From: Mycolicibacter minnesotensis
Lineage (GTDB): Bacteria; Actinomycetota; Actinomycetes; Mycobacteriales; Mycobacteriaceae
Assembly: GCF_010731755.1 (NCBI RefSeq)
Contig: NZ_AP022589.1
Span: forward strand, 1,178,001 to 1,242,000
Reading direction: 5' to 3'
Length of the DNA stretch: 64,000 bases
Shown: in pieces, positions 1 to 64,000 of the stretch
Numbering within the stretch: the first letter of the stretch is position 1
Layout of the letters: each line of letters opens with the position of its first letter
Made by a program: the position numbers and the translations under genes
The notes under the pieces: model-generated
Seen by the model: the letters and a program-made list of their open reading frames with translations, nothing else
Database searches by the model: none
What the model was told of the DNA's origin: nothing

Positions 1-552
1 GAGCCGGATTCCCGCGCCGGCCCACTCCGGCGTGACGGCCTGCCGGCGCGCCCAGCGAGTCACCGCAATCTTGGAGGCGCCATAGGCCATCGACGGCGCG
101 GCGGGGCCCAGTAGTTTTACCGTGCGCACGGCGCGCACTGTCTTACCGGCGAGCAGGGCACTTACCGTGCGACGGGGTACGGCGGGGATGGTGGTCGAGG
201 AATTGCTGCCGATCACCACCACCTTGGCTCGCTCAGCGGCGGCCAGCGCCGGCCGCCACGCGTCGAGCAGATCCACCACGCCGCGGAAGTTCACCTCGAA
301 GATGGTCCGGGCCATGTCCGGACCCGGCTTGGGGCCCAGCCCAGCCGCCAGGATCGCGCCGTCGAGTCGGCCCCCGCACCGGGCCAGCGCCTGACTGGCC
401 GCCGCAGCTCGGCCGTCCGGGTTGGATAAGTCCGCAACGACTTCGGCGTCATGCAGGTCCACCCCGATGACCGTGTGGCCCGCTGCGCGTAGCTTGTCGC
501 TGGCCTGCCGGCCCATACCGGATGCTGCCCCGGTCACCGCATAAACACCCAA
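1..552 (-). CDS. SDR-family NAD(P)-dependent oxidoreductase (C-terminus cut by window edge)
   Basis: Only the first 184 codons lie in the window; the gene runs off position 1. The N-terminus has the Rossmann motif TGAASGMG, followed by an AAG segment and the catalytic YGASK (Tyr-x3-Lys) near residue 165, so this is a classical short-chain dehydrogenase. The compact core with a long insert between the Ser-containing strand and YxxxK resembles 3-alpha-hydroxysteroid dehydrogenase/carbonyl reductase-like SDRs, but the substrate cannot be read from sequence. The TTG at 552 is preferred because a GGAGGAGGG ribosome site lies 6 nt upstream; an in-frame ATG at 573 sits before that site. It is divergent from the next gene across 61 nt. 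Confidence 0.8.
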   Translation of the reverse strand, partial: MGVYAVTGAASGMGRQASDKLRAAGHTVIGVDLHDAEVVADLSNPDGRAAAASQALARCGGRLDGAILAAGLGPKPGPDMARTIFEVNFRGVVDLLDAWRPALAAAERAKVVVIGSNSSTTIPAVPRRTVSALLAGKTVRAVRTVKLLGPAAPSMAYGASKIAVTRWARRQAVTPEWAGAGIRL

Positions 553-613
553 GGGATGCCCTCCTCCAACCATTGCACTGCGTCATACACACATACAGGG
601 CAAGCTGCACACC

Positions 614-1495
614 ATGCACGTCGGATTCATCGGTCTAGGGAATATGGGCCACGGCATGGCCGTCAATCTGCTCAGGGCGGGACACGCTGTCAGCGCCTAC
701 AACCGATCGCCAGCCAAAGTCGACGCCCTGGTTCAGCAAGGCGCCACGAGGGCAATCACAATTGCCGAGGCCTGTCGTGGCGGTGTGGTGCAGACGATGC
801 TGGCCGATGACGACGCCGTCGAGCACGTCACGTTCGGCCCGGACGGCATCGTGGCGTCGTTGCCGCCCGGCGGCACGCACGTCTCGTCGAGCACCATCAG
901 CGTGGCATTGTCCCGGCGGCTCTGCGCCGTGCACGCCGACGCAGGGCAGTCGTTTGTCGCCGCACCCGTATTCGGCCGGCCTGATGCCGCAGCGGCGGCA
1001 AAGCTCTTTGTGATCGCCGCCGGCGCGCCGGCGGTGCTGGACGTGATGGCACCGCTTTTCGACGCGATCGGTCAGCGCACTTTTGTGGTGTCGGAGCAGC
1101 CACACACCGCCAATCTGGTGAAACTGTCCGGCAATTTTCTGCTCGCCACTGTCCTCGAATCACTCGGTGAGGCCATCGCGCTGGTGGGCAAGGCCGGGGT
1201 GGACCCGGCGGCCTACGTCGACATCCTCACCTCGACACTGTTCAACGCTCCGGCGTATCGGACCTACGGCGACCTGATCGCCCGCAAGAGCTTCGAACCC
1301 GCCGGTTTCGCCGCCACCCTCGGGCTCAAGGACGTCCGGTTGGCACTGCAGGCGGCCGAGGAGCTGACCGTGCCACTGCCACTGGGCAGTCTGCTGCGCG
1401 ACCGCTTCCTGACCCTGCTCGCCAACGGCGGCGGGCAGTTGGACTGGTCGGCGATTGCCACCGTGGCGCAGCACGACGCGGGTCTCGGCGGTTAG
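614..1495 (+). CDS. NAD(P)-dependent 3-hydroxyisobutyrate dehydrogenase-family protein
   Basis: The 293-aa protein opens with the dinucleotide-binding motif GFIGLGNMGHGM. It has the beta-hydroxyacid dehydrogenase catalytic-lysine region LVKLSGNFLLATVLESLGEA near residues 168-187, then the all-helical C-terminal domain. Length and motifs fit the HIBADH/6-phosphogluconate dehydrogenase superfamily, which oxidises beta-hydroxyacids or reduces semialdehydes. The exact substrate is unknown; valine catabolism (MmsB-like) or glyoxylate/succinic-semialdehyde reduction are possibilities. The last codons GGC GGT TAG belong to a repeat element (see 1486-1636), so the repeat supplies the stop codon. The ATG at 614 places the Rossmann strand directly at the N-terminus, as usual in this family. 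Confidence 0.85.
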   Translation: MHVGFIGLGNMGHGMAVNLLRAGHAVSAYNRSPAKVDALVQQGATRAITIAEACRGGVVQTMLADDDAVEHVTFGPDGIVASLPPGGTHVSSSTISVALSRRLCAVHADAGQSFVAAPVFGRPDAAAAAKLFVIAAGAPAVLDVMAPLFDAIGQRTFVVSEQPHTANLVKLSGNFLLATVLESLGEAIALVGKAGVDPAAYVDILTSTLFNAPAYRTYGDLIARKSFEPAGFAATLGLKDVRLALQAAEELTVPLPLGSLLRDRFLTLLANGGGQLDWSAIATVAQHDAGLGG

Positions 1496-1636
1496 CGAGG
1501 CTCGACGCAGGAGAGCCGAAGCTGAACCGCCGAAACAAACCCCAGCGGTTAGCGAGGCTCGACGCAGGAGAGCCGAAGCTGAACCGCCGAACAAACCCCA
1601 GCGGTTAGCGAGGCTCGACGCCAAGCGGTTAGCCGG
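1486..1636. repeat. Tandem MIRU-like repeat, two full copies plus truncated copies
   Basis: A unit of 56-57 bp beginning GCGGTTAGCGAGGCTCGACG occurs at 1488-1544 and 1545-1600. Truncated copies follow at 1601-1624 and from 1625. The 47-bp core (first copy 1486-1532) has terminal inverted repeats CGGCGGTT/AACCGCCG and an inner stem GGCTC/GAGCC. The first copy contains the stop codon of the upstream dehydrogenase gene, and the last fragment abuts the stop of the convergent SDR gene. Single diverged copies sit at 3846-3894 and 37812-37858. Confidence 0.85.
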
Positions 1637-2458
1637 TCAGCCCTGAACCACGCCCCGGAGCCCGTCGGCACCGAACGCCGGCTCCAGCATTGACGAGAAG
1701 TCCGGGCCGCGACGCAGCATCTGACCTCCGTCGACGTTGATCACCTGGCCGGTGATGTAGCCGGCCGCGTCGCTGAGCAGGAACAGCGCCAGATTGGCGA
1801 CGTCTTCCACCTCGCCGGGCCGGGGAAGCGGCGTCGACACGCGGTAGTCCTCGCTCAGCTCGGGCGAGTCCAGAATCGGGGCAACCAGCTCAGTGCGAGT
1901 CAGGCCTGGCCGAATGCTGTTGACCCGAACCCAGGAGGCACCCAGCTCGTCGGCGGCCAACTGCATCATGTGGTCCAGGGCCGACTTGGTGGGCCCGTAG
2001 GCCCCGAACCAGCGATGAGTATTGCTGGCCGCAATCGAGGAGATCCCCACGAACGATCCCCCACCGCCGCGCACCAGCGCCCGACCCGCGTGCTTGAGCA
2101 CATACATGGTGCCGTTGACATTGAGGTCGACGGTGCGCCGCCACAGCTCCGAGTCGATCTGGGTGATCGGCCCGATGGTCTGCGAACCCCCGGCGCAGTG
2201 CACCACGCCGTGCAGGCGGCCGCGCCCGGCCACCGCGGCATCGACGGCGGCGATCACGCTGTCCTCGTCGGTGACGTCGGTCGGCACGTGACGGACCGTG
2301 GCCCCGAGCTCGGCGGCCACCGCAGCCAAGCGATCGGCGTCTCGCCCGACGATCACCACATCGGCTCCGGCGGCGGCCAGGCCCGCTGCCACGGCCTTGC
2401 CGATGCCGCTACCGCCCCCGGTGACCAGGTAACTGCGGTCTTCAAACGAGAGCTGCAC
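1637..2458 (-). CDS. SDR-family oxidoreductase
   Basis: The 273-aa classical SDR carries the cofactor motif TGGGSGIG at residues 14-21, CAGG in the NAG position, a GISSIA serine strand and YGPTKSALDH (catalytic Tyr and Lys). The C-terminus has the common GQVINVDGGQ segment. The substrate is unknown. A perfect KstR-type box (2480-2493) lies 22 nt upstream of the ATG, suggesting this enzyme belongs to the sterol regulon, perhaps acting on a steroid or acyl-CoA hydroxyl group; that is inference. It resembles the Rv3485c-type SDR near the H37Rv otsA locus, from memory only. The gene is convergent with the preceding dehydrogenase gene. Confidence 0.85.
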   Translation of the reverse strand: MQLSFEDRSYLVTGGGSGIGKAVAAGLAAAGADVVIVGRDADRLAAVAAELGATVRHVPTDVTDEDSVIAAVDAAVAGRGRLHGVVHCAGGSQTIGPITQIDSELWRRTVDLNVNGTMYVLKHAGRALVRGGGGSFVGISSIAASNTHRWFGAYGPTKSALDHMMQLAADELGASWVRVNSIRPGLTRTELVAPILDSPELSEDYRVSTPLPRPGEVEDVANLALFLLSDAAGYITGQVINVDGGQMLRRGPDFSSMLEPAFGADGLRGVVQG

Positions 2459-2479
2459 ACCGACCCCTCACGTCAAAAC

Positions 2480-2493
2480 TGAAACAGGTTCTA
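2480..2493. promoter_or_regulatory. Putative KstR operator upstream of SDR gene
   Basis: TGAAACAGGTTCTA matches the KstR consensus TnnAACnnGTTnnA at every fixed position. It lies 22 nt before the start codon of the SDR gene at 1637-2458, where it would overlap the core promoter. Other mycobacterial TetR regulators use related boxes, so the KstR assignment is probable rather than certain. Confidence 0.6.
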
Positions 2494-2524
2494 CCTATGG
2501 AACCATGCCACCGGCCCCCGCCCC

Positions 2525-2587
2525 CGCCGAACGTGAAGTTGGCGTCACGCTCACACGTCGGGCGTGACGCCAACTTCACGCTCGGCG
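2525..2587. repeat. 63-bp intergenic palindrome, CGCCGAGCGTG family (orphan)
   Basis: Two 25-26-bp arms, beginning CGCCGAACGTGAAGTTGGCG and ending CGCCAACTTCACGCTCGGCG, are complementary with one mismatch and flank a short loop. The palindrome lies between the end of the enoyl-CoA hydratase gene and the promoter of the SDR gene, so it could also act as a terminator. It belongs to the same family as the palindromes at 30492, 38334, 40734, 58896 and 59869. Confidence 0.9.
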
Positions 2588-2616
2588 AGAGGAACGAACG
2601 ACGGGTGACTGCCCGA

Positions 2617-3579
2617 TCAGGGCTGGTCGCGGCGGGCCACGGCGGTGGGCCTGGCGGTGCGCCAGTCTTCGACGTCCGGCGGCAGGCCCAGTGGAGCTCG
2701 GTTCTCGTTGTGGGCCGCCCAATGCGCATGGCCGAGCTGGTGGATGTGGAAGCCGTGCCGCAACGCCTCGGTGAAGCCCATCGCGTCGGCAGCACCGTTC
2801 ACCGAGTCCTTGATCAGCAGTGAGGCCATCGTGGGCAGCTTCGCGATGCGCCGGGCGAACTCCAGAGTCTTGTCGGCCAGCTCGTCGGCCGGAAACACCT
2901 TGGAGACCATCCCCAGCCGGTAAGCCTCGTCGGCGTCCAGCGAATCCCCGGTCAGCAGCAGCTCCTTGGCCTTGCGCGGCCCGAACTCCCACGGGTGGGC
3001 GTAGTACTCCACGCCGGGCATACCCAACCGCACCCCGACCACGTCGGAGAACCGGGCGTTGTCCGCAGCGACGATCAAGTCACATGCCCAGATCAGCATC
3101 AGACCGGCGGAGATGGCGTTGCCTTGCACCTGCGCGATAGTGATCTTGCGCAGGTCGCGCCACCGACAGGTGTTCTGGAAGAAGAAGTGCCATTCCTGCA
3201 GGTAGGTCTTCTCGACGGGCGCTTCCCGGGTGGCACCGTGGGACTGGAACGTCGGATGCTGCGCCGGACCGGGACGCCGCTCGAGCAGCGTGGCCTCTGA
3301 GCCCAGATCGTGGCCGGCAGAGAAGTTCTTGCCCCGTGCAGCCAGAATCACCACCCGGACGGTGTCGTCGGCCTCGGCGCGGCCGAATGCCTCGTCGAGC
3401 TGCACCAGCAGGGTGCGATTCTGTGCATTGTGCACGTCAGGGCGGTTCAGCCAGATCCTGGCGATGCGCCCGTCATCGAGCGTTTCGTAGTCGACCAAGG
3501 GGGCCGAAGAATCGCCGACCTGCTCCGAATCGGTGTCCGATGTGCCCATATCTCCCGCGGCCTCCGTGCTCGTCGTCAT
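2617..3579 (-). CDS. Enoyl-CoA hydratase/isomerase family protein
   Basis: The 320-aa crotonase-fold protein has a ~30-residue low-complexity N-terminal extension. It then shows NRPDVHNAQNRTL, the oxyanion-hole segment ARGKNFSAGHDL and the second hole segment VQGNAISAGLMLIWACD. The usual catalytic Glu positions are not both evident (ISAGL and VRLGMPGVEYY regions), so it may be an isomerase or hydrolase rather than a true hydratase. The substrate is unknown. The start at 3579 lacks a clear ribosome site, and internal ATGs such as 3549 are alternatives. It is divergent from the 55-aa gene across 78 nt. Confidence 0.8.
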   Translation of the reverse strand: MTTSTEAAGDMGTSDTDSEQVGDSSAPLVDYETLDDGRIARIWLNRPDVHNAQNRTLLVQLDEAFGRAEADDTVRVVILAARGKNFSAGHDLGSEATLLERRPGPAQHPTFQSHGATREAPVEKTYLQEWHFFFQNTCRWRDLRKITIAQVQGNAISAGLMLIWACDLIVAADNARFSDVVGVRLGMPGVEYYAHPWEFGPRKAKELLLTGDSLDADEAYRLGMVSKVFPADELADKTLEFARRIAKLPTMASLLIKDSVNGAADAMGFTEALRHGFHIHQLGHAHWAAHNENRAPLGLPPDVEDWRTARPTAVARRDQP

Positions 3580-3657
3580 CGCATCACAGGCTACGACCGA
3601 CCGCCCAGCCTGGCCGAGCCAGGTGTGACACAGCGCGCACTTCGCTAGAGTCGAGTC

Positions 3658-3825
3658 ATGCCTGCTAAATCCGAACCCGCCGACATCGAGGACGTGGAAC
3701 CGCTGGCCGACAGCACCGCGCGTCAGGCCCGGCGAGTTGTAGCTGCTTACGCCGAGGACGCCGATGAGTGCCGGGTGTTCCTGTCCATGCTGGGAATCGG
3801 GCCTGCGACACCCGAGAAGGCCTAA
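3658..3825 (+). CDS. Small conserved 55-aa protein upstream of otsA (Rv3489-like)
   Basis: The 55-aa acidic protein begins MPAKSEPADIEDVEPLADS and ends MLGIGPATPEKA. It has no transmembrane segment or signal peptide. From memory it matches the short Rv3489 gene placed just before otsA in H37Rv in size and position. Its TAA stop directly abuts the otsA ATG (TAAATG), which implies co-transcription and probably translational coupling. TAGAGT at 3646-3651 fits a -10 element 6 nt before the ATG, suggesting a leaderless mRNA. The function is unknown. Confidence 0.75.
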   Translation: MPAKSEPADIEDVEPLADSTARQARRVVAAYAEDADECRVFLSMLGIGPATPEKA

Positions 3826-5319
<1,494 letters not shown>

Positions 5320-5344
5320 CTCAGCTGCCCGCGCCTGGTCGACG

Positions 5345-5884
5345 CTAGCTACACAGGTGGATCGGGTTGTCCTGGCAGTTCAACGGGTAGTGGATGACCG
5401 GAACCGGCAGCGGGGAGATGAAAGTCAGCGTGAACGGGCGCTTCTCCAACCCGGGCTGCAGTCCGCACACCGCATTGTGCGACTGGGTGTAGGTCCCGTT
5501 GAGGGACGTGTCGAACTGGTACATCTCCTCGCTGGCGGCAGTACTGCCGTTCGAGCACCTGGTGCCCGCGAGCAGCGGGGTCTTGTAGGTCCACCGACCA
5601 TTGGCCAAGCGATAGGCCCCGGCTTGTCCCGGCGGTCCGTTACTTTCGACCTGCAGTTTGCATCCCAGCGCCGTGTGTAGTGGAACCCGGCCGTCACCAA
5701 CGGTCGGCACGCACAGCGGGTAGATCTTCCAGGTCGCGGACTTGACACCGTCGTTGTAGGTGTAGACGCCCTCGATCGTCCCTTCCGGGATCGCGTCGTC
5801 GTCGGCCCCGGCCTGGACCGCCAGCCCGGTGGCCGCCGTCAGCGCCGCAGCCAAGATGCCCAGCCCACGAACGAGTTTTCCCAT
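5345..5884 (-). CDS. Secreted protein of unknown function at the tail of the mce4 operon
   Basis: The 179-aa protein has a Sec signal peptide (MGKLVRGLGILAAALTAATG followed by LAVQAGA) with likely cleavage after residue 27. The mature part has several cysteines (CVP, GCKL, TRCSNG, AVCGL, NCQDNPIHLCS) that suggest disulfides in the cell envelope. The ATG at 5884 is preferred because AAAGG sits 9 nt upstream; an ATG at 5893 is too close to it. The gene begins 17 nt after the stop of the upstream Mce-associated gene on the same strand, so it is probably the last cistron of the mce4 operon. I do not recognise a functional domain. It may correspond to the Rv3491 position in H37Rv, but I could not verify homology. 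Confidence 0.8.
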   Translation of the reverse strand: MGKLVRGLGILAAALTAATGLAVQAGADDDAIPEGTIEGVYTYNDGVKSATWKIYPLCVPTVGDGRVPLHTALGCKLQVESNGPPGQAGAYRLANGRWTYKTPLLAGTRCSNGSTAASEEMYQFDTSLNGTYTQSHNAVCGLQPGLEKRPFTLTFISPLPVPVIHYPLNCQDNPIHLCS

Positions 5885-5901
5885 GGCGCTCATCCTTTCA
5901 G

Positions 5902-6390
5902 CTAGATCGGCGCGATATTGCTGATCAGCCACTTGCGGTCGATCTTGCGGAAGTCCACCCGGAGGCGACTGCCCTCGTAGTACTTCTCCTTGGACTTGCC
6001 CGTCACGGTGCGGTTGACGAACACCAGCACTGAACCCGAGGTCCGGTGCGAAGCCATGGCACCCACGCCGACGACGTCGACTTGGTTCACCAACTGCTTC
6101 TCGCGGGCCTGCGGAATGATCTCGTTCATGGCGCGAGCCTCGAACTCACGGCGATAGTCGCCGGTGAACAGTGGGTAGGTCTCGGTCAGGCTGCGCTCCA
6201 CCGTCTTGTACTCATAACCCAGCACCTTGGGGATCTCATCGGCAGTGAGCCTGACCAACTCCGCGCGCGTCGTCTGCTCACCGCGCGCCTCAACCCGGCT
6301 CCAGTACAGCGATGCGGCCGCGGCCCCCAGGCCCACGAACCCCACGAGCACTCCTACGAGGACGGCGAGTCCGATCCACCGCCGTGTCAT
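5902..6390 (-). CDS. Mce-associated membrane protein (Rv3492c-like)
   Basis: The 162-aa protein has one N-terminal membrane anchor (residues ~7-31) and an extracytoplasmic alpha/beta domain typical of the Mam proteins. Those proteins lie at the 3' end of mce operons and help stabilise the importer. The start MTRRWIGL at 6390 is chosen because it gives an ATGA overlap with the upstream gene's stop; an in-frame ATG at 6408 is less likely. Its order directly after a second Mam gene and mce4F matches Rv3493c-Rv3492c. Confidence 0.88.
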   Translation of the reverse strand: MTRRWIGLAVLVGVLVGFVGLGAAAASLYWSRVEARGEQTTRAELVRLTADEIPKVLGYEYKTVERSLTETYPLFTGDYRREFEARAMNEIIPQAREKQLVNQVDVVGVGAMASHRTSGSVLVFVNRTVTGKSKEKYYEGSRLRVDFRKIDRKWLISNIAPI

Positions 6391-7055
6391 CCGCTGCCCC
6401 CCGGCCACTTGAGGTCGTATGCGGTCATGTTGCCCGCGTTGTCTTCATGCACGATCACCCGCAACGCGTAGGGCTGCGAGGGCCTGTTGATGCCGTCGGC
6501 GTCGGTGGCGGTGGCGCGCATCGCCACCAGCACCGAGGCGTTGCCGGCGACGTTGTCGATGCCCTCAAGCGCCTTGGCGTTGATGACGGCCTCGGAGCTG
6601 TGCTTGGTCTCTCGCAGCAGAGCCTTGAGGTTCTCCGAGTTGGCCGCCATGGTGTCTCGTAGTGGGCCGCTGGTGCCGGCCACGAAGCGATCCACCTGCT
6701 CGTTGATGGTGTCGGGCGTATAGGTGTACATGTTCAGCACGGTCTGCACCGCGGTGTCGACGAATCGCTGATCACGCTGGTGCGCCGCGTCGGCATGCCG
6801 GTGCTGCACGCCGAGTATGGCGACCAGCCCGCCCAGCAGTACCGATGCCACCAGGACTCCGATGCCCGCGGTTTTCGCGGTCTGTCGAGCATTGGGCAGC
6901 CGCCGCGGCGGTGGTCCGGCCGGCCGGACCGCCCGCACCGCGGAGGGACTGGGGGCAGGAATGGTTACCGCAGTGGCCGTCTCGGCGGCATCGCCGGCGG
7001 GTCCAGCAGCCCGCGAGGCCCGGCGTCGGATCTTTGCGTCGTCTGGTCCGCTCAC
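6387..7055 (-). CDS. Mce-associated membrane protein (Rv3493c-like)
   Basis: The 222-aa protein has a basic, Pro/Ala-rich cytoplasmic N-terminus of about 60 residues. One membrane segment (TAGIGVLVASVLLGGLVAIL) precedes an extracytoplasmic Mam domain. The GTG at 7055 overlaps the mce4F stop as GTGA, the same coupling seen along the operon, and is preferred over an upstream ATG at 7106 inside mce4F. Mam proteins are accessory subunits of Mce transporters; a direct role in sterol binding is not established. Confidence 0.87.
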   Translation of the reverse strand: MSGPDDAKIRRRASRAAGPAGDAAETATAVTIPAPSPSAVRAVRPAGPPPRRLPNARQTAKTAGIGVLVASVLLGGLVAILGVQHRHADAAHQRDQRFVDTAVQTVLNMYTYTPDTINEQVDRFVAGTSGPLRDTMAANSENLKALLRETKHSSEAVINAKALEGIDNVAGNASVLVAMRATATDADGINRPSQPYALRVIVHEDNAGNMTAYDLKWPGGSG

Positions 7056-8749
7056 GTCTGCCTCGGCGCGAGCATCAGATCGGCCCAGTTCTCTGCCGGC
7101 AGCCATTTGTCGGACCCGGAGACGAAGACCCCACTGTTGCCGGCCGGATCCACGAACTTTCCGCTCCGGTCATAGCTGCTGTAGGCCACGCCATTGGCCT
7201 CGGCGGGCAACGGTCCGGGCGCGGGCGCGGGGACCGGTCCCGGCGCGGGGTCACGACCGTAGGCGGGCAGACCACCGTTGCCGCCCGGACTGGTCGGCAT
7301 GTTCTGGTCCGGCGGCGCGTAGTACGGCCACGGCGCCGGCGGGTTGGACCCGAGCTCATTAGGCGGGTACGGCAGCGGGAACGGCGGGTTGGGTGCCGGT
7401 CCCGGCCCCGCGGGGACTCCCGGCGGCAGCGCCACGACGGGTGGTCCCGGGTCGTAGTCCGTCGACGGCGGGATGTAGGGGAACTTGTTCATCGGCCGCT
7501 GCATCCGCGGGTCGGTGATCGGGGTGTCATACGGGACTGGCGGGCCACGCCAGGTGTTGCTGCCGATCGGGACAAAGCCCTGCGGGTCGCGGCAGAGCTG
7601 GATGGTGGGCGCCCGCTTGCCCGGATATTCCATGCACGGGTAGTTGCGCGCGCCGCGGACCGCGGTCGGATCGTTCTGCGCCGCCTTGCAGTACAGCCCC
7701 TTGGGCAGATCACGGACCGTCTCGTCGGCCGGCGAGCGCATCTCGGTGAACGGCAGGAAGCCGACCGTGCATGGGGGCGGGTCGTGCATGTCGATCTTGA
7801 AGTCCAGCTTTGCGCCCTCGTCCATCGGCACGCCACCGGCGACGGTGATCAGCGCGGCCATCAGCGCGGGAAACACCACCAGCGCCTGCTCGATGGAGTT
7901 GCGGTAGATGACCCCGACCCGGCCAAAGTTGGCGATGCTGGCCGCCAGGGTCGGAAACGATGCCCGGATCCCGTCGAAGGTGGTGTTGACCTCGTCGGCG
8001 ACGCTGGGCAGGGTCTGCAGTACTTCACGCAGCTGCGGGTCGGCATTGCGCACCTCGGTGGTGACCGTCGCAAGCGACCGGGACAGCTTCTTGATGTCGT
8101 CGCCGCTGCGGATCTGGGCATCCAAGAAGGGCTCAACCTGGTCGATCAGCGTCGACGTTGCGTCGAAGTTGGCATTGGCCTCGTCGATCAGCTGCCGCGA
8201 CGACGAGATCATCCGGGCCAATTCCTGGCCGGAACCGTTGAATCCCTCGAAGGCGCTGCGCAGCAGATCACGCAGGCGACTGTTGCCGATGCTGTTGACC
8301 AGCGACTGGGCCTGGTCGAGCATTCCGGCGATGTCTTGGCCGATCGCGGTGCGGTCCTGACCGATGCGGGCGCCGTTGCGCAACACGCCCGCAGCCGGGT
8401 CTCCCGACGGGGGCACCAGGTCGATGAACTGTTCACCGATCGCCGACATGCTCTTGACGGTTGCTGTCACATTGTTGGGGATCTTGGTGGCGCTGTTGAG
8501 TCGCATGGCGGCGTCGACGCCGTTGTCGCTGAGTTGGACCGACTCGACCCGGCCCACGGTCACGCCGCGGTAGGTGACATTGGCGCTCTTATAGATGCCG
8601 CCGCCACCGATGAAGTCGGCCGTCACCGTGTAGGTGCCGATACCCAACCGGCTCGGCGCATGCAGGTAGAGGATCGAGATCGCACCGACGGCCAGCACTG
8701 TGACCACGGCGAAGATCCCGAGTTGGATTCGAACGAGGCGGGTCAGCAT
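7052..8749 (-). CDS. mce4F: Mce4F, sterol importer subunit
   Basis: The 565-aa Mce-family protein has an N-terminal anchor (LGIFAVVTVLAVGAISILYL), an MlaD-type domain around residues 35-115 (GGGIYKSANVTYRGVTVGRV), a long helical region and a Pro/Gly-rich C-terminal tail of ~130 residues. Mce4 proteins assemble as a periplasm-spanning hexameric tube that carries cholesterol to the YrbE4 permease. Length is close to H37Rv Mce4F (about 564 aa). It lies 6 nt after lprN and overlaps the following Mam gene. Confidence 0.95.
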   Translation of the reverse strand: MLTRLVRIQLGIFAVVTVLAVGAISILYLHAPSRLGIGTYTVTADFIGGGGIYKSANVTYRGVTVGRVESVQLSDNGVDAAMRLNSATKIPNNVTATVKSMSAIGEQFIDLVPPSGDPAAGVLRNGARIGQDRTAIGQDIAGMLDQAQSLVNSIGNSRLRDLLRSAFEGFNGSGQELARMISSSRQLIDEANANFDATSTLIDQVEPFLDAQIRSGDDIKKLSRSLATVTTEVRNADPQLREVLQTLPSVADEVNTTFDGIRASFPTLAASIANFGRVGVIYRNSIEQALVVFPALMAALITVAGGVPMDEGAKLDFKIDMHDPPPCTVGFLPFTEMRSPADETVRDLPKGLYCKAAQNDPTAVRGARNYPCMEYPGKRAPTIQLCRDPQGFVPIGSNTWRGPPVPYDTPITDPRMQRPMNKFPYIPPSTDYDPGPPVVALPPGVPAGPGPAPNPPFPLPYPPNELGSNPPAPWPYYAPPDQNMPTSPGGNGGLPAYGRDPAPGPVPAPAPGPLPAEANGVAYSSYDRSGKFVDPAGNSGVFVSGSDKWLPAENWADLMLAPRQT

Positions 8750-8755
8750 CGCGGG

Positions 8756-9943
8756 TCATTCCTCATAGTGGGCGGCCGTGCCGGGCGGGATCTTGAACGG
8801 GTCGGCGGCCTGACCGGACAGGTTTGCCATCTCGCCGATCAAGAAGTCGGGTGGGTTGAGGATGTCGTGCATGTGCGGCATGTTCGGGTCGAAACCGCCA
8901 GTGGTGAACACCGTTTCGCCGAATCGCCGCAGTGTCATGTCGAAGATGACATAGACGTTGAGGAAGTCGCCGCGCACAGCGTTGCGCAGATACATTGACG
9001 GGAACGGGAACGTGGGAATGAACGGGAACGCCGTCACCAATTCGTTGGCGTTGTCGGCGAACGCCTTGACGATCGGGTACAGGTCCTTGACGTCGGCCGC
9101 GAAGTCTTCCTTGGCCTCGCTCATGATGCGCGACCCGACCACGGCCAGCCGCTGCAGCGCGCCGAAGGCATCGACGATGTTGCTGCGGTTGTCGTTGAGC
9201 ACCTGCAACGCCGCGGGCATGGTGTCCAGCGCCCGCGCCAGGCTGGGAGCGCTGCGAGCCAGCGTCGCACCCACCCGATTGAGGCCCTCGGCGGCCGCGA
9301 TGATGTCGCGGGCCTGGTGGTCCAGCGACGCCGTGAGTTCGGCCAGTCGCGGCACCAGCTCGGCGAACGTACCGGCACGGCCGGCCACCGCGGCGTAGGC
9401 CTCTTCGGTGATGTCCTGCACCGCACCGAGATTGCCCTGGTTGACCACCACACCCAACGAAGACAGCACTTCTTCGGTGCTGGGGTAGCGCCCGGTCCGG
9501 CTCAGGGGTATCTCGTCCCCGGGTGCGAGATGGCCCGCCGGCGGCTGATCTGTGGGCTCGGCCAGTTCGATGTGCTGGGAACCCAACAGTGACGTCTGCG
9601 CGACCTTGGCGATGGCGTTGGACGGCAGATGAACATCGCCATCCAAGGACAGCTTGACCGCGGCATAGAAACTGCCGTCAGGCTGCTGCACCGCCCGGAT
9701 ACCCGAGACGCTTCCGACCGTGACGTCATCGACCATGACCGGCGAGTTCTGCGGCAGGGTGGTCACGTCCGGCAGTTGCACCGTAACGGTGTAAGAGCCT
9801 TTACCGTGGCCCGCGGTGCCCGGCATGTTCAGTGAGTTCAGCCCGCCGAACTGGCAACCCGACAGCACCAACATCCCAGCGCCGAGCACGGCGCTTCGCC
9901 GCCCGCCACGCCGCAGCGCAGCGGCAAGAGACTTCACGCTCAT
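8756..9943 (-). CDS. lprN: Mce4E lipoprotein LprN
   Basis: The 395-aa protein has a signal peptide ending in the lipobox LSGC (Cys at residue 30), so it is lipid-anchored, as mycobacterial MceE proteins are. The MlaD domain follows (YTVTVQLPDVTTLPQNSPVM), then a helical region for tube assembly. It is the fifth Mce subunit of the mce4 sterol importer. The start overlaps the mce4D stop by ATGA at 9940-9943, showing tight translational coupling. Confidence 0.95.
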   Translation of the reverse strand: MSVKSLAAALRRGGRRSAVLGAGMLVLSGCQFGGLNSLNMPGTAGHGKGSYTVTVQLPDVTTLPQNSPVMVDDVTVGSVSGIRAVQQPDGSFYAAVKLSLDGDVHLPSNAIAKVAQTSLLGSQHIELAEPTDQPPAGHLAPGDEIPLSRTGRYPSTEEVLSSLGVVVNQGNLGAVQDITEEAYAAVAGRAGTFAELVPRLAELTASLDHQARDIIAAAEGLNRVGATLARSAPSLARALDTMPAALQVLNDNRSNIVDAFGALQRLAVVGSRIMSEAKEDFAADVKDLYPIVKAFADNANELVTAFPFIPTFPFPSMYLRNAVRGDFLNVYVIFDMTLRRFGETVFTTGGFDPNMPHMHDILNPPDFLIGEMANLSGQAADPFKIPPGTAAHYEE

Positions 9944-11274
9944 CCGCCCTCCCGTGGTGCACCGGCACCGGGCTGGGCCGGCCCGGTCGGGCCGGGCGGC
10001 TTGCCCAGCTGCCCCGGCAACGGCGGCGGCAGGAACAACGCCGCGACGTCTTCAGTGCTGGGTGGAGTGACACCCGGTGCAGGCAGCCATTTCAGGTACG
10101 GCAGCGGCGTCTGGGACTTGGCCTCGGTAGCCGGAGTGTCGTAGATGATCTGGCCCTTGTAGGCGGTGATCGAGTTGACCGGATGGAACAGCAACGGGAC
10201 GAAGTTCATCGCCCAGCGCCGCATGACCGGTCCCATCCGCTCCTTGCAGATCTCGGCCCGCTTGAAGTTGTCTGGAACCGAACCGACATCGAAGACGCCG
10301 CCGCAGATGAACTGCACCGGGTTGGCGAAGTCCGGCAGCGACAGCAGGCCGGCCAGCGAACCCTGGGCGGGGTTGTAGATGTTGTAGAAGTTGACCAGGC
10401 CGTGCGGCGTGATGTGCAGTACCTGCTCGAAGTTGTCACTCTGATCCGAGAGTGTTTTGGTGAACTCCGCCAGCTTGTCGACCTGCGCGATCAATGCGTC
10501 GTTGTTGTTGTGCAGGAATCCACGGACGTCGCGCAACGCCTGACTGAGGGTGCCCAGCGTGACGTCCAGGTCGGCCGAGCTCTCGGCCAATACTCCCGAC
10601 ACCGCAGCGACGTGGTCGGTGAACTGGACGATCTGCTCGTTACTGCCCGAGAGCGCCTCCACCAGGACCTGCAGGTTCTTGACGGTGCCGAAGAGGTCGG
10701 TGCGTGAGTCACCGAGCCGTCCGGTGGTGGTCGACAGTTCCCGCAGGGCGTTGCGGAACGAGTCGCCGTTGCCGTCGAAGGTGTCGGCGGCCTGGTTGAC
10801 GAACGCGCTCAGCGCGCCGTTGAGCTTGCCCTGCTCCGGGCCCAACTGGGCGCTGAGCTGAGTCAGCTCCTGCTTGACCTCGTCCCACTCGACCGGGACG
10901 GCGGTGCGATCTTCACCCAGGACGGCCCCATCGGCGAGCTTCTCTCCCTCGGTGTAGGCCGGGGCCAGCTGAACGACTCGCGCCGAGACGATATTGGGCG
11001 CCATCAGCAACGCGTGAACGTCGGCCGGCAACGGCACGCCCTTGTTCACCGACATGGTGATCTTGACGTTCTCGGCGCGCGGCTCGATGGACTCGATACG
11101 GCCGACCGGGACCCCGACCACCCGGACGTCGTCACCCGGGTAGAGGCCCACCGCGGAGGCGAAATAGCCGGTGATGCGGTAGCTGCGCTGGGCGGGCAGC
11201 ACCACATAGGCCGCGACGGCCAGCAGTACGGCGAGCACACCGGCGAGGACGATGCGTGAGGTTCGGCGCGTCAT
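9940..11274 (-). CDS. mce4D: Mce4D, sterol importer subunit
   Basis: The 444-aa Mce protein has an N-terminal membrane anchor (IVLAGVLAVLLAVAAYVVLP) and an MlaD domain (ITGYFASAVGLYPGDDVRVVGVPVG). A long amphipathic helical domain precedes a proline-rich tail. It forms part of the heteromeric Mce4 shuttle. The start overlaps mce4C's end (ATGA, 11271-11274). Length agrees with H37Rv Mce4D (about 451 aa). Confidence 0.95.
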   Translation of the reverse strand: MTRRTSRIVLAGVLAVLLAVAAYVVLPAQRSYRITGYFASAVGLYPGDDVRVVGVPVGRIESIEPRAENVKITMSVNKGVPLPADVHALLMAPNIVSARVVQLAPAYTEGEKLADGAVLGEDRTAVPVEWDEVKQELTQLSAQLGPEQGKLNGALSAFVNQAADTFDGNGDSFRNALRELSTTTGRLGDSRTDLFGTVKNLQVLVEALSGSNEQIVQFTDHVAAVSGVLAESSADLDVTLGTLSQALRDVRGFLHNNNDALIAQVDKLAEFTKTLSDQSDNFEQVLHITPHGLVNFYNIYNPAQGSLAGLLSLPDFANPVQFICGGVFDVGSVPDNFKRAEICKERMGPVMRRWAMNFVPLLFHPVNSITAYKGQIIYDTPATEAKSQTPLPYLKWLPAPGVTPPSTEDVAALFLPPPLPGQLGKPPGPTGPAQPGAGAPREGG

Positions 11275-12356
11275 GGCGACTTCGGCCTGATGACGGTGCG
11301 GTCGGAGATCATCCCGCGCAGGTAGTCGGCCAGGCTGTCGGGGAGCTTGCCGGGCTGGAAGAACATGTCGACCATCACCTCGGCCATCGTCGGCGGCGGC
11401 AGACCGTACAGGTTGATCTGGAAGCCCGGTCCCGAGGCCACCACCTCTCCGAGCGTGGTGGCGTATCCGGGCAACCGGTCCAGCGCTCCGACGATCCGAT
11501 CCTCGCGCTCGATCAGATTGTCCAGTACCAGGTTGAGCTTATTCAGGGTCGGACCGATCTCCCTTTCGTTATCGGTCACGAAACCGGAAAGCTGTTGCGA
11601 CACATCGCCAATTCCACCGATCAGGGCGCCGAGGGCCTGTCGGCGCTCATCCAGCGCCGCGAACAGCTGGTTACCGTCGAGGACCAGCTGGTTGACCTGG
11701 CCGGCACGCTGATTGAGCACGCCGGTGACCACCTTGGCGTGCGTCAGCAACTGCCCCAGGGCCTCGTCACGGCGGTTGATGCTGCGCGACAGCGCGGCCA
11801 CCCCGTCGAGTGCTCCGCGCAGCTGCGGCGTTGCCTCGCGCATCGAGTCGGTGAGCACCTGGAGCGCCTCTTCGAAGCGCGGCTTGTCCAGGTCGCGGAC
11901 ATTTCCGCCGAGGTCCTGCAGGGCGTTGTTGAGCGTGTAGGGAGCGCGGGTGCGCTCGAGCGGAATCTCGGTGACTGAGCCGGCACCGGCGGGGGTGACC
12001 GACAGCGCCTTCTCACCCAGCACGGTGTCGGTGCGGATGGCGGCCAACGACTGGTCCCCCACCCGGACCTGGCGGTCCACGGTGAAGTCCACCTTGGCGC
12101 TGGCCCCGGCCAACGACACCGACTTGACCTTGCCCACCCGAATGCCGGACACCGTCACGTCGTTGCCGGCGATGATGCCGCCGGCATCGGCGAAGTAGGC
12201 GTGATAGTTCTTGCCCTGCGGCCAGAACGGCAGGCTGGTGTAACCGAATGACACCACCATCAGGAACGTCACCAGTGCGATGCCCAAAAGACCCGTGCGA
12301 ACCGGGTTTACGCCGTCACTCTTTGACAGGAGAGCACCTCCCCTTGCTGGTGTCAT
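11271..12356 (-). CDS. mce4C: Mce4C, sterol importer subunit
   Basis: The 361-aa Mce protein has a membrane anchor (LLGIALVTFLMVVSFGY) followed by FWPQGKNYHAYFADAGGIIAGNDVTVSGIRVGKV of the MlaD domain, broken here only for description. The C-terminus is GKLPDSLADYLRGM...RPKSP, as in H37Rv Mce4C. The ATG at 12356, overlapping the mce4B 3' end by 41 nt, gives a ~20-residue cytoplasmic N-terminus similar to H37Rv; the longer start at 12386 looks less likely. It sits inside the operon between mce4B and mce4D. Confidence 0.92.
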   Translation of the reverse strand: MTPARGGALLSKSDGVNPVRTGLLGIALVTFLMVVSFGYTSLPFWPQGKNYHAYFADAGGIIAGNDVTVSGIRVGKVKSVSLAGASAKVDFTVDRQVRVGDQSLAAIRTDTVLGEKALSVTPAGAGSVTEIPLERTRAPYTLNNALQDLGGNVRDLDKPRFEEALQVLTDSMREATPQLRGALDGVAALSRSINRRDEALGQLLTHAKVVTGVLNQRAGQVNQLVLDGNQLFAALDERRQALGALIGGIGDVSQQLSGFVTDNEREIGPTLNKLNLVLDNLIEREDRIVGALDRLPGYATTLGEVVASGPGFQINLYGLPPPTMAEVMVDMFFQPGKLPDSLADYLRGMISDRTVIRPKSP

Positions 12357-13353
12357 TCTGGCCACCCATGGGCAGGATGATGTCACTGCCGGCGGGGCCG
12401 TTGAACTTCAGCGCGACCGTGCAGTAGTTGATGTTGAAGAACGAGCCGTAGGCGCCCAATGCGTTCAAGCGCAGGTAGTTCTCCTCCAACGGATCGATGA
12501 CGTCGTTGAGCTCCTGCTTGCGCTTGTCCAGCACCGTAGCCAACGGCCGCGCGTTTTCGAGCACGCCCTGCAGCGGCCGCCGAGTGCGGCGCAGCGTGTC
12601 GGTCAGATCGTTCTCGACCGAGGCCAGCGGTCCGATGGCGCCCGCGATCGCGTCCTTACCTTGGGCCAGCCCGGTGATCAGCTGCTGGAGGCGATCGACG
12701 GTGGCGTCGAACTGTTCGCTCTTCTCGTCGACGGTGCCCAGCACGGTGTTCAAGTTGTTGATCACGTCGCCGATCAGCTGGTCACGAGAAGCCAGCGTGG
12801 TGGTGAACGAGCTGGTGCTCGCCAGCATCTGAGTCAGGGCGCCGCCCTGACCCTGCAGCAGCTCGATGAGCGCATTGCTGATCTCGTTGATCTTCCCGCC
12901 GTCCAGACCCTTGAGCAGCGGGCGCATACCGCCGAGCAATGCATCCAGGTCCAGGGCCGGCTGAGTGTGGTCTCGGGCGATGGTGCCGCCCGGCGGCAGC
13001 TTGCCCATGTCGCCTGCGCCCGAGGCGATCTCGAGATACCGGTCGCCGACCAGGTTTTCATAGCGGATCAGGGCACGGGTCGAATCGTAGAGCTGGTAGC
13101 GCTTGTCCAGATCGAAGGTGACCCGGACGTGGTTGTCCGGGGTCAGCTCGACCCGCTTGACCGTGCCCACCGGGATGCCGGCGATCCGCACATCCTGGCC
13201 GCCCTTGAGCCGGGACGCCGTGACGAAATCGGCGTGGTAGGTGTTGTTCGAGGTGAATCGGAACTCGCCGAACACCACCACCAGGCCGGCGGAGACCAGC
13301 AGCATGGCCAGGGAGAAGATCGCAACCTTGATCAGGGTGCCGCGCGACGACAT
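12316..13353 (-). CDS. mce4B: Mce4B, sterol importer subunit
   Basis: The 345-aa Mce protein has an N-terminal anchor (IFSLAMLLVSAGLVVVFGEF) and an MlaD domain with ASRLKGGQDVRIAGIPVGTV. The helical domain has a conserved Cys pair near the C-terminus (INYCTVAL and GRCSP). Length is near H37Rv Mce4B (about 350 aa). The start codon shares one base with the mce4A stop (TGATG), indicating coupled translation. Confidence 0.95.
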   Translation of the reverse strand: MSSRGTLIKVAIFSLAMLLVSAGLVVVFGEFRFTSNNTYHADFVTASRLKGGQDVRIAGIPVGTVKRVELTPDNHVRVTFDLDKRYQLYDSTRALIRYENLVGDRYLEIASGAGDMGKLPPGGTIARDHTQPALDLDALLGGMRPLLKGLDGGKINEISNALIELLQGQGGALTQMLASTSSFTTTLASRDQLIGDVINNLNTVLGTVDEKSEQFDATVDRLQQLITGLAQGKDAIAGAIGPLASVENDLTDTLRRTRRPLQGVLENARPLATVLDKRKQELNDVIDPLEENYLRLNALGAYGSFFNINYCTVALKFNGPAGSDIILPMGGQNDTSKGRCSPVKE

Positions 13354-14552
13354 CAGTATTCATCCCGTTCCGCGAATGCCCCGTTGAAGAGGAATTGCGC
13401 TGTGGAGGGGGCGTCGAACTGGACCTCGGTGTTGGGCTGGAACGGGATGTAGGCGCTGTCGGTCACCAGGAACGGCGACCGGAACCACGACCCGCCGTAT
13501 TGCTTGCTCGGCAGATCGGGCAACCCACGGCAGTTCGGCCCGCCGGTCGCGTTGGCCACCGGCAGGCTCTCCGGGTAGGTGTAGGCCGGTGCGCCCGGGA
13601 TGAAGCTGGACTGCACATACAGGGCGGGCTTGGTACCACCCAGCGACGGACCGAAGCGTTCCAGGGCCTTTTCGATTCCCTTGAGGAGGCAACCGAACTC
13701 CGGTGAGTACTCGGCCAGCAGGCTGCTCATGGCGCGGAACCGCTGGACCCCGGCGATGAAGTCGTCGGCGGCCGGGGCAAGGGTGTCGTAGCCGTTGTTG
13801 GCCAGACCCGTCGTTGCCAGCAGCGCCTTGTTCAAGTTCTCCCGCTGATCCACCAAGGTCTTGCTGATCGCCGGGATGTTGTCGAAGGTGGTAGCCAGGT
13901 CCGGGGCGGCATCACCATAGATATTGCCGACGACGGCGGTCTTGGCGAAGCCCGACTGCAGTTGCGGCAGCTTCGGATTGAGCTTCCCGAGGTAGCTGTT
14001 CAGCCCGGACAGCAGCTCGCCCAGGTTCTGTCCATTGCCGCGCAGCCCCTCGGCCAGTGCGCTGACGGAGCCGTTGAGTTGCACCGGGTCGATCTTGTCC
14101 AGCACATCGGTCAGCTTCTGGAACAGGGTGTTGACTTCGAGCTGCACGTGAGACGCCGGAACGTTCGCACCGTTGCGCAGCGCGGCGCCGGACGGCACCG
14201 GCGGCGGAATGAACTCCACCGACTTGGCCCCGAAGATGGTGTTGCCGGCAATGTGCACCGCGGCGTTCGACGGAATCTGATGCATGGCAGCACTGTCGAT
14301 CGCCAGCGACAGCTTGGCCTGATCACCCTGATAGGCGATCGATTTGACCTTGCCGACCTGAATACCGCGGTACTTGACCTTGGCGTCTTGTTCCATCACC
14401 AGGCCGGCCCGCGGCGAGGTGACGGTGACCTTGTCGGTGGAGCTGAAGACCGACACGTAGGACATATAGGTGAAGACGGTGGCGGCAAGCAGGATCGCAC
14501 CGAGGATTGCCGCAGCAAGCCTCACCTGGGTACGAGTCGATCCCGTTTGCAC
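13353..14552 (-). CDS. mce4A: Mce4A, sterol importer subunit
   Basis: The 399-aa first Mce subunit has a membrane anchor (AAAILGAILLAATVFTYM) and an MlaD domain including AGLVMEQDAKVKYRGIQVGKV. The long helical domain and the C-terminal FNGAFAERDEY follow. Length matches H37Rv Mce4A (about 400 aa). It starts 14 nt after yrbE4B and leads the mce4A-F run. Mce4A is essential for cholesterol uptake in the known system. Confidence 0.95.
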   Translation of the reverse strand: MQTGSTRTQVRLAAAILGAILLAATVFTYMSYVSVFSSTDKVTVTSPRAGLVMEQDAKVKYRGIQVGKVKSIAYQGDQAKLSLAIDSAAMHQIPSNAAVHIAGNTIFGAKSVEFIPPPVPSGAALRNGANVPASHVQLEVNTLFQKLTDVLDKIDPVQLNGSVSALAEGLRGNGQNLGELLSGLNSYLGKLNPKLPQLQSGFAKTAVVGNIYGDAAPDLATTFDNIPAISKTLVDQRENLNKALLATTGLANNGYDTLAPAADDFIAGVQRFRAMSSLLAEYSPEFGCLLKGIEKALERFGPSLGGTKPALYVQSSFIPGAPAYTYPESLPVANATGGPNCRGLPDLPSKQYGGSWFRSPFLVTDSAYIPFQPNTEVQFDAPSTAQFLFNGAFAERDEY

Positions 14553-14566
14553 GTGTAATTCCCCTG

Positions 14567-15409
14567 CTAGCCCGAAAGATTGAAGTTACCGGACCCGCCG
14601 TATACGGCGAGCGAAACGAACAACGTAATGACGACCACAACCACCAGCGAGGTGCGCACGGCCTGACCGACGGCGATGCCCACCCCGACGGGGCCGCCGG
14701 CTGCGTTGTAGCCGTAATTGGTGTGCACCAGCATCACCGCGACCGACATGATGATCGCCTGCAGGAAGGACCACAGCAGATCCGTGGGGATCAGGAACGT
14801 ATCGAAGTAGTGGTCGTAGAGGCCCGGCGACTGCGCGTTGATGAACACCGTGGTGGACCGTGCAGCGAAGAATGCGGCCAGCACCGACAGTGAATACAGC
14901 GGGATGATCGCGATCAGGCCGGCCACCAGCCGGGTCGAGACCAGGTAGGAAATGGCATGCACCGCCATCGCTTCGACGGCGTCGATCTCCTCGGCCACCC
15001 GCATGGCGCCCAGCTGGGCTGTGGTGCCGGCCCCAATGGTGGCGGCCAGTGCGATACCGGCCACCACTGGGGCGACGATCCGGACATTGAGGAATGCCGA
15101 CAGGAATCCGGTCAGCGCCTCGATGCCGATGTTGCCCAGCGACGAGAAGCCCTGGACCGCGATCACTCCACCGGAGGCCAGGGTGAGGAAAGTGGCCACC
15201 CCGACCGTTCCGCCGATGATGGCCAGCGCGCCGGTGCCCATGGTGATCTCGGCGATCAGCCGGATGGTCTCCTTGCGGTACTTCGTCAGCGCGTTGGGGA
15301 CGTAGCGGATCGATTCGGCGTAGAACAGTGCCTGCTCACCGAAGTTGTCGACGGCTTTGGGCACCCCACGAAACAGCCGCCGGAACCGCAACGTGGCGTC
15401 GTAGCTCAT
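14567..15409 (-). CDS. yrbE4B: YrbE4B, Mce4 permease subunit
   Basis: The 280-aa MlaE-family integral membrane protein has five to six hydrophobic segments. It contains the conserved cytoplasmic EQ-loop-like motif GTTAQLGAMRVAEEIDAVEAMAV, described here in parts, which contacts the MceG ATPase. The start at 15409 overlaps the yrbE4A stop by ATGA and gives exactly the 280 aa of H37Rv YrbE4B; a longer frame to 15466 is open but has no reason to be used. It pairs with YrbE4A as the inner-membrane channel. Confidence 0.95.
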   Translation of the reverse strand: MSYDATLRFRRLFRGVPKAVDNFGEQALFYAESIRYVPNALTKYRKETIRLIAEITMGTGALAIIGGTVGVATFLTLASGGVIAVQGFSSLGNIGIEALTGFLSAFLNVRIVAPVVAGIALAATIGAGTTAQLGAMRVAEEIDAVEAMAVHAISYLVSTRLVAGLIAIIPLYSLSVLAAFFAARSTTVFINAQSPGLYDHYFDTFLIPTDLLWSFLQAIIMSVAVMLVHTNYGYNAAGGPVGVGIAVGQAVRTSLVVVVVITLFVSLAVYGGSGNFNLSG

Positions 15410-16170
15410 TTGACCAGCACCCGGACGCTGATCGCGGTCATGACCACGTTGATGACGAACAGACAAATAAAGGCGTAGACCACGGTCTCGTTGACCGCGT
15501 TGCCCACGCCCTGGGGTCCGCCCTTGGCGGTCAGTCCGCGATAACAGCCGATCAGGCCGGCCGCGGTGCCGAACAGCAGCGCCTTGATCTCGGCCATCAC
15601 CAACTCACCGAGGCCGGTGAGCACGGTGAGCCCGTTGATGAAGGCGCCGGGGTTGACGCCCTGCAGAAAGACGGAGAACACGTAGCCGCCGACCAGGCCG
15701 ATCGCACACACCAGGCCGTTGAGCATCAGCGCCACGAAGGTCGACGCCAGGGCTCGGGGCACCACCAGCCGGTGGATCGGGTCGATGCCGAGCACGCGCA
15801 TCGCGTCGATCTCTTCGCGAATGGTTCGCGCGCCCAGATCCGCACAGATGGCGGTCGCGCCCGCGCCGGCCACCACGAGCACGGTGACCACCGGCCCCAG
15901 CTGGGTGATGGTGCCGAAGGCGGTTCCGGCGCCGGACAGGTCGGCCGCGCCGATCTCGCGCAACAGGATGTTGAGAGTGAACGCCACCAGCACGGTGAAC
16001 GGGATGGCCACCAGCACCGTCGGCAGCAGCGACACCCGAGCGATCATCCAGGTCTGGTCGAGGAACTCGCGGTACTGGAACGGCCGACGGAACATGGCCC
16101 GAAACGTCTCCAGCGACATCTCGACGAAACCGCCCACGGCCCGAGCCGGAACCGTGAGCTGTTCGATCAA
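15406..16170 (-). CDS. yrbE4A: YrbE4A, Mce4 permease subunit
   Basis: The 254-aa MlaE-family permease has multiple membrane spans and the conserved ATPase-contact region ICADLGARTIREEIDAMRVL. The TTG at 16170 is chosen because GGGAAGGA sits 6 nt upstream and the resulting protein (LIEQLTVPARAVGGF onward) has the same length as H37Rv YrbE4A. An ATG upstream at 16233 would add 21 residues across this ribosome site. It is the first gene of the mce4 operon. Two KstR boxes lie in the 241-bp region upstream. Confidence 0.93.
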   Translation of the reverse strand: MIEQLTVPARAVGGFVEMSLETFRAMFRRPFQYREFLDQTWMIARVSLLPTVLVAIPFTVLVAFTLNILLREIGAADLSGAGTAFGTITQLGPVVTVLVVAGAGATAICADLGARTIREEIDAMRVLGIDPIHRLVVPRALASTFVALMLNGLVCAIGLVGGYVFSVFLQGVNPGAFINGLTVLTGLGELVMAEIKALLFGTAAGLIGCYRGLTAKGGPQGVGNAVNETVVYAFICLFVINVVMTAISVRVLVK

Positions 16171-16299
16171 GAGACGTCCTTCCCTCAGGTCGGGCTTCCG
16201 GGGCATCGGTGGTCGCAAAACTGTATCCGGCAACCTGCTGCAACCGGCGTCAATTCGTGCAATTCAGACCCCGCCCCACGTGAGCCAGATCATATTAAC

Positions 16300-16313
16300 T
16301 AGAACACGTTCTC
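16300..16313. promoter_or_regulatory. Putative KstR operator, mce4 promoter region (site 1)
   Basis: TAGAACACGTTCTC matches TnnAACnnGTTnnA except the final base. It lies 130 nt upstream of the yrbE4A TTG codon, in the intergenic region after hsd4A. Confidence 0.75.
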
Positions 16314-16389
16314 AGTGTCAAAGGACGTGTTTTGGCCAGACTGCTGCGATATCTGGCCTGGTCAACGCACATTGTGACCTAGGCCTCGC

Positions 16390-16403
16390 TGTAACGCGTT
16401 CTA
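16390..16403. promoter_or_regulatory. Putative KstR operator, mce4 promoter region (site 2)
   Basis: TGTAACGCGTTCTA is a full match to the KstR consensus. It lies 9 nt after the hsd4A stop and 220 nt before yrbE4A. Together with the site at 16300 it suggests an internal KstR-controlled promoter for the mce4 operon. Confidence 0.75.
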
Positions 16404-16411
16404 ATTCTGTC

Positions 16412-17320
16412 CTAATCGCTGGACATGAGTTCGGAGGCCGAGAAAGTGCGGCCGGGGTCCCGGCCCGCGAAGTAATTCGCCAGCGTGGCCGACAGGCCGT
16501 CGGCGTCCCAGGCCTGGCCGTCGGCGCTGAACTTGCGCTCCACGGTCGGCGCGGCCATCAGGGTCACCTCAGGTCCGTAGACGACGAACACCTGACCGCT
16601 CACCGCCGCTGAAGCCGGTGAGGCCAGGAACCGGACCAAGGTGACGACATGCTCGGGCGACAGCGGGTCGATCTCCCCCTCGCCCACCTTGGCCTCGCCG
16701 AACACCTCGGCCGTCATCGCGGTGCGGGCACGCGGGCAGATCGCGTTGGCGGTTACGCCGTAGCGACTCAGCGCCCGGCTCGCCGAGAGCGTGAGCGCGG
16801 TGATGCCGGCCTTGGCCGCGCCGTAGTTGGCCTGTCCGACCGGGCCCATCAGACCGGCTTCCGAGGAGGTGTTGACGATGCGGCCATAGATGCCGGCGTC
16901 GGACTCCTTGGACTTCTGCCGCCAGTAGGCCGCCGCGTTGCGGGTCAGCAGGAAGTGCCCCCGCAGATGTACGGCGATCACCGCGTCGAAGTCGTCGTCG
17001 GACATGTTGAACAACATCCGGTCGCGGGTGATCCCGGCGTTGTTGACCACGATGTTCAGCCCGCCCAAGCCATCGGCGGTGCTGATGAGCTCGTCGGCGG
17101 TGGACCGCTGACTGATGTCGCCGGCCACCGGCACGCCCTTGCCGCCTGCCGTCGCGATCTCGTCGATGACATCGGAGGACTCCAACGCCGCAGCGATGTC
17201 GTTGACGACCACCGTGGCACCGGAGCGGGCCAGCCCGATCGCCTCGGCACGTCCCAGGCCGGCGGCCGCGCCGGTCACCACTGCGACCTTGCCGGTCAGA
17301 TCGATCGCGTTGTCAGTCAT
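16412..17320 (-). CDS. hsd4A: 17-beta-hydroxysteroid/side-chain hydroxyacyl-CoA dehydrogenase (Rv3502c-like SDR)
   Basis: The 302-aa SDR has TGAAAGLGRAE at the cofactor site, NNAGITRDRM, a NTSSEAG serine strand and YGAAKAGI (catalytic Tyr/Lys). It closely resembles H37Rv Rv3502c, which oxidises 3-hydroxyacyl-CoA intermediates of the steroid side chain and was earlier called a 17-beta-HSD. It lies just upstream of the mce4 operon on the same strand. No KstR box is visible in its own 82-bp upstream region, so it may be read from the fdxD promoter. Confidence 0.9.
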   Translation of the reverse strand: MTDNAIDLTGKVAVVTGAAAGLGRAEAIGLARSGATVVVNDIAAALESSDVIDEIATAGGKGVPVAGDISQRSTADELISTADGLGGLNIVVNNAGITRDRMLFNMSDDDFDAVIAVHLRGHFLLTRNAAAYWRQKSKESDAGIYGRIVNTSSEAGLMGPVGQANYGAAKAGITALTLSASRALSRYGVTANAICPRARTAMTAEVFGEAKVGEGEIDPLSPEHVVTLVRFLASPASAAVSGQVFVVYGPEVTLMAAPTVERKFSADGQAWDADGLSATLANYFAGRDPGRTFSASELMSSD

Positions 17321-17402
17321 CTACGCCGCTCCTTATATGTCGCCGGCGCACCTCGTGGTCGTCGGCGGTTATGAATACCTCTAGTAGTCGCCCGTGGCGG
17401 GC

Positions 17403-17597
17403 TTAGTCCTCGACGCGACGCAACGCGGCCCGCGGGCACTCAGCGATGGCCTGCTCGGCGTGGGCTTCCCGGTCAGCCGGGACCGGGGCGAGTTTGACCT
17501 CTGCCTGCTCGTCATCGTTCAGATCAAACAGGTCGGGGTCGATTCCGACGCAAATCGCGTTGCCCTCGCAGCGATCCAGATCTACCTCAACTCGCAT
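17403..17597 (-). CDS. fdxD: Ferredoxin, 3Fe-4S type
   Basis: The 64-aa ferredoxin carries DRCEGNAICVGIDPDLF (CxxNxxC in place of the common CxxHxxC) and AIAECPRAAL, supplying three cysteines for a [3Fe-4S] cluster. The start at 17597 has AGGAGA 6 nt upstream. Mycobacterial ferredoxins of this type pass electrons to cytochromes P450; CYP142 in this cluster is a plausible partner, which is inference. It is divergent from fadE26 with a shared KstR box. Size and place match H37Rv fdxD (Rv3503c). Confidence 0.92.
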   Translation of the reverse strand: MRVEVDLDRCEGNAICVGIDPDLFDLNDDEQAEVKLAPVPADREAHAEQAIAECPRAALRRVED

Positions 17598-17718
17598 GAC
17601 ATTCTCCTGTAAAAGCCCTGCGCCGACCGAGCTTTTCCGGCCGTCGTCGTCCACTAGTGTCACCATACGATCCGACAGCTTGCCCGCACGACCCACTAGG
17701 GCCGTTGGACCCCGGGAC

Positions 17719-17732
17719 TAGAACGTGTTACA
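17719..17732. promoter_or_regulatory. Putative KstR operator, fdxD/fadE26 divergent promoter
   Basis: TAGAACGTGTTACA is a full match to TnnAACnnGTTnnA. It sits between divergent fdxD (start 17597) and fadE26 (start 17790), so one operator could control both directions. Confidence 0.85.
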
Positions 17733-17789
17733 ACGGGCTGTCGAACCGAATCTTATCGTGACACCGATCACCCGCGAAGGACTCCCCCG

Positions 17790-18968
17790 ATGCAGATCAG
17801 CTATACGCCGGCCCAAGAAGAGCTGCGCAGCGAACTGAGGTCCTACTTCACCACGCTGATGACGCCGGAGCGCCGCGAGGCCCTGAGCTCGACGCAGGGC
17901 GAGTACGGCACCGGCAACGTCTACCGCGAGACCGTGGCCCAGATGGGTCAAGACGGCTGGCTGACGCTGAGCTGGCCCAAGGAGTACGGCGGCCAGGCGC
18001 GTTCCCCGATGGAACAGTTGATCTTCACCGACGAGGCCGCCATCGCCGGCGCCCCGGTGCCGTTCCTGACGATCAACAGCGTCGCCCCGACCATCATGGC
18101 GTTCGGCACCGAAGAGCAGAAGAAGTTCTTCCTGCCCAAGATCGCCGCCGGCGAGTTGCACTTCGCGATCGGCTATTCCGAGCCGGGCGCCGGCACCGAC
18201 CTGGCGTCACTGCGCACCACCGCGGTGCGTGACGGTGACGAGTACGTGATCAACGGCCAGAAGATGTGGACGTCGCTGATCGCCTACGCCGACTATGTGT
18301 GGCTGGCCGCCCGGACCAACCCGGAGGCCAAGAAGCATCGCGGCATCTCGATGCTGATCGTGCCCACCACGGCCGAGGGTTTCTCCTGGACCCCGGTGCA
18401 CACCATGGCCGGCCCGGACACCAGCGCCACCTACTACCAGGACGTGCGAGTCCCGGTCACCAGCCTGGTCGGCGAAGAGCACGCCGGCTGGAAGCTGGTG
18501 ACCAACCAGCTCAACCACGAGCGCGTTGCCCTGGTCTCGGCGCAGCCCATCCTGCTGGCTCTCGAAGAGGTCCGCGAGTGGGCACAGAACACCAAAGACG
18601 CCCACGGCAACCGGATCATCGATTCGCAGTGGGTGCAGCTCAACCTGGCCCGGGTATTGGCCAAGGCCGAGGTCCTCAAGCTGATCAACTGGGAGCTGGC
18701 CTCGACCGACAAAGCTGCCCCGTCCCCGGCGGACGCCTCGGCGGCAAAGGTTTTCGGCACCGAACTGGCGACCGAGGCCTACCGACTGTTGATGGAGGTA
18801 CTCGGTACCGCCGCCACCGTGCGTCAGGACTCCCCCGGTGCGCTGCTGCGCGGGCGGGTGGAGCGGATGCACCGGGCGTGCTTGATCCTGACCTTCGGCG
18901 GCGGCACCAACGAGGTGCAGCGCGACATCATCGGCATGGTTGCGCTGGGCCTGCCCCGCAACCGCTGA
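17790..18968 (+). CDS. fadE26: Acyl-CoA dehydrogenase FadE26 (ChsE4)
   Basis: The 392-aa acyl-CoA dehydrogenase has N-terminal helices, the FAD-binding core (GYSEPGAGTDLASLRT, KMWTS) and the C-terminal TFGGGTNEVQRDIIG motif. In M. tuberculosis FadE26 pairs with FadE27 as an alpha2-beta2 enzyme that dehydrogenates the intact C8 side chain of the steroid-26-oyl-CoA. The start has GAAGGA about 8 nt upstream. FadE27 follows after 35 nt, and a KstR box lies 57 nt upstream. Confidence 0.94.
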   Translation: MQISYTPAQEELRSELRSYFTTLMTPERREALSSTQGEYGTGNVYRETVAQMGQDGWLTLSWPKEYGGQARSPMEQLIFTDEAAIAGAPVPFLTINSVAPTIMAFGTEEQKKFFLPKIAAGELHFAIGYSEPGAGTDLASLRTTAVRDGDEYVINGQKMWTSLIAYADYVWLAARTNPEAKKHRGISMLIVPTTAEGFSWTPVHTMAGPDTSATYYQDVRVPVTSLVGEEHAGWKLVTNQLNHERVALVSAQPILLALEEVREWAQNTKDAHGNRIIDSQWVQLNLARVLAKAEVLKLINWELASTDKAAPSPADASAAKVFGTELATEAYRLLMEVLGTAATVRQDSPGALLRGRVERMHRACLILTFGGGTNEVQRDIIGMVALGLPRNR

Positions 18969-19003
18969 CCTGACGACCCCACAGACTTTGGAGGCTAGTA
19001 CTC

Positions 19004-20101
19004 ATGGACTTCACCACTACCGAAGCATCTGACGACCTTTCGGGCCTGGTCGGCACCATCGTGGACGCCGTGTGCACACCCGAGCGCCAGCGTGAGCTGG
19101 ACGGGCTGGATGAGCGCTTCGACACCGAGCTGTGGCGCAAGCTCATCGACGCCGACGTGGTGTCCAGCGCGGCGAGCGAGTCGCTGGGCGGCGGAGGGTT
19201 CGGCGTTCTGGAGCAGACCGCGATCCTGACCGCGCTGGGCCGCCAACTGGCAGCGGTGCCTTACCTGGAGTCGGTAGTGCTCGCCGCCGAGACGCTGGCC
19301 AAGTTCGGCTCGGCCGATCTGCAGCAGACCTGGGGCGCCCCCGCCGTAGCCGGCCAGAAGATCCTCACCGTGGCCCTCGACGGCGACATGGGTGAAGGTC
19401 CGGTTCGGGCCGCTACGGCCGAAGGCGGCTACCGCCTCACCGGCACCCGCACCCAGGTCGGATTCGCCTCCGTCGCCGACGCATTCCTGGTGGCAGCCGA
19501 AACCGATTCCGGCGCAGCGGTCTTCCTGGTCTCCGCGTCCGATCCTGGAGTGACGGTGACCTCGCTTGCCACCACCGGCCGGGGCAGCGTGGGCCACCTG
19601 GAGCTATCGGGCACCGAGCTGGCGGCCGACCGCCTCGTCGGCGGCGCCGAGGTGCTCGACCATCTTCTCAGCGTGGCGGCACTCGGCCACAGCGCCTACC
19701 AGCTGGGCGTGCTGGAGCGTGGCCTGGCCCTGACCGCCCACTACGCCCGTGAGCGCGAACAGTTCGACAAGCCGATCGGCAGCTTCCAAGCCGTGTCGCA
19801 GCGGCTCGCCGACGGCTACATCGACGTCAAGGGCCTGCGGCTCACGCTCACCCAGGCGGCGTGGCGGGTCAGCGAAGGTCTGCCCGCCACCACCCAGGTG
19901 GCCACCGCCGCGTTCTGGGCGGCCGAGGCCGGCCACCGGGTGGCCCACAGCATCGTCCACATTCACGGCGGGGTCGGTATCGACATCGACCACCCGATCC
20001 ACCGCTACTTCCTGGCCGCCAAGCAAACCGAGTTCGCGCTTGGCGGCGCCACCGGAGCACTGCTGGCGATCGGCCGCGAACTGGCCGACACGCCCGCATA
20101 G
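19004..20101 (+). CDS. fadE27: Acyl-CoA dehydrogenase FadE27 (ChsE5)
   Basis: The 365-aa acyl-CoA dehydrogenase-like subunit has a shorter, more divergent N-terminal half than FadE26. Its C-terminal core is conserved (YAREREQFDKPIGSFQAVSQ, IHIHGGVGIDIDHPIHRY region). The asymmetry is typical of the ChsE4-ChsE5 heterotetramer, in which the two chains share FAD and substrate sites. GGAGG precedes the ATG by about 10 nt. It is in an operon with fadE26. Confidence 0.93.
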   Translation: MDFTTTEASDDLSGLVGTIVDAVCTPERQRELDGLDERFDTELWRKLIDADVVSSAASESLGGGGFGVLEQTAILTALGRQLAAVPYLESVVLAAETLAKFGSADLQQTWGAPAVAGQKILTVALDGDMGEGPVRAATAEGGYRLTGTRTQVGFASVADAFLVAAETDSGAAVFLVSASDPGVTVTSLATTGRGSVGHLELSGTELAADRLVGGAEVLDHLLSVAALGHSAYQLGVLERGLALTAHYAREREQFDKPIGSFQAVSQRLADGYIDVKGLRLTLTQAAWRVSEGLPATTQVATAAFWAAEAGHRVAHSIVHIHGGVGIDIDHPIHRYFLAAKQTEFALGGATGALLAIGRELADTPA

Positions 20102-20120
20102 TGGGTTGAGCCGGAAAGTT

Positions 20121-20630
20121 CTAGCGGTTCAGGGCATCCCCGAACGTCACCTTGAACCCTGGCAGATCCGTCAGGGCCACGGTGGCGTCGTAGGTCCGGT
20201 CGTAGCCGGTGTGGCTGAACTTCCAGCCGTCGGCGGTGCGGCAGTAGGTGTCGTGGTAGAAACCTGCCCCGATCAGCATGAGATTGACGTCGGGAACGAT
20301 CACCCGGTCCTGCAGGTACCAGATTCCGGTTGCGGTGTCCGGGCCGGTGAGGGTGATCTCGGGATGATTCACCCGGTGCTCGGTGATGACGTTGCCGGGC
20401 AGGGAGTTCCGCATGAACTCCACCAGCTCCGCACGGCCGGTGAATGTGTGCTTGCTGCCCATCGACTGGCCGTAGGCGGCGGTGACGTCGTCGGCCAGGG
20501 TGGCCTCGAAGTCGTCCCAGTGCTTGGTGTCCAGGGCCCGCATATAGCGGTATTTGACGTCCTTGATGGCATCGACATCGGCGATGTGTTTCAGGGCTGC
20601 TATGGCGTCGAACGCCTGCGAATCAGTCAC
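20121..20630 (-). CDS. SnoaL-like (NTF2-fold) protein
   Basis: The 169-aa protein shows the NTF2/SnoaL pattern ADVDAIKDVKYRYMRALDTKHWDDFEATLADDV near the N-terminus (described from that region) and HRVNHPEITLTG...YHDTYCR in the sheet. Family members act as cyclases, isomerases, hydratases or dehydratases on small hydrophobic molecules. It is convergent with fadE27 and divergent from fadD17 with only 29 nt between starts. I recall no counterpart at this place in H37Rv. A role on a sterol intermediate is inference from position. Confidence 0.8.
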   Translation of the reverse strand: MTDSQAFDAIAALKHIADVDAIKDVKYRYMRALDTKHWDDFEATLADDVTAAYGQSMGSKHTFTGRAELVEFMRNSLPGNVITEHRVNHPEITLTGPDTATGIWYLQDRVIVPDVNLMLIGAGFYHDTYCRTADGWKFSHTGYDRTYDATVALTDLPGFKVTFGDALNR

Positions 20631-20659
20631 CGCTCTATTCCAACACTAATCTGATCACC

Positions 20660-22177
20660 ATGTCATCACCCGCCGAAATCGCCGAACCTTCCACCGTCAC
20701 AGCACTGCTGAGTCGCCTGGCCGAGGTCGACGACCGCGGTGTCTTCTACGAGGACACTTTTGTCAGCTGGCGGGATCACCTCGCCGCGGGCGCTCGGCTC
20801 GGCGCCGCACTGCGGGCTCGGATCGACCCGGCGAGGCCGCCGCATGTCGGTGTGCTGCTGGGTAATACACCGTTCTTCTCGACCGTGTTGGTTGCGGCGG
20901 CACTGACCGGCATCGTGCCGGTGGGCTTGAATCCCACCCGCCGGGGCGCGGCCCTGGAGCGCGATGCGGCCCACGCCGACTGCCAGCTGGTGCTGGCCGA
21001 CGCCACCACCGGCGTCACGATCGACGGCATGATCGATGTCGAATCATCCTCGTGGAATTCGGAATTGGCCGGCTATGACGGCACACCGGTGACGTTCCGG
21101 GACGCCGACCCCGACGAGCTGTTCATGCTCATTTTCACCTCGGGCACCAGTGGCGACCCGAAAGCCGTTCGTTGCACACAGTGGAAGGCTGCGTTTCCGG
21201 GGGTGATGCTCTCGGGGCGGTTCGGCCTGGGCCCCTCGGACGTCTGCTACCTGTCGATGCCGCTGTTCCACTCCAATGCGGTGATGGCCGGCTGGTCGGT
21301 GGCAGTGGCCGCCGGGGCATCGATCGCGTTGCGCCGCAAATTCTCCGCCTCTGGTTTCATACCGGATGTGCGCCGCTTCGGGGCGACCTACGCCAACTAC
21401 GTGGGCAAACCGCTGTCCTACGTGCTGGCCACGCCGGCGCGGGACGACGATGCCGACAACCCGCTACGGCTGCTGTATGGCAACGAGGGCGCGCCGCGGG
21501 ACCTGGAGCGGTTCGCGACCCGGTTCGGGTGCACCGTGATCGACGCGTTCGGTTCCACCGAGGGTGGAGTGGCGATCGGGCGTACCCCTGATACCCCGCC
21601 CGCAGCACTGGGACCGCTGATCGACGGCAACACCATCATCGATGTGGAGACCGGCGAGGAGTGCCCGCCCGGTGTGGTCGGAGAGCTGGTGAACGCCAGC
21701 GGCCGCGGCCAATTCCGCGGCTACTATCGCGATCCCGAGGCCGAGGCACAACGGATGGCCGGCGGGATCTATCACTCCGGCGACCTGGCCTACCGCGACG
21801 AAGCCGGCTTCGCCTACTTCGCGGGCCGGCTCGGCGACTGGATGCGCGTGGACGGGGAGAACCTCGGCACCGCGCCGATCGAGCGGATCCTGCTGCGCCA
21901 CAACTCGGTCGCCCATGTGGCGGTGTACCCCATCCCAGACCCCGCCGTAGGCGATCAGGTGATGGCTGCGCTCGTGTTGGCTCGGGGAACGTCATTCGAC
22001 CCCGACGAGTTTCAGGCGTTCCTGGCGGAGCAACCCGACTTGAGCCCCAAACAGTGGCCGTCCTATGTTCGGGTGTCCGAGGAGCTGCCGCGCACCGAGA
22101 CGTTCAAGGTGCTCAAGCGGGTGTTGTCCGCCGAGGGCACGCAGTGCGCCGATCCGGTGTATCGGATCTCCCGGTAG
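20660..22177 (+). CDS. fadD17: Acyl-CoA synthetase FadD17
   Basis: The 505-aa ANL-superfamily enzyme has the P-loop-like motif FTSGTSGDPKAV, the YGNEGAP region and YHSGDLAYRDEAGFAYFAGR, with GRLGDWMRVDGENL at the hinge. It activates carboxylates as CoA thioesters via acyl-AMP; FadD17 is reported to act on steroid side-chain acids. Length is close to H37Rv FadD17 (about 502 aa). The upstream 29-bp gap has no visible KstR box and no strong ribosome site. Confidence 0.9.
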   Translation: MSSPAEIAEPSTVTALLSRLAEVDDRGVFYEDTFVSWRDHLAAGARLGAALRARIDPARPPHVGVLLGNTPFFSTVLVAAALTGIVPVGLNPTRRGAALERDAAHADCQLVLADATTGVTIDGMIDVESSSWNSELAGYDGTPVTFRDADPDELFMLIFTSGTSGDPKAVRCTQWKAAFPGVMLSGRFGLGPSDVCYLSMPLFHSNAVMAGWSVAVAAGASIALRRKFSASGFIPDVRRFGATYANYVGKPLSYVLATPARDDDADNPLRLLYGNEGAPRDLERFATRFGCTVIDAFGSTEGGVAIGRTPDTPPAALGPLIDGNTIIDVETGEECPPGVVGELVNASGRGQFRGYYRDPEAEAQRMAGGIYHSGDLAYRDEAGFAYFAGRLGDWMRVDGENLGTAPIERILLRHNSVAHVAVYPIPDPAVGDQVMAALVLARGTSFDPDEFQAFLAEQPDLSPKQWPSYVRVSEELPRTETFKVLKRVLSAEGTQCADPVYRISR

Positions 22178-22197
22178 CGGCACTCGCGCCAGCCGGG

Positions 22198-22686
22198 TCA
22201 GGCGGTGACGTCCCAGCCTTGGCTCGGATCGCCGTTGCAGTAGCGGGCGGAGACCCACGTCCCCGGTCCCGGTGGGCCCAGGACAGTGAGGCAGTACCAG
22301 CCCGTGTCATTTTTGACCTGGCCATTGGGGTCGATATTCCAATTCTGGGGCCACATTCCGACACACGGGCCGAGGTGCGCGAACATGGCACCGTCGGTCG
22401 AAACCACCGCCGGATTGATCAGGCATCCCCCGGGGAAGGCCACATTCTGCAGCTGCTTGCCGTTGAGGTACCAGCGCTGGGAGTCAGTGTCCGCGCACGG
22501 GTTGATCACCACCGCGGCAAAATAGTCCCCGCTTGGGGCGTCGAGGCAGAAGTCGCCCAGCCGACTGGTCAACTGGACCGGTTCGTCAGCGGCAGCCACA
22601 CCGGCGATACCCACCGCGACACACAGCAGCGTGGCGGCCACGACACCTGCTCGGCCGAGCCTGCCCATCAACGGCAACCGACGCAT
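22198..22686 (-). CDS. Secreted ricin-B-lectin-like protein
   Basis: The 162-aa protein has a Sec signal peptide ending around VAAADEP. Repeated W-centred segments (SQRWYLNG, PQNWNIDPNGQV, SQGWDVT) and paired cysteines follow, as in QxW-type beta-trefoil (ricin B) domains that bind sugars. The ATG at 22686 has GGGAGAG 5-6 nt upstream, and the 22716 alternative adds a non-signal stretch. It is convergent with fadD17. Export and sugar binding are inferences from motifs. Confidence 0.72.
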   Translation of the reverse strand: MRRLPLMGRLGRAGVVAATLLCVAVGIAGVAAADEPVQLTSRLGDFCLDAPSGDYFAAVVINPCADTDSQRWYLNGKQLQNVAFPGGCLINPAVVSTDGAMFAHLGPCVGMWPQNWNIDPNGQVKNDTGWYCLTVLGPPGPGTWVSARYCNGDPSQGWDVTA

Positions 22687-22738
22687 TGTTCTCTCCCTCT
22701 GTCTGGCACCGTCCACCGTGTGCCTCCACCACCTGCGA

Positions 22739-22993
22739 TCAGAACAGTTCGTAGGATTCCCGACTGATCACGAATCCGTGGTCGTCTCGGTTCTCGCAGC
22801 GGATGCCGGACTTCTCGCTGACGCAGGTATAGCCGGTCGTCGCTTCACGATCGCCGTAGTGCAGTACTCGCGCATCACCACCGAAGGTGGTGTCGCCGGC
22901 GCAGACGAACGCGGGCTTGCAGTGGACCTCGAGCACGATGCCCTGCCCATATCCGGTCTGACTCGCACAGTCCGGCGGGCGCGGGAAGGTCTC
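22739..22993 (-). pseudogene. 5'-truncated fragment of a secreted cysteine-rich mycobacterial family
   Basis: The readable part (RPPDCASQTGYGQGI, FVCAGDTTFGG, RCENRDDHGFVISRESYELF) matches the C-terminal half of a family of small mycobacterial exported proteins that end in GHGFFxSRxSYxLF. The family's N-terminal half (signal peptide and FxxPSxNIxC region) is absent: upstream codons stay open but read as unrelated sequence into the promoter of the divergent gene. No start codon with a ribosome site is evident. I judge this a remnant; an atypically short gene remains possible. Confidence 0.5.
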
Positions 22994-23111
22994 ATGTCGC
23001 GACCCTAGTCGCGCTGGGAAAAAAGGTGCGCGATTTCGTCCGACTGTCCACCTCAGCGGCGACCCGCCGCGCCACCCCCGGTCCGGGCAATCGGCGCGCA
23101 ATACTGAATCA

Positions 23112-23912
23112 ATGTCTGCAGTCCGCCGCGCGCTCGTCGCAGTCCTGGCCGCCGTATTGACCCTGGCGTCCCCGTTTTTGCCGGCCTCGCCCGCCACTGC
23201 GGAGCCGTTACAGGTCAGCTTCACGCAGCTGGCCAACACCATCCCCGGCAACGTCGGTATCGCCTACGCCCCGGTCGGCCAGAATCAGGTGGGCACGCTC
23301 GGATCCCTGCAGAACGGCGTCGCCTGGTCGACCATCAAGGTCCCGCTGGCCATCGCGGCCTTGCACGCCAACCGCCCCAATGCCCAAGAACTGGCCGCCC
23401 GGGCCGTCACGGCATCAGACAACGATGCCGCCGAGCAGCTGTGGTCCTCGCTGGGGCCGGCACCCCAGGCCGCTCAGCAGGTGCAGGCCGTCCTTCGGGC
23501 CGGGGGCGACACCGGCACCGCAGTCGAGTCCCGGCGGCTGCGGCCCGAGTTCAGCGCCTTCGGCCAGACCCAGTGGCCGCTGGCCCGCCAGGCCGTGTTC
23601 GCCGCACACCTGCCCTGTATGCCCGCGGCTACCCCAGTCGTCAGCCTGATGCGCAACACCGTTCCCGACCAACGCTGGGGACTGGCCAGCATCGGTGCAC
23701 CGACCAAGGGCGGCTGGGGTCCAGGCCAGGGCGGCGGCTATCTGGTGCGTCAGTTCGGCATCGTCGGCACCCCGTCCGGTTCGCTCGCCGTGGCGCTGGC
23801 CGCCGAGCCCAAGGATGGCAGCCTCAACTCCGGGATCGCGGCGCTCAACCAGCTGACCCAGTGGCTCAGCGCGCACGCCGCCGAGCTACCGGGTGGTCGC
23901 TGCGCCGGGTAG
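23112..23912 (+). CDS. Secreted class A beta-lactamase-like serine hydrolase
   Basis: The 266-aa protein has a signal peptide (to about residue 31). A penicillin-recognising core follows: STIK at 73-76 (SxxK nucleophile and lysine), SDN at 102-104 and KGG at 199-201. A Glu166-type Omega-loop residue is not clear. It may be a carboxypeptidase, lipid esterase or weak beta-lactamase; catalytic motifs are intact, so activity is likely. It is followed after 42 nt by gabD2 on the same strand. It is divergent from the remnant at 22739. Confidence 0.82.
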   Translation: MSAVRRALVAVLAAVLTLASPFLPASPATAEPLQVSFTQLANTIPGNVGIAYAPVGQNQVGTLGSLQNGVAWSTIKVPLAIAALHANRPNAQELAARAVTASDNDAAEQLWSSLGPAPQAAQQVQAVLRAGGDTGTAVESRRLRPEFSAFGQTQWPLARQAVFAAHLPCMPAATPVVSLMRNTVPDQRWGLASIGAPTKGGWGPGQGGGYLVRQFGIVGTPSGSLAVALAAEPKDGSLNSGIAALNQLTQWLSAHAAELPGGRCAG

Positions 23913-23954
23913 GTTGGCCGTTAACGCTGTATTACCCGCGAGTAGGAGATACCC

Positions 23955-25508
23955 ATGCCCGCCCCATCCGCCGCCGACTTCGATCGCCTTCGTCAGCTGT
24001 CCGCCATCGACGACGCTGGCGCTCGGCAGTCGAAGACCATCGACGAAGTCTTCACCGGTAAGCCCCTGACCACGATCCCGGTGGGCACCGCCGAGGACGT
24101 GACGGCGGCGTTCGCCAAGGCCCGCGCGGCCCAGCGCACCTGGGCGGCGCGCAGCGTCAAGGAGCGCAGCGCGATCATCGAGCGCTACCGCGACCTGGTG
24201 ATCGCCCACCGGGACTTTCTGATGGATGTCTGCCAGGCCGAGACCGGCAAGGCGCGTTCAGCCGCCCAGGAAGAGATCCTCGACATCATGCTCAACGCGC
24301 GCTACTACGCGCGCCACGCCACCAAACTGCTGGCCTCCAAGCGAGTGCCCGGTCTGCTGCCCGGCATCGTCAAGACGGTGATCAATCACCACCCCAAGGG
24401 CGTCGTGGGGGTGATCGCACCATGGAACTACCCGATGACGCTGTCGATCTCCGACGCCATCCCCGCGCTGCTGGCCGGCAACGCGGTGGTGGTCAAGCCG
24501 GACAGTCAAACCCCCTATTGCACACTGGCCAACGCCGAGCTGCTGTATCAGGCGGGCCTGCCCCGCGAATTGTTCGCCGTGGTTCCGGGGCCGGGCTCGG
24601 TGGTGGGCACCGCGATCGTCCAGCAGTGCGACTACCTGATGTTCACCGGTTCCAGCGCCACCGGCCGCACCCTGGCCGAGCAGTGCGGTTCCCGTCTGAT
24701 CGGCTTCTCCGCGGAGTTGGGCGGCAAGAACCCGATGATCGTCACCAAGGGCGCCAACCTGGCCGAGGTCGCCAAGGCCGCCACCCGTGCCTGCTTCTCC
24801 AACGCCGGGCAGCTGTGCATCTCGATCGAGCGCATCTACGTCGAGCGTGACATCGCTGAGGAGTTCGCCGCGAAGTTCGCCGAGCAGGTACGCGAGATGA
24901 AGCTCTCGGCCGCCTACGACTTCACCGCTGACATGGGCAGCTTGATCTCCGAAGACCAGGTCAAGACCATCTCGAACCATGTCGACGATGCGAAGGCCAA
25001 GGGCGCCAAGGTGATTGCCGGTGGCAATGCCCGCCCCGACATCGGGCCGCTGTTCTACGAGCCGACGGTGCTGGCCGACGTCACCGACGAGATGGAGTGC
25101 GCACGCAACGAGACGTTCGGACCGGTGGTCTCCATCTATCCCGTCGACAATGTCGAGGAGGCGATCGCCAAAGCCAACGACACCGAATACGGACTCAACG
25201 CCAGTGTCTGGGCCGCCACCAAATCACAGGGTGAGGCGATCGCGGCGCGCATCAAGTCCGGCACGGTCAACGTGGACGAGGGCTACGCATTGGCGTTCGG
25301 CAGCGTCGCCGCCCCGATGGGCGGCATGAAGGCTTCCGGGGTGGGCCGCCGCCACGGCGCCGACGGGATTCTCAAGTACACCGAGTCGCAGACCGTCTCC
25401 ACTGCCCGGGTCCTGAATCTCGATCCACCGCCTGGCATCTCCGGCCCGGTGTGGCAGAAGATGCTGACCCCGATGATCCGGGTGATACAGGCGCTACCGG
25501 GTCGGTAG
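23955..25508 (+). CDS. gabD2: Succinate-semialdehyde dehydrogenase (GabD2-like)
   Basis: The 517-aa aldehyde dehydrogenase has PWNYPMTL, the FTGSSATGR cofactor loop, general-base ELGGKNP and the catalytic cysteine in FSNAGQLCISIERIY. It resembles H37Rv GabD2 (Rv1731, about 518 aa) along its whole length, including the shared opening MPAPSA. It oxidises succinic semialdehyde to succinate with NAD(P). In H37Rv it lies far from the sterol cluster, so its position here marks rearrangement. AGGAG precedes the ATG by 7 nt. Confidence 0.9.
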   Translation: MPAPSAADFDRLRQLSAIDDAGARQSKTIDEVFTGKPLTTIPVGTAEDVTAAFAKARAAQRTWAARSVKERSAIIERYRDLVIAHRDFLMDVCQAETGKARSAAQEEILDIMLNARYYARHATKLLASKRVPGLLPGIVKTVINHHPKGVVGVIAPWNYPMTLSISDAIPALLAGNAVVVKPDSQTPYCTLANAELLYQAGLPRELFAVVPGPGSVVGTAIVQQCDYLMFTGSSATGRTLAEQCGSRLIGFSAELGGKNPMIVTKGANLAEVAKAATRACFSNAGQLCISIERIYVERDIAEEFAAKFAEQVREMKLSAAYDFTADMGSLISEDQVKTISNHVDDAKAKGAKVIAGGNARPDIGPLFYEPTVLADVTDEMECARNETFGPVVSIYPVDNVEEAIAKANDTEYGLNASVWAATKSQGEAIAARIKSGTVNVDEGYALAFGSVAAPMGGMKASGVGRRHGADGILKYTESQTVSTARVLNLDPPPGISGPVWQKMLTPMIRVIQALPGR

Positions 25509-25511
25509 CGC

Positions 25512-26927
25512 TCAGCGCCGACCGGTCCGGTTCTTCCCCCGGTCGATGTCGCGCTCCAACTCCGCCAGCGCCGGTTCGATCGCGTCGGCCATCTTGTGGA
25601 TGTCCTCGGCGATCTCCGGCGTCGTCACGAACCCGAAGTCGAGATGGTCGCGGTAGGAGAAGCAGGTGATGTTCAGCGCCACATCCATCACCGGCGGGCC
25701 GAGCGGCACCAACGATTCCAGTTCCGCGCCGGCCATATAGATCGGAACCGGCGGCCCCGGAACGTTGGAGACGACGAGGTTGATCGGCGCCAGACGGTGC
25801 GAAAGCCCGGTCGCGGTGTAGGCGCGGGCGGCCAGTTGTACCAACCCGGGCGGGGTGGTGTCGGTCAGCCCCATGATCTGGTGCGCCGAGAGCGCCTTGG
25901 CCATCTGCTTAGCACTCTGGGTACTGGCATGAATCGTCTTGAGCCGCTGCGCCGCTCCCTCGATGTCGGTCGCCATCGACACGGTCATCGAGCTGACCTG
26001 GTTGCCCACTTCACCCTGGCTCTCCTCGGTGCGGGTCGACACCGGGATCTGGGCCACCAGAGGCTTGTCCGGCAGCTCGCCGCGCTCCCTGAGATAGTCC
26101 CGGACGGCACCGGCGACCATGGCCAGCACGACGTCGTTGAGCTTGACCCCGTAGGCGTCCTTGACGGCCTTGATCCGGGCCAGCTCGACGCGCGCGGCAC
26201 TGATCCGCCGATGTGGCGAAACGCTGTCGTTGAACCGGGTCACCGGGGCATCGAAGTAGCGCGGCGGCTTGCGAGGCAGCCCCAGTCCCACCGTGGCGAT
26301 CTGCTGGCGCACGGTCTGCTCCAGCAGGCGCCCTATCCGGTAGGGCGTCTTGACCGCGACATTGACCAGCTCTTCGAGGACGCGGCGCTCGTAGCTGGGC
26401 ATGATGGCCCCGTTCGACGACCCGATCGGGGTCGGCTCCGGCGGGCGCGGCTCCGGCGTGACGTCCAGCATGATCTCGAACAACCCCGCGCCAGAAACCC
26501 CGTCGACGATCGCGTGATGCATCTTGGTCAGGGTGGCGACCCGCCCGCCACTGACGCCTTCGATCACCCACATCTCCCACAGCGGGCGCGAGCGATCCAG
26601 CTTGTACGACATCAGCCGGCCCACGAGTTCTTCCACCTCGCGCCGCCCGCCCGGGGCGGGAACGCCGATGCGTCGCAGGTGGAAGTCGATGTCGAGGTGC
26701 TCGTCCTCGACGAACCACGGGCGGTCCAAGCCCAACGGGGAAGGGCTGACCCGCCAGCGCAGCTGCGGCAGTTGCGGTAGCCGCTCGATCAGGAGCTGAC
26801 GAACTCGCTCGAAGCTGTAGTTCGGCGCGTTGGTGGTGTCGCAGATCGCCAGCCCACCGATGTGCATGTGCCAGCCCGCCGTTTCGCCGGACCAGAACGC
26901 GGCGTCGACGCCCGAAAGTCGCTGCAT
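25512..26927 (-). CDS. WS/DGAT (wax ester synthase/diacylglycerol acyltransferase) family protein
   Basis: The 471-aa protein has the catalytic HHxxxDG motif HHAIVDG at residues 137-143, preceded by [10 protein letters not shown]. The C-terminal acyltransferase domain includes [11 protein letters not shown] and [19 protein letters not shown]. Such enzymes transfer acyl-CoA to diacylglycerol or alcohols for storage lipid; mycobacteria have many paralogues and I cannot say which this is. It ends 3 nt from the convergent gabD2 stop. A link to storing fatty products of sterol breakdown is only inference. Confidence 0.9.
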
Positions 26928-26991
26928 CGAAAGAGACTAGCCCGGACACCGGTTCGCTGGGAGCGGCTCACCGGCAAAAGATCCGGCGAAT

Positions 26992-28644
26992 CTAGCTCTC
27001 CGCCGCCACATGCTTGGCGTGCACCTCATCTGCGGGGCGGGCCTCGGTCTGTTCCTTGGCCCAGCGGTAGTCGGGTTTGCCGGCCGGGGACCGTTTCACC
27101 TCGTCGACGAACCAGAGACTTCGGGGCACCTTGTAGCCGGCGATCTCGGTACGCGCGCAGGCGTTGATCTCGTCCAGCGTGGGCCGGGCATCGCCGCGCG
27201 CCTGCACCACCGCGGCAACGTGCTGGCCGTACCGGGCGTCGGGCACCCCGACCACCAGCGCGTCGAAGACGTCGGGGTGGGTCTTGAGGGCGGCCTCGAC
27301 TTCCTCGGGGTAGATCTTCTCGCCTCCGGAGTTGATCGACACCGACCCGCGGCCCAGCATGGTCACCGACCCGTCGGCCTCGACCTGTGCGAAGTCGCCC
27401 GGGATGGCGTACCGCACACCGTTGATGGTGCGGAACGTCTCGGCGGTCTTCTTCTCGTCCTTGTAGTAGCCGACCGGGATGTGGCCGCGCTTGGCGATGA
27501 TGCCTCGCACACCTGAACCGGGCTCGACCGCGTTGCCGTCCTCGTCGAGCACCACGGTGTTCTTGTCGATAGTGACCCGCGGCCCGCCGGTGTGCGCCTC
27601 ACCCTTGGCCACCACACTGGTGCCGCCGAAGCCGGTCTCCGACGAACCGATGGAGTCGGTGATGATCCGGTTGGGCAGCAGTTCCAGCAGCCGTTCCTTG
27701 ATGCTCGGGCTGAACAGGGCCGCGGTGGACGCCAGCAGGAACAGCGACGCCAAGTCGTACTCGTTACCGGCGTCCTGATGTGCCAGCAGCGCGTCCAACA
27801 GCGGGCGCGCCATCGCGTCACCGGTGAAGAACAGCAGATTGACCTTGTGGTCGTGGATGGTGCGCCACACCGCGTCGGCGTCGAATTCCGGTGCCAGCAC
27901 CACGGTTTGGCCACTGAACAGCGACATCCAGGTCGCCGACTGGGTGGCGCCGTGGATCATCGGCGGAATCGGGTGGCGGACCATCGGCGGGTTGGCCACG
28001 GCCTGCTTGGCCAAGCCGTACTCGTCGGCGATCGGCTCGCCGGTGGCGAAGTCGGTGCCGCCGAAGAGCACCCGGTAGATGTCCTCGTGGCGCCACATCA
28101 CGCCCTTGGGGAAACCCGTGGTCCCGCCGGTGTAGAGCAGGTAGATGTCGTCTTCGCTGCGCGGCCCGAAGTCACGTTCCGGCGAGCTCTGTTCCAGCGC
28201 GGCCTCGAATTCCACGCCACCGTAGCGCTGGTAGTCCAAGTCGCTGCCGTCCTCGACCACCAGGATGGTCTTGACGTTCGGCGTGTCCGGCAGCACGTTG
28301 GCAACCCGGTCGGAGTACTGGCGCTCATGCACCAACGCGACCATGTCGGAGTTGTCGAACAGATAACGCAGTTCGCCCTCGACGTAGCGGAAGTTGACGT
28401 TGACCAGGATGGCGCCGGCCTTGATGATGCCGAGCATCGCAACGACGATCTCGTTGCGGTTGCGGCAGTACAGACCGACCTTGTCGTCTTTCTTGACGCC
28501 CTGGTCGATGAGGTAGTGAGCCAGCCGATTGGCCTTCTCCTCCAGCTGCCCGTAGGTCAGCTGCTCAGTTCCACAGATCAGGGCAACCCGATCCGGCACG
28601 GCGTCGATTGCGTGTTCAGCTAGGTCAGCAATGTTGAGGGCCAC
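26992..28644 (-). CDS. fadD19: Steroid side-chain acyl-CoA synthetase FadD19
   Basis: The 550-aa ANL synthetase has [14 protein letters not shown], the [10 protein letters not shown] motif, the [12 protein letters not shown] segment and the C-terminal lysine region [11 protein letters not shown]. FadD19 activates the C26 carboxylate of cholestenone-type acids and is needed for C24-branched sterols in rhodococci. The GTG at 28644 gives [16 protein letters not shown], aligning with H37Rv FadD19; a TTG at 28653 is an alternative. No ribosome site is visible, and a KstR box ends 12 nt upstream, so a leaderless mRNA is likely. It is divergent from echA19. Confidence 0.94.
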
Positions 28645-28655
28645 AACACACAAAC

Positions 28656-28669
28656 TAGAACGTGTTACA
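28656..28669. promoter_or_regulatory. Putative KstR operator, fadD19/echA19 divergent promoter
   Basis: TAGAACGTGTTACA, identical to the fdxD/fadE26 box, is a full consensus match. It lies 12 nt from the fadD19 GTG and 45 nt from the echA19 GTG, so binding should block both promoters. Confidence 0.87.
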
Positions 28670-28713
28670 TTTCGATTTCAAGTCGAGGTTCCAACCCGGA
28701 AAGGCGGACGCCG

Positions 28714-29514
28714 GTGAGCGAGTCGTCAGATCAGCCCCACGCCCTCGTTGAACAGCGGGGACACACCCTGATCGTGACCCTGAACCGGCCGGAGGCGCGC
28801 AACGCCCTGTCCGGCGAAATGTTGGCCATCATGGTCGAGGCCTGGGACCGCGTCGACAACGACGAAGAGATCCGCTCGTGCATTCTGACCGGCGCCGGAG
28901 GTTATTTCTGCGCGGGCATGGACCTCAAAGCGGCCAACAAGAAGGCGCCGGGCGACTCGTTCAAAGACGGCAGCTACGACCCGTCGCGCATCGACGGCCT
29001 GCTCAAGGGCCGACGCCTTACCAAGCCGTTGATCGCCGCGGTCGAGGGTCCGGCTATTGCCGGCGGGACCGAAATTCTGCAGGGCACCGACATCCGCATC
29101 GCCGGACGCAGCGCCAAGTTCGGCATCTCCGAGGCCAAGTGGAGCCTGTACCCGATGGGCGGCTCCGCGGTGCGCCTGGTGCGTCAGATTCCCTACACCA
29201 TGGCCTGTGACCTGCTCTTCACCGGCCGCCACATCACCGCTGCCGAGGCGCTGGAGATGGGCTTGATCGGCCACCTGGTCGAGGACGGCCAGGCGCTGAC
29301 CAAAGCGCTGGAGATCGCCGAGCAGATCAACAACAACGGGCCCCTGGCGGTGCAGGCCATGCTGCGCACCATCCACGAGACCGAGGGCCTGCACGAGAAC
29401 GACGCCTTCAAGATCGACACCAAGATCGGCATCAAGGTGTTCCTGAGCGAGGACGCCAAGGAAGGCCCCCGGGCGTTCGCCGAGAAGCGCAAGCCGGAGT
29501 TCAAGAACCGCTGA
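28714..29514 (+). CDS. echA19: Steroid enoyl-CoA hydratase EchA19
   Basis: The 266-aa crotonase-fold enzyme has oxyanion-hole segments [13 protein letters not shown] and [17 protein letters not shown]. EchA19 hydrates the C8 side-chain enoyl-CoA in the first beta-oxidation round. Sequence and length match H37Rv EchA19 (about 263 aa). The GTG start has GGAAAGGCGGA 5 nt upstream. Its TGA stop shares an A with the ATG of the following reductase gene, giving coupled translation. Confidence 0.94.
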
Positions 29515-30488
29515 TGCGGGTCGCAGTCACCGGCGGCACCGGCTACCTCGGCGCCCACACGGTCAAGGCTTTGCTGGACGCCGGCCACTCGGTACGGCTG
29601 CTGGTGGCCCCGGGCTGCGGCGATGAGCCCGTCATTCCCCGACTGCGCGAGCTGGGGGCACTCGAGGTGCTCGACGGCGACATCCGCGACACCGGGGTGG
29701 TGGCGGCGCTGCTGGACGGCTGCGACTCGGTGCTGCATGCGGCCGGGGTGGTCGGCACCAACGACCGCATGGAAAAGCTGATGTGGGACATCAACGCCCA
29801 TGCGACCGAAGCCATCTTGACGCGTGCCGCGGCCGCCGGTCTGGATCCGGTGGTGTCGGTCAGCTCCTACAGCGCGCTGTTCCCCCCGCCGAACGGGATC
29901 ATCGGCCCCGACTCGCCGACCGTGCCAGGGCGCAGCGCGTATGCCCGCACCAAGGCCTACGGCGAGCGGGTGGCCCGGCGGTTGCAGGACGAGGGCGCCC
30001 CGGTCGTGGTCACCTATCCTTCGAGCGTCGTCGGCCCGGCGTTTCACACCGCTCCGGGCGTCACCGAGCGGGGCTGGGCACCGATCGTGAAATATCGGGT
30101 GGCGCCGGTGGTGCGCGGCGGCATGGCGATGGTCGATGTCCGTGACATCGGCCGGGTGCACGCGGCGCTGATGCGGCCCGGCCGCGGCCCACACCGCTAC
30201 CTGTGCGGCGGGATCATGGTGAGCTTCGCCGAGATGATCGCCGCGGTGGAGCAGGGCCTGGGCAAGCCGGTGCGGCGAATCCCCATTGCGCCCAGCATTT
30301 TCAAGGGCATCGGCCGAGTCAGCGACCTGGCCAGCAAGCTGTTACCGCTGCCCGAATCCCTGAGCTACGAGGCTGCGTGGCTGTTGACCTCGGCCACCCC
30401 GACCGACGACTCGGCCACCTTGGCGGATTTGGGCCTGGAGTGGAGTTCACCGACGGCGGCCATCATCGAGTCACTGCGGGCGCACTGA
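29514..30488 (+). CDS. Extended SDR (NAD-dependent epimerase/3-beta-HSD-like)
   Basis: The 324-aa protein has the extended-SDR motif GGTGYLGAHT at residues 7-16, VLHAAGVVGT, the SSYSAL strand and YARTKAYGE with catalytic Tyr and Lys. The ATG overlaps the echA19 stop (TGATG), so it is in the KstR-controlled echA19 operon. Position suggests oxidation or reduction of a steroid hydroxy or keto group, possibly a side-chain hydroxyacyl-CoA. The substrate cannot be read from sequence. I recall no equivalent at this place in H37Rv. A hairpin repeat follows 4 nt after the stop. Confidence 0.82.
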   Translation: MRVAVTGGTGYLGAHTVKALLDAGHSVRLLVAPGCGDEPVIPRLRELGALEVLDGDIRDTGVVAALLDGCDSVLHAAGVVGTNDRMEKLMWDINAHATEAILTRAAAAGLDPVVSVSSYSALFPPPNGIIGPDSPTVPGRSAYARTKAYGERVARRLQDEGAPVVVTYPSSVVGPAFHTAPGVTERGWAPIVKYRVAPVVRGGMAMVDVRDIGRVHAALMRPGRGPHRYLCGGIMVSFAEMIAAVEQGLGKPVRRIPIAPSIFKGIGRVSDLASKLLPLPESLSYEAAWLLTSATPTDDSATLADLGLEWSSPTAAIIESLRAH

Positions 30489-30491
30489 CGC

Positions 30492-30551
30492 CGCCGAGCG
30501 TGTAATCAGCCCGACTTTTCGGGGGATTTTTCGGTCTCAGTACACGTTCGG
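30492..30551. repeat. 60-bp palindrome of the CGCCGAGCGTG family, 5' boundary of nuclease unit 1
   Basis: The left arm starts CGCCGAGCGTGTAATCAG and the right arm ends CTCAGTACACGTTCGG; they pair with a few mismatches around a T-rich centre. The sequence is clearly homologous to the orphan palindrome at 38334-38395. The first 24 bp recur in inverted orientation at 31462-31485, with 23 of 24 identical. It could also act as a terminator for the echA19 operon. Confidence 0.88.
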
Positions 30552-30595
30552 AGTAGCTGTGCGACGGTGTCGGAGCCCACGGGCAGACTCCCGGC

Positions 30596-31471
30596 ATGCC
30601 AGAGCTCTTTATCGGCAGTGAGGCCGTCGCGGGAAATCGGGTATCGAAGTACGCGCTGAGCAGCCGGTTCGTTGCCGTGCACCCCAACGTCTACGCGCCG
30701 CGAGACGCCCAGCTCACCGCCGTGCTGCGGGCCGAAGCCGCCTGGCTGTGGTCACGACGCCGCGGGGTCATCGCCGGACAGTCCGCCGCCGCCCTGCACG
30801 GTGCGAAGTGGGTCGAGGACCGCGCACCGGCCGAGTTGCTCTATGACTGCCGCCGACCGCCCCGCGGCGTGAAGACGTGGTCCGATCGGAAATCCGACGA
30901 CGAGGTTCAGTTGCTCGAAGGCATGCGGGTCACCACCCCCGAACGCACCGCCTTAGACCTGGCCTGCCGCTATCCCAGCGCCAGGGCCATCGCAGCCATC
31001 GACGCCCTGGCTCGCGCGACTCGTCTCGAGCTGGAAGACGTCGAGGCGCTGGCCGCACGCTATCCAGGTCGTCGTGGCATCCAGCGCGCTCGAAAGACAC
31101 TGAAACTCGTCGACGCCGGCGCCGAGTCACCCCGCGAGACGTGGTTGCGACTCTTGCTCCTCCGAGCGGGTTTTCCGCCCCCGCAGACCCAGCTCCCGGT
31201 ATTCGACACCTGGCGACAACTGGTTGCCGTACTGGACATGGGCTGGGAGGACATCAAACTCGGCCTCGACTACGAGGGCGACCATCACCGCACGAGCCGA
31301 TCGCAGTTCACCAGGGACATCCGCCGGCACGAAACCGTGACCGGCCTCGGCTGGATCGACCTGCGGATCACCCGCGAAGACACCGAAGCCGGGATCATCG
31401 GACGAGTCAGAGATGCCTGGCAGCGCCGAACGTGCACTGAGACGGAGAACCCGGCGGGTTTGTCGGTCTGA
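30596..31471 (+). CDS. AbiEi-like/DUF559 putative endonuclease, unit 1
   Basis: The 291-aa protein has an N-terminal AbiEi-like helical region (WSRRRGVIAGQSAAALHGAKWV, in parts, then TTPERTALDLACRYP). A C-terminal VSR/PD-(D/E)XK-like domain follows with E181, D214 in AVLDMGW, and LDYEGDHHRTS followed by a charged D241IRRHE stretch. The pattern suggests a DNA-binding or cleaving protein, but activity is unproven. It is homologous along its length to the gene at 58948-59787, with key residues at identical numbers. It is bounded by 24-bp inverted repeats, and its TGA lies inside the right repeat. Confidence 0.75.
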   Translation: MPELFIGSEAVAGNRVSKYALSSRFVAVHPNVYAPRDAQLTAVLRAEAAWLWSRRRGVIAGQSAAALHGAKWVEDRAPAELLYDCRRPPRGVKTWSDRKSDDEVQLLEGMRVTTPERTALDLACRYPSARAIAAIDALARATRLELEDVEALAARYPGRRGIQRARKTLKLVDAGAESPRETWLRLLLLRAGFPPPQTQLPVFDTWRQLVAVLDMGWEDIKLGLDYEGDHHRTSRSQFTRDIRRHETVTGLGWIDLRITREDTEAGIIGRVRDAWQRRTCTETENPAGLSV

Positions 31472-31485
31472 TTACACGCTCGGCG
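31462..31485. repeat. 24-bp inverted repeat, 3' boundary of nuclease unit 1
   Basis: GTCGGTCTGATTACACGCTC plus GGCG is the reverse complement of 30492-30515 with one mismatch. It overlaps the last three codons of the nuclease gene and lies 9 nt before the convergent cyp142 stop. Confidence 0.88.
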
Positions 31486-31493
31486 AAGACGGC

Positions 31494-32723
31494 TCAGTTC
31501 AGGACCGGTGCGCTGGGAGTGAACACCACCGGCATCGACTCCAGCCCGCTGACGAAGTTCGCCGGTCGCAGCGGCAACGCGTCACCGGACGCCAATCGCA
31601 GGTCGGGAAGCCGCTGCAAGATCCGCTGTGCCATAAGCCGCAACTCCAGCCGGGCCAGCTGGTTGCCGAGGCAGAAATGCGTACCGAACCCGAATGCCAA
31701 GTGACTGTTGGGGTCTCGGGTGATGTCGAATCGTTCCGGCTCGTCGAAAACCGATTCGTCGAAGTTGGCCGACTCGAACAGCAACAGCATCTTCTCGCCT
31801 TCGCGCAGCGCCGTCCCATAGAACTCGGTGTCGCGGGTCAGGGTGCGGCACATGTTCTTCACCGGCGAGGTCCACCGCAGCATCTCCTCGATCGCCACCG
31901 GCAGCCGGTCGGGTTCGCGTTGCAGCAAGTCCCACTGCTCACGGTGGCGCAGCAGTTGCGCGGTGCCGCCGGACAGCGTGTGGCGGGTGGTCTCGTCTCC
32001 GCCGATCAGGATCAGCAGCGTCTCGAAAACGATCTCGTCGTCACTCATCCGCTGCCCGTCCACCTCGGCGTTGACCAAGATGGAGAACAGGTCGTCGGCG
32101 GGCTCGGCGCGGCGCCTGCCGATCAGGTCCATGGTGAAGGCGGTGTAGGCGCTGAACGCCTCCATCACGGCCTGGAACGTGGCCGATGCCGGGTCCAGAT
32201 GCGAGCTCAGCCCGCACACCAGATCATCGGACCATTTCAACAGCATGCCGCGCTGCTCGGGCAGCACACCGAGCATGTCGCCGATCACCGCCATCGGCAG
32301 CGGTGCGGCGATGTCGCGGACGAAATCGCATTCGCCTCGCTCACACACCGCATCGATCAACGTGTCGCACAATGTCTCGATGGACGGCAGCTGGGCGTGC
32401 ACCCGTTTGCGGGTGAACCCGGAGTTGACCAGTTTGCGCCGCAACAAGTGCGAGGGATCGTCCATGTCGATCATGTACGGGAAGCCCGGTTGGTCGGGGC
32501 GAATGCCACCGGCGTTGGAGAACACCTCCGGGGTACGTTCGGCGTCGATCACCGCCTGGTAGGTCGACGCGGCAGCCAGCCCGTTGCGATCCCGGAACAC
32601 CGGCTCGTGCGCCCTCATCCACGAGTAGGCGCCGCGAGCGCCCCCGTCGGCGTAAAAAGTGCCGTCGGTCAGGTCAACATCCGGCTTGGTCGCGGGTATC
32701 GCATCGGCCATTACCTCGGTCAT
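31494..32723 (-). CDS. cyp142: Cytochrome P450 CYP142, sterol 26-hydroxylase
   Basis: The 409-aa P450 has the I-helix motif GGDETT (241-246), ExxR at 280-283 and the heme-ligand loop FGFGTHFCLG with Cys351. It is close to H37Rv CYP142A1 (about 398 aa), which hydroxylates and carboxylates the terminal side-chain carbon of cholesterol or cholestenone, overlapping in role with CYP125. The ATG at 32723 has GGAGGA 6 nt upstream; the frame stays open to 32795 but earlier starts lie in the divergent gene. Electrons likely come from a ferredoxin such as fdxD. No KstR box is visible in the 28-bp divergent gap. Confidence 0.94.
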   Translation of the reverse strand: MTEVMADAIPATKPDVDLTDGTFYADGGARGAYSWMRAHEPVFRDRNGLAAASTYQAVIDAERTPEVFSNAGGIRPDQPGFPYMIDMDDPSHLLRRKLVNSGFTRKRVHAQLPSIETLCDTLIDAVCERGECDFVRDIAAPLPMAVIGDMLGVLPEQRGMLLKWSDDLVCGLSSHLDPASATFQAVMEAFSAYTAFTMDLIGRRRAEPADDLFSILVNAEVDGQRMSDDEIVFETLLILIGGDETTRHTLSGGTAQLLRHREQWDLLQREPDRLPVAIEEMLRWTSPVKNMCRTLTRDTEFYGTALREGEKMLLLFESANFDESVFDEPERFDITRDPNSHLAFGFGTHFCLGNQLARLELRLMAQRILQRLPDLRLASGDALPLRPANFVSGLESMPVVFTPSAPVLN

Positions 32724-32751
32724 GGGCGTCCTCCGGATTACAGTGGGAGTC

Positions 32752-33477
32752 ATGGCTCTTTCACAGCACACCATCGCTGGCACTGTGCTTACCATGCCCG
32801 TCCGGATCCGTCACGCGGATGTGCATTCCGCGATGTTCTCGGTCCCCGCCGACGCCGCACAGGAGATGATCGACTACAGCGGTCTGCAGGTTTTCCAGCA
32901 GCAGCCGGGACGTGCCGTGGTCAATCTGATGCTGGCCCGCTACATCGATGGCGATCTCGGCCGGTATCTGGAATTCGGCACGGCGGTGATGGTCAACCCG
33001 CCGGGCACCGAGGCAAGCGGCTGGCGGGCACTGGGCTCCGCCGGCGCCTTCATCCACCACCTGCCCGTCGACCAGGAGTTCACGCTCGAAGCCGGGCGCA
33101 CCATCTGGGGATTCCCGAAGATCATGGCGGACTTCACTGTTCGTGACGATCGGCAGCTGGGTTTCGATGTCGCCGCCGACGGCCAGCACATCGCCACCAT
33201 GGAGTTCAGTCGTGGTCTGCCGGTTCCCAGTCTGTTCACGTCCAGGCCGCGGGTCCTCCAGGCGTTCAGCCACCTCGACGGGGTCACCCGCCAAGTGCCT
33301 TGGGAGATGCGAATTTCGAAGGTCAGCGGGGCGCTGGGTGGCACCACGCTGCACCTGGGAACTCACCCGTACGCGCGTGAGCTGGCCGCACTGGGCCTGC
33401 CCAAGCGGCCGATGATGTCATCGACCGTGGGCCGCGTCGAAATGACCTTCGGTGACGCCGACGTGGTGGGTCGCTAG
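32752..33477 (+). CDS. Acetoacetate decarboxylase-family protein (Rv3519-like)
   Basis: The 241-aa protein has the acetoacetate decarboxylase fold signature TIWGFPKIMADFTV, where the lysine corresponds to the Schiff-base Lys in true decarboxylases. Most homologues in such clusters have other aldolase, dehydratase or unknown roles, so decarboxylation is not assured. The ATG at 32752 is chosen because it fits the divergent cyp142 start. It matches H37Rv Rv3519 in place and size (about 236 aa). It is convergent with the LLM oxidoreductase gene. Confidence 0.82.
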   Translation: MALSQHTIAGTVLTMPVRIRHADVHSAMFSVPADAAQEMIDYSGLQVFQQQPGRAVVNLMLARYIDGDLGRYLEFGTAVMVNPPGTEASGWRALGSAGAFIHHLPVDQEFTLEAGRTIWGFPKIMADFTVRDDRQLGFDVAADGQHIATMEFSRGLPVPSLFTSRPRVLQAFSHLDGVTRQVPWEMRISKVSGALGGTTLHLGTHPYARELAALGLPKRPMMSSTVGRVEMTFGDADVVGR

Positions 33478-33493
33478 CCGGCTCCCGGCGGAC

Positions 33494-34525
33494 CTAAACC
33501 AGCGAGGCCAGCTGTTGGACCTGCTCGGTGCTGCGGCCGGTGACCACCATCATGGTGACGCCCGCGGCTTCCCAGACCTTGATCTGCTTACGGACGTAGT
33601 CGATGTCGCCGACGATCGCGGCGTCGTCCACCAACTCGTCGGGGATGATCTCGCCGGCCTTGTCCTTTTGTCCGCTGCGGAACAGCTTGGTCACGTCGTC
33701 GACGACCTCGGCGTAACCCATCCGGCGGTAGACCTCGGCATGGAAGTTCGTCTCTTCCGAGCCCATGCCGCCCATGTAGAGCGCCAGGTAGGGCTTCATG
33801 GCCGCGAAGGCCGCGGCGCGGTCCTCGGTGATGACGATGTTGGCCGTCGCGCAGATCTCGAAGGTCTCCCGAGTACGGCGCGCACCCGGGCGGGCGAAGC
33901 CCTCATCGAGCCATTCGTTGTACATGCCGGCCAGCCGCGGGGAGTAGAAGATCGGTAGCCAGCCGTCGGCGATCTCGGCGGCCAGCGCGATGTTCTTCGG
34001 GCCTTCGGCGCCGAGCATCACGGGGATGTCGGCGCGACGCGGGTGGGTGATCGGCTTAAGGGCCTTGCCCAGCCCGGTCGTGCCCTCGCCGCTGATCGGA
34101 AGCGGGTAGTGCGGGCCGGCGCTGGTCACCGGGGCCTCGCGGGCCCACACCTGGCGCAGGATGTCGATGTACTCCCGGGTGCGGGCCAGCGGCTTGCCGA
34201 AACGCTGGCCGTACCAGCCCTCCACCACCTGCGGTCCGGAGACGCCCAGGCCCAGGATGTGGCGGCCGCCGGAGAGATGGTCCAGCGTCAGTGCGGCCAT
34301 GGCGCAGGCGGTCGGGGTCCGCGCCGAGAGCTGCACCACCGAGGTGCCCAGCCGAACTCGCGACGTCGACGAACCCCACCAGGCCAGTGGCGTGTAGGCG
34401 TCGGAGCCCCATGCCTCGGCGGTGAAGACGGCGTCGAATCCCGCATCCTCAGCCGCGGACACCAGTTCGGCGTGGTTGGTAGGCGGCTGCGCGCCCCAAT
34501 ATCCGAGTTGCAGTCCCAGCTTCAT
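33494..34525 (-). CDS. LLM-class F420-dependent oxidoreductase (Rv3520c-like)
   Basis: The 343-aa luciferase-like TIM-barrel protein starts MKLGLQLGYWG and contains AEAWGSDAYTPLAW, LSARTPTACAMAA and GLGVSGPQVVEGWYG, typical of coenzyme-F420 enzymes. It probably reduces or oxidises a steroid intermediate, but its substrate is unknown. The ATG at 34525 has GAGGAG 8 nt upstream. It is divergent from the OB-fold gene with a shared KstR box 36 nt upstream. It matches Rv3520c in position. Confidence 0.88.
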   Translation of the reverse strand: MKLGLQLGYWGAQPPTNHAELVSAAEDAGFDAVFTAEAWGSDAYTPLAWWGSSTSRVRLGTSVVQLSARTPTACAMAALTLDHLSGGRHILGLGVSGPQVVEGWYGQRFGKPLARTREYIDILRQVWAREAPVTSAGPHYPLPISGEGTTGLGKALKPITHPRRADIPVMLGAEGPKNIALAAEIADGWLPIFYSPRLAGMYNEWLDEGFARPGARRTRETFEICATANIVITEDRAAAFAAMKPYLALYMGGMGSEETNFHAEVYRRMGYAEVVDDVTKLFRSGQKDKAGEIIPDELVDDAAIVGDIDYVRKQIKVWEAAGVTMMVVTGRSTEQVQQLASLV

Positions 34526-34560
34526 CCTTGGCTCCTCGCTCGCCTGCTTGCCACCATTGT

Positions 34561-34574
34561 TAGAACCTGTTCTA
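34561..34574. promoter_or_regulatory. Putative KstR operator, Rv3520c/Rv3521-like divergent promoter
   Basis: TAGAACCTGTTCTA is a full consensus match and near-perfect palindrome. It lies 36 nt before the LLM gene and 10 nt before the GTG of the OB-fold gene, so it covers both promoters and implies a leaderless OB-fold transcript. Confidence 0.88.
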
Positions 34575-34583
34575 CTCGATGCC

Positions 34584-35576
34584 GTGACTGCCAGCCAAAG
34601 CACCCGCGCGCAGATCGATGAGCATGAACCGCCCCTCTCTGCGCCGCTGAAGTTGTCCTTCGACTACACACGTTCAGTCGGCCCAGTTCTGGGAGCGTTC
34701 TTCACCGCTCTGCGCGAGCGCCGCATTGTCGGCGTCCGGGGATCCGACGGTCGGGTGTACGTACCGCCGGCCGAGTACGACCCGGTCAGCTACGAACAGC
34801 TCACGGAGATCGTACCGGTGGCGAGTGTGGGCACCGTGGTCTCGTGGTCGTGGCAGCCGGAGCCCTTGGAGGGCCAGCCGCTGGACACCCCGTTCGCCTG
34901 GGCGTTGATCAAGCTCGATGGCGCCGATGTGCCGCTGCTGCACGCCGTGGCGGCCGAGAGCTCCAAGGCCATCAGCGCAGGCACCCGGGTGCACGCACAC
35001 TGGGCCGAGGAGACCGTCGGCGCGATCACCGACATCGCCTACTTCGCGATCGGCGAGGAGGCAGAACCGGTAGCCGACACCCCCGATGAGCGCGACCCGG
35101 TGACCATGGTGGTCATCCCGTCGAGCCTGGAGATCCAGCACACCGCATCGCTTCCCGAGAGCGCGTATCTGCGCGCCCTGCAGGAGGGCAAGCTGCTGGG
35201 TGCCCGCACCGGCACCGAGGGCAAGCTGTACTTCCCGCCCAAGGAAGCCGACCCGGCCACCGGTCTGCCGCTGGACAACTTCGTCGAGTTGCCGGACACG
35301 GGCACGGTGACGACGTTCGCCATCATCAACATCCCGTTCGCCGGGCAGCGCATCAAGCCGCCGTACGTGGCCGCCTATGTGCTGCTCGACGGTGCCGATA
35401 TCCCGTTCCTGCACTTGGTGTCCGACATCGACGCACACGAGGTGCGCATGGGTATGCGCGTCGCTGCGGTGTGGAAGCCCCGCGAGGAGTGGGGCCTGGG
35501 CATCGACAACATCGAATACTTCCGGCCGACCGGCGAACCGGACGCCGACTACGACACCTACAAGCATCACCTGTGA
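34584..35576 (+). CDS. Tandem DUF35 OB-fold protein, Ltp3/Ltp4 partner candidate (Rv3521-like)
   Basis: The 330-aa protein has two similar halves. Each has a helical lead (FFTALRERRIVGVRGSDGRV and YLRALQEGKLLGARTGTEGK), a YVPP/YFPP turn and an OB-fold (GTVVSWSWQ and GTVTTFAIINI). DUF35 zinc-ribbon cysteines are absent from both. DUF35 proteins act as obligate partners of thiolase-like steroid aldolases, as the ChsH2 DUF35 does for Ltp2. The neighbouring ltp4 and ltp3 make this the likely partner for those. The GTG start at 34584 directly follows the KstR box. The gene ends 8 nt before ltp4. Confidence 0.85.
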   Translation: MTASQSTRAQIDEHEPPLSAPLKLSFDYTRSVGPVLGAFFTALRERRIVGVRGSDGRVYVPPAEYDPVSYEQLTEIVPVASVGTVVSWSWQPEPLEGQPLDTPFAWALIKLDGADVPLLHAVAAESSKAISAGTRVHAHWAEETVGAITDIAYFAIGEEAEPVADTPDERDPVTMVVIPSSLEIQHTASLPESAYLRALQEGKLLGARTGTEGKLYFPPKEADPATGLPLDNFVELPDTGTVTTFAIINIPFAGQRIKPPYVAAYVLLDGADIPFLHLVSDIDAHEVRMGMRVAAVWKPREEWGLGIDNIEYFRPTGEPDADYDTYKHHL

Positions 35577-35584
35577 GGGGCAGC

Positions 35585-36649
35585 ATGACGCAACGCGATG
35601 TCGCGGTGGTGGGTTTCGCCCACGCCCCGCACGTTCGCCGCACCGACGGCACCACCAACGGCGTCGAGATGTTGATGCCGTGTTTCGCTCAGTTGTACTC
35701 CGACCTGGGGATCGCCCAGACCGACATCGGTTTCTGGTGCTCGGGTTCGTCGGATTACCTTGCCGGACGCGCATTTTCCTTCATCTCAGCGATCGACTCG
35801 ATCGGCGCGGTCCCGCCCATCAACGAGTCACACGTGGAGATGGACGGCGCATGGGCGCTGTATGAGGCCTACATCAAAGTGCTGACCGGCGAGGTCGACA
35901 CGGCCTTGGCCTACGGCTTCGGCAAATCCTCGGCCGGCCAGCTGCGCCGGATCCTGGCGCTGCAGACCGACCCCTACACCGTCGCTCCGTTGTGGCCGGA
36001 TGCGGTCTCGATCGCAGCATTGCAGGCCCGGCTCGGACTGGACGGCGGTCAGTGGACCCGCGAGCAGATGGCCAGGGTGGCAATGGATTCGTTTGCCGCG
36101 TCCGACCGGGTGGACTCGGTGGAGTCGTCGACCGACCTCGACGAGCTGCTGGCGCGCCCGTTCTTCGCCGACCCGCTGCGCCGGCACGACATCGCACCCA
36201 TCACCGACGGCGCCGCCGCGATCGTTCTGGCCGCGGGCGACAAGGCTCGCGAACTGTGCGAAAACCCCGCCTGGATCACTGGATTCGAGCACCGCATCGA
36301 GTCTCCGGTGCTGGGCAGCCGGGACCTGACCCGCTCCCCGTCGACCACCGCCTCGACTCGAGCGGCGACCGGCGACGACATGCCCGCGGTGGACGTCGCT
36401 GAGATCCACGCGCCGTTCACCCATCAACACCTGATTCTGACCGAAGCCATGCAGCTGCCGTCGAAGACGAAGGTGAACCCCTCGGGCGGCGCCCTGGCGG
36501 CCAACCCGATGTTCGTCGCGGGTCTGGAGCGCATCGGCTTCGCCGCGCGACACATCTTCAATGGTTCGGCGGGCCGGGTGCTGGCCCACGCCACCAGCGG
36601 ACCTGCCCTGCAGCAGAACCTGGTCGCAGTCATGGAAGGACGCAACTGA
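35585..36649 (+). CDS. ltp4: Thiolase-like lipid-transfer protein Ltp4 (putative steroid side-chain aldolase)
   Basis: The 354-aa thiolase-fold protein starts MTQRDVAVVGFAHAPHVRR and ends GGALAANPMFVAGLERIGFAA...HATSGPALQQ. It lacks the classic thiolase active-site cysteine contexts, as SCP-x/Ltp aldolases do. Ltp3 and Ltp4 are implicated in removing C24-branched side chains of plant sterols in rhodococci. Length equals H37Rv Ltp4. GAGGGG precedes the ATG. The stop overlaps the ltp3 start (TGATG). Confidence 0.92.
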   Translation: MTQRDVAVVGFAHAPHVRRTDGTTNGVEMLMPCFAQLYSDLGIAQTDIGFWCSGSSDYLAGRAFSFISAIDSIGAVPPINESHVEMDGAWALYEAYIKVLTGEVDTALAYGFGKSSAGQLRRILALQTDPYTVAPLWPDAVSIAALQARLGLDGGQWTREQMARVAMDSFAASDRVDSVESSTDLDELLARPFFADPLRRHDIAPITDGAAAIVLAAGDKARELCENPAWITGFEHRIESPVLGSRDLTRSPSTTASTRAATGDDMPAVDVAEIHAPFTHQHLILTEAMQLPSKTKVNPSGGALAANPMFVAGLERIGFAARHIFNGSAGRVLAHATSGPALQQNLVAVMEGRN

Positions 36650-37821
36650 TGGGCGAACTCGCTGCGGTGTTGGGCACCGGGCAGACGAAGTACGTCGCCA
36701 AGCGCCAGGACGTGTCGATGAACGGCCTGGTGCGCGAGGCCATCGATCGTGCGCTGGCCGATTCGGGCTCGACGTTCGACGACATCGATGCGGTGGTAGT
36801 CGGTAAGGCTCCGGACTTCTTCGAGGGCGTGATGATGCCCGAGTTGTTCATGGCCGACGCCGTAGGCGCCACCGGCAAGCCGCTGATCCGGGTGCACACC
36901 GCCGGATCGGTGGGTGGCTCGACCGCAGTTGTGGCGGCCAGCCTGGTCAAGTCGGGCAAGTACCGGCGGGTGCTGGCGATGGCCTGGGAGAAGCAGTCGG
37001 AGTCCAACGCCATGTGGGCGCTGAGCATCCCCGTACCGTTCACCAAGCCGGTCGGCGCCGGCGCTGGCGGCTACTTCGCGCCGCACGTGCGGGCCTACAT
37101 CCGCCGGTCCGGTGCGCCGAGCGACATCGGTGCGATCGTCGCGGTCAAGGACCGGCTCAACGGCGCCCGCAACCCGTTGGCACACCTGCACCAGCCCGAC
37201 ATCACTGTCGAGAAGGTCATGGCATCCCAGATGCTGTGGGATCCGATCCGCTTCGACGAGACCTGCCCGTCTTCGGACGGTGCCTGTGCGCTCGTGATCG
37301 GCGACGAGACCGCAGCACAGGCCAGGATCGACGCCGGCGAGCCGGTGGCCTGGATTCACGCAACCTCGCTGCGCACCGAACCGTTGGCCTATTCCGGGCG
37401 CGACCAGGTCAATCCGCAAGCAGGCCGTGACGCAGCTGCTGCGCTGTGGAAGCAGGCCGGGATCACCAGCCCGATCGACGAGATCGACGCCGCAGAGATC
37501 TATGTTCCGTTCTCCTGGTTCGAGCCGATGTGGCTGGAGAACCTGGGCTTTGCGGCGCCTGGCGAGGGATGGAAGCTGACCCAGGCGGGCGAGACCGCGA
37601 TCGGCGGGAAGCTGCCGGTGAATGCCTCCGGCGGCGTGCTGTCGTCCAACCCGATCGGCGCCTCGGGCATGATCCGCTTCGCCGAGTCGGCGATCCAGGT
37701 GATGGGCAAGGCCGGTGACCACCAGGTCCCGAATGCCCGCAAGGCGCTGGGTCACGCCTATGGCGGCGGCTCGCAGTACTACTCGATGTGGGTTGTCGGT
37801 GCCGACAAGCCCGGCGGTTAG
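36649..37821 (+). CDS. ltp3: Thiolase-like lipid-transfer protein Ltp3 (putative steroid side-chain aldolase)
   Basis: The 390-aa thiolase-fold protein has HTAGSVGGSTAVVAASLVKSG (nucleophile region replaced), NASGGVLSSNPIGASGMIRF and GHAYGGGSQYYSMWVVG. It probably forms the aldolase core with Ltp4 and the tandem DUF35 protein. Length is near H37Rv Ltp3 (about 394 aa). The final codons GGC GGT TAG belong to a repeat element, so the C-terminus ends in GG as in the gene at 614. It is translationally coupled to ltp4. Confidence 0.92.
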   Translation: MGELAAVLGTGQTKYVAKRQDVSMNGLVREAIDRALADSGSTFDDIDAVVVGKAPDFFEGVMMPELFMADAVGATGKPLIRVHTAGSVGGSTAVVAASLVKSGKYRRVLAMAWEKQSESNAMWALSIPVPFTKPVGAGAGGYFAPHVRAYIRRSGAPSDIGAIVAVKDRLNGARNPLAHLHQPDITVEKVMASQMLWDPIRFDETCPSSDGACALVIGDETAAQARIDAGEPVAWIHATSLRTEPLAYSGRDQVNPQAGRDAAAALWKQAGITSPIDEIDAAEIYVPFSWFEPMWLENLGFAAPGEGWKLTQAGETAIGGKLPVNASGGVLSSNPIGASGMIRFAESAIQVMGKAGDHQVPNARKALGHAYGGGSQYYSMWVVGADKPGG

Positions 37822-37858
37822 CGAGGGTCGACGAAGGAGAGCCGAAGCTGGACCGACG
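37812..37858 (+). repeat. Diverged MIRU-like repeat on the ltp3 stop codon
   Basis: CGGCGGTTAGCGAGGGTCGACG onward, shown in part, matches the 1486-1532 core, with the inner stem partly changed (GGGTC) and the right end GACCGACG. Its TTAG supplies the ltp3 TAG. It separates ltp3 from the NTF2-like gene at 37891. Confidence 0.82.
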
Positions 37859-37890
37859 CATCAAGCCCGCCAACTGAGGAGGACACCCGC

Positions 37891-38301
37891 ATGAACGCAG
37901 ATCACCCCGCCCACGTCGCAGGCAAGCGCTCCCGTGACGCCGTAGCTGCCCGCGACAAGGAAGCCTGGTTGGCCAACTTCGCCGACGACGCGATCGTGCA
38001 GGACCCGATCGGGCCGTCGCATTTCGACCCCGAGGGCAAGGGCCACCGCGGCCGCGACGAGATCTCGGCCTTCTGGGACAAGGCGATCGCGGGCACCGAC
38101 AAGATCGAGTTCAACTTCTCCGACACCTTCCAGTGCGGCGATGAGGAAGCCAATACCGGCAACATCACGATCACCCTGGGCGGACACCAGATCGTCACCG
38201 AAGGCGTGTTCACCTACCGGGCCAACGACAAGGGCGAACTGGTCGCCCTGCGCGCCTACTGGGAACTGGATCGCGCGGCCAAGACCGCCAAGCCCGTTTA
38301 A
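37891..38301 (+). CDS. Ketosteroid-isomerase-like NTF2-fold protein
   Basis: The 136-aa protein resembles bacterial delta-5-3-ketosteroid isomerase in the segment FADDAIVQDPIGP (Asp38 in the position of the catalytic base) and in the C-terminal GELVALRAYWEL. The Tyr and second Asp of the classic oxyanion hole are not evident, so isomerase activity is plausible but unproven; hydratase or cyclase roles are alternatives. GAGGAGG precedes the ATG by 7 nt. It follows the ltp genes on the same strand after the repeat, so it may belong to that operon. Confidence 0.75.
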   Translation: MNADHPAHVAGKRSRDAVAARDKEAWLANFADDAIVQDPIGPSHFDPEGKGHRGRDEISAFWDKAIAGTDKIEFNFSDTFQCGDEEANTGNITITLGGHQIVTEGVFTYRANDKGELVALRAYWELDRAAKTAKPV

Positions 38302-38333
38302 ACAGGCCAGTTCGGACCGGCGCCGAAAACCCG

Positions 38334-38395
38334 CGCCGAACGTGTCATCAGACCGATTTTCCGGCGAGTTTCTCGGTCTGAGTACACGCTCGGCG
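38334..38395. repeat. 62-bp palindrome of the CGCCGAGCGTG family (orphan)
   Basis: The left arm CGCCGAACGTGTCATCAGAC (then CGA) and the right arm TCGGTCTGAGTACACGCTCG (then GCG) pair at 20 of 23 positions. It is convergently placed between the NTF2-like gene and gamma-carbonic anhydrase, where it may act as a bidirectional terminator. It is the closest relative of the palindrome at 30492-30551. Confidence 0.9.
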
Positions 38396-38404
38396 ACAAC
38401 TGCA

Positions 38405-38941
38405 TCACCCGCCTAGTTCAACCGGCTTCATTCCTTCGCGGTAGCGCTGCGCGAGATTGCGGTAGTACGGCGGGTTGGCGTTGATCCATACCTCAGCACC
38501 GGTCCCGGCGATCGGCCCCTTGACCACGGCGGGGGCGCCGGTCACCAGCACCCCGTCCGGGATCTTCGTCCCGGCGAGCACCGTCGAACCGGCCGCGATC
38601 AGGCTGCGCGCGCCGATCACCGCGCCGTCGAGCACGGTGGAGTGGTTGCCGATCAGTGCCTCGGCGCCGATGTTGGCCCCGTGAATCAGGCACATGTGGG
38701 CGATGGTCGCGCCCGGGCCGACGTCCACCGGTACGCCCGGCGGTACGTGCAGCACCGAGCCGTCCTGGACATTGGCCCCCTCACGCACCACGATCGGCGC
38801 GTCGTCGGCGCGCAGGATCGCGCCGAACCACACTGAGGCTCCCGCTTCAATGGTGACGTCACCGATCAGCGTGGCGGTGGGAGCGACGAACGCGGTGGGG
38901 TCGACCTTGGGCGAACGACCGTTGAAGGAGAACAGCTGCAT
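38405..38941 (-). CDS. Gamma-class carbonic anhydrase-like protein (Rv3525c-like)
   Basis: The 178-aa left-handed beta-helix protein shows hexapeptide-type repeats (VAPTATLIGDVTIEAGASVWFGAI region). It has histidines at SVLHVPP and TIAHMCLIHG in the metal-ligand arrangement of gamma-carbonic anhydrases. It may hydrate CO2 or act as a related acyltransferase; catalysis is not certain. Size and place match Rv3525c (about 174 aa). It is divergent from kshA with a KstR box between. Confidence 0.88.
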   Translation of the reverse strand: MQLFSFNGRSPKVDPTAFVAPTATLIGDVTIEAGASVWFGAILRADDAPIVVREGANVQDGSVLHVPPGVPVDVGPGATIAHMCLIHGANIGAEALIGNHSTVLDGAVIGARSLIAAGSTVLAGTKIPDGVLVTGAPAVVKGPIAGTGAEVWINANPPYYRNLAQRYREGMKPVELGG

Positions 38942-39009
38942 CGATCACATATACCAGGGACCAAAGACCCCGAACCAGCAGGGTTTATTGCGCAAACACG
39001 TGTCAAAAC

Positions 39010-39023
39010 TGTAACGTGTTCTA
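39010..39023. promoter_or_regulatory. Putative KstR operator upstream of kshA
   Basis: TGTAACGTGTTCTA is a full consensus match. It lies 29 nt before the kshA GTG and 69 nt before the divergent carbonic anhydrase ATG. Confidence 0.87.
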
Positions 39024-39051
39024 GTTAGAAGCAGAGGGTTGGAGGCAACAG

Positions 39052-40233
39052 GTGAGCACTGACAACGCCGAGGTCGGCGTCCGCCACATCGATACCGGAA
39101 CACTGCCGGACCGCTACGCGCGCGGCTGGCACTGCCTGGGCCCGGTGAAGGACTTCCAGGACGGCAAGCCGCACTCCATCCATGCCTTCGGCGCCAAGCT
39201 GGTGGTTTTCGCCGACTCCCAGGGCGAACTGCACGTGCTCGACGCCTACTGCCGCCACATGGGCGGCGACCTGAGCCGCGGTGAGATCAAGGGCGACGCG
39301 GTGGCCTGCCCATTCCACGACTGGCGTTGGGGCGGCGACGGACGCTGCAAGCTGGTGCCCTACTCCAAGCGGACCCCGCGGGTGGCGCGCACCCAGTCCT
39401 TCCCGACCGACGTGCGCGGCGGCCTGCTGTTCATGTACAACGACCCCGAGGGCAACCCGCCGCCGGACGAGGTGCGGATCCCTGAGATCGCCGAGTGGTC
39501 CAGTGGCGAATGGACCGACTGGCGCTGGAACTCCATGGTGATCGACTCCAACTGCCGCGACATCATCGACAACGTCACCGATTTCGCGCACTTCTTCTAC
39601 ATCCACTACGGTCTGCCCACCTCGTTCAAGAACGTCTTCGAGGGCCACATCGCCTCGCAGTACCTGCACAACGTCGGCCGTTCCGACGTCCCCGGCCTGG
39701 GCACCAGCTACGGCGGTTCCGAATTGGACTCCGAGGCGTCCTATTTCGGGCCGTCGTTCATGATCAACTGGCTGCACAACACCTACGGCGGGTTCAAGGC
39801 CGAGTCCATCCTGATCAACTGCCACTACCCGATCAGTCAGGATCAGTTCCGGTTGATGTGGGGCGTCATCGTGCAGAAGCCCAAGGGCCTGGACGACGCG
39901 ACGACCGAGAAGATCGCCGACGCCATGACCGACGGTGTCAGCAAGGGCTTCCTGCAGGACGTCGAGATCTGGACGCACAAGAGCCGGATCGAGAACCCGT
40001 TGCTGGTCGAAGAAGACGGCGCCGTCTACCAACTGCGCCGCTGGTATTCCCAGTTCTACGTCGACGCTGCCGATGTCACTGCGGAGATGACCGACCGCTA
40101 CGAGATCGAGATCGACGCCACGGTGGCCAACGAGAAGTGGAACGCCGAGGTCGCCGAGAACCTGCGGGTCCAGGAAGAGGAAAAGCAGGCAGCGGAGGCC
40201 GCAAAGGCTTCAGAAACCGTCAACGCAGAGTAG
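39052..40233 (+). CDS. kshA: 3-ketosteroid 9-alpha-hydroxylase, oxygenase subunit KshA
   Basis: The 393-aa Rieske oxygenase has cluster ligands C67, H69, C86, H89 (CRHMGG...CPFHDW). Mononuclear iron histidines H180 and H185 sit in NVTDFAHFFYIHYG. KshA hydroxylates C9 of 1,4-androstadiene-type steroids; with KstD this opens ring B. The GTG start has GGAGG 7 nt upstream. Length agrees with H37Rv KshA (about 386 aa), with a short acidic tail. The reductase KshB is not in this window. Confidence 0.96.
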   Translation: MSTDNAEVGVRHIDTGTLPDRYARGWHCLGPVKDFQDGKPHSIHAFGAKLVVFADSQGELHVLDAYCRHMGGDLSRGEIKGDAVACPFHDWRWGGDGRCKLVPYSKRTPRVARTQSFPTDVRGGLLFMYNDPEGNPPPDEVRIPEIAEWSSGEWTDWRWNSMVIDSNCRDIIDNVTDFAHFFYIHYGLPTSFKNVFEGHIASQYLHNVGRSDVPGLGTSYGGSELDSEASYFGPSFMINWLHNTYGGFKAESILINCHYPISQDQFRLMWGVIVQKPKGLDDATTEKIADAMTDGVSKGFLQDVEIWTHKSRIENPLLVEEDGAVYQLRRWYSQFYVDAADVTAEMTDRYEIEIDATVANEKWNAEVAENLRVQEEEKQAAEAAKASETVNAE

Positions 40234-40242
40234 GTCGTCACC

Positions 40243-40719
40243 ATGGCCCGCGAGGTCCCCGACGCCGGCGATCTGGCCCGGTCCATGCTGATGTTCTCGG
40301 GCGCCCACGAGGACCACGAGGACCACACACACCGGTCCGACGACGACGAGACGGGTCCCGACACCCGCTACTCGCGGCATCCGCTGTTCCCGGCCGTTCC
40401 AGAGCGGTTTGAGGCGATTCGCGCTGCGACCGAACGGGATACCGACCGGTACCTGCATTCGGGCCTGATGCCGGTGGAATGCCGACACTGCACCGCGACC
40501 GTCGAGGTGAAGAAGCTCGGCCCGGGATACACCTCGGTGCAGTGGAATTCGGGTGCGGTGAAGCAATGTGCTCACTTCACCGCCGAACGAGAATCCGGCA
40601 ACGCCAGCGGCCGCAGCCGGGGCTGCCCCCGACTGGCGAAGAGCATTCTGCATGCCGTCGCCGAGGGGCATCTGGAGGCGATCTCCAGTGCGCCGCCGCC
40701 CGGCGACGGCATCGACTAG
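40243..40719 (+). CDS. Conserved protein downstream of kshA (Rv3527-like)
   Basis: The 158-aa protein has an acidic, His-rich N-terminal stretch (HEDHEDHTHRSDDDETG). A conserved cysteine segment follows (VECRHCTATVEVKKLGPG, then KQCAHF, GCPRL) that looks like a metal site. It starts 9 nt after kshA, so is co-transcribed under KstR. It matches Rv3527 in place and approximate size (149 aa). The function is unknown; a small accessory or electron-transfer role for KshA is a guess. Confidence 0.82.
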   Translation: MAREVPDAGDLARSMLMFSGAHEDHEDHTHRSDDDETGPDTRYSRHPLFPAVPERFEAIRAATERDTDRYLHSGLMPVECRHCTATVEVKKLGPGYTSVQWNSGAVKQCAHFTAERESGNASGRSRGCPRLAKSILHAVAEGHLEAISSAPPPGDGID

Positions 40720-40733
40720 TCCACTAGAAACTC

Positions 40734-40792
40734 CGCCGAGTGTGCGGTTTGGTTGGCAGATCGCGTCTTTGGCCGACCAAACCACACACTCG
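40734..40792. repeat. 59-bp palindrome of the CGCCGAGCGTG family (orphan, diverged)
   Basis: The arms CGCCGAGTGTGCGGTTTGGT (then TGGC) and GCCGACCAAACCACACACTC (then G) pair at 18 of 20 central positions. It lies between two convergent genes, where it could be a bidirectional terminator. The inner arm differs from other members, but the outer CGCCGAG(C/T)GTG is kept. Confidence 0.82.
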
Positions 40793-40821
40793 AAGGGCGT
40801 TCCCGGGTCACATTCACGGGC

Positions 40822-41967
40822 TCACAGGCCCGCGAAGCGCTCCCGAACCTGTTCGGCGGTCAGTCCATAGTCGGCCAGCGAGTACTCGTGCTTGGGAGCC
40901 CGCGGACCGGTCTTGCTCGCGGCATAGTCATCGGCCATGGCCTGGCGAGCTTCGTCGGACAGTGCCAGGCCGAACCGGTCGTAGATGCCCGCAGCGGTGG
41001 CCAGCGGATCGGCGACGAAATCCTTGTAGTCGATGTCGCAGAACTGCGCCTGATCGTATTTGGCGCGTTGGCTGTTGAACAGTTCCAGGCCCCGAGCCCA
41101 GGTTTCCATCTCGTCGGCACCGATTCGCGCGCCCACAAAGGTGTTGGATTGCCCCTCGGTGGTGTGCCGCGCCAGGGAGCACATCGACGCCATGATGGTC
41201 TCGGCCGGGCGGTGGCACTGCACGATGAGCGCATCGGGATAGACCGCCATGATCGCATCCAGCGCGAACAGGTGGCTCGGGTTCTTGAGCACCCACCGCT
41301 TATCCGGGTCGTTGAGACCGATCAGCTGCAGATTGCGACGATGACGCTGATAGACCGGAGTCCAGTCCTGCTCGGAAAGCCAGCGAGAGTAGGTCGGCAG
41401 GTGCGCCAGCGTCTCGTAGGACACCGAGTGTAGGGACTGCCGCAGCAACTGCCAGCACTCCTCCAAGCCGTCGGCGGTCATGAAGTGCAGCCCGGTGTAG
41501 TCCGGGTTCTCGTCGTGATGCCGGGCGAACTGGGCCGCCATCTCCCGATACACCGGGTTGGTGTCCCAGGTGTCGCGCGGCGGCCGCGGTTGCGGGAAGT
41601 CCGCCAGCCACATCTCCAGGCCCTGATGACCCGGATCGGCGCCCAATAAGCGGTGTAGCGCAGTGGTTCCGGTACGCGGCAACCCGGTGACGAAGATCGG
41701 CCGCTCGATAGCGACATCGACGTACTGCGGGTTGGCATTCCAGCCGGCCTGAGACAGCAACCGGGCAACGAGGGCAGCGCGCAAGAAGAAACGATTCATC
41801 TTGCTGCCGAGTTCGGTCAGGTCGGCCTCGGTGCGGTAGGAGTCCAGCAGGATCCCCAGCGCTTCGCGGTAGTTGTCGTCGTCAGGGCCGAAGTCGTCCA
41901 GGCCCACCATCTTGGTGGCTGAGGCGTGCAGATCGTCGACGGTGCCGACATTGGTACGAGTGGTCAT
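40822..41967 (-). CDS. Sulfotransferase-family protein (Rv3529c-like)
   Basis: The 381-aa protein has the PAPS 5'-phosphosulfate loop TGLPRTGTTALHRLLG at residues ~94-109 and a 3'-phosphate region VQCHRPAETIMASMCS. It may sulfate a sterol or lipid hydroxyl, but the acceptor is unknown. It is the last gene of a three-gene minus-strand operon matching Rv3531c-Rv3529c. The ATG shares a base with the preceding SDR stop (TGATG). Confidence 0.87.
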   Translation of the reverse strand: MTTRTNVGTVDDLHASATKMVGLDDFGPDDDNYREALGILLDSYRTEADLTELGSKMNRFFLRAALVARLLSQAGWNANPQYVDVAIERPIFVTGLPRTGTTALHRLLGADPGHQGLEMWLADFPQPRPPRDTWDTNPVYREMAAQFARHHDENPDYTGLHFMTADGLEECWQLLRQSLHSVSYETLAHLPTYSRWLSEQDWTPVYQRHRRNLQLIGLNDPDKRWVLKNPSHLFALDAIMAVYPDALIVQCHRPAETIMASMCSLARHTTEGQSNTFVGARIGADEMETWARGLELFNSQRAKYDQAQFCDIDYKDFVADPLATAAGIYDRFGLALSDEARQAMADDYAASKTGPRAPKHEYSLADYGLTAEQVRERFAGL

Positions 41968-42749
41968 CAGTTGTGGTACTCCCCGCAGTTGACGTCGAGG
42001 ACCTGTCCGCTGATCCCACTGGCCAGATCACTGGCCAGGAACAGCACCGCGGAGGCCACCTCGTCCTCGGTGGGCAGGCGCTTCAGGTCTGAGCTCGCCG
42101 CGGTGGCGGCGTAGATCTGGTCGACGGTGGTGCCGTATTTGCCGGCCTGATGATTGAAGTAGCTCTGCAGGGTGTCACCCCAGATATACCCTGGCGCTAC
42201 CGAGTTGACCCGGATTCCCTGCTCGCCCAGCTCAGATGCCAAAGACTGCGACATGGCCAGTAGCGCGGCCTTGGCCATCTTGTAGGCACCGTATTTGGGC
42301 TGCGAGTGCCGAATCACCATCGAATTCAGGTTGACGATCGCGCCGTGGGCGGCGGCCAGCGCCGGGGTGAAGCCCTGCGTCAGGCGCAGCGCACCGAGGC
42401 CGCTGAGCTCGATGGCATCGCGGATGTGCTGAAACGATGTCTGCGCAAGCGGTTTCATCGAAGGCACCCGGAATGCGTTGTTGATCAGCACGTCGATGTG
42501 ATCGAACTCGGCCGTGGCCGCCTCTACCAGGTGCGCGACCTGCTCGTCGTCGGTGATGTCGGCAGGTACCACCAGTGCGCGCCTACCGGCGGCCCTGACC
42601 TGCTTCGCCACTTCCTCAAGGCGATCCGCACTACGCGCCGCCAGCACCAGATCGGCGCCTTCGGCCGCGAACCGGTGCGCCAGCGTGCTGCCAAGCCCAG
42701 GCCCGACCCCGCTGATCACCGCGACTTTGCCCGTCAGCAATCCAGTCAT
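41967..42749 (-). CDS. SDR-family oxidoreductase (Rv3530c-like)
   Basis: The 260-aa SDR has GVGPGLGSTLAHRFA at the cofactor site, an unusual GPGLG variant. INNAFRVPS and YGAYKMAKAALL (catalytic Tyr/Lys region) follow, with the terminal SGQVLDVNCGEYHN. Length equals Rv3530c. A steroid or CoA-thioester substrate is likely from context but not shown. It begins 2 nt after the DUF1214 gene ends, so translation is coupled. Confidence 0.87.
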   Translation of the reverse strand: MTGLLTGKVAVISGVGPGLGSTLAHRFAAEGADLVLAARSADRLEEVAKQVRAAGRRALVVPADITDDEQVAHLVEAATAEFDHIDVLINNAFRVPSMKPLAQTSFQHIRDAIELSGLGALRLTQGFTPALAAAHGAIVNLNSMVIRHSQPKYGAYKMAKAALLAMSQSLASELGEQGIRVNSVAPGYIWGDTLQSYFNHQAGKYGTTVDQIYAATAASSDLKRLPTEDEVASAVLFLASDLASGISGQVLDVNCGEYHN

Positions 42750-42751
42750 CT

Positions 42752-43882
42752 TTACCCCAGCATCCTGTTTGCGATTTGCTCCTGCCGCAACGCGATACGC
42801 GCTCGCCAGTCTTCTTGTGAAATCTTGTTGTGCTCGTAGAACGGCAGGGCAGAAGCGACATCCTCGACGTTGACCAGCTCAACGGTCGGACCATCGCCCT
42901 CGGTCAGCGGCCGCGACACCCGTTGCCAGCGGAACTGCAGGAATCCGCGTCGGTGACCCAGCGTCTCTACCCAGTTGGTGACGCCGGGGTTGGTGTCCGA
43001 CACCACGATCCGGATCTTGCCGTCTGGATCAGCTTGGGCCTGAGTGCCGTTCAGCGACGTCTGGTGGTTGATGTAGTCCAGCGAGATGTACCAGAGACTG
43101 CCCAGCTGGAATCCCAGGTAGGGCGCATCGGACACGGGCAGGGTGACCACCAGGGCCTGACCGGGTTCAAGCTCGTAATGCCCGGCCGAGGAGTATTGAG
43201 TGGCCAAGCCACCAGGGGTGAGCCGCGGCGCCACCATGGTGTTGACCGGGAGGTTGAGGTAGAACCACTGCGGGAACGCCAGCCAAGTCTTGATTCGGTT
43301 GATCAGCTGCTTACCCGCTGCCGCATAACGCTTTTCGATCAGCTGCTTTGTCAGCGCCGGCGGCGCGGTGCCCACGGTGTCAACCCTGGAGATCGAGAGC
43401 GTGCCCCGGCGGGCGGCCCAGTCGTTGTAGACCTCGCGGATCACCAGCTGCGCCGGCTTCGTCGGCTGGAACCGCCAGGTGAAGGTGCCGTCATCGGCGA
43501 CATCGAGTTCGCGGTCGTCGAACGCCGCATCACTGACCGGGACATTGTCGTCGGTGTACTCGCCGCCGCCGAGCAGCTGGAAGCTCAGGTCGGTGGTGGT
43601 ACCCCGGGTGCCGCGCACGACATAGTCATTGCCGGGTCGCACCACGGTCCCGAAGTACAACGTGTCGGGGTTGTCCAGTCCCATCTTGGTGAACGGCCCG
43701 GTGCCCGACATCAGGAACGGGTGGTCGCGCTCACCGTTGAAGGCAGCGTGCACACAGGCCTCGACGCCGCCAGCCAGGTATTGCAGGCCCTCGAGCAGGT
43801 CGGCCTCGGTCTCGATGTGCGGAGCCGCGGCGACCAGCTTCTCCGCCTCGGCGATCGCGGCCGACAGGGGTTCGGAGTACAT
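42752..43882 (-). CDS. DUF1214-domain protein (Rv3531c-like)
   Basis: The 376-aa protein has the DUF1214 signature in its C-terminal third (GYELEPGQALVVTLP region and LGHRRGFLQFRWQRV). It has no signal peptide. The biochemical role is unknown, and it is conserved in mycobacterial sterol clusters. It heads the operon with the SDR and sulfotransferase. The 94-bp upstream gap to the divergent IclR gene holds a perfect palindrome but no KstR box. Confidence 0.82.
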   Translation of the reverse strand: MYSEPLSAAIAEAEKLVAAAPHIETEADLLEGLQYLAGGVEACVHAAFNGERDHPFLMSGTGPFTKMGLDNPDTLYFGTVVRPGNDYVVRGTRGTTTDLSFQLLGGGEYTDDNVPVSDAAFDDRELDVADDGTFTWRFQPTKPAQLVIREVYNDWAARRGTLSISRVDTVGTAPPALTKQLIEKRYAAAGKQLINRIKTWLAFPQWFYLNLPVNTMVAPRLTPGGLATQYSSAGHYELEPGQALVVTLPVSDAPYLGFQLGSLWYISLDYINHQTSLNGTQAQADPDGKIRIVVSDTNPGVTNWVETLGHRRGFLQFRWQRVSRPLTEGDGPTVELVNVEDVASALPFYEHNKISQEDWRARIALRQEQIANRMLG

Positions 43883-43909
43883 GGTGCAACACCTCTCAGA
43901 TCGTCTGAT

Positions 43910-43925
43910 GGTCCAATATTGGACC
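43910..43925. promoter_or_regulatory. Perfect 16-bp palindrome, candidate IclR-family operator
   Basis: GGTCCAATATTGGACC is a perfect inverted repeat in the 94-bp gap between the divergent DUF1214 and IclR genes. It is 28 nt upstream of the DUF1214 start and 52 nt upstream of the IclR start. Size and symmetry suit an IclR-type dimer. Control of both directions is inferred. Confidence 0.6.
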
Positions 43926-43976
43926 GACGCGGTAGATATCTCGAACCGACTGTAGACGTCGCGGTAGCATGCTGCA

Positions 43977-44912
43977 ATGGCTGCGCCAGGACCCGAGGTC
44001 TCCCGACAGGCCGTGCGGTCCTCTCCCCCGACCGAACGGGTGGTGACAGTTCTGGACTTCCTCGCCCGTCACCCCGACCAGTGCTTCGGCCTCTCCGAGC
44101 TCGCCCGCCGCACCGGCCTGGCCAAGCCCACCTGCCTGGGTATCGCCACCGCACTGGCCGACGCGGGCTATCTGACCCGCGACGACCCGGACAAGACCTA
44201 CCGGCTGGGGCCGGCGCTGATCTCGCTCGGCCGCGCCGCCCAGCAGGCGCTTCGGGTCGGTCCTGAGGCCCGTGAGCTGCTGCGGCGACTCTCCGCGGAC
44301 TTCGCCACCTCCGCTGCGCTGAGCGCGGTCGTTGACGATCGCATCACCGTGCTGGAGCTCGTCGCAGCGCCGAACGCACATCTGGGCGTTCAGGCCGGCC
44401 AGAGTTATCCGTTCGCGCCTCCGGTCGGGCTGATGTTCGTGTTGTGGGATGACAGCGCTCTGCGGGACTGGCTCGCCCGGGCACCCACCATCCCGCTCCG
44501 GTCGGAGAGTGAGCGCCTGCAAAGCGTCGTCGCCGAATGCCGCGCCGACGGCTATCTGGTCGAGCGGCTGACACCAGGAGGCCAGCGCCTCTACGCATTG
44601 ATGGCAGGCCTGTCCAGTGACCTGCCCGACGAGCTGCGAGCGCTGCTCGGCGAACTGGTGTCCGATATCGGTGAGCGCGTCTATCTGCGCAGTGAGGCCG
44701 GGGGCCGGGGGCGCCACGACATCAGCGTGATCTCGGCACCGGTCTATGACCACCATCAGCGCCAGGCGATGGTGGTCTCCCTCCATGCCCAGCGCGCGCT
44801 GACCGACACCGAGATCACCAAGTGGGCACGCGGGGTCCTGCGGACCGCCGATGCGCTCACCGCACAACTCGGCGGGATCAAACCCGCACCGCTGTTAGGT
44901 TCGGCCCCATGA
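43977..44912 (+). CDS. IclR-family transcriptional regulator
   Basis: The 311-aa protein has an N-terminal winged helix (TERVVTVLDFLARHPDQCFG, then LSELARRTGLAKPTCLGIATALADAGYL in parts). The C-terminal IclR effector domain includes RELLRRLSADFATSAAL, with an uncommonly long C-terminus. Members often regulate catabolism of aromatic or lipid compounds. It heads a four-gene plus-strand cassette; the ATGA overlap with the next gene shows coupling. I recall no IclR gene at this place in H37Rv, where PPE genes lie. Confidence 0.88.
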   Translation: MAAPGPEVSRQAVRSSPPTERVVTVLDFLARHPDQCFGLSELARRTGLAKPTCLGIATALADAGYLTRDDPDKTYRLGPALISLGRAAQQALRVGPEARELLRRLSADFATSAALSAVVDDRITVLELVAAPNAHLGVQAGQSYPFAPPVGLMFVLWDDSALRDWLARAPTIPLRSESERLQSVVAECRADGYLVERLTPGGQRLYALMAGLSSDLPDELRALLGELVSDIGERVYLRSEAGGRGRHDISVISAPVYDHHQRQAMVVSLHAQRALTDTEITKWARGVLRTADALTAQLGGIKPAPLLGSAP

Positions 44913-45367
44913 CGTTGTCGGTGGCCGATCAACTGGAGTTGTCCGGGCTCGTGCACCGCTATGCCGCGCACGTCGACGCCCAGCGGTTCGATGAGGTGGC
45001 CCAACTCTTCACCGTCGATGCCGAACTGGTCCTGCCCGAACCGCCGGATCAGCTGGAGCCCAGCGTGTACCACCGCGGACACGATGGGGTGCGAGCCGCG
45101 ATGTCCGGACTGGCCACGGTGACCCGCACCCACCACGGCATCCTGGGCGAGGTCTACGCCGCCTCCTCGGCCGCCGCGGTGGCGACCGGGGAGATCACCG
45201 GAGTGGCTCATCACTGGATCGAGCAGCGCGGCACGCTCACCGACTATGTCTGGTATCTGCGCTACCGCGACATCTACCACCGCGTCGAGCAGGACTGGCG
45301 GATTGCTCAGCGCAGCTTGACCATCGACGCGATCGAGTCACTTCCGGCCGGCCGGGTGCGCTCATGA
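44909..45367 (+). CDS. SnoaL-like (NTF2-fold) protein of the IclR cassette
   Basis: The 152-aa protein has the NTF2 pattern LSGLVHRYAAHVDAQRFDEV and AQLFTVDAELVLPE, then HHGILGEVYAA and RWRIAQRSLT-like C-terminus. It may be a hydratase, isomerase or cyclase acting on the cassette's substrate. The ATG at 44909 overlaps the regulator stop (ATGA), and the stop overlaps the next ATG. Confidence 0.8.
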   Translation: MTLSVADQLELSGLVHRYAAHVDAQRFDEVAQLFTVDAELVLPEPPDQLEPSVYHRGHDGVRAAMSGLATVTRTHHGILGEVYAASSAAAVATGEITGVAHHWIEQRGTLTDYVWYLRYRDIYHRVEQDWRIAQRSLTIDAIESLPAGRVRS

Positions 45368-46305
45368 CATCGCCGTCCAAACCCCAGATCTCGTTTCAGC
45401 TCAAGACTTTCACCGACGACCCCGACCACGACTGGGGCGCCACGCTGGCACTGGGCCGTGCCATGGACGCCGCAGGCGTGGATCGGGTGGTGGTCTCCGA
45501 CCACGTGGTGTTCGGCGAGAACCCGGACGCCTACGCCGACCCCCGGCTCGGCGGGATCGCCGGCGGGCGCCAACCCACCGGACCCGACGGCCAATGGCTC
45601 GACCCACTGATCGTGCTGACCGCACTTGCCGCCACCACCACCCGAATCCGGCTGGGCACCGCAGTGCTGCTGGCGGCCCTTCGCAGGCCGGCAGTACTGG
45701 CCAAAGAGCTGGCCACCCTGGACGTGCTGTCCGGCGGCCGGCTGGATCTCGGCGTGGGCGTCGGCTGGCAGCGCGAGGAGTACGAAGCGGCTGGCCTGTC
45801 GTTCGAACGTCGCGGCCGACTCCTGGACCACACCCTCGAGGTGTGTCAAGCCCTGTGGACTCAACAGCGCACCACATACGCGTCCCCGGAACTGTCCTTC
45901 AACAACATTCACCAGATGCCCAAACCCCTTGCCCCCGGCGGTGTCCCGATCTGGGTCAGCGGAACCGTCAACGACGCGGTGGCGCGCCGACTTGCCCGGT
46001 TCGGGTCCGGCTGGATCCCCTGGGGGCCGGCGATGCGTGACCCGGCCGGCGCCATCGCGGCCATGCGAGACCGCATCGCAGCGCTGGGCGGCGATCCGGG
46101 CGGCCTACAGGTATTGGGCCACGCAACCGCCGTCAAGAGGGCCGACGGCTCGCTCGACGCCGTGGCCACCGCGGACTCGGCTCCGGCTCTGGTGGCCGCC
46201 GGAGTCACCGATGTGCGCGTCACCTGCTCGTTGCCCAAGGACCTGGGCCGCACCACTGATCTGCTGCGCGAACTCGTCGGGGCGTTCCGCGCCGCAACCG
46301 GTTAA
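45364..46305 (+). CDS. LLM-class F420-dependent oxidoreductase of the IclR cassette
   Basis: The 313-aa luciferase-like TIM-barrel protein shows DRVVVSDHVVFGENP, RIRLGTAVLLAALR, LDVLSGGRLDLGVGVGWQREEYEA and the terminal VRVTCSLPKDLG region. It uses F420 or FMN as cofactor; the substrate is unknown. It is coupled to the preceding SnoaL gene by an ATGA overlap. The EthD gene follows after 12 nt. Confidence 0.87.
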   Translation: MTSPSKPQISFQLKTFTDDPDHDWGATLALGRAMDAAGVDRVVVSDHVVFGENPDAYADPRLGGIAGGRQPTGPDGQWLDPLIVLTALAATTTRIRLGTAVLLAALRRPAVLAKELATLDVLSGGRLDLGVGVGWQREEYEAAGLSFERRGRLLDHTLEVCQALWTQQRTTYASPELSFNNIHQMPKPLAPGGVPIWVSGTVNDAVARRLARFGSGWIPWGPAMRDPAGAIAAMRDRIAALGGDPGGLQVLGHATAVKRADGSLDAVATADSAPALVAAGVTDVRVTCSLPKDLGRTTDLLRELVGAFRAATG

Positions 46306-46317
46306 GGAGAGACATCG

Positions 46318-47037
46318 ATGGAAAAGGTCATGATCGTGGCGCGAAGCGCCGACTTCGGCGAACCGTGGTGCCAGCGGATGCGCGGTCCGATCGCGAACCA
46401 GCTGCTGGACTTGGGCCTGCCGGGGGTCGTGGTCAACGTCCGCGACCAGCCGGTGCGCGACTCGATGATGACTCTGACGACGCTGAATCCGCCGGCCGCG
46501 GCGATCATCAGCCTGTGGACTCAGCAGTACTACAGCGAAGCGACCCAGGCCGCGATCGCGCTGATCGCATCCGAATCCGAGATGGCGGCAGCGTATCTGG
46601 TGACCGAGTCCATGCCGATGCCGCCGCCGGATCCCGGCGAGGGCCGCCGCACCCGGGGATTGGCCAACGTGGCATTGCTGCGCCGGCCCGCTGATCTGGA
46701 TCAGGCGACGTGGCTGCACCGCTGGCACATCGACCACACCCAGGTGGCAATCGATACCCAGGCGACGTTCGGTTACACCCAGAACGTCGTGATCCGCGCC
46801 CTTACCGAGGATGCGCCTGCCATCGACGCGATCGTCGAAGAGAACTTCCCCGACGAGGCGGTGTCAGACCCGTATGCGTTCTACGGTGCGGCCGACCAGG
46901 CCGACCTCACCGATCGGGTGGGCCGGATGGTCGCCAGTGTCAGCGCGTTCGGCGCCCACCTGAATATCGACACGGTGCCCACCAGTCGCTACGTGTTCCG
47001 TACCCCGTTCGTCACACACACTTTTGAGACAACGTGA
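46318..47037 (+). CDS. EthD-domain-like protein
   Basis: The 239-aa protein has two dimeric alpha/beta-barrel-like halves. The second contains the EthD-type segment TWLHRWHIDHTQVAIDTQATFGYTQN, in parts. EthD-like proteins support oxidation or handling of ether or aromatic substrates; the exact role is unknown. AAGGAGA precedes the ATG. Its last 26 nt overlap the 3' end of the convergent hemophore-like gene. Confidence 0.75.
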   Translation: MEKVMIVARSADFGEPWCQRMRGPIANQLLDLGLPGVVVNVRDQPVRDSMMTLTTLNPPAAAIISLWTQQYYSEATQAAIALIASESEMAAAYLVTESMPMPPPDPGEGRRTRGLANVALLRRPADLDQATWLHRWHIDHTQVAIDTQATFGYTQNVVIRALTEDAPAIDAIVEENFPDEAVSDPYAFYGAADQADLTDRVGRMVASVSAFGAHLNIDTVPTSRYVFRTPFVTHTFETT

Positions 47038-47281
47038 TCAACGCCTGGCGCACGTCGGGGTGTCGCTGCAGATAGGACAGCACCGGGTCCGGCGCGCCCG
47101 GGTCTTCCTGCTGCCCCCGATGCGCCAGGGTGCTCTTGACGTCGGGATGCCGCTTCAGATACGCGTCGACGGAGTTCCCCACGGTCTGGTCGCATTGCTG
47201 CGGCGCTGCGTTGGCCACCGGCGCCAGTACCCCCGCGACGCTCAGCAAGCCGATCGCAACTGCTCGAGTAATACCGCTCAT
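47012..47281 (-). CDS. Hemophore-related secreted protein
   Basis: The 89-aa protein has a signal peptide (MSGITRAVAIGLLSVAGVLA then PVANA). The mature part has two DAYLKRHPDVK/LSYLQRHPDVR repeats and two cysteines (QQCDQT, QKCV), the pattern of small mycobacterial heme-binding-type proteins. Heme binding is inferred from family. The gene lies 20 nt after the recQ-like gene on the same strand and may be the last cistron of that run. Confidence 0.8.
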   Translation of the reverse strand: MSGITRAVAIGLLSVAGVLAPVANAAPQQCDQTVGNSVDAYLKRHPDVKSTLAHRGQQEDPGAPDPVLSYLQRHPDVRQALITLSQKCV

Positions 47282-47301
47282 GACTCGACGGTACGCGCGT
47301 T

Positions 47302-49380
47302 CTAGGACACGCTGGCCAGAGCGAACGGCAGCACCTGTGGTGCACCGGCGGCGCGGACCACCCGAGCAGCCATCGTCAGAGTCCAACCCGAGTCCGTCAC
47401 ATCGTCGACCAGCAGCACCGGTCCGACGCCCGCCGGAAGATCCGGCGGCAACCAACATCCCTGCAGGGCGGCGACGCGGTAAGCGGAGTTCGCCGCCGCC
47501 GTGGTGCGACGATTCGGCGCATAGCGCAAGGTGCCCACACGGGTGAGACGGCCGAGTTCGGCCAGCCTGTCGGTCAAGGAGCCGATCAGCAGCGGGTGTG
47601 TGGCCGAATCCATCCCCATTACCGCGGTCGGCCTGATCTTCCAGTCCCAACCGGCCAGCACGCTCACGGCCGCGCGCACCACGTCCTCGGGCACTTCGCG
47701 GTCCGGCTCGTCGAGCAGCCGGCGTAGGCGTGCGCCCCAGCCCAGATCGGTGAGCCGGCCGATGACCCGGCCAGGCTCCGGACCGTCGGAGATCCGTCCG
47801 GCCACATCGACGCCGAGCTGCGCCAGACCCGACGGCCACTGCCGCCGCGGCGTGATCTCCACGCCGGGGCGCATCAACCGTTCACGGGTGGCGGCGGTGG
47901 CGGTGGCATCCACTTCGCCGTCAAACCGCGGCCCGGCGCAGTTGTCGCAGCGCCCGCAACGCTCCCCCTCCCGCAGCTGCGGGTCGTTCAGCTGGGCACG
48001 CAGGAAACTCATGCGGCAGTCGTCAGTGGCCTGGTAGTCCAGCATCGCCTGCTGCTCGGCCCGGCGCAGTTCGTCGAGCTTGCGGTAGCGCGCCTCGTCG
48101 TAGGTCCACTGCACGCCGGTGCCCAGCCAGCCGCCCTTGACCCGGCGCACCGCGCCGTCGACATCGAGGACCTTGAGCACCATCTCCAACCGCGACCGGT
48201 TCAGGTCGACCCGCGCTTCCAGCGCCGGGGTCGAGAGCGGCTGATCGGGTGACAGTTCACCGATCACCTTGCGCACCAAGGACTCCGCGGGGAAGGCCAG
48301 CGACGCGAAATAGTGCCAGATGTCTTGGTCCTCGGTGCCGGGCAACAGGATCACCTCGGCGCTGGCGGTGGCGCGCCCGGCACGACCGACCTGCTGGTAG
48401 TAGGCGATCGGCGAGGACGGTGCCCCCAGGTGGACGACGAAACCCAGGTCGGGCTTGTCGAATCCCATGCCCAGCGCCGACGTGGCGATCAGCGCCTTGA
48501 CCCGGTTAGCCAGCAGATCGGCCTCGAGTTGCTCCCGATCGGCCGAGTCGGTCGAGCCGGTGTAGGCGGCCACCGCGAACCCCTGCGCCCGCAGGTCGGC
48601 GGCCACATCGTGGGCCTGAGCCACGGTGAGCGTGTAGACGATCCCGGATCCGGGCAGCTTCGCCAGATGAGCGCCGATCCAGGCGGCGCGCTGCGCCGGT
48701 CCACCGGCGCTCACCACCGACATCCGTAGTGACTCGCGGTCCAGGCCGCCACGCAGCACCAGCGTGTCGCCGCCGCCGACCCCGAGCTGGCCCGCGACAT
48801 CGGCGACCACCCGGTCGTTGGCGGTCGCCGTGGTCGCCAGCACCGGGATGTCGGCGCCGAGCTCGGCGATCAGGGTGCGGATCCGGCGGTAGTCCGGCCG
48901 GAAGTCATGGCCCCAATCCGACACACAATGCGCCTCGTCGACCACGACCAGCCCTGCCTTAGCGGCCAGCGCCGGCAACACCTCATCGCGGAAGTCCGGA
49001 TTGTTGAGCCGCTCCGGGCTGACCAGCAGCACGTCGAGATCACCGGCGGCCACCCGGCGTTGCACGTCGGCCCATTCGGTGACGTTCGACGAGTTGATGG
49101 TGGCCGCATGCACACCGGCTCGTTCCGCGGCGGCGACTTGGTTGCGCATCAGCGCCAGCAGCGGCGACACGATCACCGTCGGACCGTGGCCGTCGGCCCG
49201 CAACAGCTTCGCGGCGATGAAATACACCGCCGACTTGCCCCAGCCGGTTCGCTGCACCACCAGCGCGCGGCGGCGAGCCACCACCAGCGCCTCAATCGCG
49301 GTCCACTGGTCGTCGCGCAGCCGCGCCTGCGGTCCGGCCAGCTGTTCCAGGATCGCCTGGGCCTGCGGCCGTGTCGTCAT
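47302..49380 (-). CDS. RecQ-family DNA helicase fused to a phosphoribosyltransferase domain
   Basis: The 692-aa protein has Walker A RTGWGKS (44-50), DEAH box at 148-151, the SAT-like LATTATANDRV and RecQ motifs GRAGRA. Zinc-binding cysteines follow (DDCRMSF, CGRCDNC). The last ~200 residues include VLLVDDVTDSGWT (about 655-667), a PRPP-binding loop of type I phosphoribosyltransferases. The fusion suggests coupling of DNA unwinding to nucleotide salvage or sensing, but this is inference. It starts 7 nt after hsaF in the same direction, so it could be read from the hsaE promoter. No strong ribosome site is visible. Confidence 0.88.
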   Translation of the reverse strand: MTTRPQAQAILEQLAGPQARLRDDQWTAIEALVVARRRALVVQRTGWGKSAVYFIAAKLLRADGHGPTVIVSPLLALMRNQVAAAERAGVHAATINSSNVTEWADVQRRVAAGDLDVLLVSPERLNNPDFRDEVLPALAAKAGLVVVDEAHCVSDWGHDFRPDYRRIRTLIAELGADIPVLATTATANDRVVADVAGQLGVGGGDTLVLRGGLDRESLRMSVVSAGGPAQRAAWIGAHLAKLPGSGIVYTLTVAQAHDVAADLRAQGFAVAAYTGSTDSADREQLEADLLANRVKALIATSALGMGFDKPDLGFVVHLGAPSSPIAYYQQVGRAGRATASAEVILLPGTEDQDIWHYFASLAFPAESLVRKVIGELSPDQPLSTPALEARVDLNRSRLEMVLKVLDVDGAVRRVKGGWLGTGVQWTYDEARYRKLDELRRAEQQAMLDYQATDDCRMSFLRAQLNDPQLREGERCGRCDNCAGPRFDGEVDATATAATRERLMRPGVEITPRRQWPSGLAQLGVDVAGRISDGPEPGRVIGRLTDLGWGARLRRLLDEPDREVPEDVVRAAVSVLAGWDWKIRPTAVMGMDSATHPLLIGSLTDRLAELGRLTRVGTLRYAPNRRTTAAANSAYRVAALQGCWLPPDLPAGVGPVLLVDDVTDSGWTLTMAARVVRAAGAPQVLPFALASVS

Positions 49381-49387
49381 GCCGCGA

Positions 49388-50416
49388 TTATTTCGCGGCC
49401 CGCTCCCGCTGAATCTCCAGCGCGATGTCGATCAGCTGGTCCTCCTGGCCACCGATCAGCTTGCGCTGGCCCACCCGCAGCAGCAGCTCATGCGCCGGCA
49501 CGCCGTAACGCTCGCCCTGGCGCACCGCGTGCTTGAGGAAGCTGGAGTACACCCCGGAGTAACCCATGATGAGCGCGTTGCGGTCCAGCACGCACTCGGC
49601 CGGCATGGCCGGACGCACCACTTCCTCGGCGGCATCAGCGATGTCGAAGAAGTCGATGCCGGTCTTGATCCCGACCTTGTCGAAAACCCCGATCAGTGCC
49701 TCGACCGGAGCATTGCCCGCGCCCGCACCGAACCGGCGCACCGAACCGTCGATCTGCTTGGCCCCGGCGCGTGCGGCCTCCAACGAGTTGGCGACCCCGA
49801 GTCCGAGGTTCTCGTGGCCATGAAAACCAACTTGAGCAGCCGATCCTAATTCGGCGACCAGCGCCTGGACCCGGTCGCGAACTCCTTCGAGCACCAAGGC
49901 ACCAGCGGAGTCGACCACATAGACGCACTGGCATCCGGCATCAGCCATGATGCGGGCCTGAGCCGCCAGCTTCTCCGGGGTGACGGTGTGGGCCATCATC
50001 AAGAAGCCGACGGTTTCCAGGCCCAACTCGCGCGCCAGGCCGAAGTGCTGGATGGAGACGTCAGCCTCGGTGCAGTGGGTGGCGATACGGCAGATGGAGC
50101 CACCGTTGTCCTGCGCCTCTTTGATGTCCTCCTTGGTGCCCACTCCGGGCAGCATCAAGAAGGCGATCTTGGCGTCCTTGGCGGTCTGCGCCGCGAGCTT
50201 GATCAGTTCCTGCTCCGGGGTCTTGGAGAACCCGTAGTTGAAGCTGGACCCGCCCAGGCCGTCGCCGTGGGTCACCTCGATCACCGGCACGCCGGCAGCA
50301 TCCAGGGCGGCGACGATCGCGGTGACCTCGTCGGCGGTGAACTGGTGGCGCTTGTGGTGCGAACCATCCCGCAGCGAGGTGTCGGTGATCCGCACATCGA
50401 AGATGTGGTCGCTCAT
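49388..50416 (-). CDS. hsaF: 4-hydroxy-2-oxohexanoate/4-hydroxy-2-oxovalerate aldolase HsaF
   Basis: The 342-aa DRE-TIM metallolyase shows [18 protein letters not shown] with R16, D17 and H20 at the metal/substrate site, and later [19 protein letters not shown] with the metal-binding HxH. It cleaves 4-hydroxy-2-oxohexanoate to pyruvate and propanal, the latter channelled to HsaG. Length is near H37Rv HsaF (about 346 aa). The start overlaps the hsaG stop (ATGA). Confidence 0.95.
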
Positions 50417-51345
50417 TTCGCTCCTCCAGCCTTTGCCGCCGCCATCTCGCGGGCAATCTCCTCGCCGACCTTGGTAGCGGCGGCGGTCATGATGTCCAGG
50501 TTGCCCGCATAGGGGGGCAGATAATCGCCGGCGCCCTCGACCTCGACGAACGTGGTCACCACCGCACGCCCGCCGGAGTTCAGCGACGGCTCGTCGAACT
50601 GCGGCTCGTTGAGCAGCCGGTAGCCCGGCACATAGGTCTGCACCTGGGCGACGACATCCTTGATCGACGCGGTGATCGCGTCGCGGTCGGCGTCCTCGGG
50701 GATCTGGCAGAAGATGGTGTCGCGCATGATCATCGGCGGGTCGGCCGGGTTCAAGATGATGATCGCCTTGCCGCGCTGCGCTCCACCGATGGTCTGCACG
50801 CCGGCCGAAGTGGTCTTGGTGAACTCGTCGATGTTGGCCCGGGTTCCCGGGCCGGCCGACACGCTGGCGACGCTGGCCACGATCTCGGCATAGGGCACGG
50901 TGCCGCCTTGGGCTGTGACCGCGCGGGTGACGGCATACACGATCGGAATGGTGGCCTGGCCACCGCAGGTGATCATGTTGACGTTCGGCGCGTCGACATG
51001 TTCGTGCAGGTTCGCCGGCGGAATCACCGCCGGGCCCACCGCAGCCGGGGTCAAGTCGATGGCCCGGATACCGGCGGCCTCGTACTTGGGCGCGTACGCC
51101 TTGTGCACATAGGCGCTGGTGGCCTCGAACACGAAGTCCGGCTTCTCATCCAGAGCCAGCAGCCAGTCCGCCCCTTCGGCCGAGGTCTCCAGGCCGAGCT
51201 TGCGCGCCCGCGCCAGCCCCTCAGACTCGGGGTCGATGCCGATCATCCAACGCGGCTCTAGCCACTCCGAACGCAGCAACTTGTACAACAGGTCGGTACT
51301 GATATTGCCCGACCCGACAATCGCAACTGAGGCCTTAGCAGCCAT
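50413..51345 (-). CDS. hsaG: Acylating propanal/acetaldehyde dehydrogenase HsaG
   Basis: The 310-aa protein has the NAD motif [13 protein letters not shown] and catalytic C127 in [12 protein letters not shown]. Channelled propanal from HsaF is converted to propionyl-CoA. The C-terminus interacts with HsaF in the known complex. Length agrees with H37Rv HsaG (about 303 aa). It starts 20 nt after hsaE on the same strand. Confidence 0.95.
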
Positions 51346-51365
51346 GAAAGCTCCTCTATTCGAAT

Positions 51366-52151
51366 CTATTCGAAAACCAGCCGGACTGAACCCAGCCCGG
51401 AGAAATCGGCGACGCAGTCGCTGCCGGCATGGACATCGATGGCCCGGGTAGCGGTGCCGGGCAACACGATGTCGCCAGCCTTCAACCGCACCCCGAAACT
51501 CTCCACCTTGCGAGCCAGCCAGGCCACCGCGGTGACCGGGTTGCCCAGCACCGCGTCGCTACGGCCTTCGGCGACCACCTCGCCGTTCTTGGTCAGGGAA
51601 GCGTCGATGCTCTTGATGTCGATATCGCCCGGTTTGACCCGCTGCTTGCCCAGGACGAAGCCCGCCGATGAGGCGTTGTCGGCGATGGTGTCGCACAGCT
51701 TGATCTTCCAGTCGCTGATCCGGCTGTCGATCAGCTCGATCGCCGGGGCGAAGGCCTCGGTGGCCGCCAGCACATCCTCTTCGGTGCAGTCCGCGCCAGG
51801 CAGATCCTTGGCCAGGATGAACGCGACCTCCACCTCGACCCGGGGATAGAGATAGTTCGACGCCTTGACCGGCTTGTCCTCGAACACCTGCATCTCGTTG
51901 AGCAGGTGTCCGTAGTCCGGTTCGTCGACGCCCATCATCTGCTGCATCGCTTCGCTGGAGAGGCCGACCTTGTGTCCCACGACGCGCGCTCCCTCGGCGA
52001 TCCGCTGGCGAATGTTGATCAGCTGAATCTCGTAGGCGTCGACGACGTCGATCTCGGGCTGGGCCGCAGTCAACGGCGAGATCGGAACCCGACTGCGCTC
52101 CGCCTGCGCCAACTCGGCAGCGAGCTCCGCACGGATCTGGGCGCTGAGCAT
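51366..52151 (-). CDS. hsaE: 2-hydroxyhexa-2,4-dienoate hydratase HsaE
   Basis: The 261-aa fumarylacetoacetate-hydrolase-family hydratase contains [25 protein letters not shown], in parts, the metal-binding [14 protein letters not shown] and the terminal [13 protein letters not shown]. It hydrates the product of HsaD cleavage before HsaF acts. The ATG at 52151 has AGGGGA about 7 nt upstream and gives the H37Rv length of 261 aa; a longer frame to 52238 overlaps the KstR box and is rejected. It heads the hsaEGF operon. Confidence 0.95.
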
Positions 52152-52211
52152 CTTCGATGGTCCCCTCGGGTGGTGGTGAGCCGGTGAAAACGTGCCGTTC
52201 AGCGGTAATTC

Positions 52212-52225
52212 TATAACGTGTTCTA
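52212..52225. promoter_or_regulatory. Putative KstR operator upstream of hsaE
   Basis: TATAACGTGTTCTA is a full consensus match 61 nt before the hsaE ATG. It lies between hsaE and the divergent GH31 gene (start 52353) and may control hsaE-hsaG-hsaF and the genes behind them. Confidence 0.87.
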
Positions 52226-52352
52226 AAAGCGCCGACACTTGAGACGAGGCCGTTGCTCCACAGCGATACCGATGTGACCTGCAGCCGCCAGGATCTGCCG
52301 AGGAAACAACTGTCAGGACAACTGTCCACTTTGTGAAACCCGTGGAGGCGCG

Positions 52353-54583
52353 ATGCGGTTGATGGCCGTCGTGACCAGTATCGGCCTAGCCGCTGCAGCA
52401 ATCGCAGTTATCCCACCCAGCACAGCACTCCCGGACCCCGGCGAGCTGAGCTTTGCCGGTCCCGGATTCACCGTGCGCGTCAATCAGGTGCCGTTCGCGA
52501 TGCAGGTGCTCAACACCGCTGGGCAACCGGTGTTGACGCAGGTGCCCAGTAACGGTGGGCCGCGGCTCGTCAAAAACGAAGCCCAGAAGCCGCTGGGCGT
52601 GACCCCGTCCGAGTGGCTGTTTCCCACCCGGTACACACCGTTCACCTTCACCGTGGGTACGTCCTCGACGACCCCGTTTCTCATCAGCCCGTTGTGGGTG
52701 GGCGACCTATGGGAGGCCTCCAGCTGCGGGATGCAGTACGCGGCCACCGGAGTGCTATCCACGCGCCCCTTGCCACAGGGCCTGGAGCTGACGCTGAGTA
52801 CCGACGACCCGTCGGGTCGCACCCTGGGGGTGACTCTCAGCGAGGACTCCGGCCGGCTGCGGGTGTCGGTCGTCCCCAGCAGCACCCAGGGCATCGTCTC
52901 GATGGGAGACAGCTTCGCGTCGCCGACCGGCGAGCGGTTCGCCGGTTTCGGCGGCCTGCACAACGGACTGGATCAGCATGGGGCCGCTTCACCAACTGGG
53001 TGCAGGAGGCCAACGTCGGCGCCGGGCCGTTGGCACCGGTGTTCAATGTCCTGATGGCCAGCTCCGGCGGCCCGCACTATCTGTTCCCCGGCGGTCCGCG
53101 GGCCGCCTACTACGTGCAACCACAGTTCACCTCGACCGCAGGCTACGGCTTCCTGCTGGCCCAGACCGAGTTGGCCGATTGGCATTTGGACTCCGATCGA
53201 CCCGATGCCTGGCACGTCAACGTGGCCGCCGCGCACCTGGACTACGAGGTCGCCGTCGGCGACCCGGGACAGGTGATCAGTGCACTCAGCGCCGCCAACG
53301 GCCGCCACCGTGTCCCGCCGGCATGGGCGCTGGGCACGCAGTTGGACCGCCGCATCGTGACCGGGCAGACCGGGGCCGACTACGCGGAAGTGGTCCGCAG
53401 CGACCTGGCCAACATCGTCGCCTACAACCTGCCGGTCACCGCCTACCGCCCCGAGGCCTGGCTCACCCTGGACCCGGCGGTCCTACGACAACTGATCAGC
53501 GAATTCGGTTCGCACGGCATTCACGTCCTGCTCTACACCCGCAGCTTCGTCAGCATGGATCCGCTGCGCAACACCTCTCCGGCGGACTACCGGTACGCGG
53601 TGGCCAACAACTACGTGGCGACCCACGCCAACGGCAAGCCCTACATCGTCGGCTCCCCCAACCAGGCGCTCGGCGGGCAGGCCGCTGTCATCGACTTCAC
53701 CAACCCCGCTGCCAAAGCATGGTTTCAGCACACGGTGACCGAGCAGCTCGAAATCGGCGCAGACGGGTTCATGAGCGACTTCGGCGAACAGACCCTGCCC
53801 GACATGTATTTCGCCAACGGCCAGACCGGGGCCACCATGCACAACGCCTACCCGGCGCTGTACCAGCAGGCCGTACGTGAAGCGGTGGATTCCTTCGAGC
53901 AATCACATCCGGGCCGCCACATCTGGTTCTACAACCGCGCGGGCTATACCGGGTCGACCGGCTACGAAGGTGGCAACTTCCCGGGCGACGAGAGCACCGA
54001 CTTCTCGGTGGCCTCTGGCCTGGCCGCACTCATCCCGGACATGCTGAACCGGGGCCTGGCCGGCGCCTATGGCTATGGCACCGACATCGGCGGTTATCAG
54101 GACCTGCTGGCCGGCCCCACCCCCAAGGAGCTGTTCGTGCGGTGGTCGGAGATGGCTGCGCTGTCACCGATCATGCGGGTACACGGGGCGCACTCCGGCA
54201 CCCACATGCCGTGGGACTACGACCAGGAGACCTTGGACACCTTCCGACAGCTCGCTGAGCTGCGCCAGCGGGCCATCCCGATGATCTCCGCCACCTGGGC
54301 CACCGCGACCAGCTCCGGCGTGCCGCTGTCGCGGCCGGTGTGGCTGGCCGCGCCCAACGATCCGCAGGCGTGGGCAGCCGACCAGGAATGGATGATCGGA
54401 TCCGATGTCCTGGTTGCTCCCGTCGTCACCCAGGGCGCCACCTCGCGGAAGGTCTATTTCCCACCCGGTTGCTGGAAGCGGCAAGGCAGCGAAGGAAGCT
54501 ACAGCGGGCCGTCCGAGGCGACCGTGGCGGCGCCGTTGGCGGACCTGCCCTACTTCAGCCGCTGCGGTACCGCGGGATTCTGA
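52353..54583 (+). pseudogene. Secreted GH31-family glycosidase, disrupted by a frameshift
   Basis: The first ~210 codons (52353 to about 52980) encode a signal peptide (MRLMAVVTSIGLAAAAIAVI) and the N-terminal domain up to GFGGLHNGLDQHG. The rest continues in another frame from GRFTNWVQEANVG to 54583, with GH31 catalytic Asp segments GFMSDFGEQ (nucleophile) and GNFPGDESTDF (acid/base). The break lies at GGGG (52980-52983): one extra G would restore a continuous protein of about 743 aa. It may be a true pseudogene, a slippery homopolymer giving rare full protein, or a read error. GGAGG lies 6 nt before the ATG. A secreted alpha-glucosidase-like activity would be expected if intact. Confidence 0.85.
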
Positions 54584-54613
54584 TCACCGAGTGCACAAGC
54601 ACGTATTCGTAAC

Positions 54614-54627
54614 TACAACACGTTCTA
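54614..54627. promoter_or_regulatory. Putative KstR operator, kstD region (distal site)
   Basis: TACAACACGTTCTA is a full consensus match 138 nt before the kstD start, in the 181-bp gap after the GH31 gene. It is the farther of two boxes before kstD. Confidence 0.8.
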
Positions 54628-54749
54628 CCCATTCGGGGGGCCATCGCGCCCAAGCCGGAATGACCCGGTTACTCGCAGGGTGGCGAAGCGCTGTGCCCAC
54701 GCCGGCCAGGAAATTCGTCCGGCCAACTGGCGTCTAGGCCGGGCAATTC

Positions 54750-54763
54750 TATAACGTGTTCTA
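54750..54763. promoter_or_regulatory. Putative KstR operator directly before kstD
   Basis: TATAACGTGTTCTA, identical to the hsaE box, is a full match. It ends 1 nt before the kstD ATG at 54765, so repressor binding would overlap the transcription start and start codon. Confidence 0.88.
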
Positions 54764-54764
54764 C

Positions 54765-56447
54765 ATGGCCCAACAGGAGTACGACGTCGTCGTGGTCGGA
54801 AGCGGCGGCGCCGGGATGGTCGCCGCCCTCACCGCCGCCCACCAGGGACTGTCCACCATTGTCATCGAGAAGGCCGCGCATTTCGGCGGCTCGACCGCGC
54901 GCTCTGGTGGCGGCGTCTGGATCCCCAACAACGAGGTGCTGCAGCGTGCCGGTGTCAAAGATGACATCCAAGCCGCACGCACCTATCTGCACACCATCGT
55001 CGGCGATGTGGTTCCGGCCGAGAAGATCGACACCTACCTGCAGCGCGGGCCGGAGATGTTGTCGTTCGTGCTGAAGCACTCGCCGCTGAAGATGTGCTGG
55101 GTTCCCGGTTACGCCGACTATTACCCCGAGCAGCCCGGCGGAAAGCCCACCGGCCGGTCCATCGAGCCGAAGCCGTTCAACGCCAAGAAGCTCGGCGCCG
55201 ACATGGACCGCCTGGAGCCGGCCTACGGCAAAGTGCCGCTGAACGTGGTGGTGATGCAGCAGGACTACGTCCGGCTCAACCAGCTCAAGCGCCACCCGCG
55301 CGGCGTGCTGCGCAGCCTGAAGGTCGGCGCTCGCACCATGTGGGCGCAGGCCACCGGCAAGAACCTGGTCGGCATGGGGCGCGCCCTGATCGCACCGCTG
55401 CGCATCGGCCTGCGCGACGCCGGGGTTCCGGTTGAGCTCAACACCGCTCTGACCGATCTCTACGTCGAGGACGGCGTGGTCCGTGGCGTCTACGTTCGTG
55501 GCACCGGAGACTCCGAGTCGAGCGAGCCGCGGCTGATCCGGGCACGGCGCGGGGTCATCCTGGGCAGTGGCGGATTCGAGCACAACGAACAGATGCGCGT
55601 GAAGTACCAGCGGGCCCCGATCACCACCGAGTGGACGGTCGGCGCGAAGGCCAACACCGGTGAGGGCATCCTGGCCGGCGAGAAGCTGGGCGCCGCCTTG
55701 GACATCATGGAGGACTCCTGGTGGGGGCCCACGGTGCCGCTGCCCGGAGCACCGTGGTTCGCACTGTCGGAGCGCAACTCCCCCGGATCGATCATCGTGA
55801 ACATGGCCGGCAAGCGGTTCATGAACGAGTCGATGCCCTACGTCGAGGCCTGCCACCACATGTATGGCGGCGAATTCGGTCAGGGCCCCGGTCCCGGCGA
55901 GAACATCCCGGCCTGGCTCATCTTCGACCAGCGTTACCGCAACAACTACATCTTCGCCGGTCTGCAACCGGGACAACGGATCCCGAAGAAGTGGCTGGAG
56001 TCCGGTGTGATCGTGTCCGCGGACACCTTGGAAGAGCTGGCCACCAAGACCGGCGTGCCGGCGGCCGCGCTGGCCGCGACTGTCGAGCGGTTCAACGAGT
56101 TCGCCCGCGCCGGCGTGGACGAGGACTTCCACCGCGGCGAGAGCGCCTATGACCGCTACTACGGCGACCCGACCAACAAGCCGAACCCGAATCTGGGCCA
56201 GATTGCGCAGGGGCCGTTCTACGCGGCCAAGATGGTTCCGGGCGACCTGGGCACCAAGGGCGGGATCCGCACCGACGTGAACGGCCGGGCACTGCGCGAT
56301 GACGGCAGCGTGATCGCCGGACTGTATGCGGCCGGAAACGTCAGCGCTCCGGTGATGGGCCACACCTATCCGGGCCCGGGCGGCACCATTGGACCGGCCA
56401 TGACCTTCGGCTACCTGGCCGCACTCGACATTGCCGGGAAGGCCTGA
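54765..56447 (+). CDS. kstD: 3-ketosteroid delta-1-dehydrogenase KstD
   Basis: The 560-aa flavoprotein has the FAD-binding VVVGSGGAGMVAALTAA near the N-terminus and GGSTARSGGGVWIPNN. The C-terminal YPGPGGTIGPAMTFGYLAA completes the FAD site. It introduces the C1-C2 double bond in ring A of 3-ketosteroids. Length and sequence agree with H37Rv KstD (about 563 aa). The ATG at 54765 follows the KstR box by 1 nt with no ribosome site, implying a leaderless mRNA; the frame is open to GTG 54756 inside the operator. The hydratase gene follows after 1 nt. Confidence 0.95.
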   Translation: MAQQEYDVVVVGSGGAGMVAALTAAHQGLSTIVIEKAAHFGGSTARSGGGVWIPNNEVLQRAGVKDDIQAARTYLHTIVGDVVPAEKIDTYLQRGPEMLSFVLKHSPLKMCWVPGYADYYPEQPGGKPTGRSIEPKPFNAKKLGADMDRLEPAYGKVPLNVVVMQQDYVRLNQLKRHPRGVLRSLKVGARTMWAQATGKNLVGMGRALIAPLRIGLRDAGVPVELNTALTDLYVEDGVVRGVYVRGTGDSESSEPRLIRARRGVILGSGGFEHNEQMRVKYQRAPITTEWTVGAKANTGEGILAGEKLGAALDIMEDSWWGPTVPLPGAPWFALSERNSPGSIIVNMAGKRFMNESMPYVEACHHMYGGEFGQGPGPGENIPAWLIFDQRYRNNYIFAGLQPGQRIPKKWLESGVIVSADTLEELATKTGVPAAALAATVERFNEFARAGVDEDFHRGESAYDRYYGDPTNKPNPNLGQIAQGPFYAAKMVPGDLGTKGGIRTDVNGRALRDDGSVIAGLYAAGNVSAPVMGHTYPGPGGTIGPAMTFGYLAALDIAGKA

Positions 56448-56448
56448 C

Positions 56449-57309
56449 ATGCCGATCGACCTGAAGGCAGCCCTGGGCGCGGAGTTCGGCGCGACCGAAT
56501 TCTCCTGGACGTCGACGAATGTTCAGCTCTACAACCTGGCGCTGGGCGCCGGTTCGGATCCGATGGACCCGCGCGAACTGAGCTACGTCGTCGACGGCAA
56601 CCCGCAGGTGCTGCCCACCTTCGGCTGCGTTGCGGCTTCGTTCAATGAGGTCAACCCGCCCAAGGTCAGCTGGCCAGGAATCGAGATCGACCTGGCCAAG
56701 ATCCTGCACGCCTCGGAGAAGGTGACCGTGCCCGCACCGCTGCCGCCGTCGGGCAGCGCCCGCGCCGTCAGCCGGATCGTCGAGGTCTGGGACAAGGGCA
56801 AGGCCGCCGTCGTGGTCTTGGAGACCTCGGTGACCAGTACCGACGGCACGCCGCTGTGGACGCAGCATCGGTCCATCTTCGCCCGTGGCGAAGGCGGCTT
56901 CGGCGGTGAACGGGGGCCGTCGACCAGCAGCGAACTGCCCGACCGGGCAGCCGACTTCGAGGTCGACATCCCGGTGACGCCGCAGCAGGCACTGCTGTAC
57001 CGGCTCTGTGGCGACCGTAATCCCCTGCATTCAGACCCGGCGTTTGCCGCGGCGGCCGGGTTCGACAGGCCGATCCTGCACGGGCTGTGCACCTACGGCA
57101 TGACCGGCAAGGCGGCGGTGGACATCGCGTTGGACGGCGACGCCGGCGCAGTGCGCTCCTTCGGCGCCCGGTTCGCCGGCGTGGTCTTCCCGGGCGAGAC
57201 CCTGCGGGCACGACTGTGGAAGGACGGCGGCAAGCTCGTGGGCAACGTGGTGGCACCGTCGCGTGACGACGCCGCCATTCTCAACGATGTGGAGCTCGTC
57301 TCGGCATAG
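56449..57309 (+). CDS. hsd4B: MaoC-type enoyl-CoA hydratase (Rv3538-like, hsd4B)
   Basis: The 286-aa protein has an N-terminal hot-dog half and a C-terminal hydratase-2 half with YRLCGDRNPLHSDPAFAAAAGF (Asp and His of the hydratase-2 motif), in parts, and RPILHGLCTYG. It hydrates 2-enoyl-CoA; the old name hsd4B as a dehydrogenase is misleading because no SDR domain is present. It has been discussed as ChsH3 in side-chain oxidation. Length equals H37Rv Rv3538. It begins 1 nt after the kstD stop, so it is in the same operon. Confidence 0.92.
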   Translation: MPIDLKAALGAEFGATEFSWTSTNVQLYNLALGAGSDPMDPRELSYVVDGNPQVLPTFGCVAASFNEVNPPKVSWPGIEIDLAKILHASEKVTVPAPLPPSGSARAVSRIVEVWDKGKAAVVVLETSVTSTDGTPLWTQHRSIFARGEGGFGGERGPSTSSELPDRAADFEVDIPVTPQQALLYRLCGDRNPLHSDPAFAAAAGFDRPILHGLCTYGMTGKAAVDIALDGDAGAVRSFGARFAGVVFPGETLRARLWKDGGKLVGNVVAPSRDDAAILNDVELVSA

Positions 57310-57354
57310 TTCGCCCCCGGAAGCACCGTCGCGCGCCCTGCGTCGACACCTAAT

Positions 57355-57369
57355 TGAAAATGACTTTCA
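57355..57369. promoter_or_regulatory. Putative Zur box upstream of PPE gene
   Basis: TGAAAATGACTTTCA is an inverted repeat (TGAAA/TTTCA) resembling mycobacterial Zur operators. It lies 20 nt before the PPE start codon. TATGGT at 57377-57382 fits a -10 element 7 nt before the ATG, so the box would cover about -35 to -21 and transcription would be leaderless. The sequence differs from the KstR boxes nearby. Confidence 0.7.
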
Positions 57370-57389
57370 TCTTCGATATGGTGTGCGCT

Positions 57390-58877
57390 ATGACCGCGCC
57401 GGTGTGGATGGCCTCGCCCCCCGAGGTGCATTCCGCGGCACTCAGCAGCGGGCCCGGAGCTGGACCGCTGCTGTCGGCCGCCGAAGCATGGTCGTTACTC
57501 AGCCTGGAATACACCGCGATCGCCGAGTCCTTGCGGGAATTGCTGGCCACTACCGAGGCCACAGCGTGGCAAGGGCCCAGCGCCGACAGCTACCTGGTTG
57601 CACACCTGCCCTACCTGGCGTGGCTGGCGAAGGCCAGCGCGGACTCCGCAGCCCATGCCGCCCAGCATGAGGTGGCCGCGACGGCCTACATCAGTGCGTT
57701 GGCGGCGATGCCGACGCTTCCCGAGCTGGCCGCCAACCACGCCATCCACGGCGTGTTGGTAGCGACAAACTTCTTCGGCATCAACACCATTCCCATCGCC
57801 CTCAACGAAGCCGACTACCTGCGGATGTGGGTCCAGGCCGCTACGACGATGACGACGTACGAAGCGGTGGCGTCCGCGGCGCTCGCATCGGCTCCGCAGG
57901 GCACCATGGCGCCAGCCATCGTGACGCACGACGAGCATGACCATGCTCACGACGACGACGAGCACGACCATGATCACGACCACGACCACGGCGGTGACGA
58001 CCACGATCACGAGCACCCCAGCGACGGGTTGGACCCCACCGACCCGGCGTGGTGGCGGGCGGTGCTGGGCGAGTTGGGCTACTACGCCGAAGTGCTCCTG
58101 AACGACCTTCTGACCAATCCGGGTGCGTTCATGAGCGATCTCTCGTGGATCGTCGCCGATCTGACCTTCCACGCCGCGCAGATCGCCGCAACACTGAACC
58201 AGTTCGCACCTGCGCTGATCCAACCGGCTCTGTTCGTGGCTATCGGCAATCTGGGCTGGGCCGCTGGCCTGGCCGGCCTGGCGGGTATTTCGCCGGCACC
58301 GGCCCCGGCCCTCGCCGCGGATCCGGTCACCCTCGCGTTGCCCACAGCTGGAACGTCGTCGGCGACCCCGCCGGCGCCCAGCCCGGCCGCACCCGCAACC
58401 CCGTCGTCTGCGTCCGTGCCGACCACCAGCCCGGCGCAGGCTGCCGCGCCGCCCGCTGCTCCACCGGCACCCAGCAGCCCGGCGTTCTTCCCGCCCTACG
58501 TGATCGGGCCGCCTGGTGCCACGGGTCAGATTGCCGCCGTCACACGACGGCACGCTGCCAACAAGGCGTCGACTCCGCAAGCGGCTGCCGAGGCTGCCGC
58601 GGCGGCCCAGACCGCCCGGGATCGGTCCCGGGCCCGGCGACGCCGAGCTGCTCGCGGGCACGCGGACGAATTCATCTATGTGTTTGCCGACGGCACACCC
58701 GAAGTGCCCTCTGCCCAGGCATCGCATCGCAATGCCGGGCCCCTCGGCCTCGCCGCGGCACACGCCAAAGCCGGCGTACCCGCGACAGGATTGACCACTC
58801 TGGCCGGTAGCAGTCTGCGTGACAGTCCTACCCTTCCGCTGCTGCCCGAGAGCTGGGGCGAACCCACCAACGATTGA
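57390..58877 (+). CDS. PPE4-like PPE protein with His/Asp-rich insert
   Basis: The 495-aa protein has PPE at residues 10-12, the WQG motif at 60-62 and the ESX-3-associated PPE4 signatures [17 protein letters not shown] and, at the C-terminus, RSRARRRR...DEF followed by [20 protein letters not shown] and LPESWG. It is not PPE63, which occupies the same slot in H37Rv. Residues 180-209 contain 12 histidines among Asp/Glu, a likely metal-binding insert. It is probably exported by ESX-3, but no PE partner lies beside it. The Zur-like box suggests induction by zinc lack. Confidence 0.85.
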
Positions 58878-58895
58878 GCGGCGCGGCCTCCCCTC

Positions 58896-58960
58896 CCGCC
58901 GAGCGTGAAGCCACCTTCACACCCGTGCGTCCAGCGTGAAGCCACCTTCACGCTCGGCGG
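58896..58960. repeat. 65-bp palindrome of the CGCCGAGCGTG family, boundary of nuclease unit 2
   Basis: The outer arms CCGCCGAGCGTGAAG and CTTCACGCTCGGCGG are perfectly complementary over 15 bp. Each half also contains its own small hairpin GTGAAGccacCTTCAC, so a cloverleaf is possible. The TGA stop of the minus-strand nuclease gene and its last Arg-Arg-Ala codons fall inside this palindrome. Confidence 0.9.
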
Positions 58961-59787
58961 GCAAGGGCGGAACGCACGCGGCGGATCACGTCGCCCTCCC
59001 GGTCGCCGGCCAACACCCGGACGACGATCCAGCCGCAGCGCTGCAGTCGCTCATGACGCTTCGCGTCCCTGCGCCAGCGGATGTGGTCCGTCCGATGCGT
59101 GTCACCGTCGTACTCAGCAGCGACCTTCGCCTCCAGCCACCCCATGTCCAGCACTGCGAACGGCTGCCAATAGCCGTCATAGACCGGGATCTGGGTTACC
59201 GGCGGAGGCAATCCGGCGCGGATCAGGATGACCCGCAGCCAGCTCTCTTTCGGCGACTCCGCACCGGCGTCGACCAGGCCCAGCGACTCCCGCGCGCGCA
59301 CGATGCCGCGTCGTCCCCCACAACGATCCACAATCCGTTGGACGTCAACGTCTTTGAAGTCGGCGGCGCGAGCCAGCGCATCCAGGCCCGCAACCGCCTC
59401 GACTGTCCGATACCAGCAGGCCAGGTCCACGGCGGTGCGCGCCGGCGTAGTGACTGGCACCCCGTCGATCACCTGGATCTCATCGCAGCGCAAGGTGTCG
59501 CCACGAATGAGCAGACCGGGCAAGCGATGCCGATTCCCGTGGATGAGTTCGACGGGCCTGTCGGCGCCTACCCATTGGCCGCCGTGCAGGGCCGACGCCG
59601 AGAAACCTGCGACCACACCTTGTCGCTTTGACCAGAGCCACCCCGCTCTGGCCCGGTCGACCGCGGTGACCTCGATATCCCTGTGCAGGTACACATCACG
59701 AAACACCCTGACGTGACCCGTGATCAATTGCCCCGGCGTCACCAGTCCAGCGTCAAGCGCCTCGCTGCCGATGAACGGGTCTGCCAC
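58948..59787 (-). CDS. AbiEi-like/DUF559 putative endonuclease, unit 2
   Basis: The 279-aa protein is a full-length homologue of the one at 30596-31471 and opens MADPFIGSEAL. It has an AbiEi-like N-terminal region (WSKRQGVVAGFSASALHGGQWV, in parts) and the same VSR-like residues: E181, D214 in AVLDMGW, and EYDGDTHRTDH followed by D241AKRHE. The sequence around the key positions is better kept than in unit 1 (LEAKVAAEYDGD has the Lys and Glu typical of PD-(D/E)XK). Nuclease activity is predicted, not shown. It is bounded by palindromes of the same family. Confidence 0.77.
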   Translation of the reverse strand: MADPFIGSEALDAGLVTPGQLITGHVRVFRDVYLHRDIEVTAVDRARAGWLWSKRQGVVAGFSASALHGGQWVGADRPVELIHGNRHRLPGLLIRGDTLRCDEIQVIDGVPVTTPARTAVDLACWYRTVEAVAGLDALARAADFKDVDVQRIVDRCGGRRGIVRARESLGLVDAGAESPKESWLRVILIRAGLPPPVTQIPVYDGYWQPFAVLDMGWLEAKVAAEYDGDTHRTDHIRWRRDAKRHERLQRCGWIVVRVLAGDREGDVIRRVRSALARRA

Positions 59788-59868
59788 GACGGCAGCGTCT
59801 CACCCGGCTTCGCGAGCCGTCACTTCACTCCGCTGGGCTATCCACACCCCGCCGCATTCACACCCCTG

Positions 59869-59932
59869 CCCAGCGTGAAGCTGGCTTCACGCTCGACCGT
59901 CCAACGTCAAGCCAACTTCACGTTCGGCGGGC
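59869..59932. repeat. 64-bp imperfect palindrome of the CGCCGAGCGTG family, boundary of nuclease unit 2
   Basis: It contains a perfect 10-bp hairpin AGCGTGAAGC/GCTTCACGCT on the left and a weaker CGTCAAG/CTTCACG hairpin on the right, ending CTTCACGTTCGGCGG. That end is the inverse of the start of 58896-58960 with 14 of 15 matches. It lies between the nuclease start and the ltp2 stop. Confidence 0.85.
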
Positions 59933-59954
59933 TAGCGCAAGAAAGCGAGGGCGC

Positions 59955-61112
59955 TCAGCCCAGAATCAGCCCCGACGTAGGCACGCCAGTGCCCGCGGTG
60001 ACCAGCACGTGCTCGACCCCGTCGACCTGGTTGACCGACGTACCACGCAACTGGCGCACACCCTCGGCGATGCCGTTCATGCCATGCACGTAGGCCTCGC
60101 CGAGCTGCCCGCCGTGGGTGTTGATGGGCAACCGGCCACCGAGCTCGATGGCCCCGCCGGCGATGAAGTCCTTGGCCTCGCCCTTACCGCAGAATCCCAG
60201 CTCCTCCAGCTGGATCAGCGTGTAGGGGGTGAAGTGGTCGTAGAGCACCGCGGTTTGGATGTCGGCGGGCGTGAGTCCTGACTGCGACCACAGCTGCTTG
60301 CCCACCAGCCCCATCTCGGGCAGCCCGAGCTCCTCGCGGTAGTAGGAGTACATGGTGAATTGGTCGGCCCCGGCGCCCTGGGCTGCCGCCTCGATGATCG
60401 CCGGGCGATGCTTGAGGTCGCGGGCCCGCTCCGGAGTGGTCACGACGATCGCCACCCCGCCGTCAGTCTCCTGGCAGCAGTCGAGCAGGCGCAGCGGCTC
60501 GGCGATCCACCGCGAATTCTGGTGATCCTCAATGGTGATCGGCTTGCCGTAGAAGTGGGCTTTGGGGTTGGTCGCCGCGTGCTTGCGGTCGGCTACCGAC
60601 ACCACCCCGAAATCCGCACTGGTGGCGCCGTATTCGTGCATGTAACGCTGTGCGATCATCGCCACCGAGGCCGCCGGGGTGCTCAGGCCGTGCGGGTAGG
60701 ACCAGCTGTACTCCACGCCGCGGGAGTCGGCGTTGACGGTCAAGCCCGTCATCACCTGGCCGAACCGGAACTCAGAGCGCTCATTGAAAGCGCGGTACGC
60801 GACCACCACTTCAGCGACCCCGGTCGCCACCGCCAAAGCGGCCTGCTGCACGGTCGCCGCGGCGGCACCGCCGCCGTAGCCGATCTGGGAGAAGAACTTC
60901 AGCTCACCGATCCCGGTGGCCCGGGCGACGGCGGTCTCCAGGTTGGAGTCCATGGTGAATGTGACCAGGCCGTCGACGTCCGTAGGCTTCAGGCCCGCAT
61001 CGTCGAGCGCGTCCAGTACGGCCTCTGCAGCCAGCCGCAGCTCACTGCGCCCGGATTGCTTGGAGAAGTCGGTCGCGCCGATTCCGGCGATAGCCGCCTT
61101 ACCGGACAACAT
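59955..61112 (-). CDS. ltp2: Steroid side-chain retro-aldolase Ltp2
   Basis: The 385-aa thiolase-fold protein starts MLSGKAAIAGIGATDFSKQSG and has the INTHGGQLGEAYVHGMNGIAEG segment in parts. It cleaves 17-hydroxy-3-oxo-4-pregnene-20-carboxyl-CoA to androstenedione and propionyl-CoA with ChsH2's DUF35 domain. Length matches H37Rv Ltp2 (about 386 aa). The ATG shares a base with the chsH1 stop (TGATG), as expected for a complex. Confidence 0.94.
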   Translation of the reverse strand: MLSGKAAIAGIGATDFSKQSGRSELRLAAEAVLDALDDAGLKPTDVDGLVTFTMDSNLETAVARATGIGELKFFSQIGYGGGAAAATVQQAALAVATGVAEVVVAYRAFNERSEFRFGQVMTGLTVNADSRGVEYSWSYPHGLSTPAASVAMIAQRYMHEYGATSADFGVVSVADRKHAATNPKAHFYGKPITIEDHQNSRWIAEPLRLLDCCQETDGGVAIVVTTPERARDLKHRPAIIEAAAQGAGADQFTMYSYYREELGLPEMGLVGKQLWSQSGLTPADIQTAVLYDHFTPYTLIQLEELGFCGKGEAKDFIAGGAIELGGRLPINTHGGQLGEAYVHGMNGIAEGVRQLRGTSVNQVDGVEHVLVTAGTGVPTSGLILG

Positions 61113-61513
61113 CAGGCCTCCCCGAGGGTGAGTGTGGCGGTGGCAATCACGTGATCGCCAAGACTGTTGTTGCCGACGACTTTCACGGTGACCAAGCCCT
61201 CCTCCACCGCGGTCACTTCACCGGAGAAGGTGACGGTGTCATAGGCGTACCACGGCACACCCAAACGCAGCCCGATCGAACGAACCACCGCGTCGGAGCC
61301 GGCCCAGTCGGTGATGTAGCGCTGCACCAGACCGGTGTCGGTGAGGATGTTGACGAAGATGTCCTTGGACCCCTTGGCCTGCGCCTTGTCCCGGTCGTGG
61401 TGCACGTCCTGGTAGTCGCGAGTGGCGATAGCCGTGGAGACGATGAATGTCGGGTCACCGTAGATCTTGAGCTCGGGCAGCTTGGTGCCCACTTCGACAG
61501 TCGGAGCGCTCAT
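61112..61513 (-). CDS. chsH1: Steroid enoyl-CoA hydratase subunit ChsH1
   Basis: The 133-aa MaoC-like hot-dog protein has ATRDYQDVHHDRDKAQAKGSKDIFVN, in parts, containing the hydratase-type Asp/His pair. It pairs with ChsH2 to hydrate the C3 side-chain enoyl-CoA. The start MSAPTVEVG at 61513 overlaps the chsH2 stop (ATGA) and is preferred over 61555. It matches Rv3541c in place and size (about 129 aa). Confidence 0.93.
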   Translation of the reverse strand: MSAPTVEVGTKLPELKIYGDPTFIVSTAIATRDYQDVHHDRDKAQAKGSKDIFVNILTDTGLVQRYITDWAGSDAVVRSIGLRLGVPWYAYDTVTFSGEVTAVEEGLVTVKVVGNNSLGDHVIATATLTLGEA

Positions 61514-62484
61514 GCCCCGTCTCCTTCCACCGGCTCCCAGGCGTACAGCGTCCACGCCGGACCGGCGTCGCTGGCCGGAAAATCGAGATACGTAGCGCGA
61601 ACCGGCATTCCGATCTTCACCGCAGACGCGTCGACGCCGCGCAGCTCACCGAGCATCCGGACGCCTTCCTCGAGTTCGACCAGCGCGATCACGAACGGAC
61701 ACGCGCGGCCGGGAACCTTGGGCGCGTGATGCACCACGTAGCTGAACACCGTTCCCCTGCCACTGGCAACGAGGTAGTCGGTGGTCTCGGTCTTGTCCTT
61801 CCATACCGCAGGCACCGGTGGGTGCTGCAGGCTGCCGTCCGGACGAAGCTGAAGTCGCAGTTCGTGCGCGGCAACGCCATCCCAGAAATACTGCGAGTCT
61901 CGCGACCAGGAGGGCCGCATCATCTTGTCGGGGTCGAGATCTTCGGGCGCTGCTGCCGGCACGGAACCTGCGCCGGCCTTGTCAGCGGGCAAGAACTTGA
62001 GGATGCGCCAGATCATGTCGGCGACATTCTCTTCGCCGACCCACCAACGGATCTTCTGGGTGATGAAGTACCCCTCACCCAGGCCGGTCTTCTTGGGCCC
62101 CACGATGTCGGTCACCTCGGCGGTGACACTGACTTCTTCGCCGGGCCGCAGGTACCGGTGGTAGGTCTGCTCACAGTTGGTGGCGACCACTCCGACGTAG
62201 CCGGCGCCGTCGAACAGTTCCATGACCTTGCCGAGCGGGTCGTCGGCGGGACGCTGTCCGCCCAGGCCCATCATCGTCCAGACCTGGATCATCGCCGGCG
62301 GCGCCACAATGCCCGGGTGCCCGGCCGCGCGCGCGGCCGCCTCGTCGATGTAAATCGGGTTGTCGTCGCCGATGGCGTCCACCCAATGACGAATCATCGG
62401 TTGGTTCACCGGATCCCGCCCAGTCCGCGGCTCGCTGCGGCCAGAGGCCAGGATCTGGTCGATCCCAGCGGAGAGGTCGGTCAT
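61510..62484 (-). CDS. chsH2: Steroid enoyl-CoA hydratase/DUF35 subunit ChsH2
   Basis: The 324-aa protein has an N-terminal MaoC-like hot-dog domain. The C-terminal DUF35 OB-fold (CPFVIALVELEEGVRMLGEL, VKIGMPVRATYLDFP) docks Ltp2. The zinc-ribbon cysteines between them are absent or reduced here, as in the tandem DUF35 protein at 34584. GAGGAG precedes the ATG. It matches Rv3542c (about 311 aa). Confidence 0.93.
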   Translation of the reverse strand: MTDLSAGIDQILASGRSEPRTGRDPVNQPMIRHWVDAIGDDNPIYIDEAAARAAGHPGIVAPPAMIQVWTMMGLGGQRPADDPLGKVMELFDGAGYVGVVATNCEQTYHRYLRPGEEVSVTAEVTDIVGPKKTGLGEGYFITQKIRWWVGEENVADMIWRILKFLPADKAGAGSVPAAAPEDLDPDKMMRPSWSRDSQYFWDGVAAHELRLQLRPDGSLQHPPVPAVWKDKTETTDYLVASGRGTVFSYVVHHAPKVPGRACPFVIALVELEEGVRMLGELRGVDASAVKIGMPVRATYLDFPASDAGPAWTLYAWEPVEGDGA

Positions 62485-62497
62485 TTGTCTCCTCGAC

Positions 62498-63661
62498 TCA
62501 TCGTGACACCCTCGGCACCTTCAACCCAGAAGCGGCGATCATCTCGCGCATGACCTCGTTGACGCCGCCGCCGAAGGTGATCACCAGGTTGCGCTTGGCC
62601 ATCTTGTCCAGCCAGACGAGGACCTCGGCGGTCTCGGGGTCTGCCGGGTTGCCGAAGCGGCCGACGATCTCCTCAGCCAGCCGATTGACTTCCTGGATCC
62701 GCTCGGTGGAGAACACCTTGGTGGCTGCTGCGTCGGCGACGGCGATGTTCTCACCGGAGGCCGCCACCTGCCAGTTCAGCAGCTCGTTGATACGCCAGAT
62801 CGACTTGATCTGCGCCAGAAGATGTTTGACGTCGTCGTGGTCGATCGGCGTGACCCCGTCGGAACCCGGCTTGGACGCCCAGGTGTGCACGTGATCGTAG
62901 ATGCCGGCAATGCGACCAGCCGGGCCCAAGCCGACGCGCTCGTGGTTGAGCTGGGTGGTGATGAGCTTCCAGCCACCGTTCTCCTCACCCACCAGCATGT
63001 CGGCGGGGACGTGAACGTCGTTGTAGTACGTCGCGTTGGTGTGATGGGCCCCATCGGACAGAATGATCGGGGTCCAGGAATACCCCGGGTCCTTGGTATC
63101 GACGATCAGAATCGAGATGCCCTTGTGCTTGGCGGCCGTGGGGTCGGTTCTGCAGGCCAGCCAGATGTAGTCCGCATCGTGGGCCCCGGTGGTCCACATC
63201 TTCTGTCCGTTGACGATGTATTCATCGCCATGCTTGACCGCCGTGGTGCGCAGCGAGGCCAGGTCGGTGCCGGCATCGGGCTCGGAGTAACCGATGGCGA
63301 AATGCACGTCGCCGGAGAGGATTCCGGGCAGAAACTTCTTCTTCTGCTCTTCGGTGCCGAGCGCCTGCAACGTGGGGCCGACGGTCTGCAAGGTGACCAT
63401 CGGCAACGGGATATCGGCCCGGTTGGCCTCATTGATGAAGATCTGCTGCTCGACCGGACCGAATCCCAGGCCGCCGTATTCCTTGGGCCAGCCGACGCCC
63501 AGTTTGCCGTCACTGCCCATCCGCTTGATGACAGCGCGGTAAGCCTCGTTGTGACGGTCGGACTCCATCGCCTCCGACTCTTCGGGGGTGATCAGAGTCG
63601 AGAAGTATTCCCGCAGTTCGGCTTGCAGGGCCCGCTGCTCGGGCGTCAGGTCGATGAACAT
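62498..63661 (-). CDS. fadE29: Acyl-CoA dehydrogenase FadE29 (ChsE2)
   Basis: The 387-aa acyl-CoA dehydrogenase shows GYSEPDAGTDLASLRT, KMWTTGAHDADYIWLACRTD and TFGGGVNEVMREMI. It forms the ChsE1-ChsE2 heterotetramer with FadE28 that dehydrogenates the propionyl side chain (3-oxo-pregnene-20-carboxyl-CoA). Length equals H37Rv FadE29. It begins directly after the fadE28 stop and 13 nt before chsH2. Confidence 0.94.
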   Translation of the reverse strand: MFIDLTPEQRALQAELREYFSTLITPEESEAMESDRHNEAYRAVIKRMGSDGKLGVGWPKEYGGLGFGPVEQQIFINEANRADIPLPMVTLQTVGPTLQALGTEEQKKKFLPGILSGDVHFAIGYSEPDAGTDLASLRTTAVKHGDEYIVNGQKMWTTGAHDADYIWLACRTDPTAAKHKGISILIVDTKDPGYSWTPIILSDGAHHTNATYYNDVHVPADMLVGEENGGWKLITTQLNHERVGLGPAGRIAGIYDHVHTWASKPGSDGVTPIDHDDVKHLLAQIKSIWRINELLNWQVAASGENIAVADAAATKVFSTERIQEVNRLAEEIVGRFGNPADPETAEVLVWLDKMAKRNLVITFGGGVNEVMREMIAASGLKVPRVSR

Positions 63662-64000
63662 TTACGCTCCCACAAGATCGAGGCGGTGTGTCGGACCACC
63701 CAACAGCCGGGTCAAGTCTTTGATCGAGGAGTAGTAGCGGTCCATCGGGTAAGTGATGTCCATACCCATGCCGCCGTGCAGGTGATGGCAGAGCCGCATG
63801 GCCGGTGCGGCCTGCGAAGTCAGCCAATAGCCCAAGATATCCAGGTCTTCAACTGCATCAAGCCCCTCGGACAATCGCCAAATGGTCGATGTGGAAAGCA
63901 GATCGACGGTTCGCGAGGCGATGTAGACCTCGGACAGCTGCGCGGCCACGGTCTGAAAGGTCGACAGCGGGCGGCCGAACTGTTCGCGGGTCGCCACATA
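63662..64000 (-). CDS. fadE28: Acyl-CoA dehydrogenase FadE28 (ChsE1), C-terminal part only
   Basis: The last 112 codons of an acyl-CoA dehydrogenase are present and the gene runs beyond position 64000. EQFGRPLSTFQTVAAQLSEVYIA (in parts), LHGGMGMDITYPMDRYYS and the terminal region match FadE28, the partner of FadE29. The in-frame GTG at 63997 is internal, not the start. The upstream promoter of this operon is outside the window. Confidence 0.9.
   Translation of the reverse strand, partial: YVATREQFGRPLSTFQTVAAQLSEVYIASRTVDLLSTSTIWRLSEGLDAVEDLDILGYWLTSQAAPAMRLCHHLHGGMGMDITYPMDRYYSSIKDLTRLLGGPTHRLDLVGA

Follow-up and report, generated by a model that had tools for sequence, protein, structure and literature searches.

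What is a solitary PPE gene for when it lies behind a zinc-type regulatory box and encodes a run of histidines and acidic residues? The gene in question is found in a 64,000-nt stretch of DNA (the window; G000:C1:1178001-1242000) from a 4,224,047-bp single-contig genome whose closest named relatives are Mycolicibacter. We favor, at a probability of about one half, the reading that this is a zinc-starvation gene whose product, a Zur-repressed PPE protein exported by ESX-3, would use its His/Asp linker to capture zinc at the cell surface for uptake. A preliminary description of the locus had already pointed to the box, a -10-like hexamer and the insert, and on re-reading of the sequence these elements, together with all coordinates and residue counts given for them, proved to be correct. 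The features are as follows.

57350..57374, + strand: invariant block CTAAT-box-TCTTC, the outer bases of which lie outside every search pattern
57355..57369, + strand: Zur-type box TGAAAATGACTTTCA, at -35 to -21 relative to the ATG at 57390
57377..57382, + strand: -10-like hexamer TATGGT, a candidate promoter element (GATAAT/GATAAG-like in the related loci L045 and L040)
57390..58877, + strand: PPE protein gene, 495 aa, solitary and probably leaderless
57405..57893, + strand: PPE domain, residues 6-168; the closest solved structure is PPE4 of the PE5-PPE4-EspG3 complex
57927..58016, + strand: His/Asp-rich linker insert, residues 180-209 (12 His, 15 Asp/Glu), modeled with low confidence and taken to be disordered
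58044..58262, + strand: helical segment after the insert, residues 219-291, predicted by the structure model
58716..58856, + strand: PPE-PPW C-terminal region, residues 443-489, from Pfam

The open reading frame at 57390-58877 matches the Pfam models PPE (1.9e-60) and PPE-PPW (3.7e-12). It belongs to the PPE family by score (PF00823, 204 bits versus a cut-off of 26) and by a fold that matches PPE4, PPE41 and PPE15, and to the PPE-PPW subfamily by a score of 46.5 bits for PF18878, where the cut-off is 27. The AlphaFold model of the protein has a mean pLDDT of 66; the PPE bundle is modeled with confidence, the insert is poorly defined, and helices are seen at residues 219-291. Upstream of the gene is a 3-oxosteroid dehydrogenase/MaoC pair (54756-57309), and on its other side lies a divergent protein (58948-59787) with a DUF559-type match below cut-off. 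By the gene order KstD - MaoC - PPE - Ltp2-like, this protein may take the place that PPE63 has in H37Rv, as the preliminary description proposed. None of the 13 PE-domain matches in the genome falls within the 64-kb window, which bears out the earlier remark that the gene has no neighboring PE; one of the 13 sits in the ESX-3 locus.

Allowing up to three mismatches, the window holds two matches where 0.20 are expected, and both are this one site read on either strand. The pattern TGAAAATGANTTTCA has its sole exact match in the whole 4.22-Mb genome at the window box, and at up to two mismatches it finds nine distinct genomic sites versus one for the reversed control pattern. The box is also conserved in relatives, a check that the preliminary description had proposed. 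Across the window and five Mycolicibacter loci, fetched by protein and chosen for a box at -35/-36 (L045-L048 and L077), the box is 100% identical, whereas positions -80 to -41 have a mean pairwise identity of 0.54. Six bases on its 5′ side and five on its 3′ side are likewise identical in these six loci, whose upstream sequences are all distinct. A larger set (12 distinct of 15 loci) gives a box identity of 1.0 and a flank identity of 0.49-0.57, but nine of its loci (L036-L044, including the window's own copy) were fetched with a pattern containing the box, so that the box identity is partly by construction and only the outer bases are fresh evidence there. It was for this reason that the footprint was repeated on the window and the five protein-fetched loci, which bore it out. 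In two further loci of the Mycolicibacter clade, L049 and L050, the box is a different one, TGAAAACGATTGTCA, and lies at -93/-95. As a separate observation, L077 (Mycolicibacter icosiumassiliensis) encodes a close-kin PPE with the box and a 15-His insert whose frame stops at residue 302, either as a pseudogene or through a sequencing error.

An ATG lies inside the box, and seven public proteins are annotated from it (start MTFIFD). We considered this start and rejected it, because in L040 and L045 the in-box ATG meets an in-frame TAA after six codons. The ATG at 57390 is therefore the better start, the mRNA is probably leaderless, and the block is conserved as DNA rather than as peptide. Since TATGGT ends seven bases before this ATG, transcription is likely to start at or beside its A.

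The 15-mer of the box is the same as a FIMO-predicted Zur box of MAP3737, a PPE gene of M. avium subsp. paratuberculosis (MAP) for which a 75.65-fold induction by the chelator TPEN is reported (PMC4298942). From 13 of the 19 boxes in Table 2 of that source, with two mptA boxes excluded, we built a matrix for scanning. The window box scores 26.6 bits on this matrix, which includes its own 15-mer. The whole genome yields a single FUR-family match, at G000:C1:3401330-3401680, and the genome accordingly seems to lack a second member of the family, such as FurA. NCBIfam Fur models score above the Zur model for this protein and all fall below cut-off, and we call it Zur, presumptively, from the boxes and from the place of its gene beside a glycyl-tRNA synthetase gene.

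The pattern TGAAAAYSATTTTCA occurs at 11 distinct genomic sites, including the window box, and its reversed control at none. One site lies 188 bases before the EccA gene (TIGR03922; eccA3) of the ESX-3 locus, and a box pair lies between a gene for a GTPase matching "ribosome hibernation factor-recruiting GTPase MRF" and an S18 ribosomal protein gene. CobW-like and ribosomal genes of comparable kind are listed as members of the MAP zinc regulon (PMC4298942). Some of the 11 sites may be chance matches, being intragenic. With a box that covers its predicted promoter and is conserved in relatives, the window gene has the sequence character of a Zur regulon member; it seems to be under putative Zur repression and would be made only when zinc is scarce. 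The footprint, the MAP3737 15-mer, the one FUR-family gene and the boxes at eccA3 and at the MRF-type GTPase/S18 genes are all consistent with the Zur-type box first proposed for this locus. Elsewhere in the genome, at G000:C1:4162701-4165982 (L026, L009), two tandem PPE genes without a His insert have a Zur-like box, TGAAAACCATATTCA, just before the first of them, and similar tandem PPE pairs with a box are present at L067 and L072.

The insert is as the preliminary description had it, with 12 histidines among 15 Asp/Glu in residues 180-209. With the His frequency outside this segment as the base, the binomial chance of this His count is ~2e-12 per 30 residues. Such a segment might have grown by repeat slippage as low-complexity sequence and be neutral in a tolerant linker, and it does sit in a poorly ordered linker and vary in length and His number among close homologues, one of which (P0007) has only four His. 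We consider this origin unlikely, because the His codons are mixed (nine CAC and three CAT), the longest perfect hexamer tandem spans 12 bases, and at least five His per 30 residues are kept at the place of the insert in 92 of the best 120 homologues, a list that favors insert-bearing proteins; of the others, P0007 has four and 27 have three or fewer. The insert also gives a weak match to the ZrgA zinc-uptake family (PF10986), but at 20.5 bits versus a cut-off of 27.4 membership was rejected, and the likeness is that of a His-rich stretch matching below cut-off. Our search of the open-access literature, subscription papers being outside its scope, found no description of a His-rich PPE under Zur in the texts it returned, and both the insert and its pairing with a Zur-type box seem to be unreported so far.

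Three comparisons bear on the export route. Alignment of the PPE domain gives 225 bits with PPE4, 88 with PPE15 (ESX-5 type) and ~62 with PPE41, and a 10-residue stretch is common to the window protein and PPE4 in this alignment. Foldseek returns PPE4 of the PE5-PPE4-EspG3 complex (PDB 6uuj), with the same fold and 66% identity over the PPE domain. PPE-PPW proteins are described in a review as increasingly likely to be ESX-3-dependent, with related members acting in iron and heme uptake (PMC7028111), and in M. abscessus both PE5/PPE4 and a PE5/PPE4-like pair are reported to require ESX-3 (PMC11791044). The window protein is thus probably exported by ESX-3, and the tie to this system that had been suggested earlier fits its PPE-PPW membership and PPE4-type domain.

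Box and insert were compared across relatives, as the preliminary description had advised. A box is present at 20 of 22 PPE loci that bear the His insert versus 17 of 55 that lack it (Fisher p 1.8e-6, with relatedness ignored). The scan covered 77 of 78 named loci from -400 to +20 at a score of at least 12 (L109 was excluded because its match starts inside the gene). This cut-off was chosen after the scores were known, and at a cut-off of 18 the counts are 15/22 versus 13/55; random 430-base stretches away from the scanned promoters reach 12 in 72 of 3539 cases. One of the two His-bearing exceptions, L051, has no box within 400 bp on a contig that ends 314 bp upstream; the other, L061, has its closest box at -2660, and its sister L057 has one at -351. 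A strict box-plus-start pattern, which finds only exact boxes near a start, occurs in 9 of 297 genus genomes, one of which is the window's own.

A tree made after removal of the insert columns (quick IQ-TREE with SH-aLRT; 88 rows, namely the window protein, 10 of its genome's own PPE-PPW proteins and the 77 loci) places the window PPE in a 17-row clade with an SH-aLRT of 100. The genome's own L011 is absent from the tree because its ORF is unresolved. Every row of this clade, which spans Mycolicibacter, Mycobacteroides, Mycolicibacterium and Mycobacterium, has both the box and a His insert. The genome's own ESX-3-locus PPE4 (L010; box score 0.7, three His), which lacks a His insert and any box within 400 bp, falls in a separate starred clade, and PPE4 orthology was rejected on this ground. 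The label "PPE4-like" in the preliminary description accordingly holds for the type of domain but not for the branch. Orthology to PPE3 (Rv0280) is improbable as well, judged from gene neighborhood and from PPE3-type rows: the neighbors of the window gene differ, and the PPE3-type rows L097, L100, L108 and L117 lie outside the 17-row clade. These four genes, beside an Rv0281-like gene and eccA3 (L097, L100), eccA3 (L108) or an Rv0281-like gene (L117), are PPE kin whose box lies around -60, but they have no insert (three or fewer His per 30 residues). Both box and insert are lacking in the PPEs that lie between an Rv0281-like gene and eccA3 in L068, L073, L085, L086 and L101.

It had been said that an insert absent from close homologues with the same box would speak against the pairing. 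No such homologue occurs in the 17-row clade, although more distant relatives do have the box without the insert. On the tree the insert changes state four times and the box six times, and an independent-pairs test finds three pairs on starred branches with a median p of 1; with so few changes a pairwise test is unable to reach significance. Because the box precedes 17 of 55 insert-less relatives, an insert would not be required for Zur control. The box is the wider of the two traits and probably the older, and Zur control may have come first, with the insert then added or kept in several lineages, a direction that we infer from the distribution of the sequences.

This distribution leaves room for a different role. 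The protein could be a Zur-controlled PPE3-type protein with a general ESX-3 or envelope function, such as protein or nutrient passage, whose linker binds metal incidentally or buffers it and has no part in uptake. The spread of the box beyond the insert is what one would see in that case, as is the presence of a box without an insert in L097, L100, L108 and L117, and PPE-PPW kin are described as serving iron and heme uptake (PMC7028111). We judge this role somewhat unlikely, given that 17 of 17 clade rows keep both traits across several lineages and that, among the matches listed in the survey below, no box precedes any of 39 other ORFs with His arrays.

The nearest published gene is MAP3737, an Rv0280/PPE3 homologue with predicted Zur boxes and strong TPEN induction. 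Unlike the window gene, it is part of a zinc island that also includes transporter and siderophore-like genes, and its boxes are at -197 and -248 rather than -35 (PMC4298942). Zur control of a PPE is thus already known, and since this Zur-regulon member is PPE3 kin, the "new branch" of zinc acquisition proposed for the locus was overstated.

We surveyed HDHDHD codons across 59 genus genomes and fetched 78 of 79 distinct sites among the matches listed, leaving out G015:C146. At 44 of these 78 sites, the ORF chosen by base composition reads the array in its H-D frame. Among the matches listed, a box precedes four of four HDHDHD PPEs, the window's included, and none of 39 other ORFs (a Gly-rich protein described below was not counted); the count is weakened by the close kinship of three of the four PPEs. 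A re-check of the remaining sites among the matches listed gave no further PPE. By eye, the 39 other ORFs seem to be His-rich proteins of familiar cytosolic or transport types. These numbers led us to reject a general association of Zur boxes with any His/Asp array, and the link between box and array seems instead to be special to exported carriers.

The window's genome has exact HDHDHD codons only in the PPE gene and at G000:C1:732786, with one match for the reversed control. The second site belongs to a Gly-rich protein (G000:C1:730707-732836; L024, L268) with an apparent signal peptide, PGRS matches at or just below cut-off and an 18-residue C-terminal end of (HD)n type. Its likely ATG lies ~325 bases after a Zur-like box, TGACAATGATTTTCA, at 730707. 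Four strong DNA matches were found in eight genomes searched (L270, L272, L273 and L274). All four encode the tail, and the box is present in three (G078, G130 and G069) and absent in G181, so that with the window's genome the tail is found in five of five genomes and the box in four of five. At this locus the box and adjoining bases are conserved and much of the leader is variable. A search with the 165-residue N-terminal part gave four matches, and the one inspected, P0125, lacks the tail. Tentatively, and with the odds against it, mycobacteria may have a group of exported, His/Asp-rich zinc catchers that Zur controls and that are built on unrelated carriers, comprising ESX-3 PPEs with His linkers and signal-peptide, PGRS-like proteins with (HD)n tails. 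If so, both carriers would form an outer-envelope zinc-capture step linked to ESX-3, similar but unrelated to the His-loop zinc proteins of other bacteria.

Exported proteins of comparable character have been described elsewhere, and we liken them to the window protein by description. PA4063 of Pseudomonas aeruginosa is reported to be an exported protein that is made under zinc lack or without Zur and uses disordered His-rich loops for zinc (PMC8561739), and ZepA of Anabaena is an exoprotein that is reported to appear under zinc lack or without Zur and to mediate zinc uptake (PMC10957091); unlike the window protein, neither is a PPE protein. ExsI of Corynebacterium glutamicum is described as a T7SS-secreted, metal-binding protein for metal uptake under a FUR-family regulator, but there the metal is iron and the regulator Fur (PMC12607788).

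His-rich stretches bind several metals. The linker might therefore serve iron, nickel or copper, or act as a metal sensor that gates folding or export of the PPE, and ESX-3 is reported to serve iron as well (PMC3796483). We regard this as improbable, since the promoter mark is of the Zur type.

The zinc-capture reading starts from features present in the DNA, namely the box, its footprint, the gene, the insert and their clade-wide co-occurrence; to these we add Zur binding, an ESX-3 route, a PE partner, metal binding and a role in uptake. The protein is probably a PPE that Zur represses and ESX-3 exports, and its disordered linker would bind metal, with zinc as the proposed ligand. Zinc-loaded Zur on the box would cover the -35 region and block transcription; as zinc falls, Zur would be released and a leaderless mRNA made. 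The PPE would then pair with the product of a PE gene elsewhere in the genome, most likely the one in the ESX-3 locus, be carried by EspG3 and be exported by ESX-3, whose own promoter region also has a box. Once on the surface, the linker, a flexible His/Asp segment that separates the PPE domain from the helices after it, could bind zinc and so concentrate it locally at the mycomembrane, where other transporters would take it up.

A 2026 paper calls the crossing of the mycobacterial outer membrane by zinc "unexplored" and points to a zinc-regulated porin of M. smegmatis (PMC13098993). ESX-3 is reported to take part in the zinc adaptation of M. tuberculosis, and the relevant passages name no zinc-handling substrate (PMC3796483). 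The window gene, which has a Zur-type box and encodes a probable ESX-3 substrate carrying a His/Asp linker, is a concrete, testable candidate for such handling, and the recurrence of box and His stretch together in related species suggests a testable route to extracellular zinc capture.

Two other details of the window were recorded. Short dyad repeats, GTGAAG..CTTCAC, seen by eye at ~58905-58965 and 59865-59935, flank the DUF559-like gene on both sides. The region 52353-54583 has overlapping ORFs of 233 and 656 aa, which resemble a single exported gene split by a frame change.
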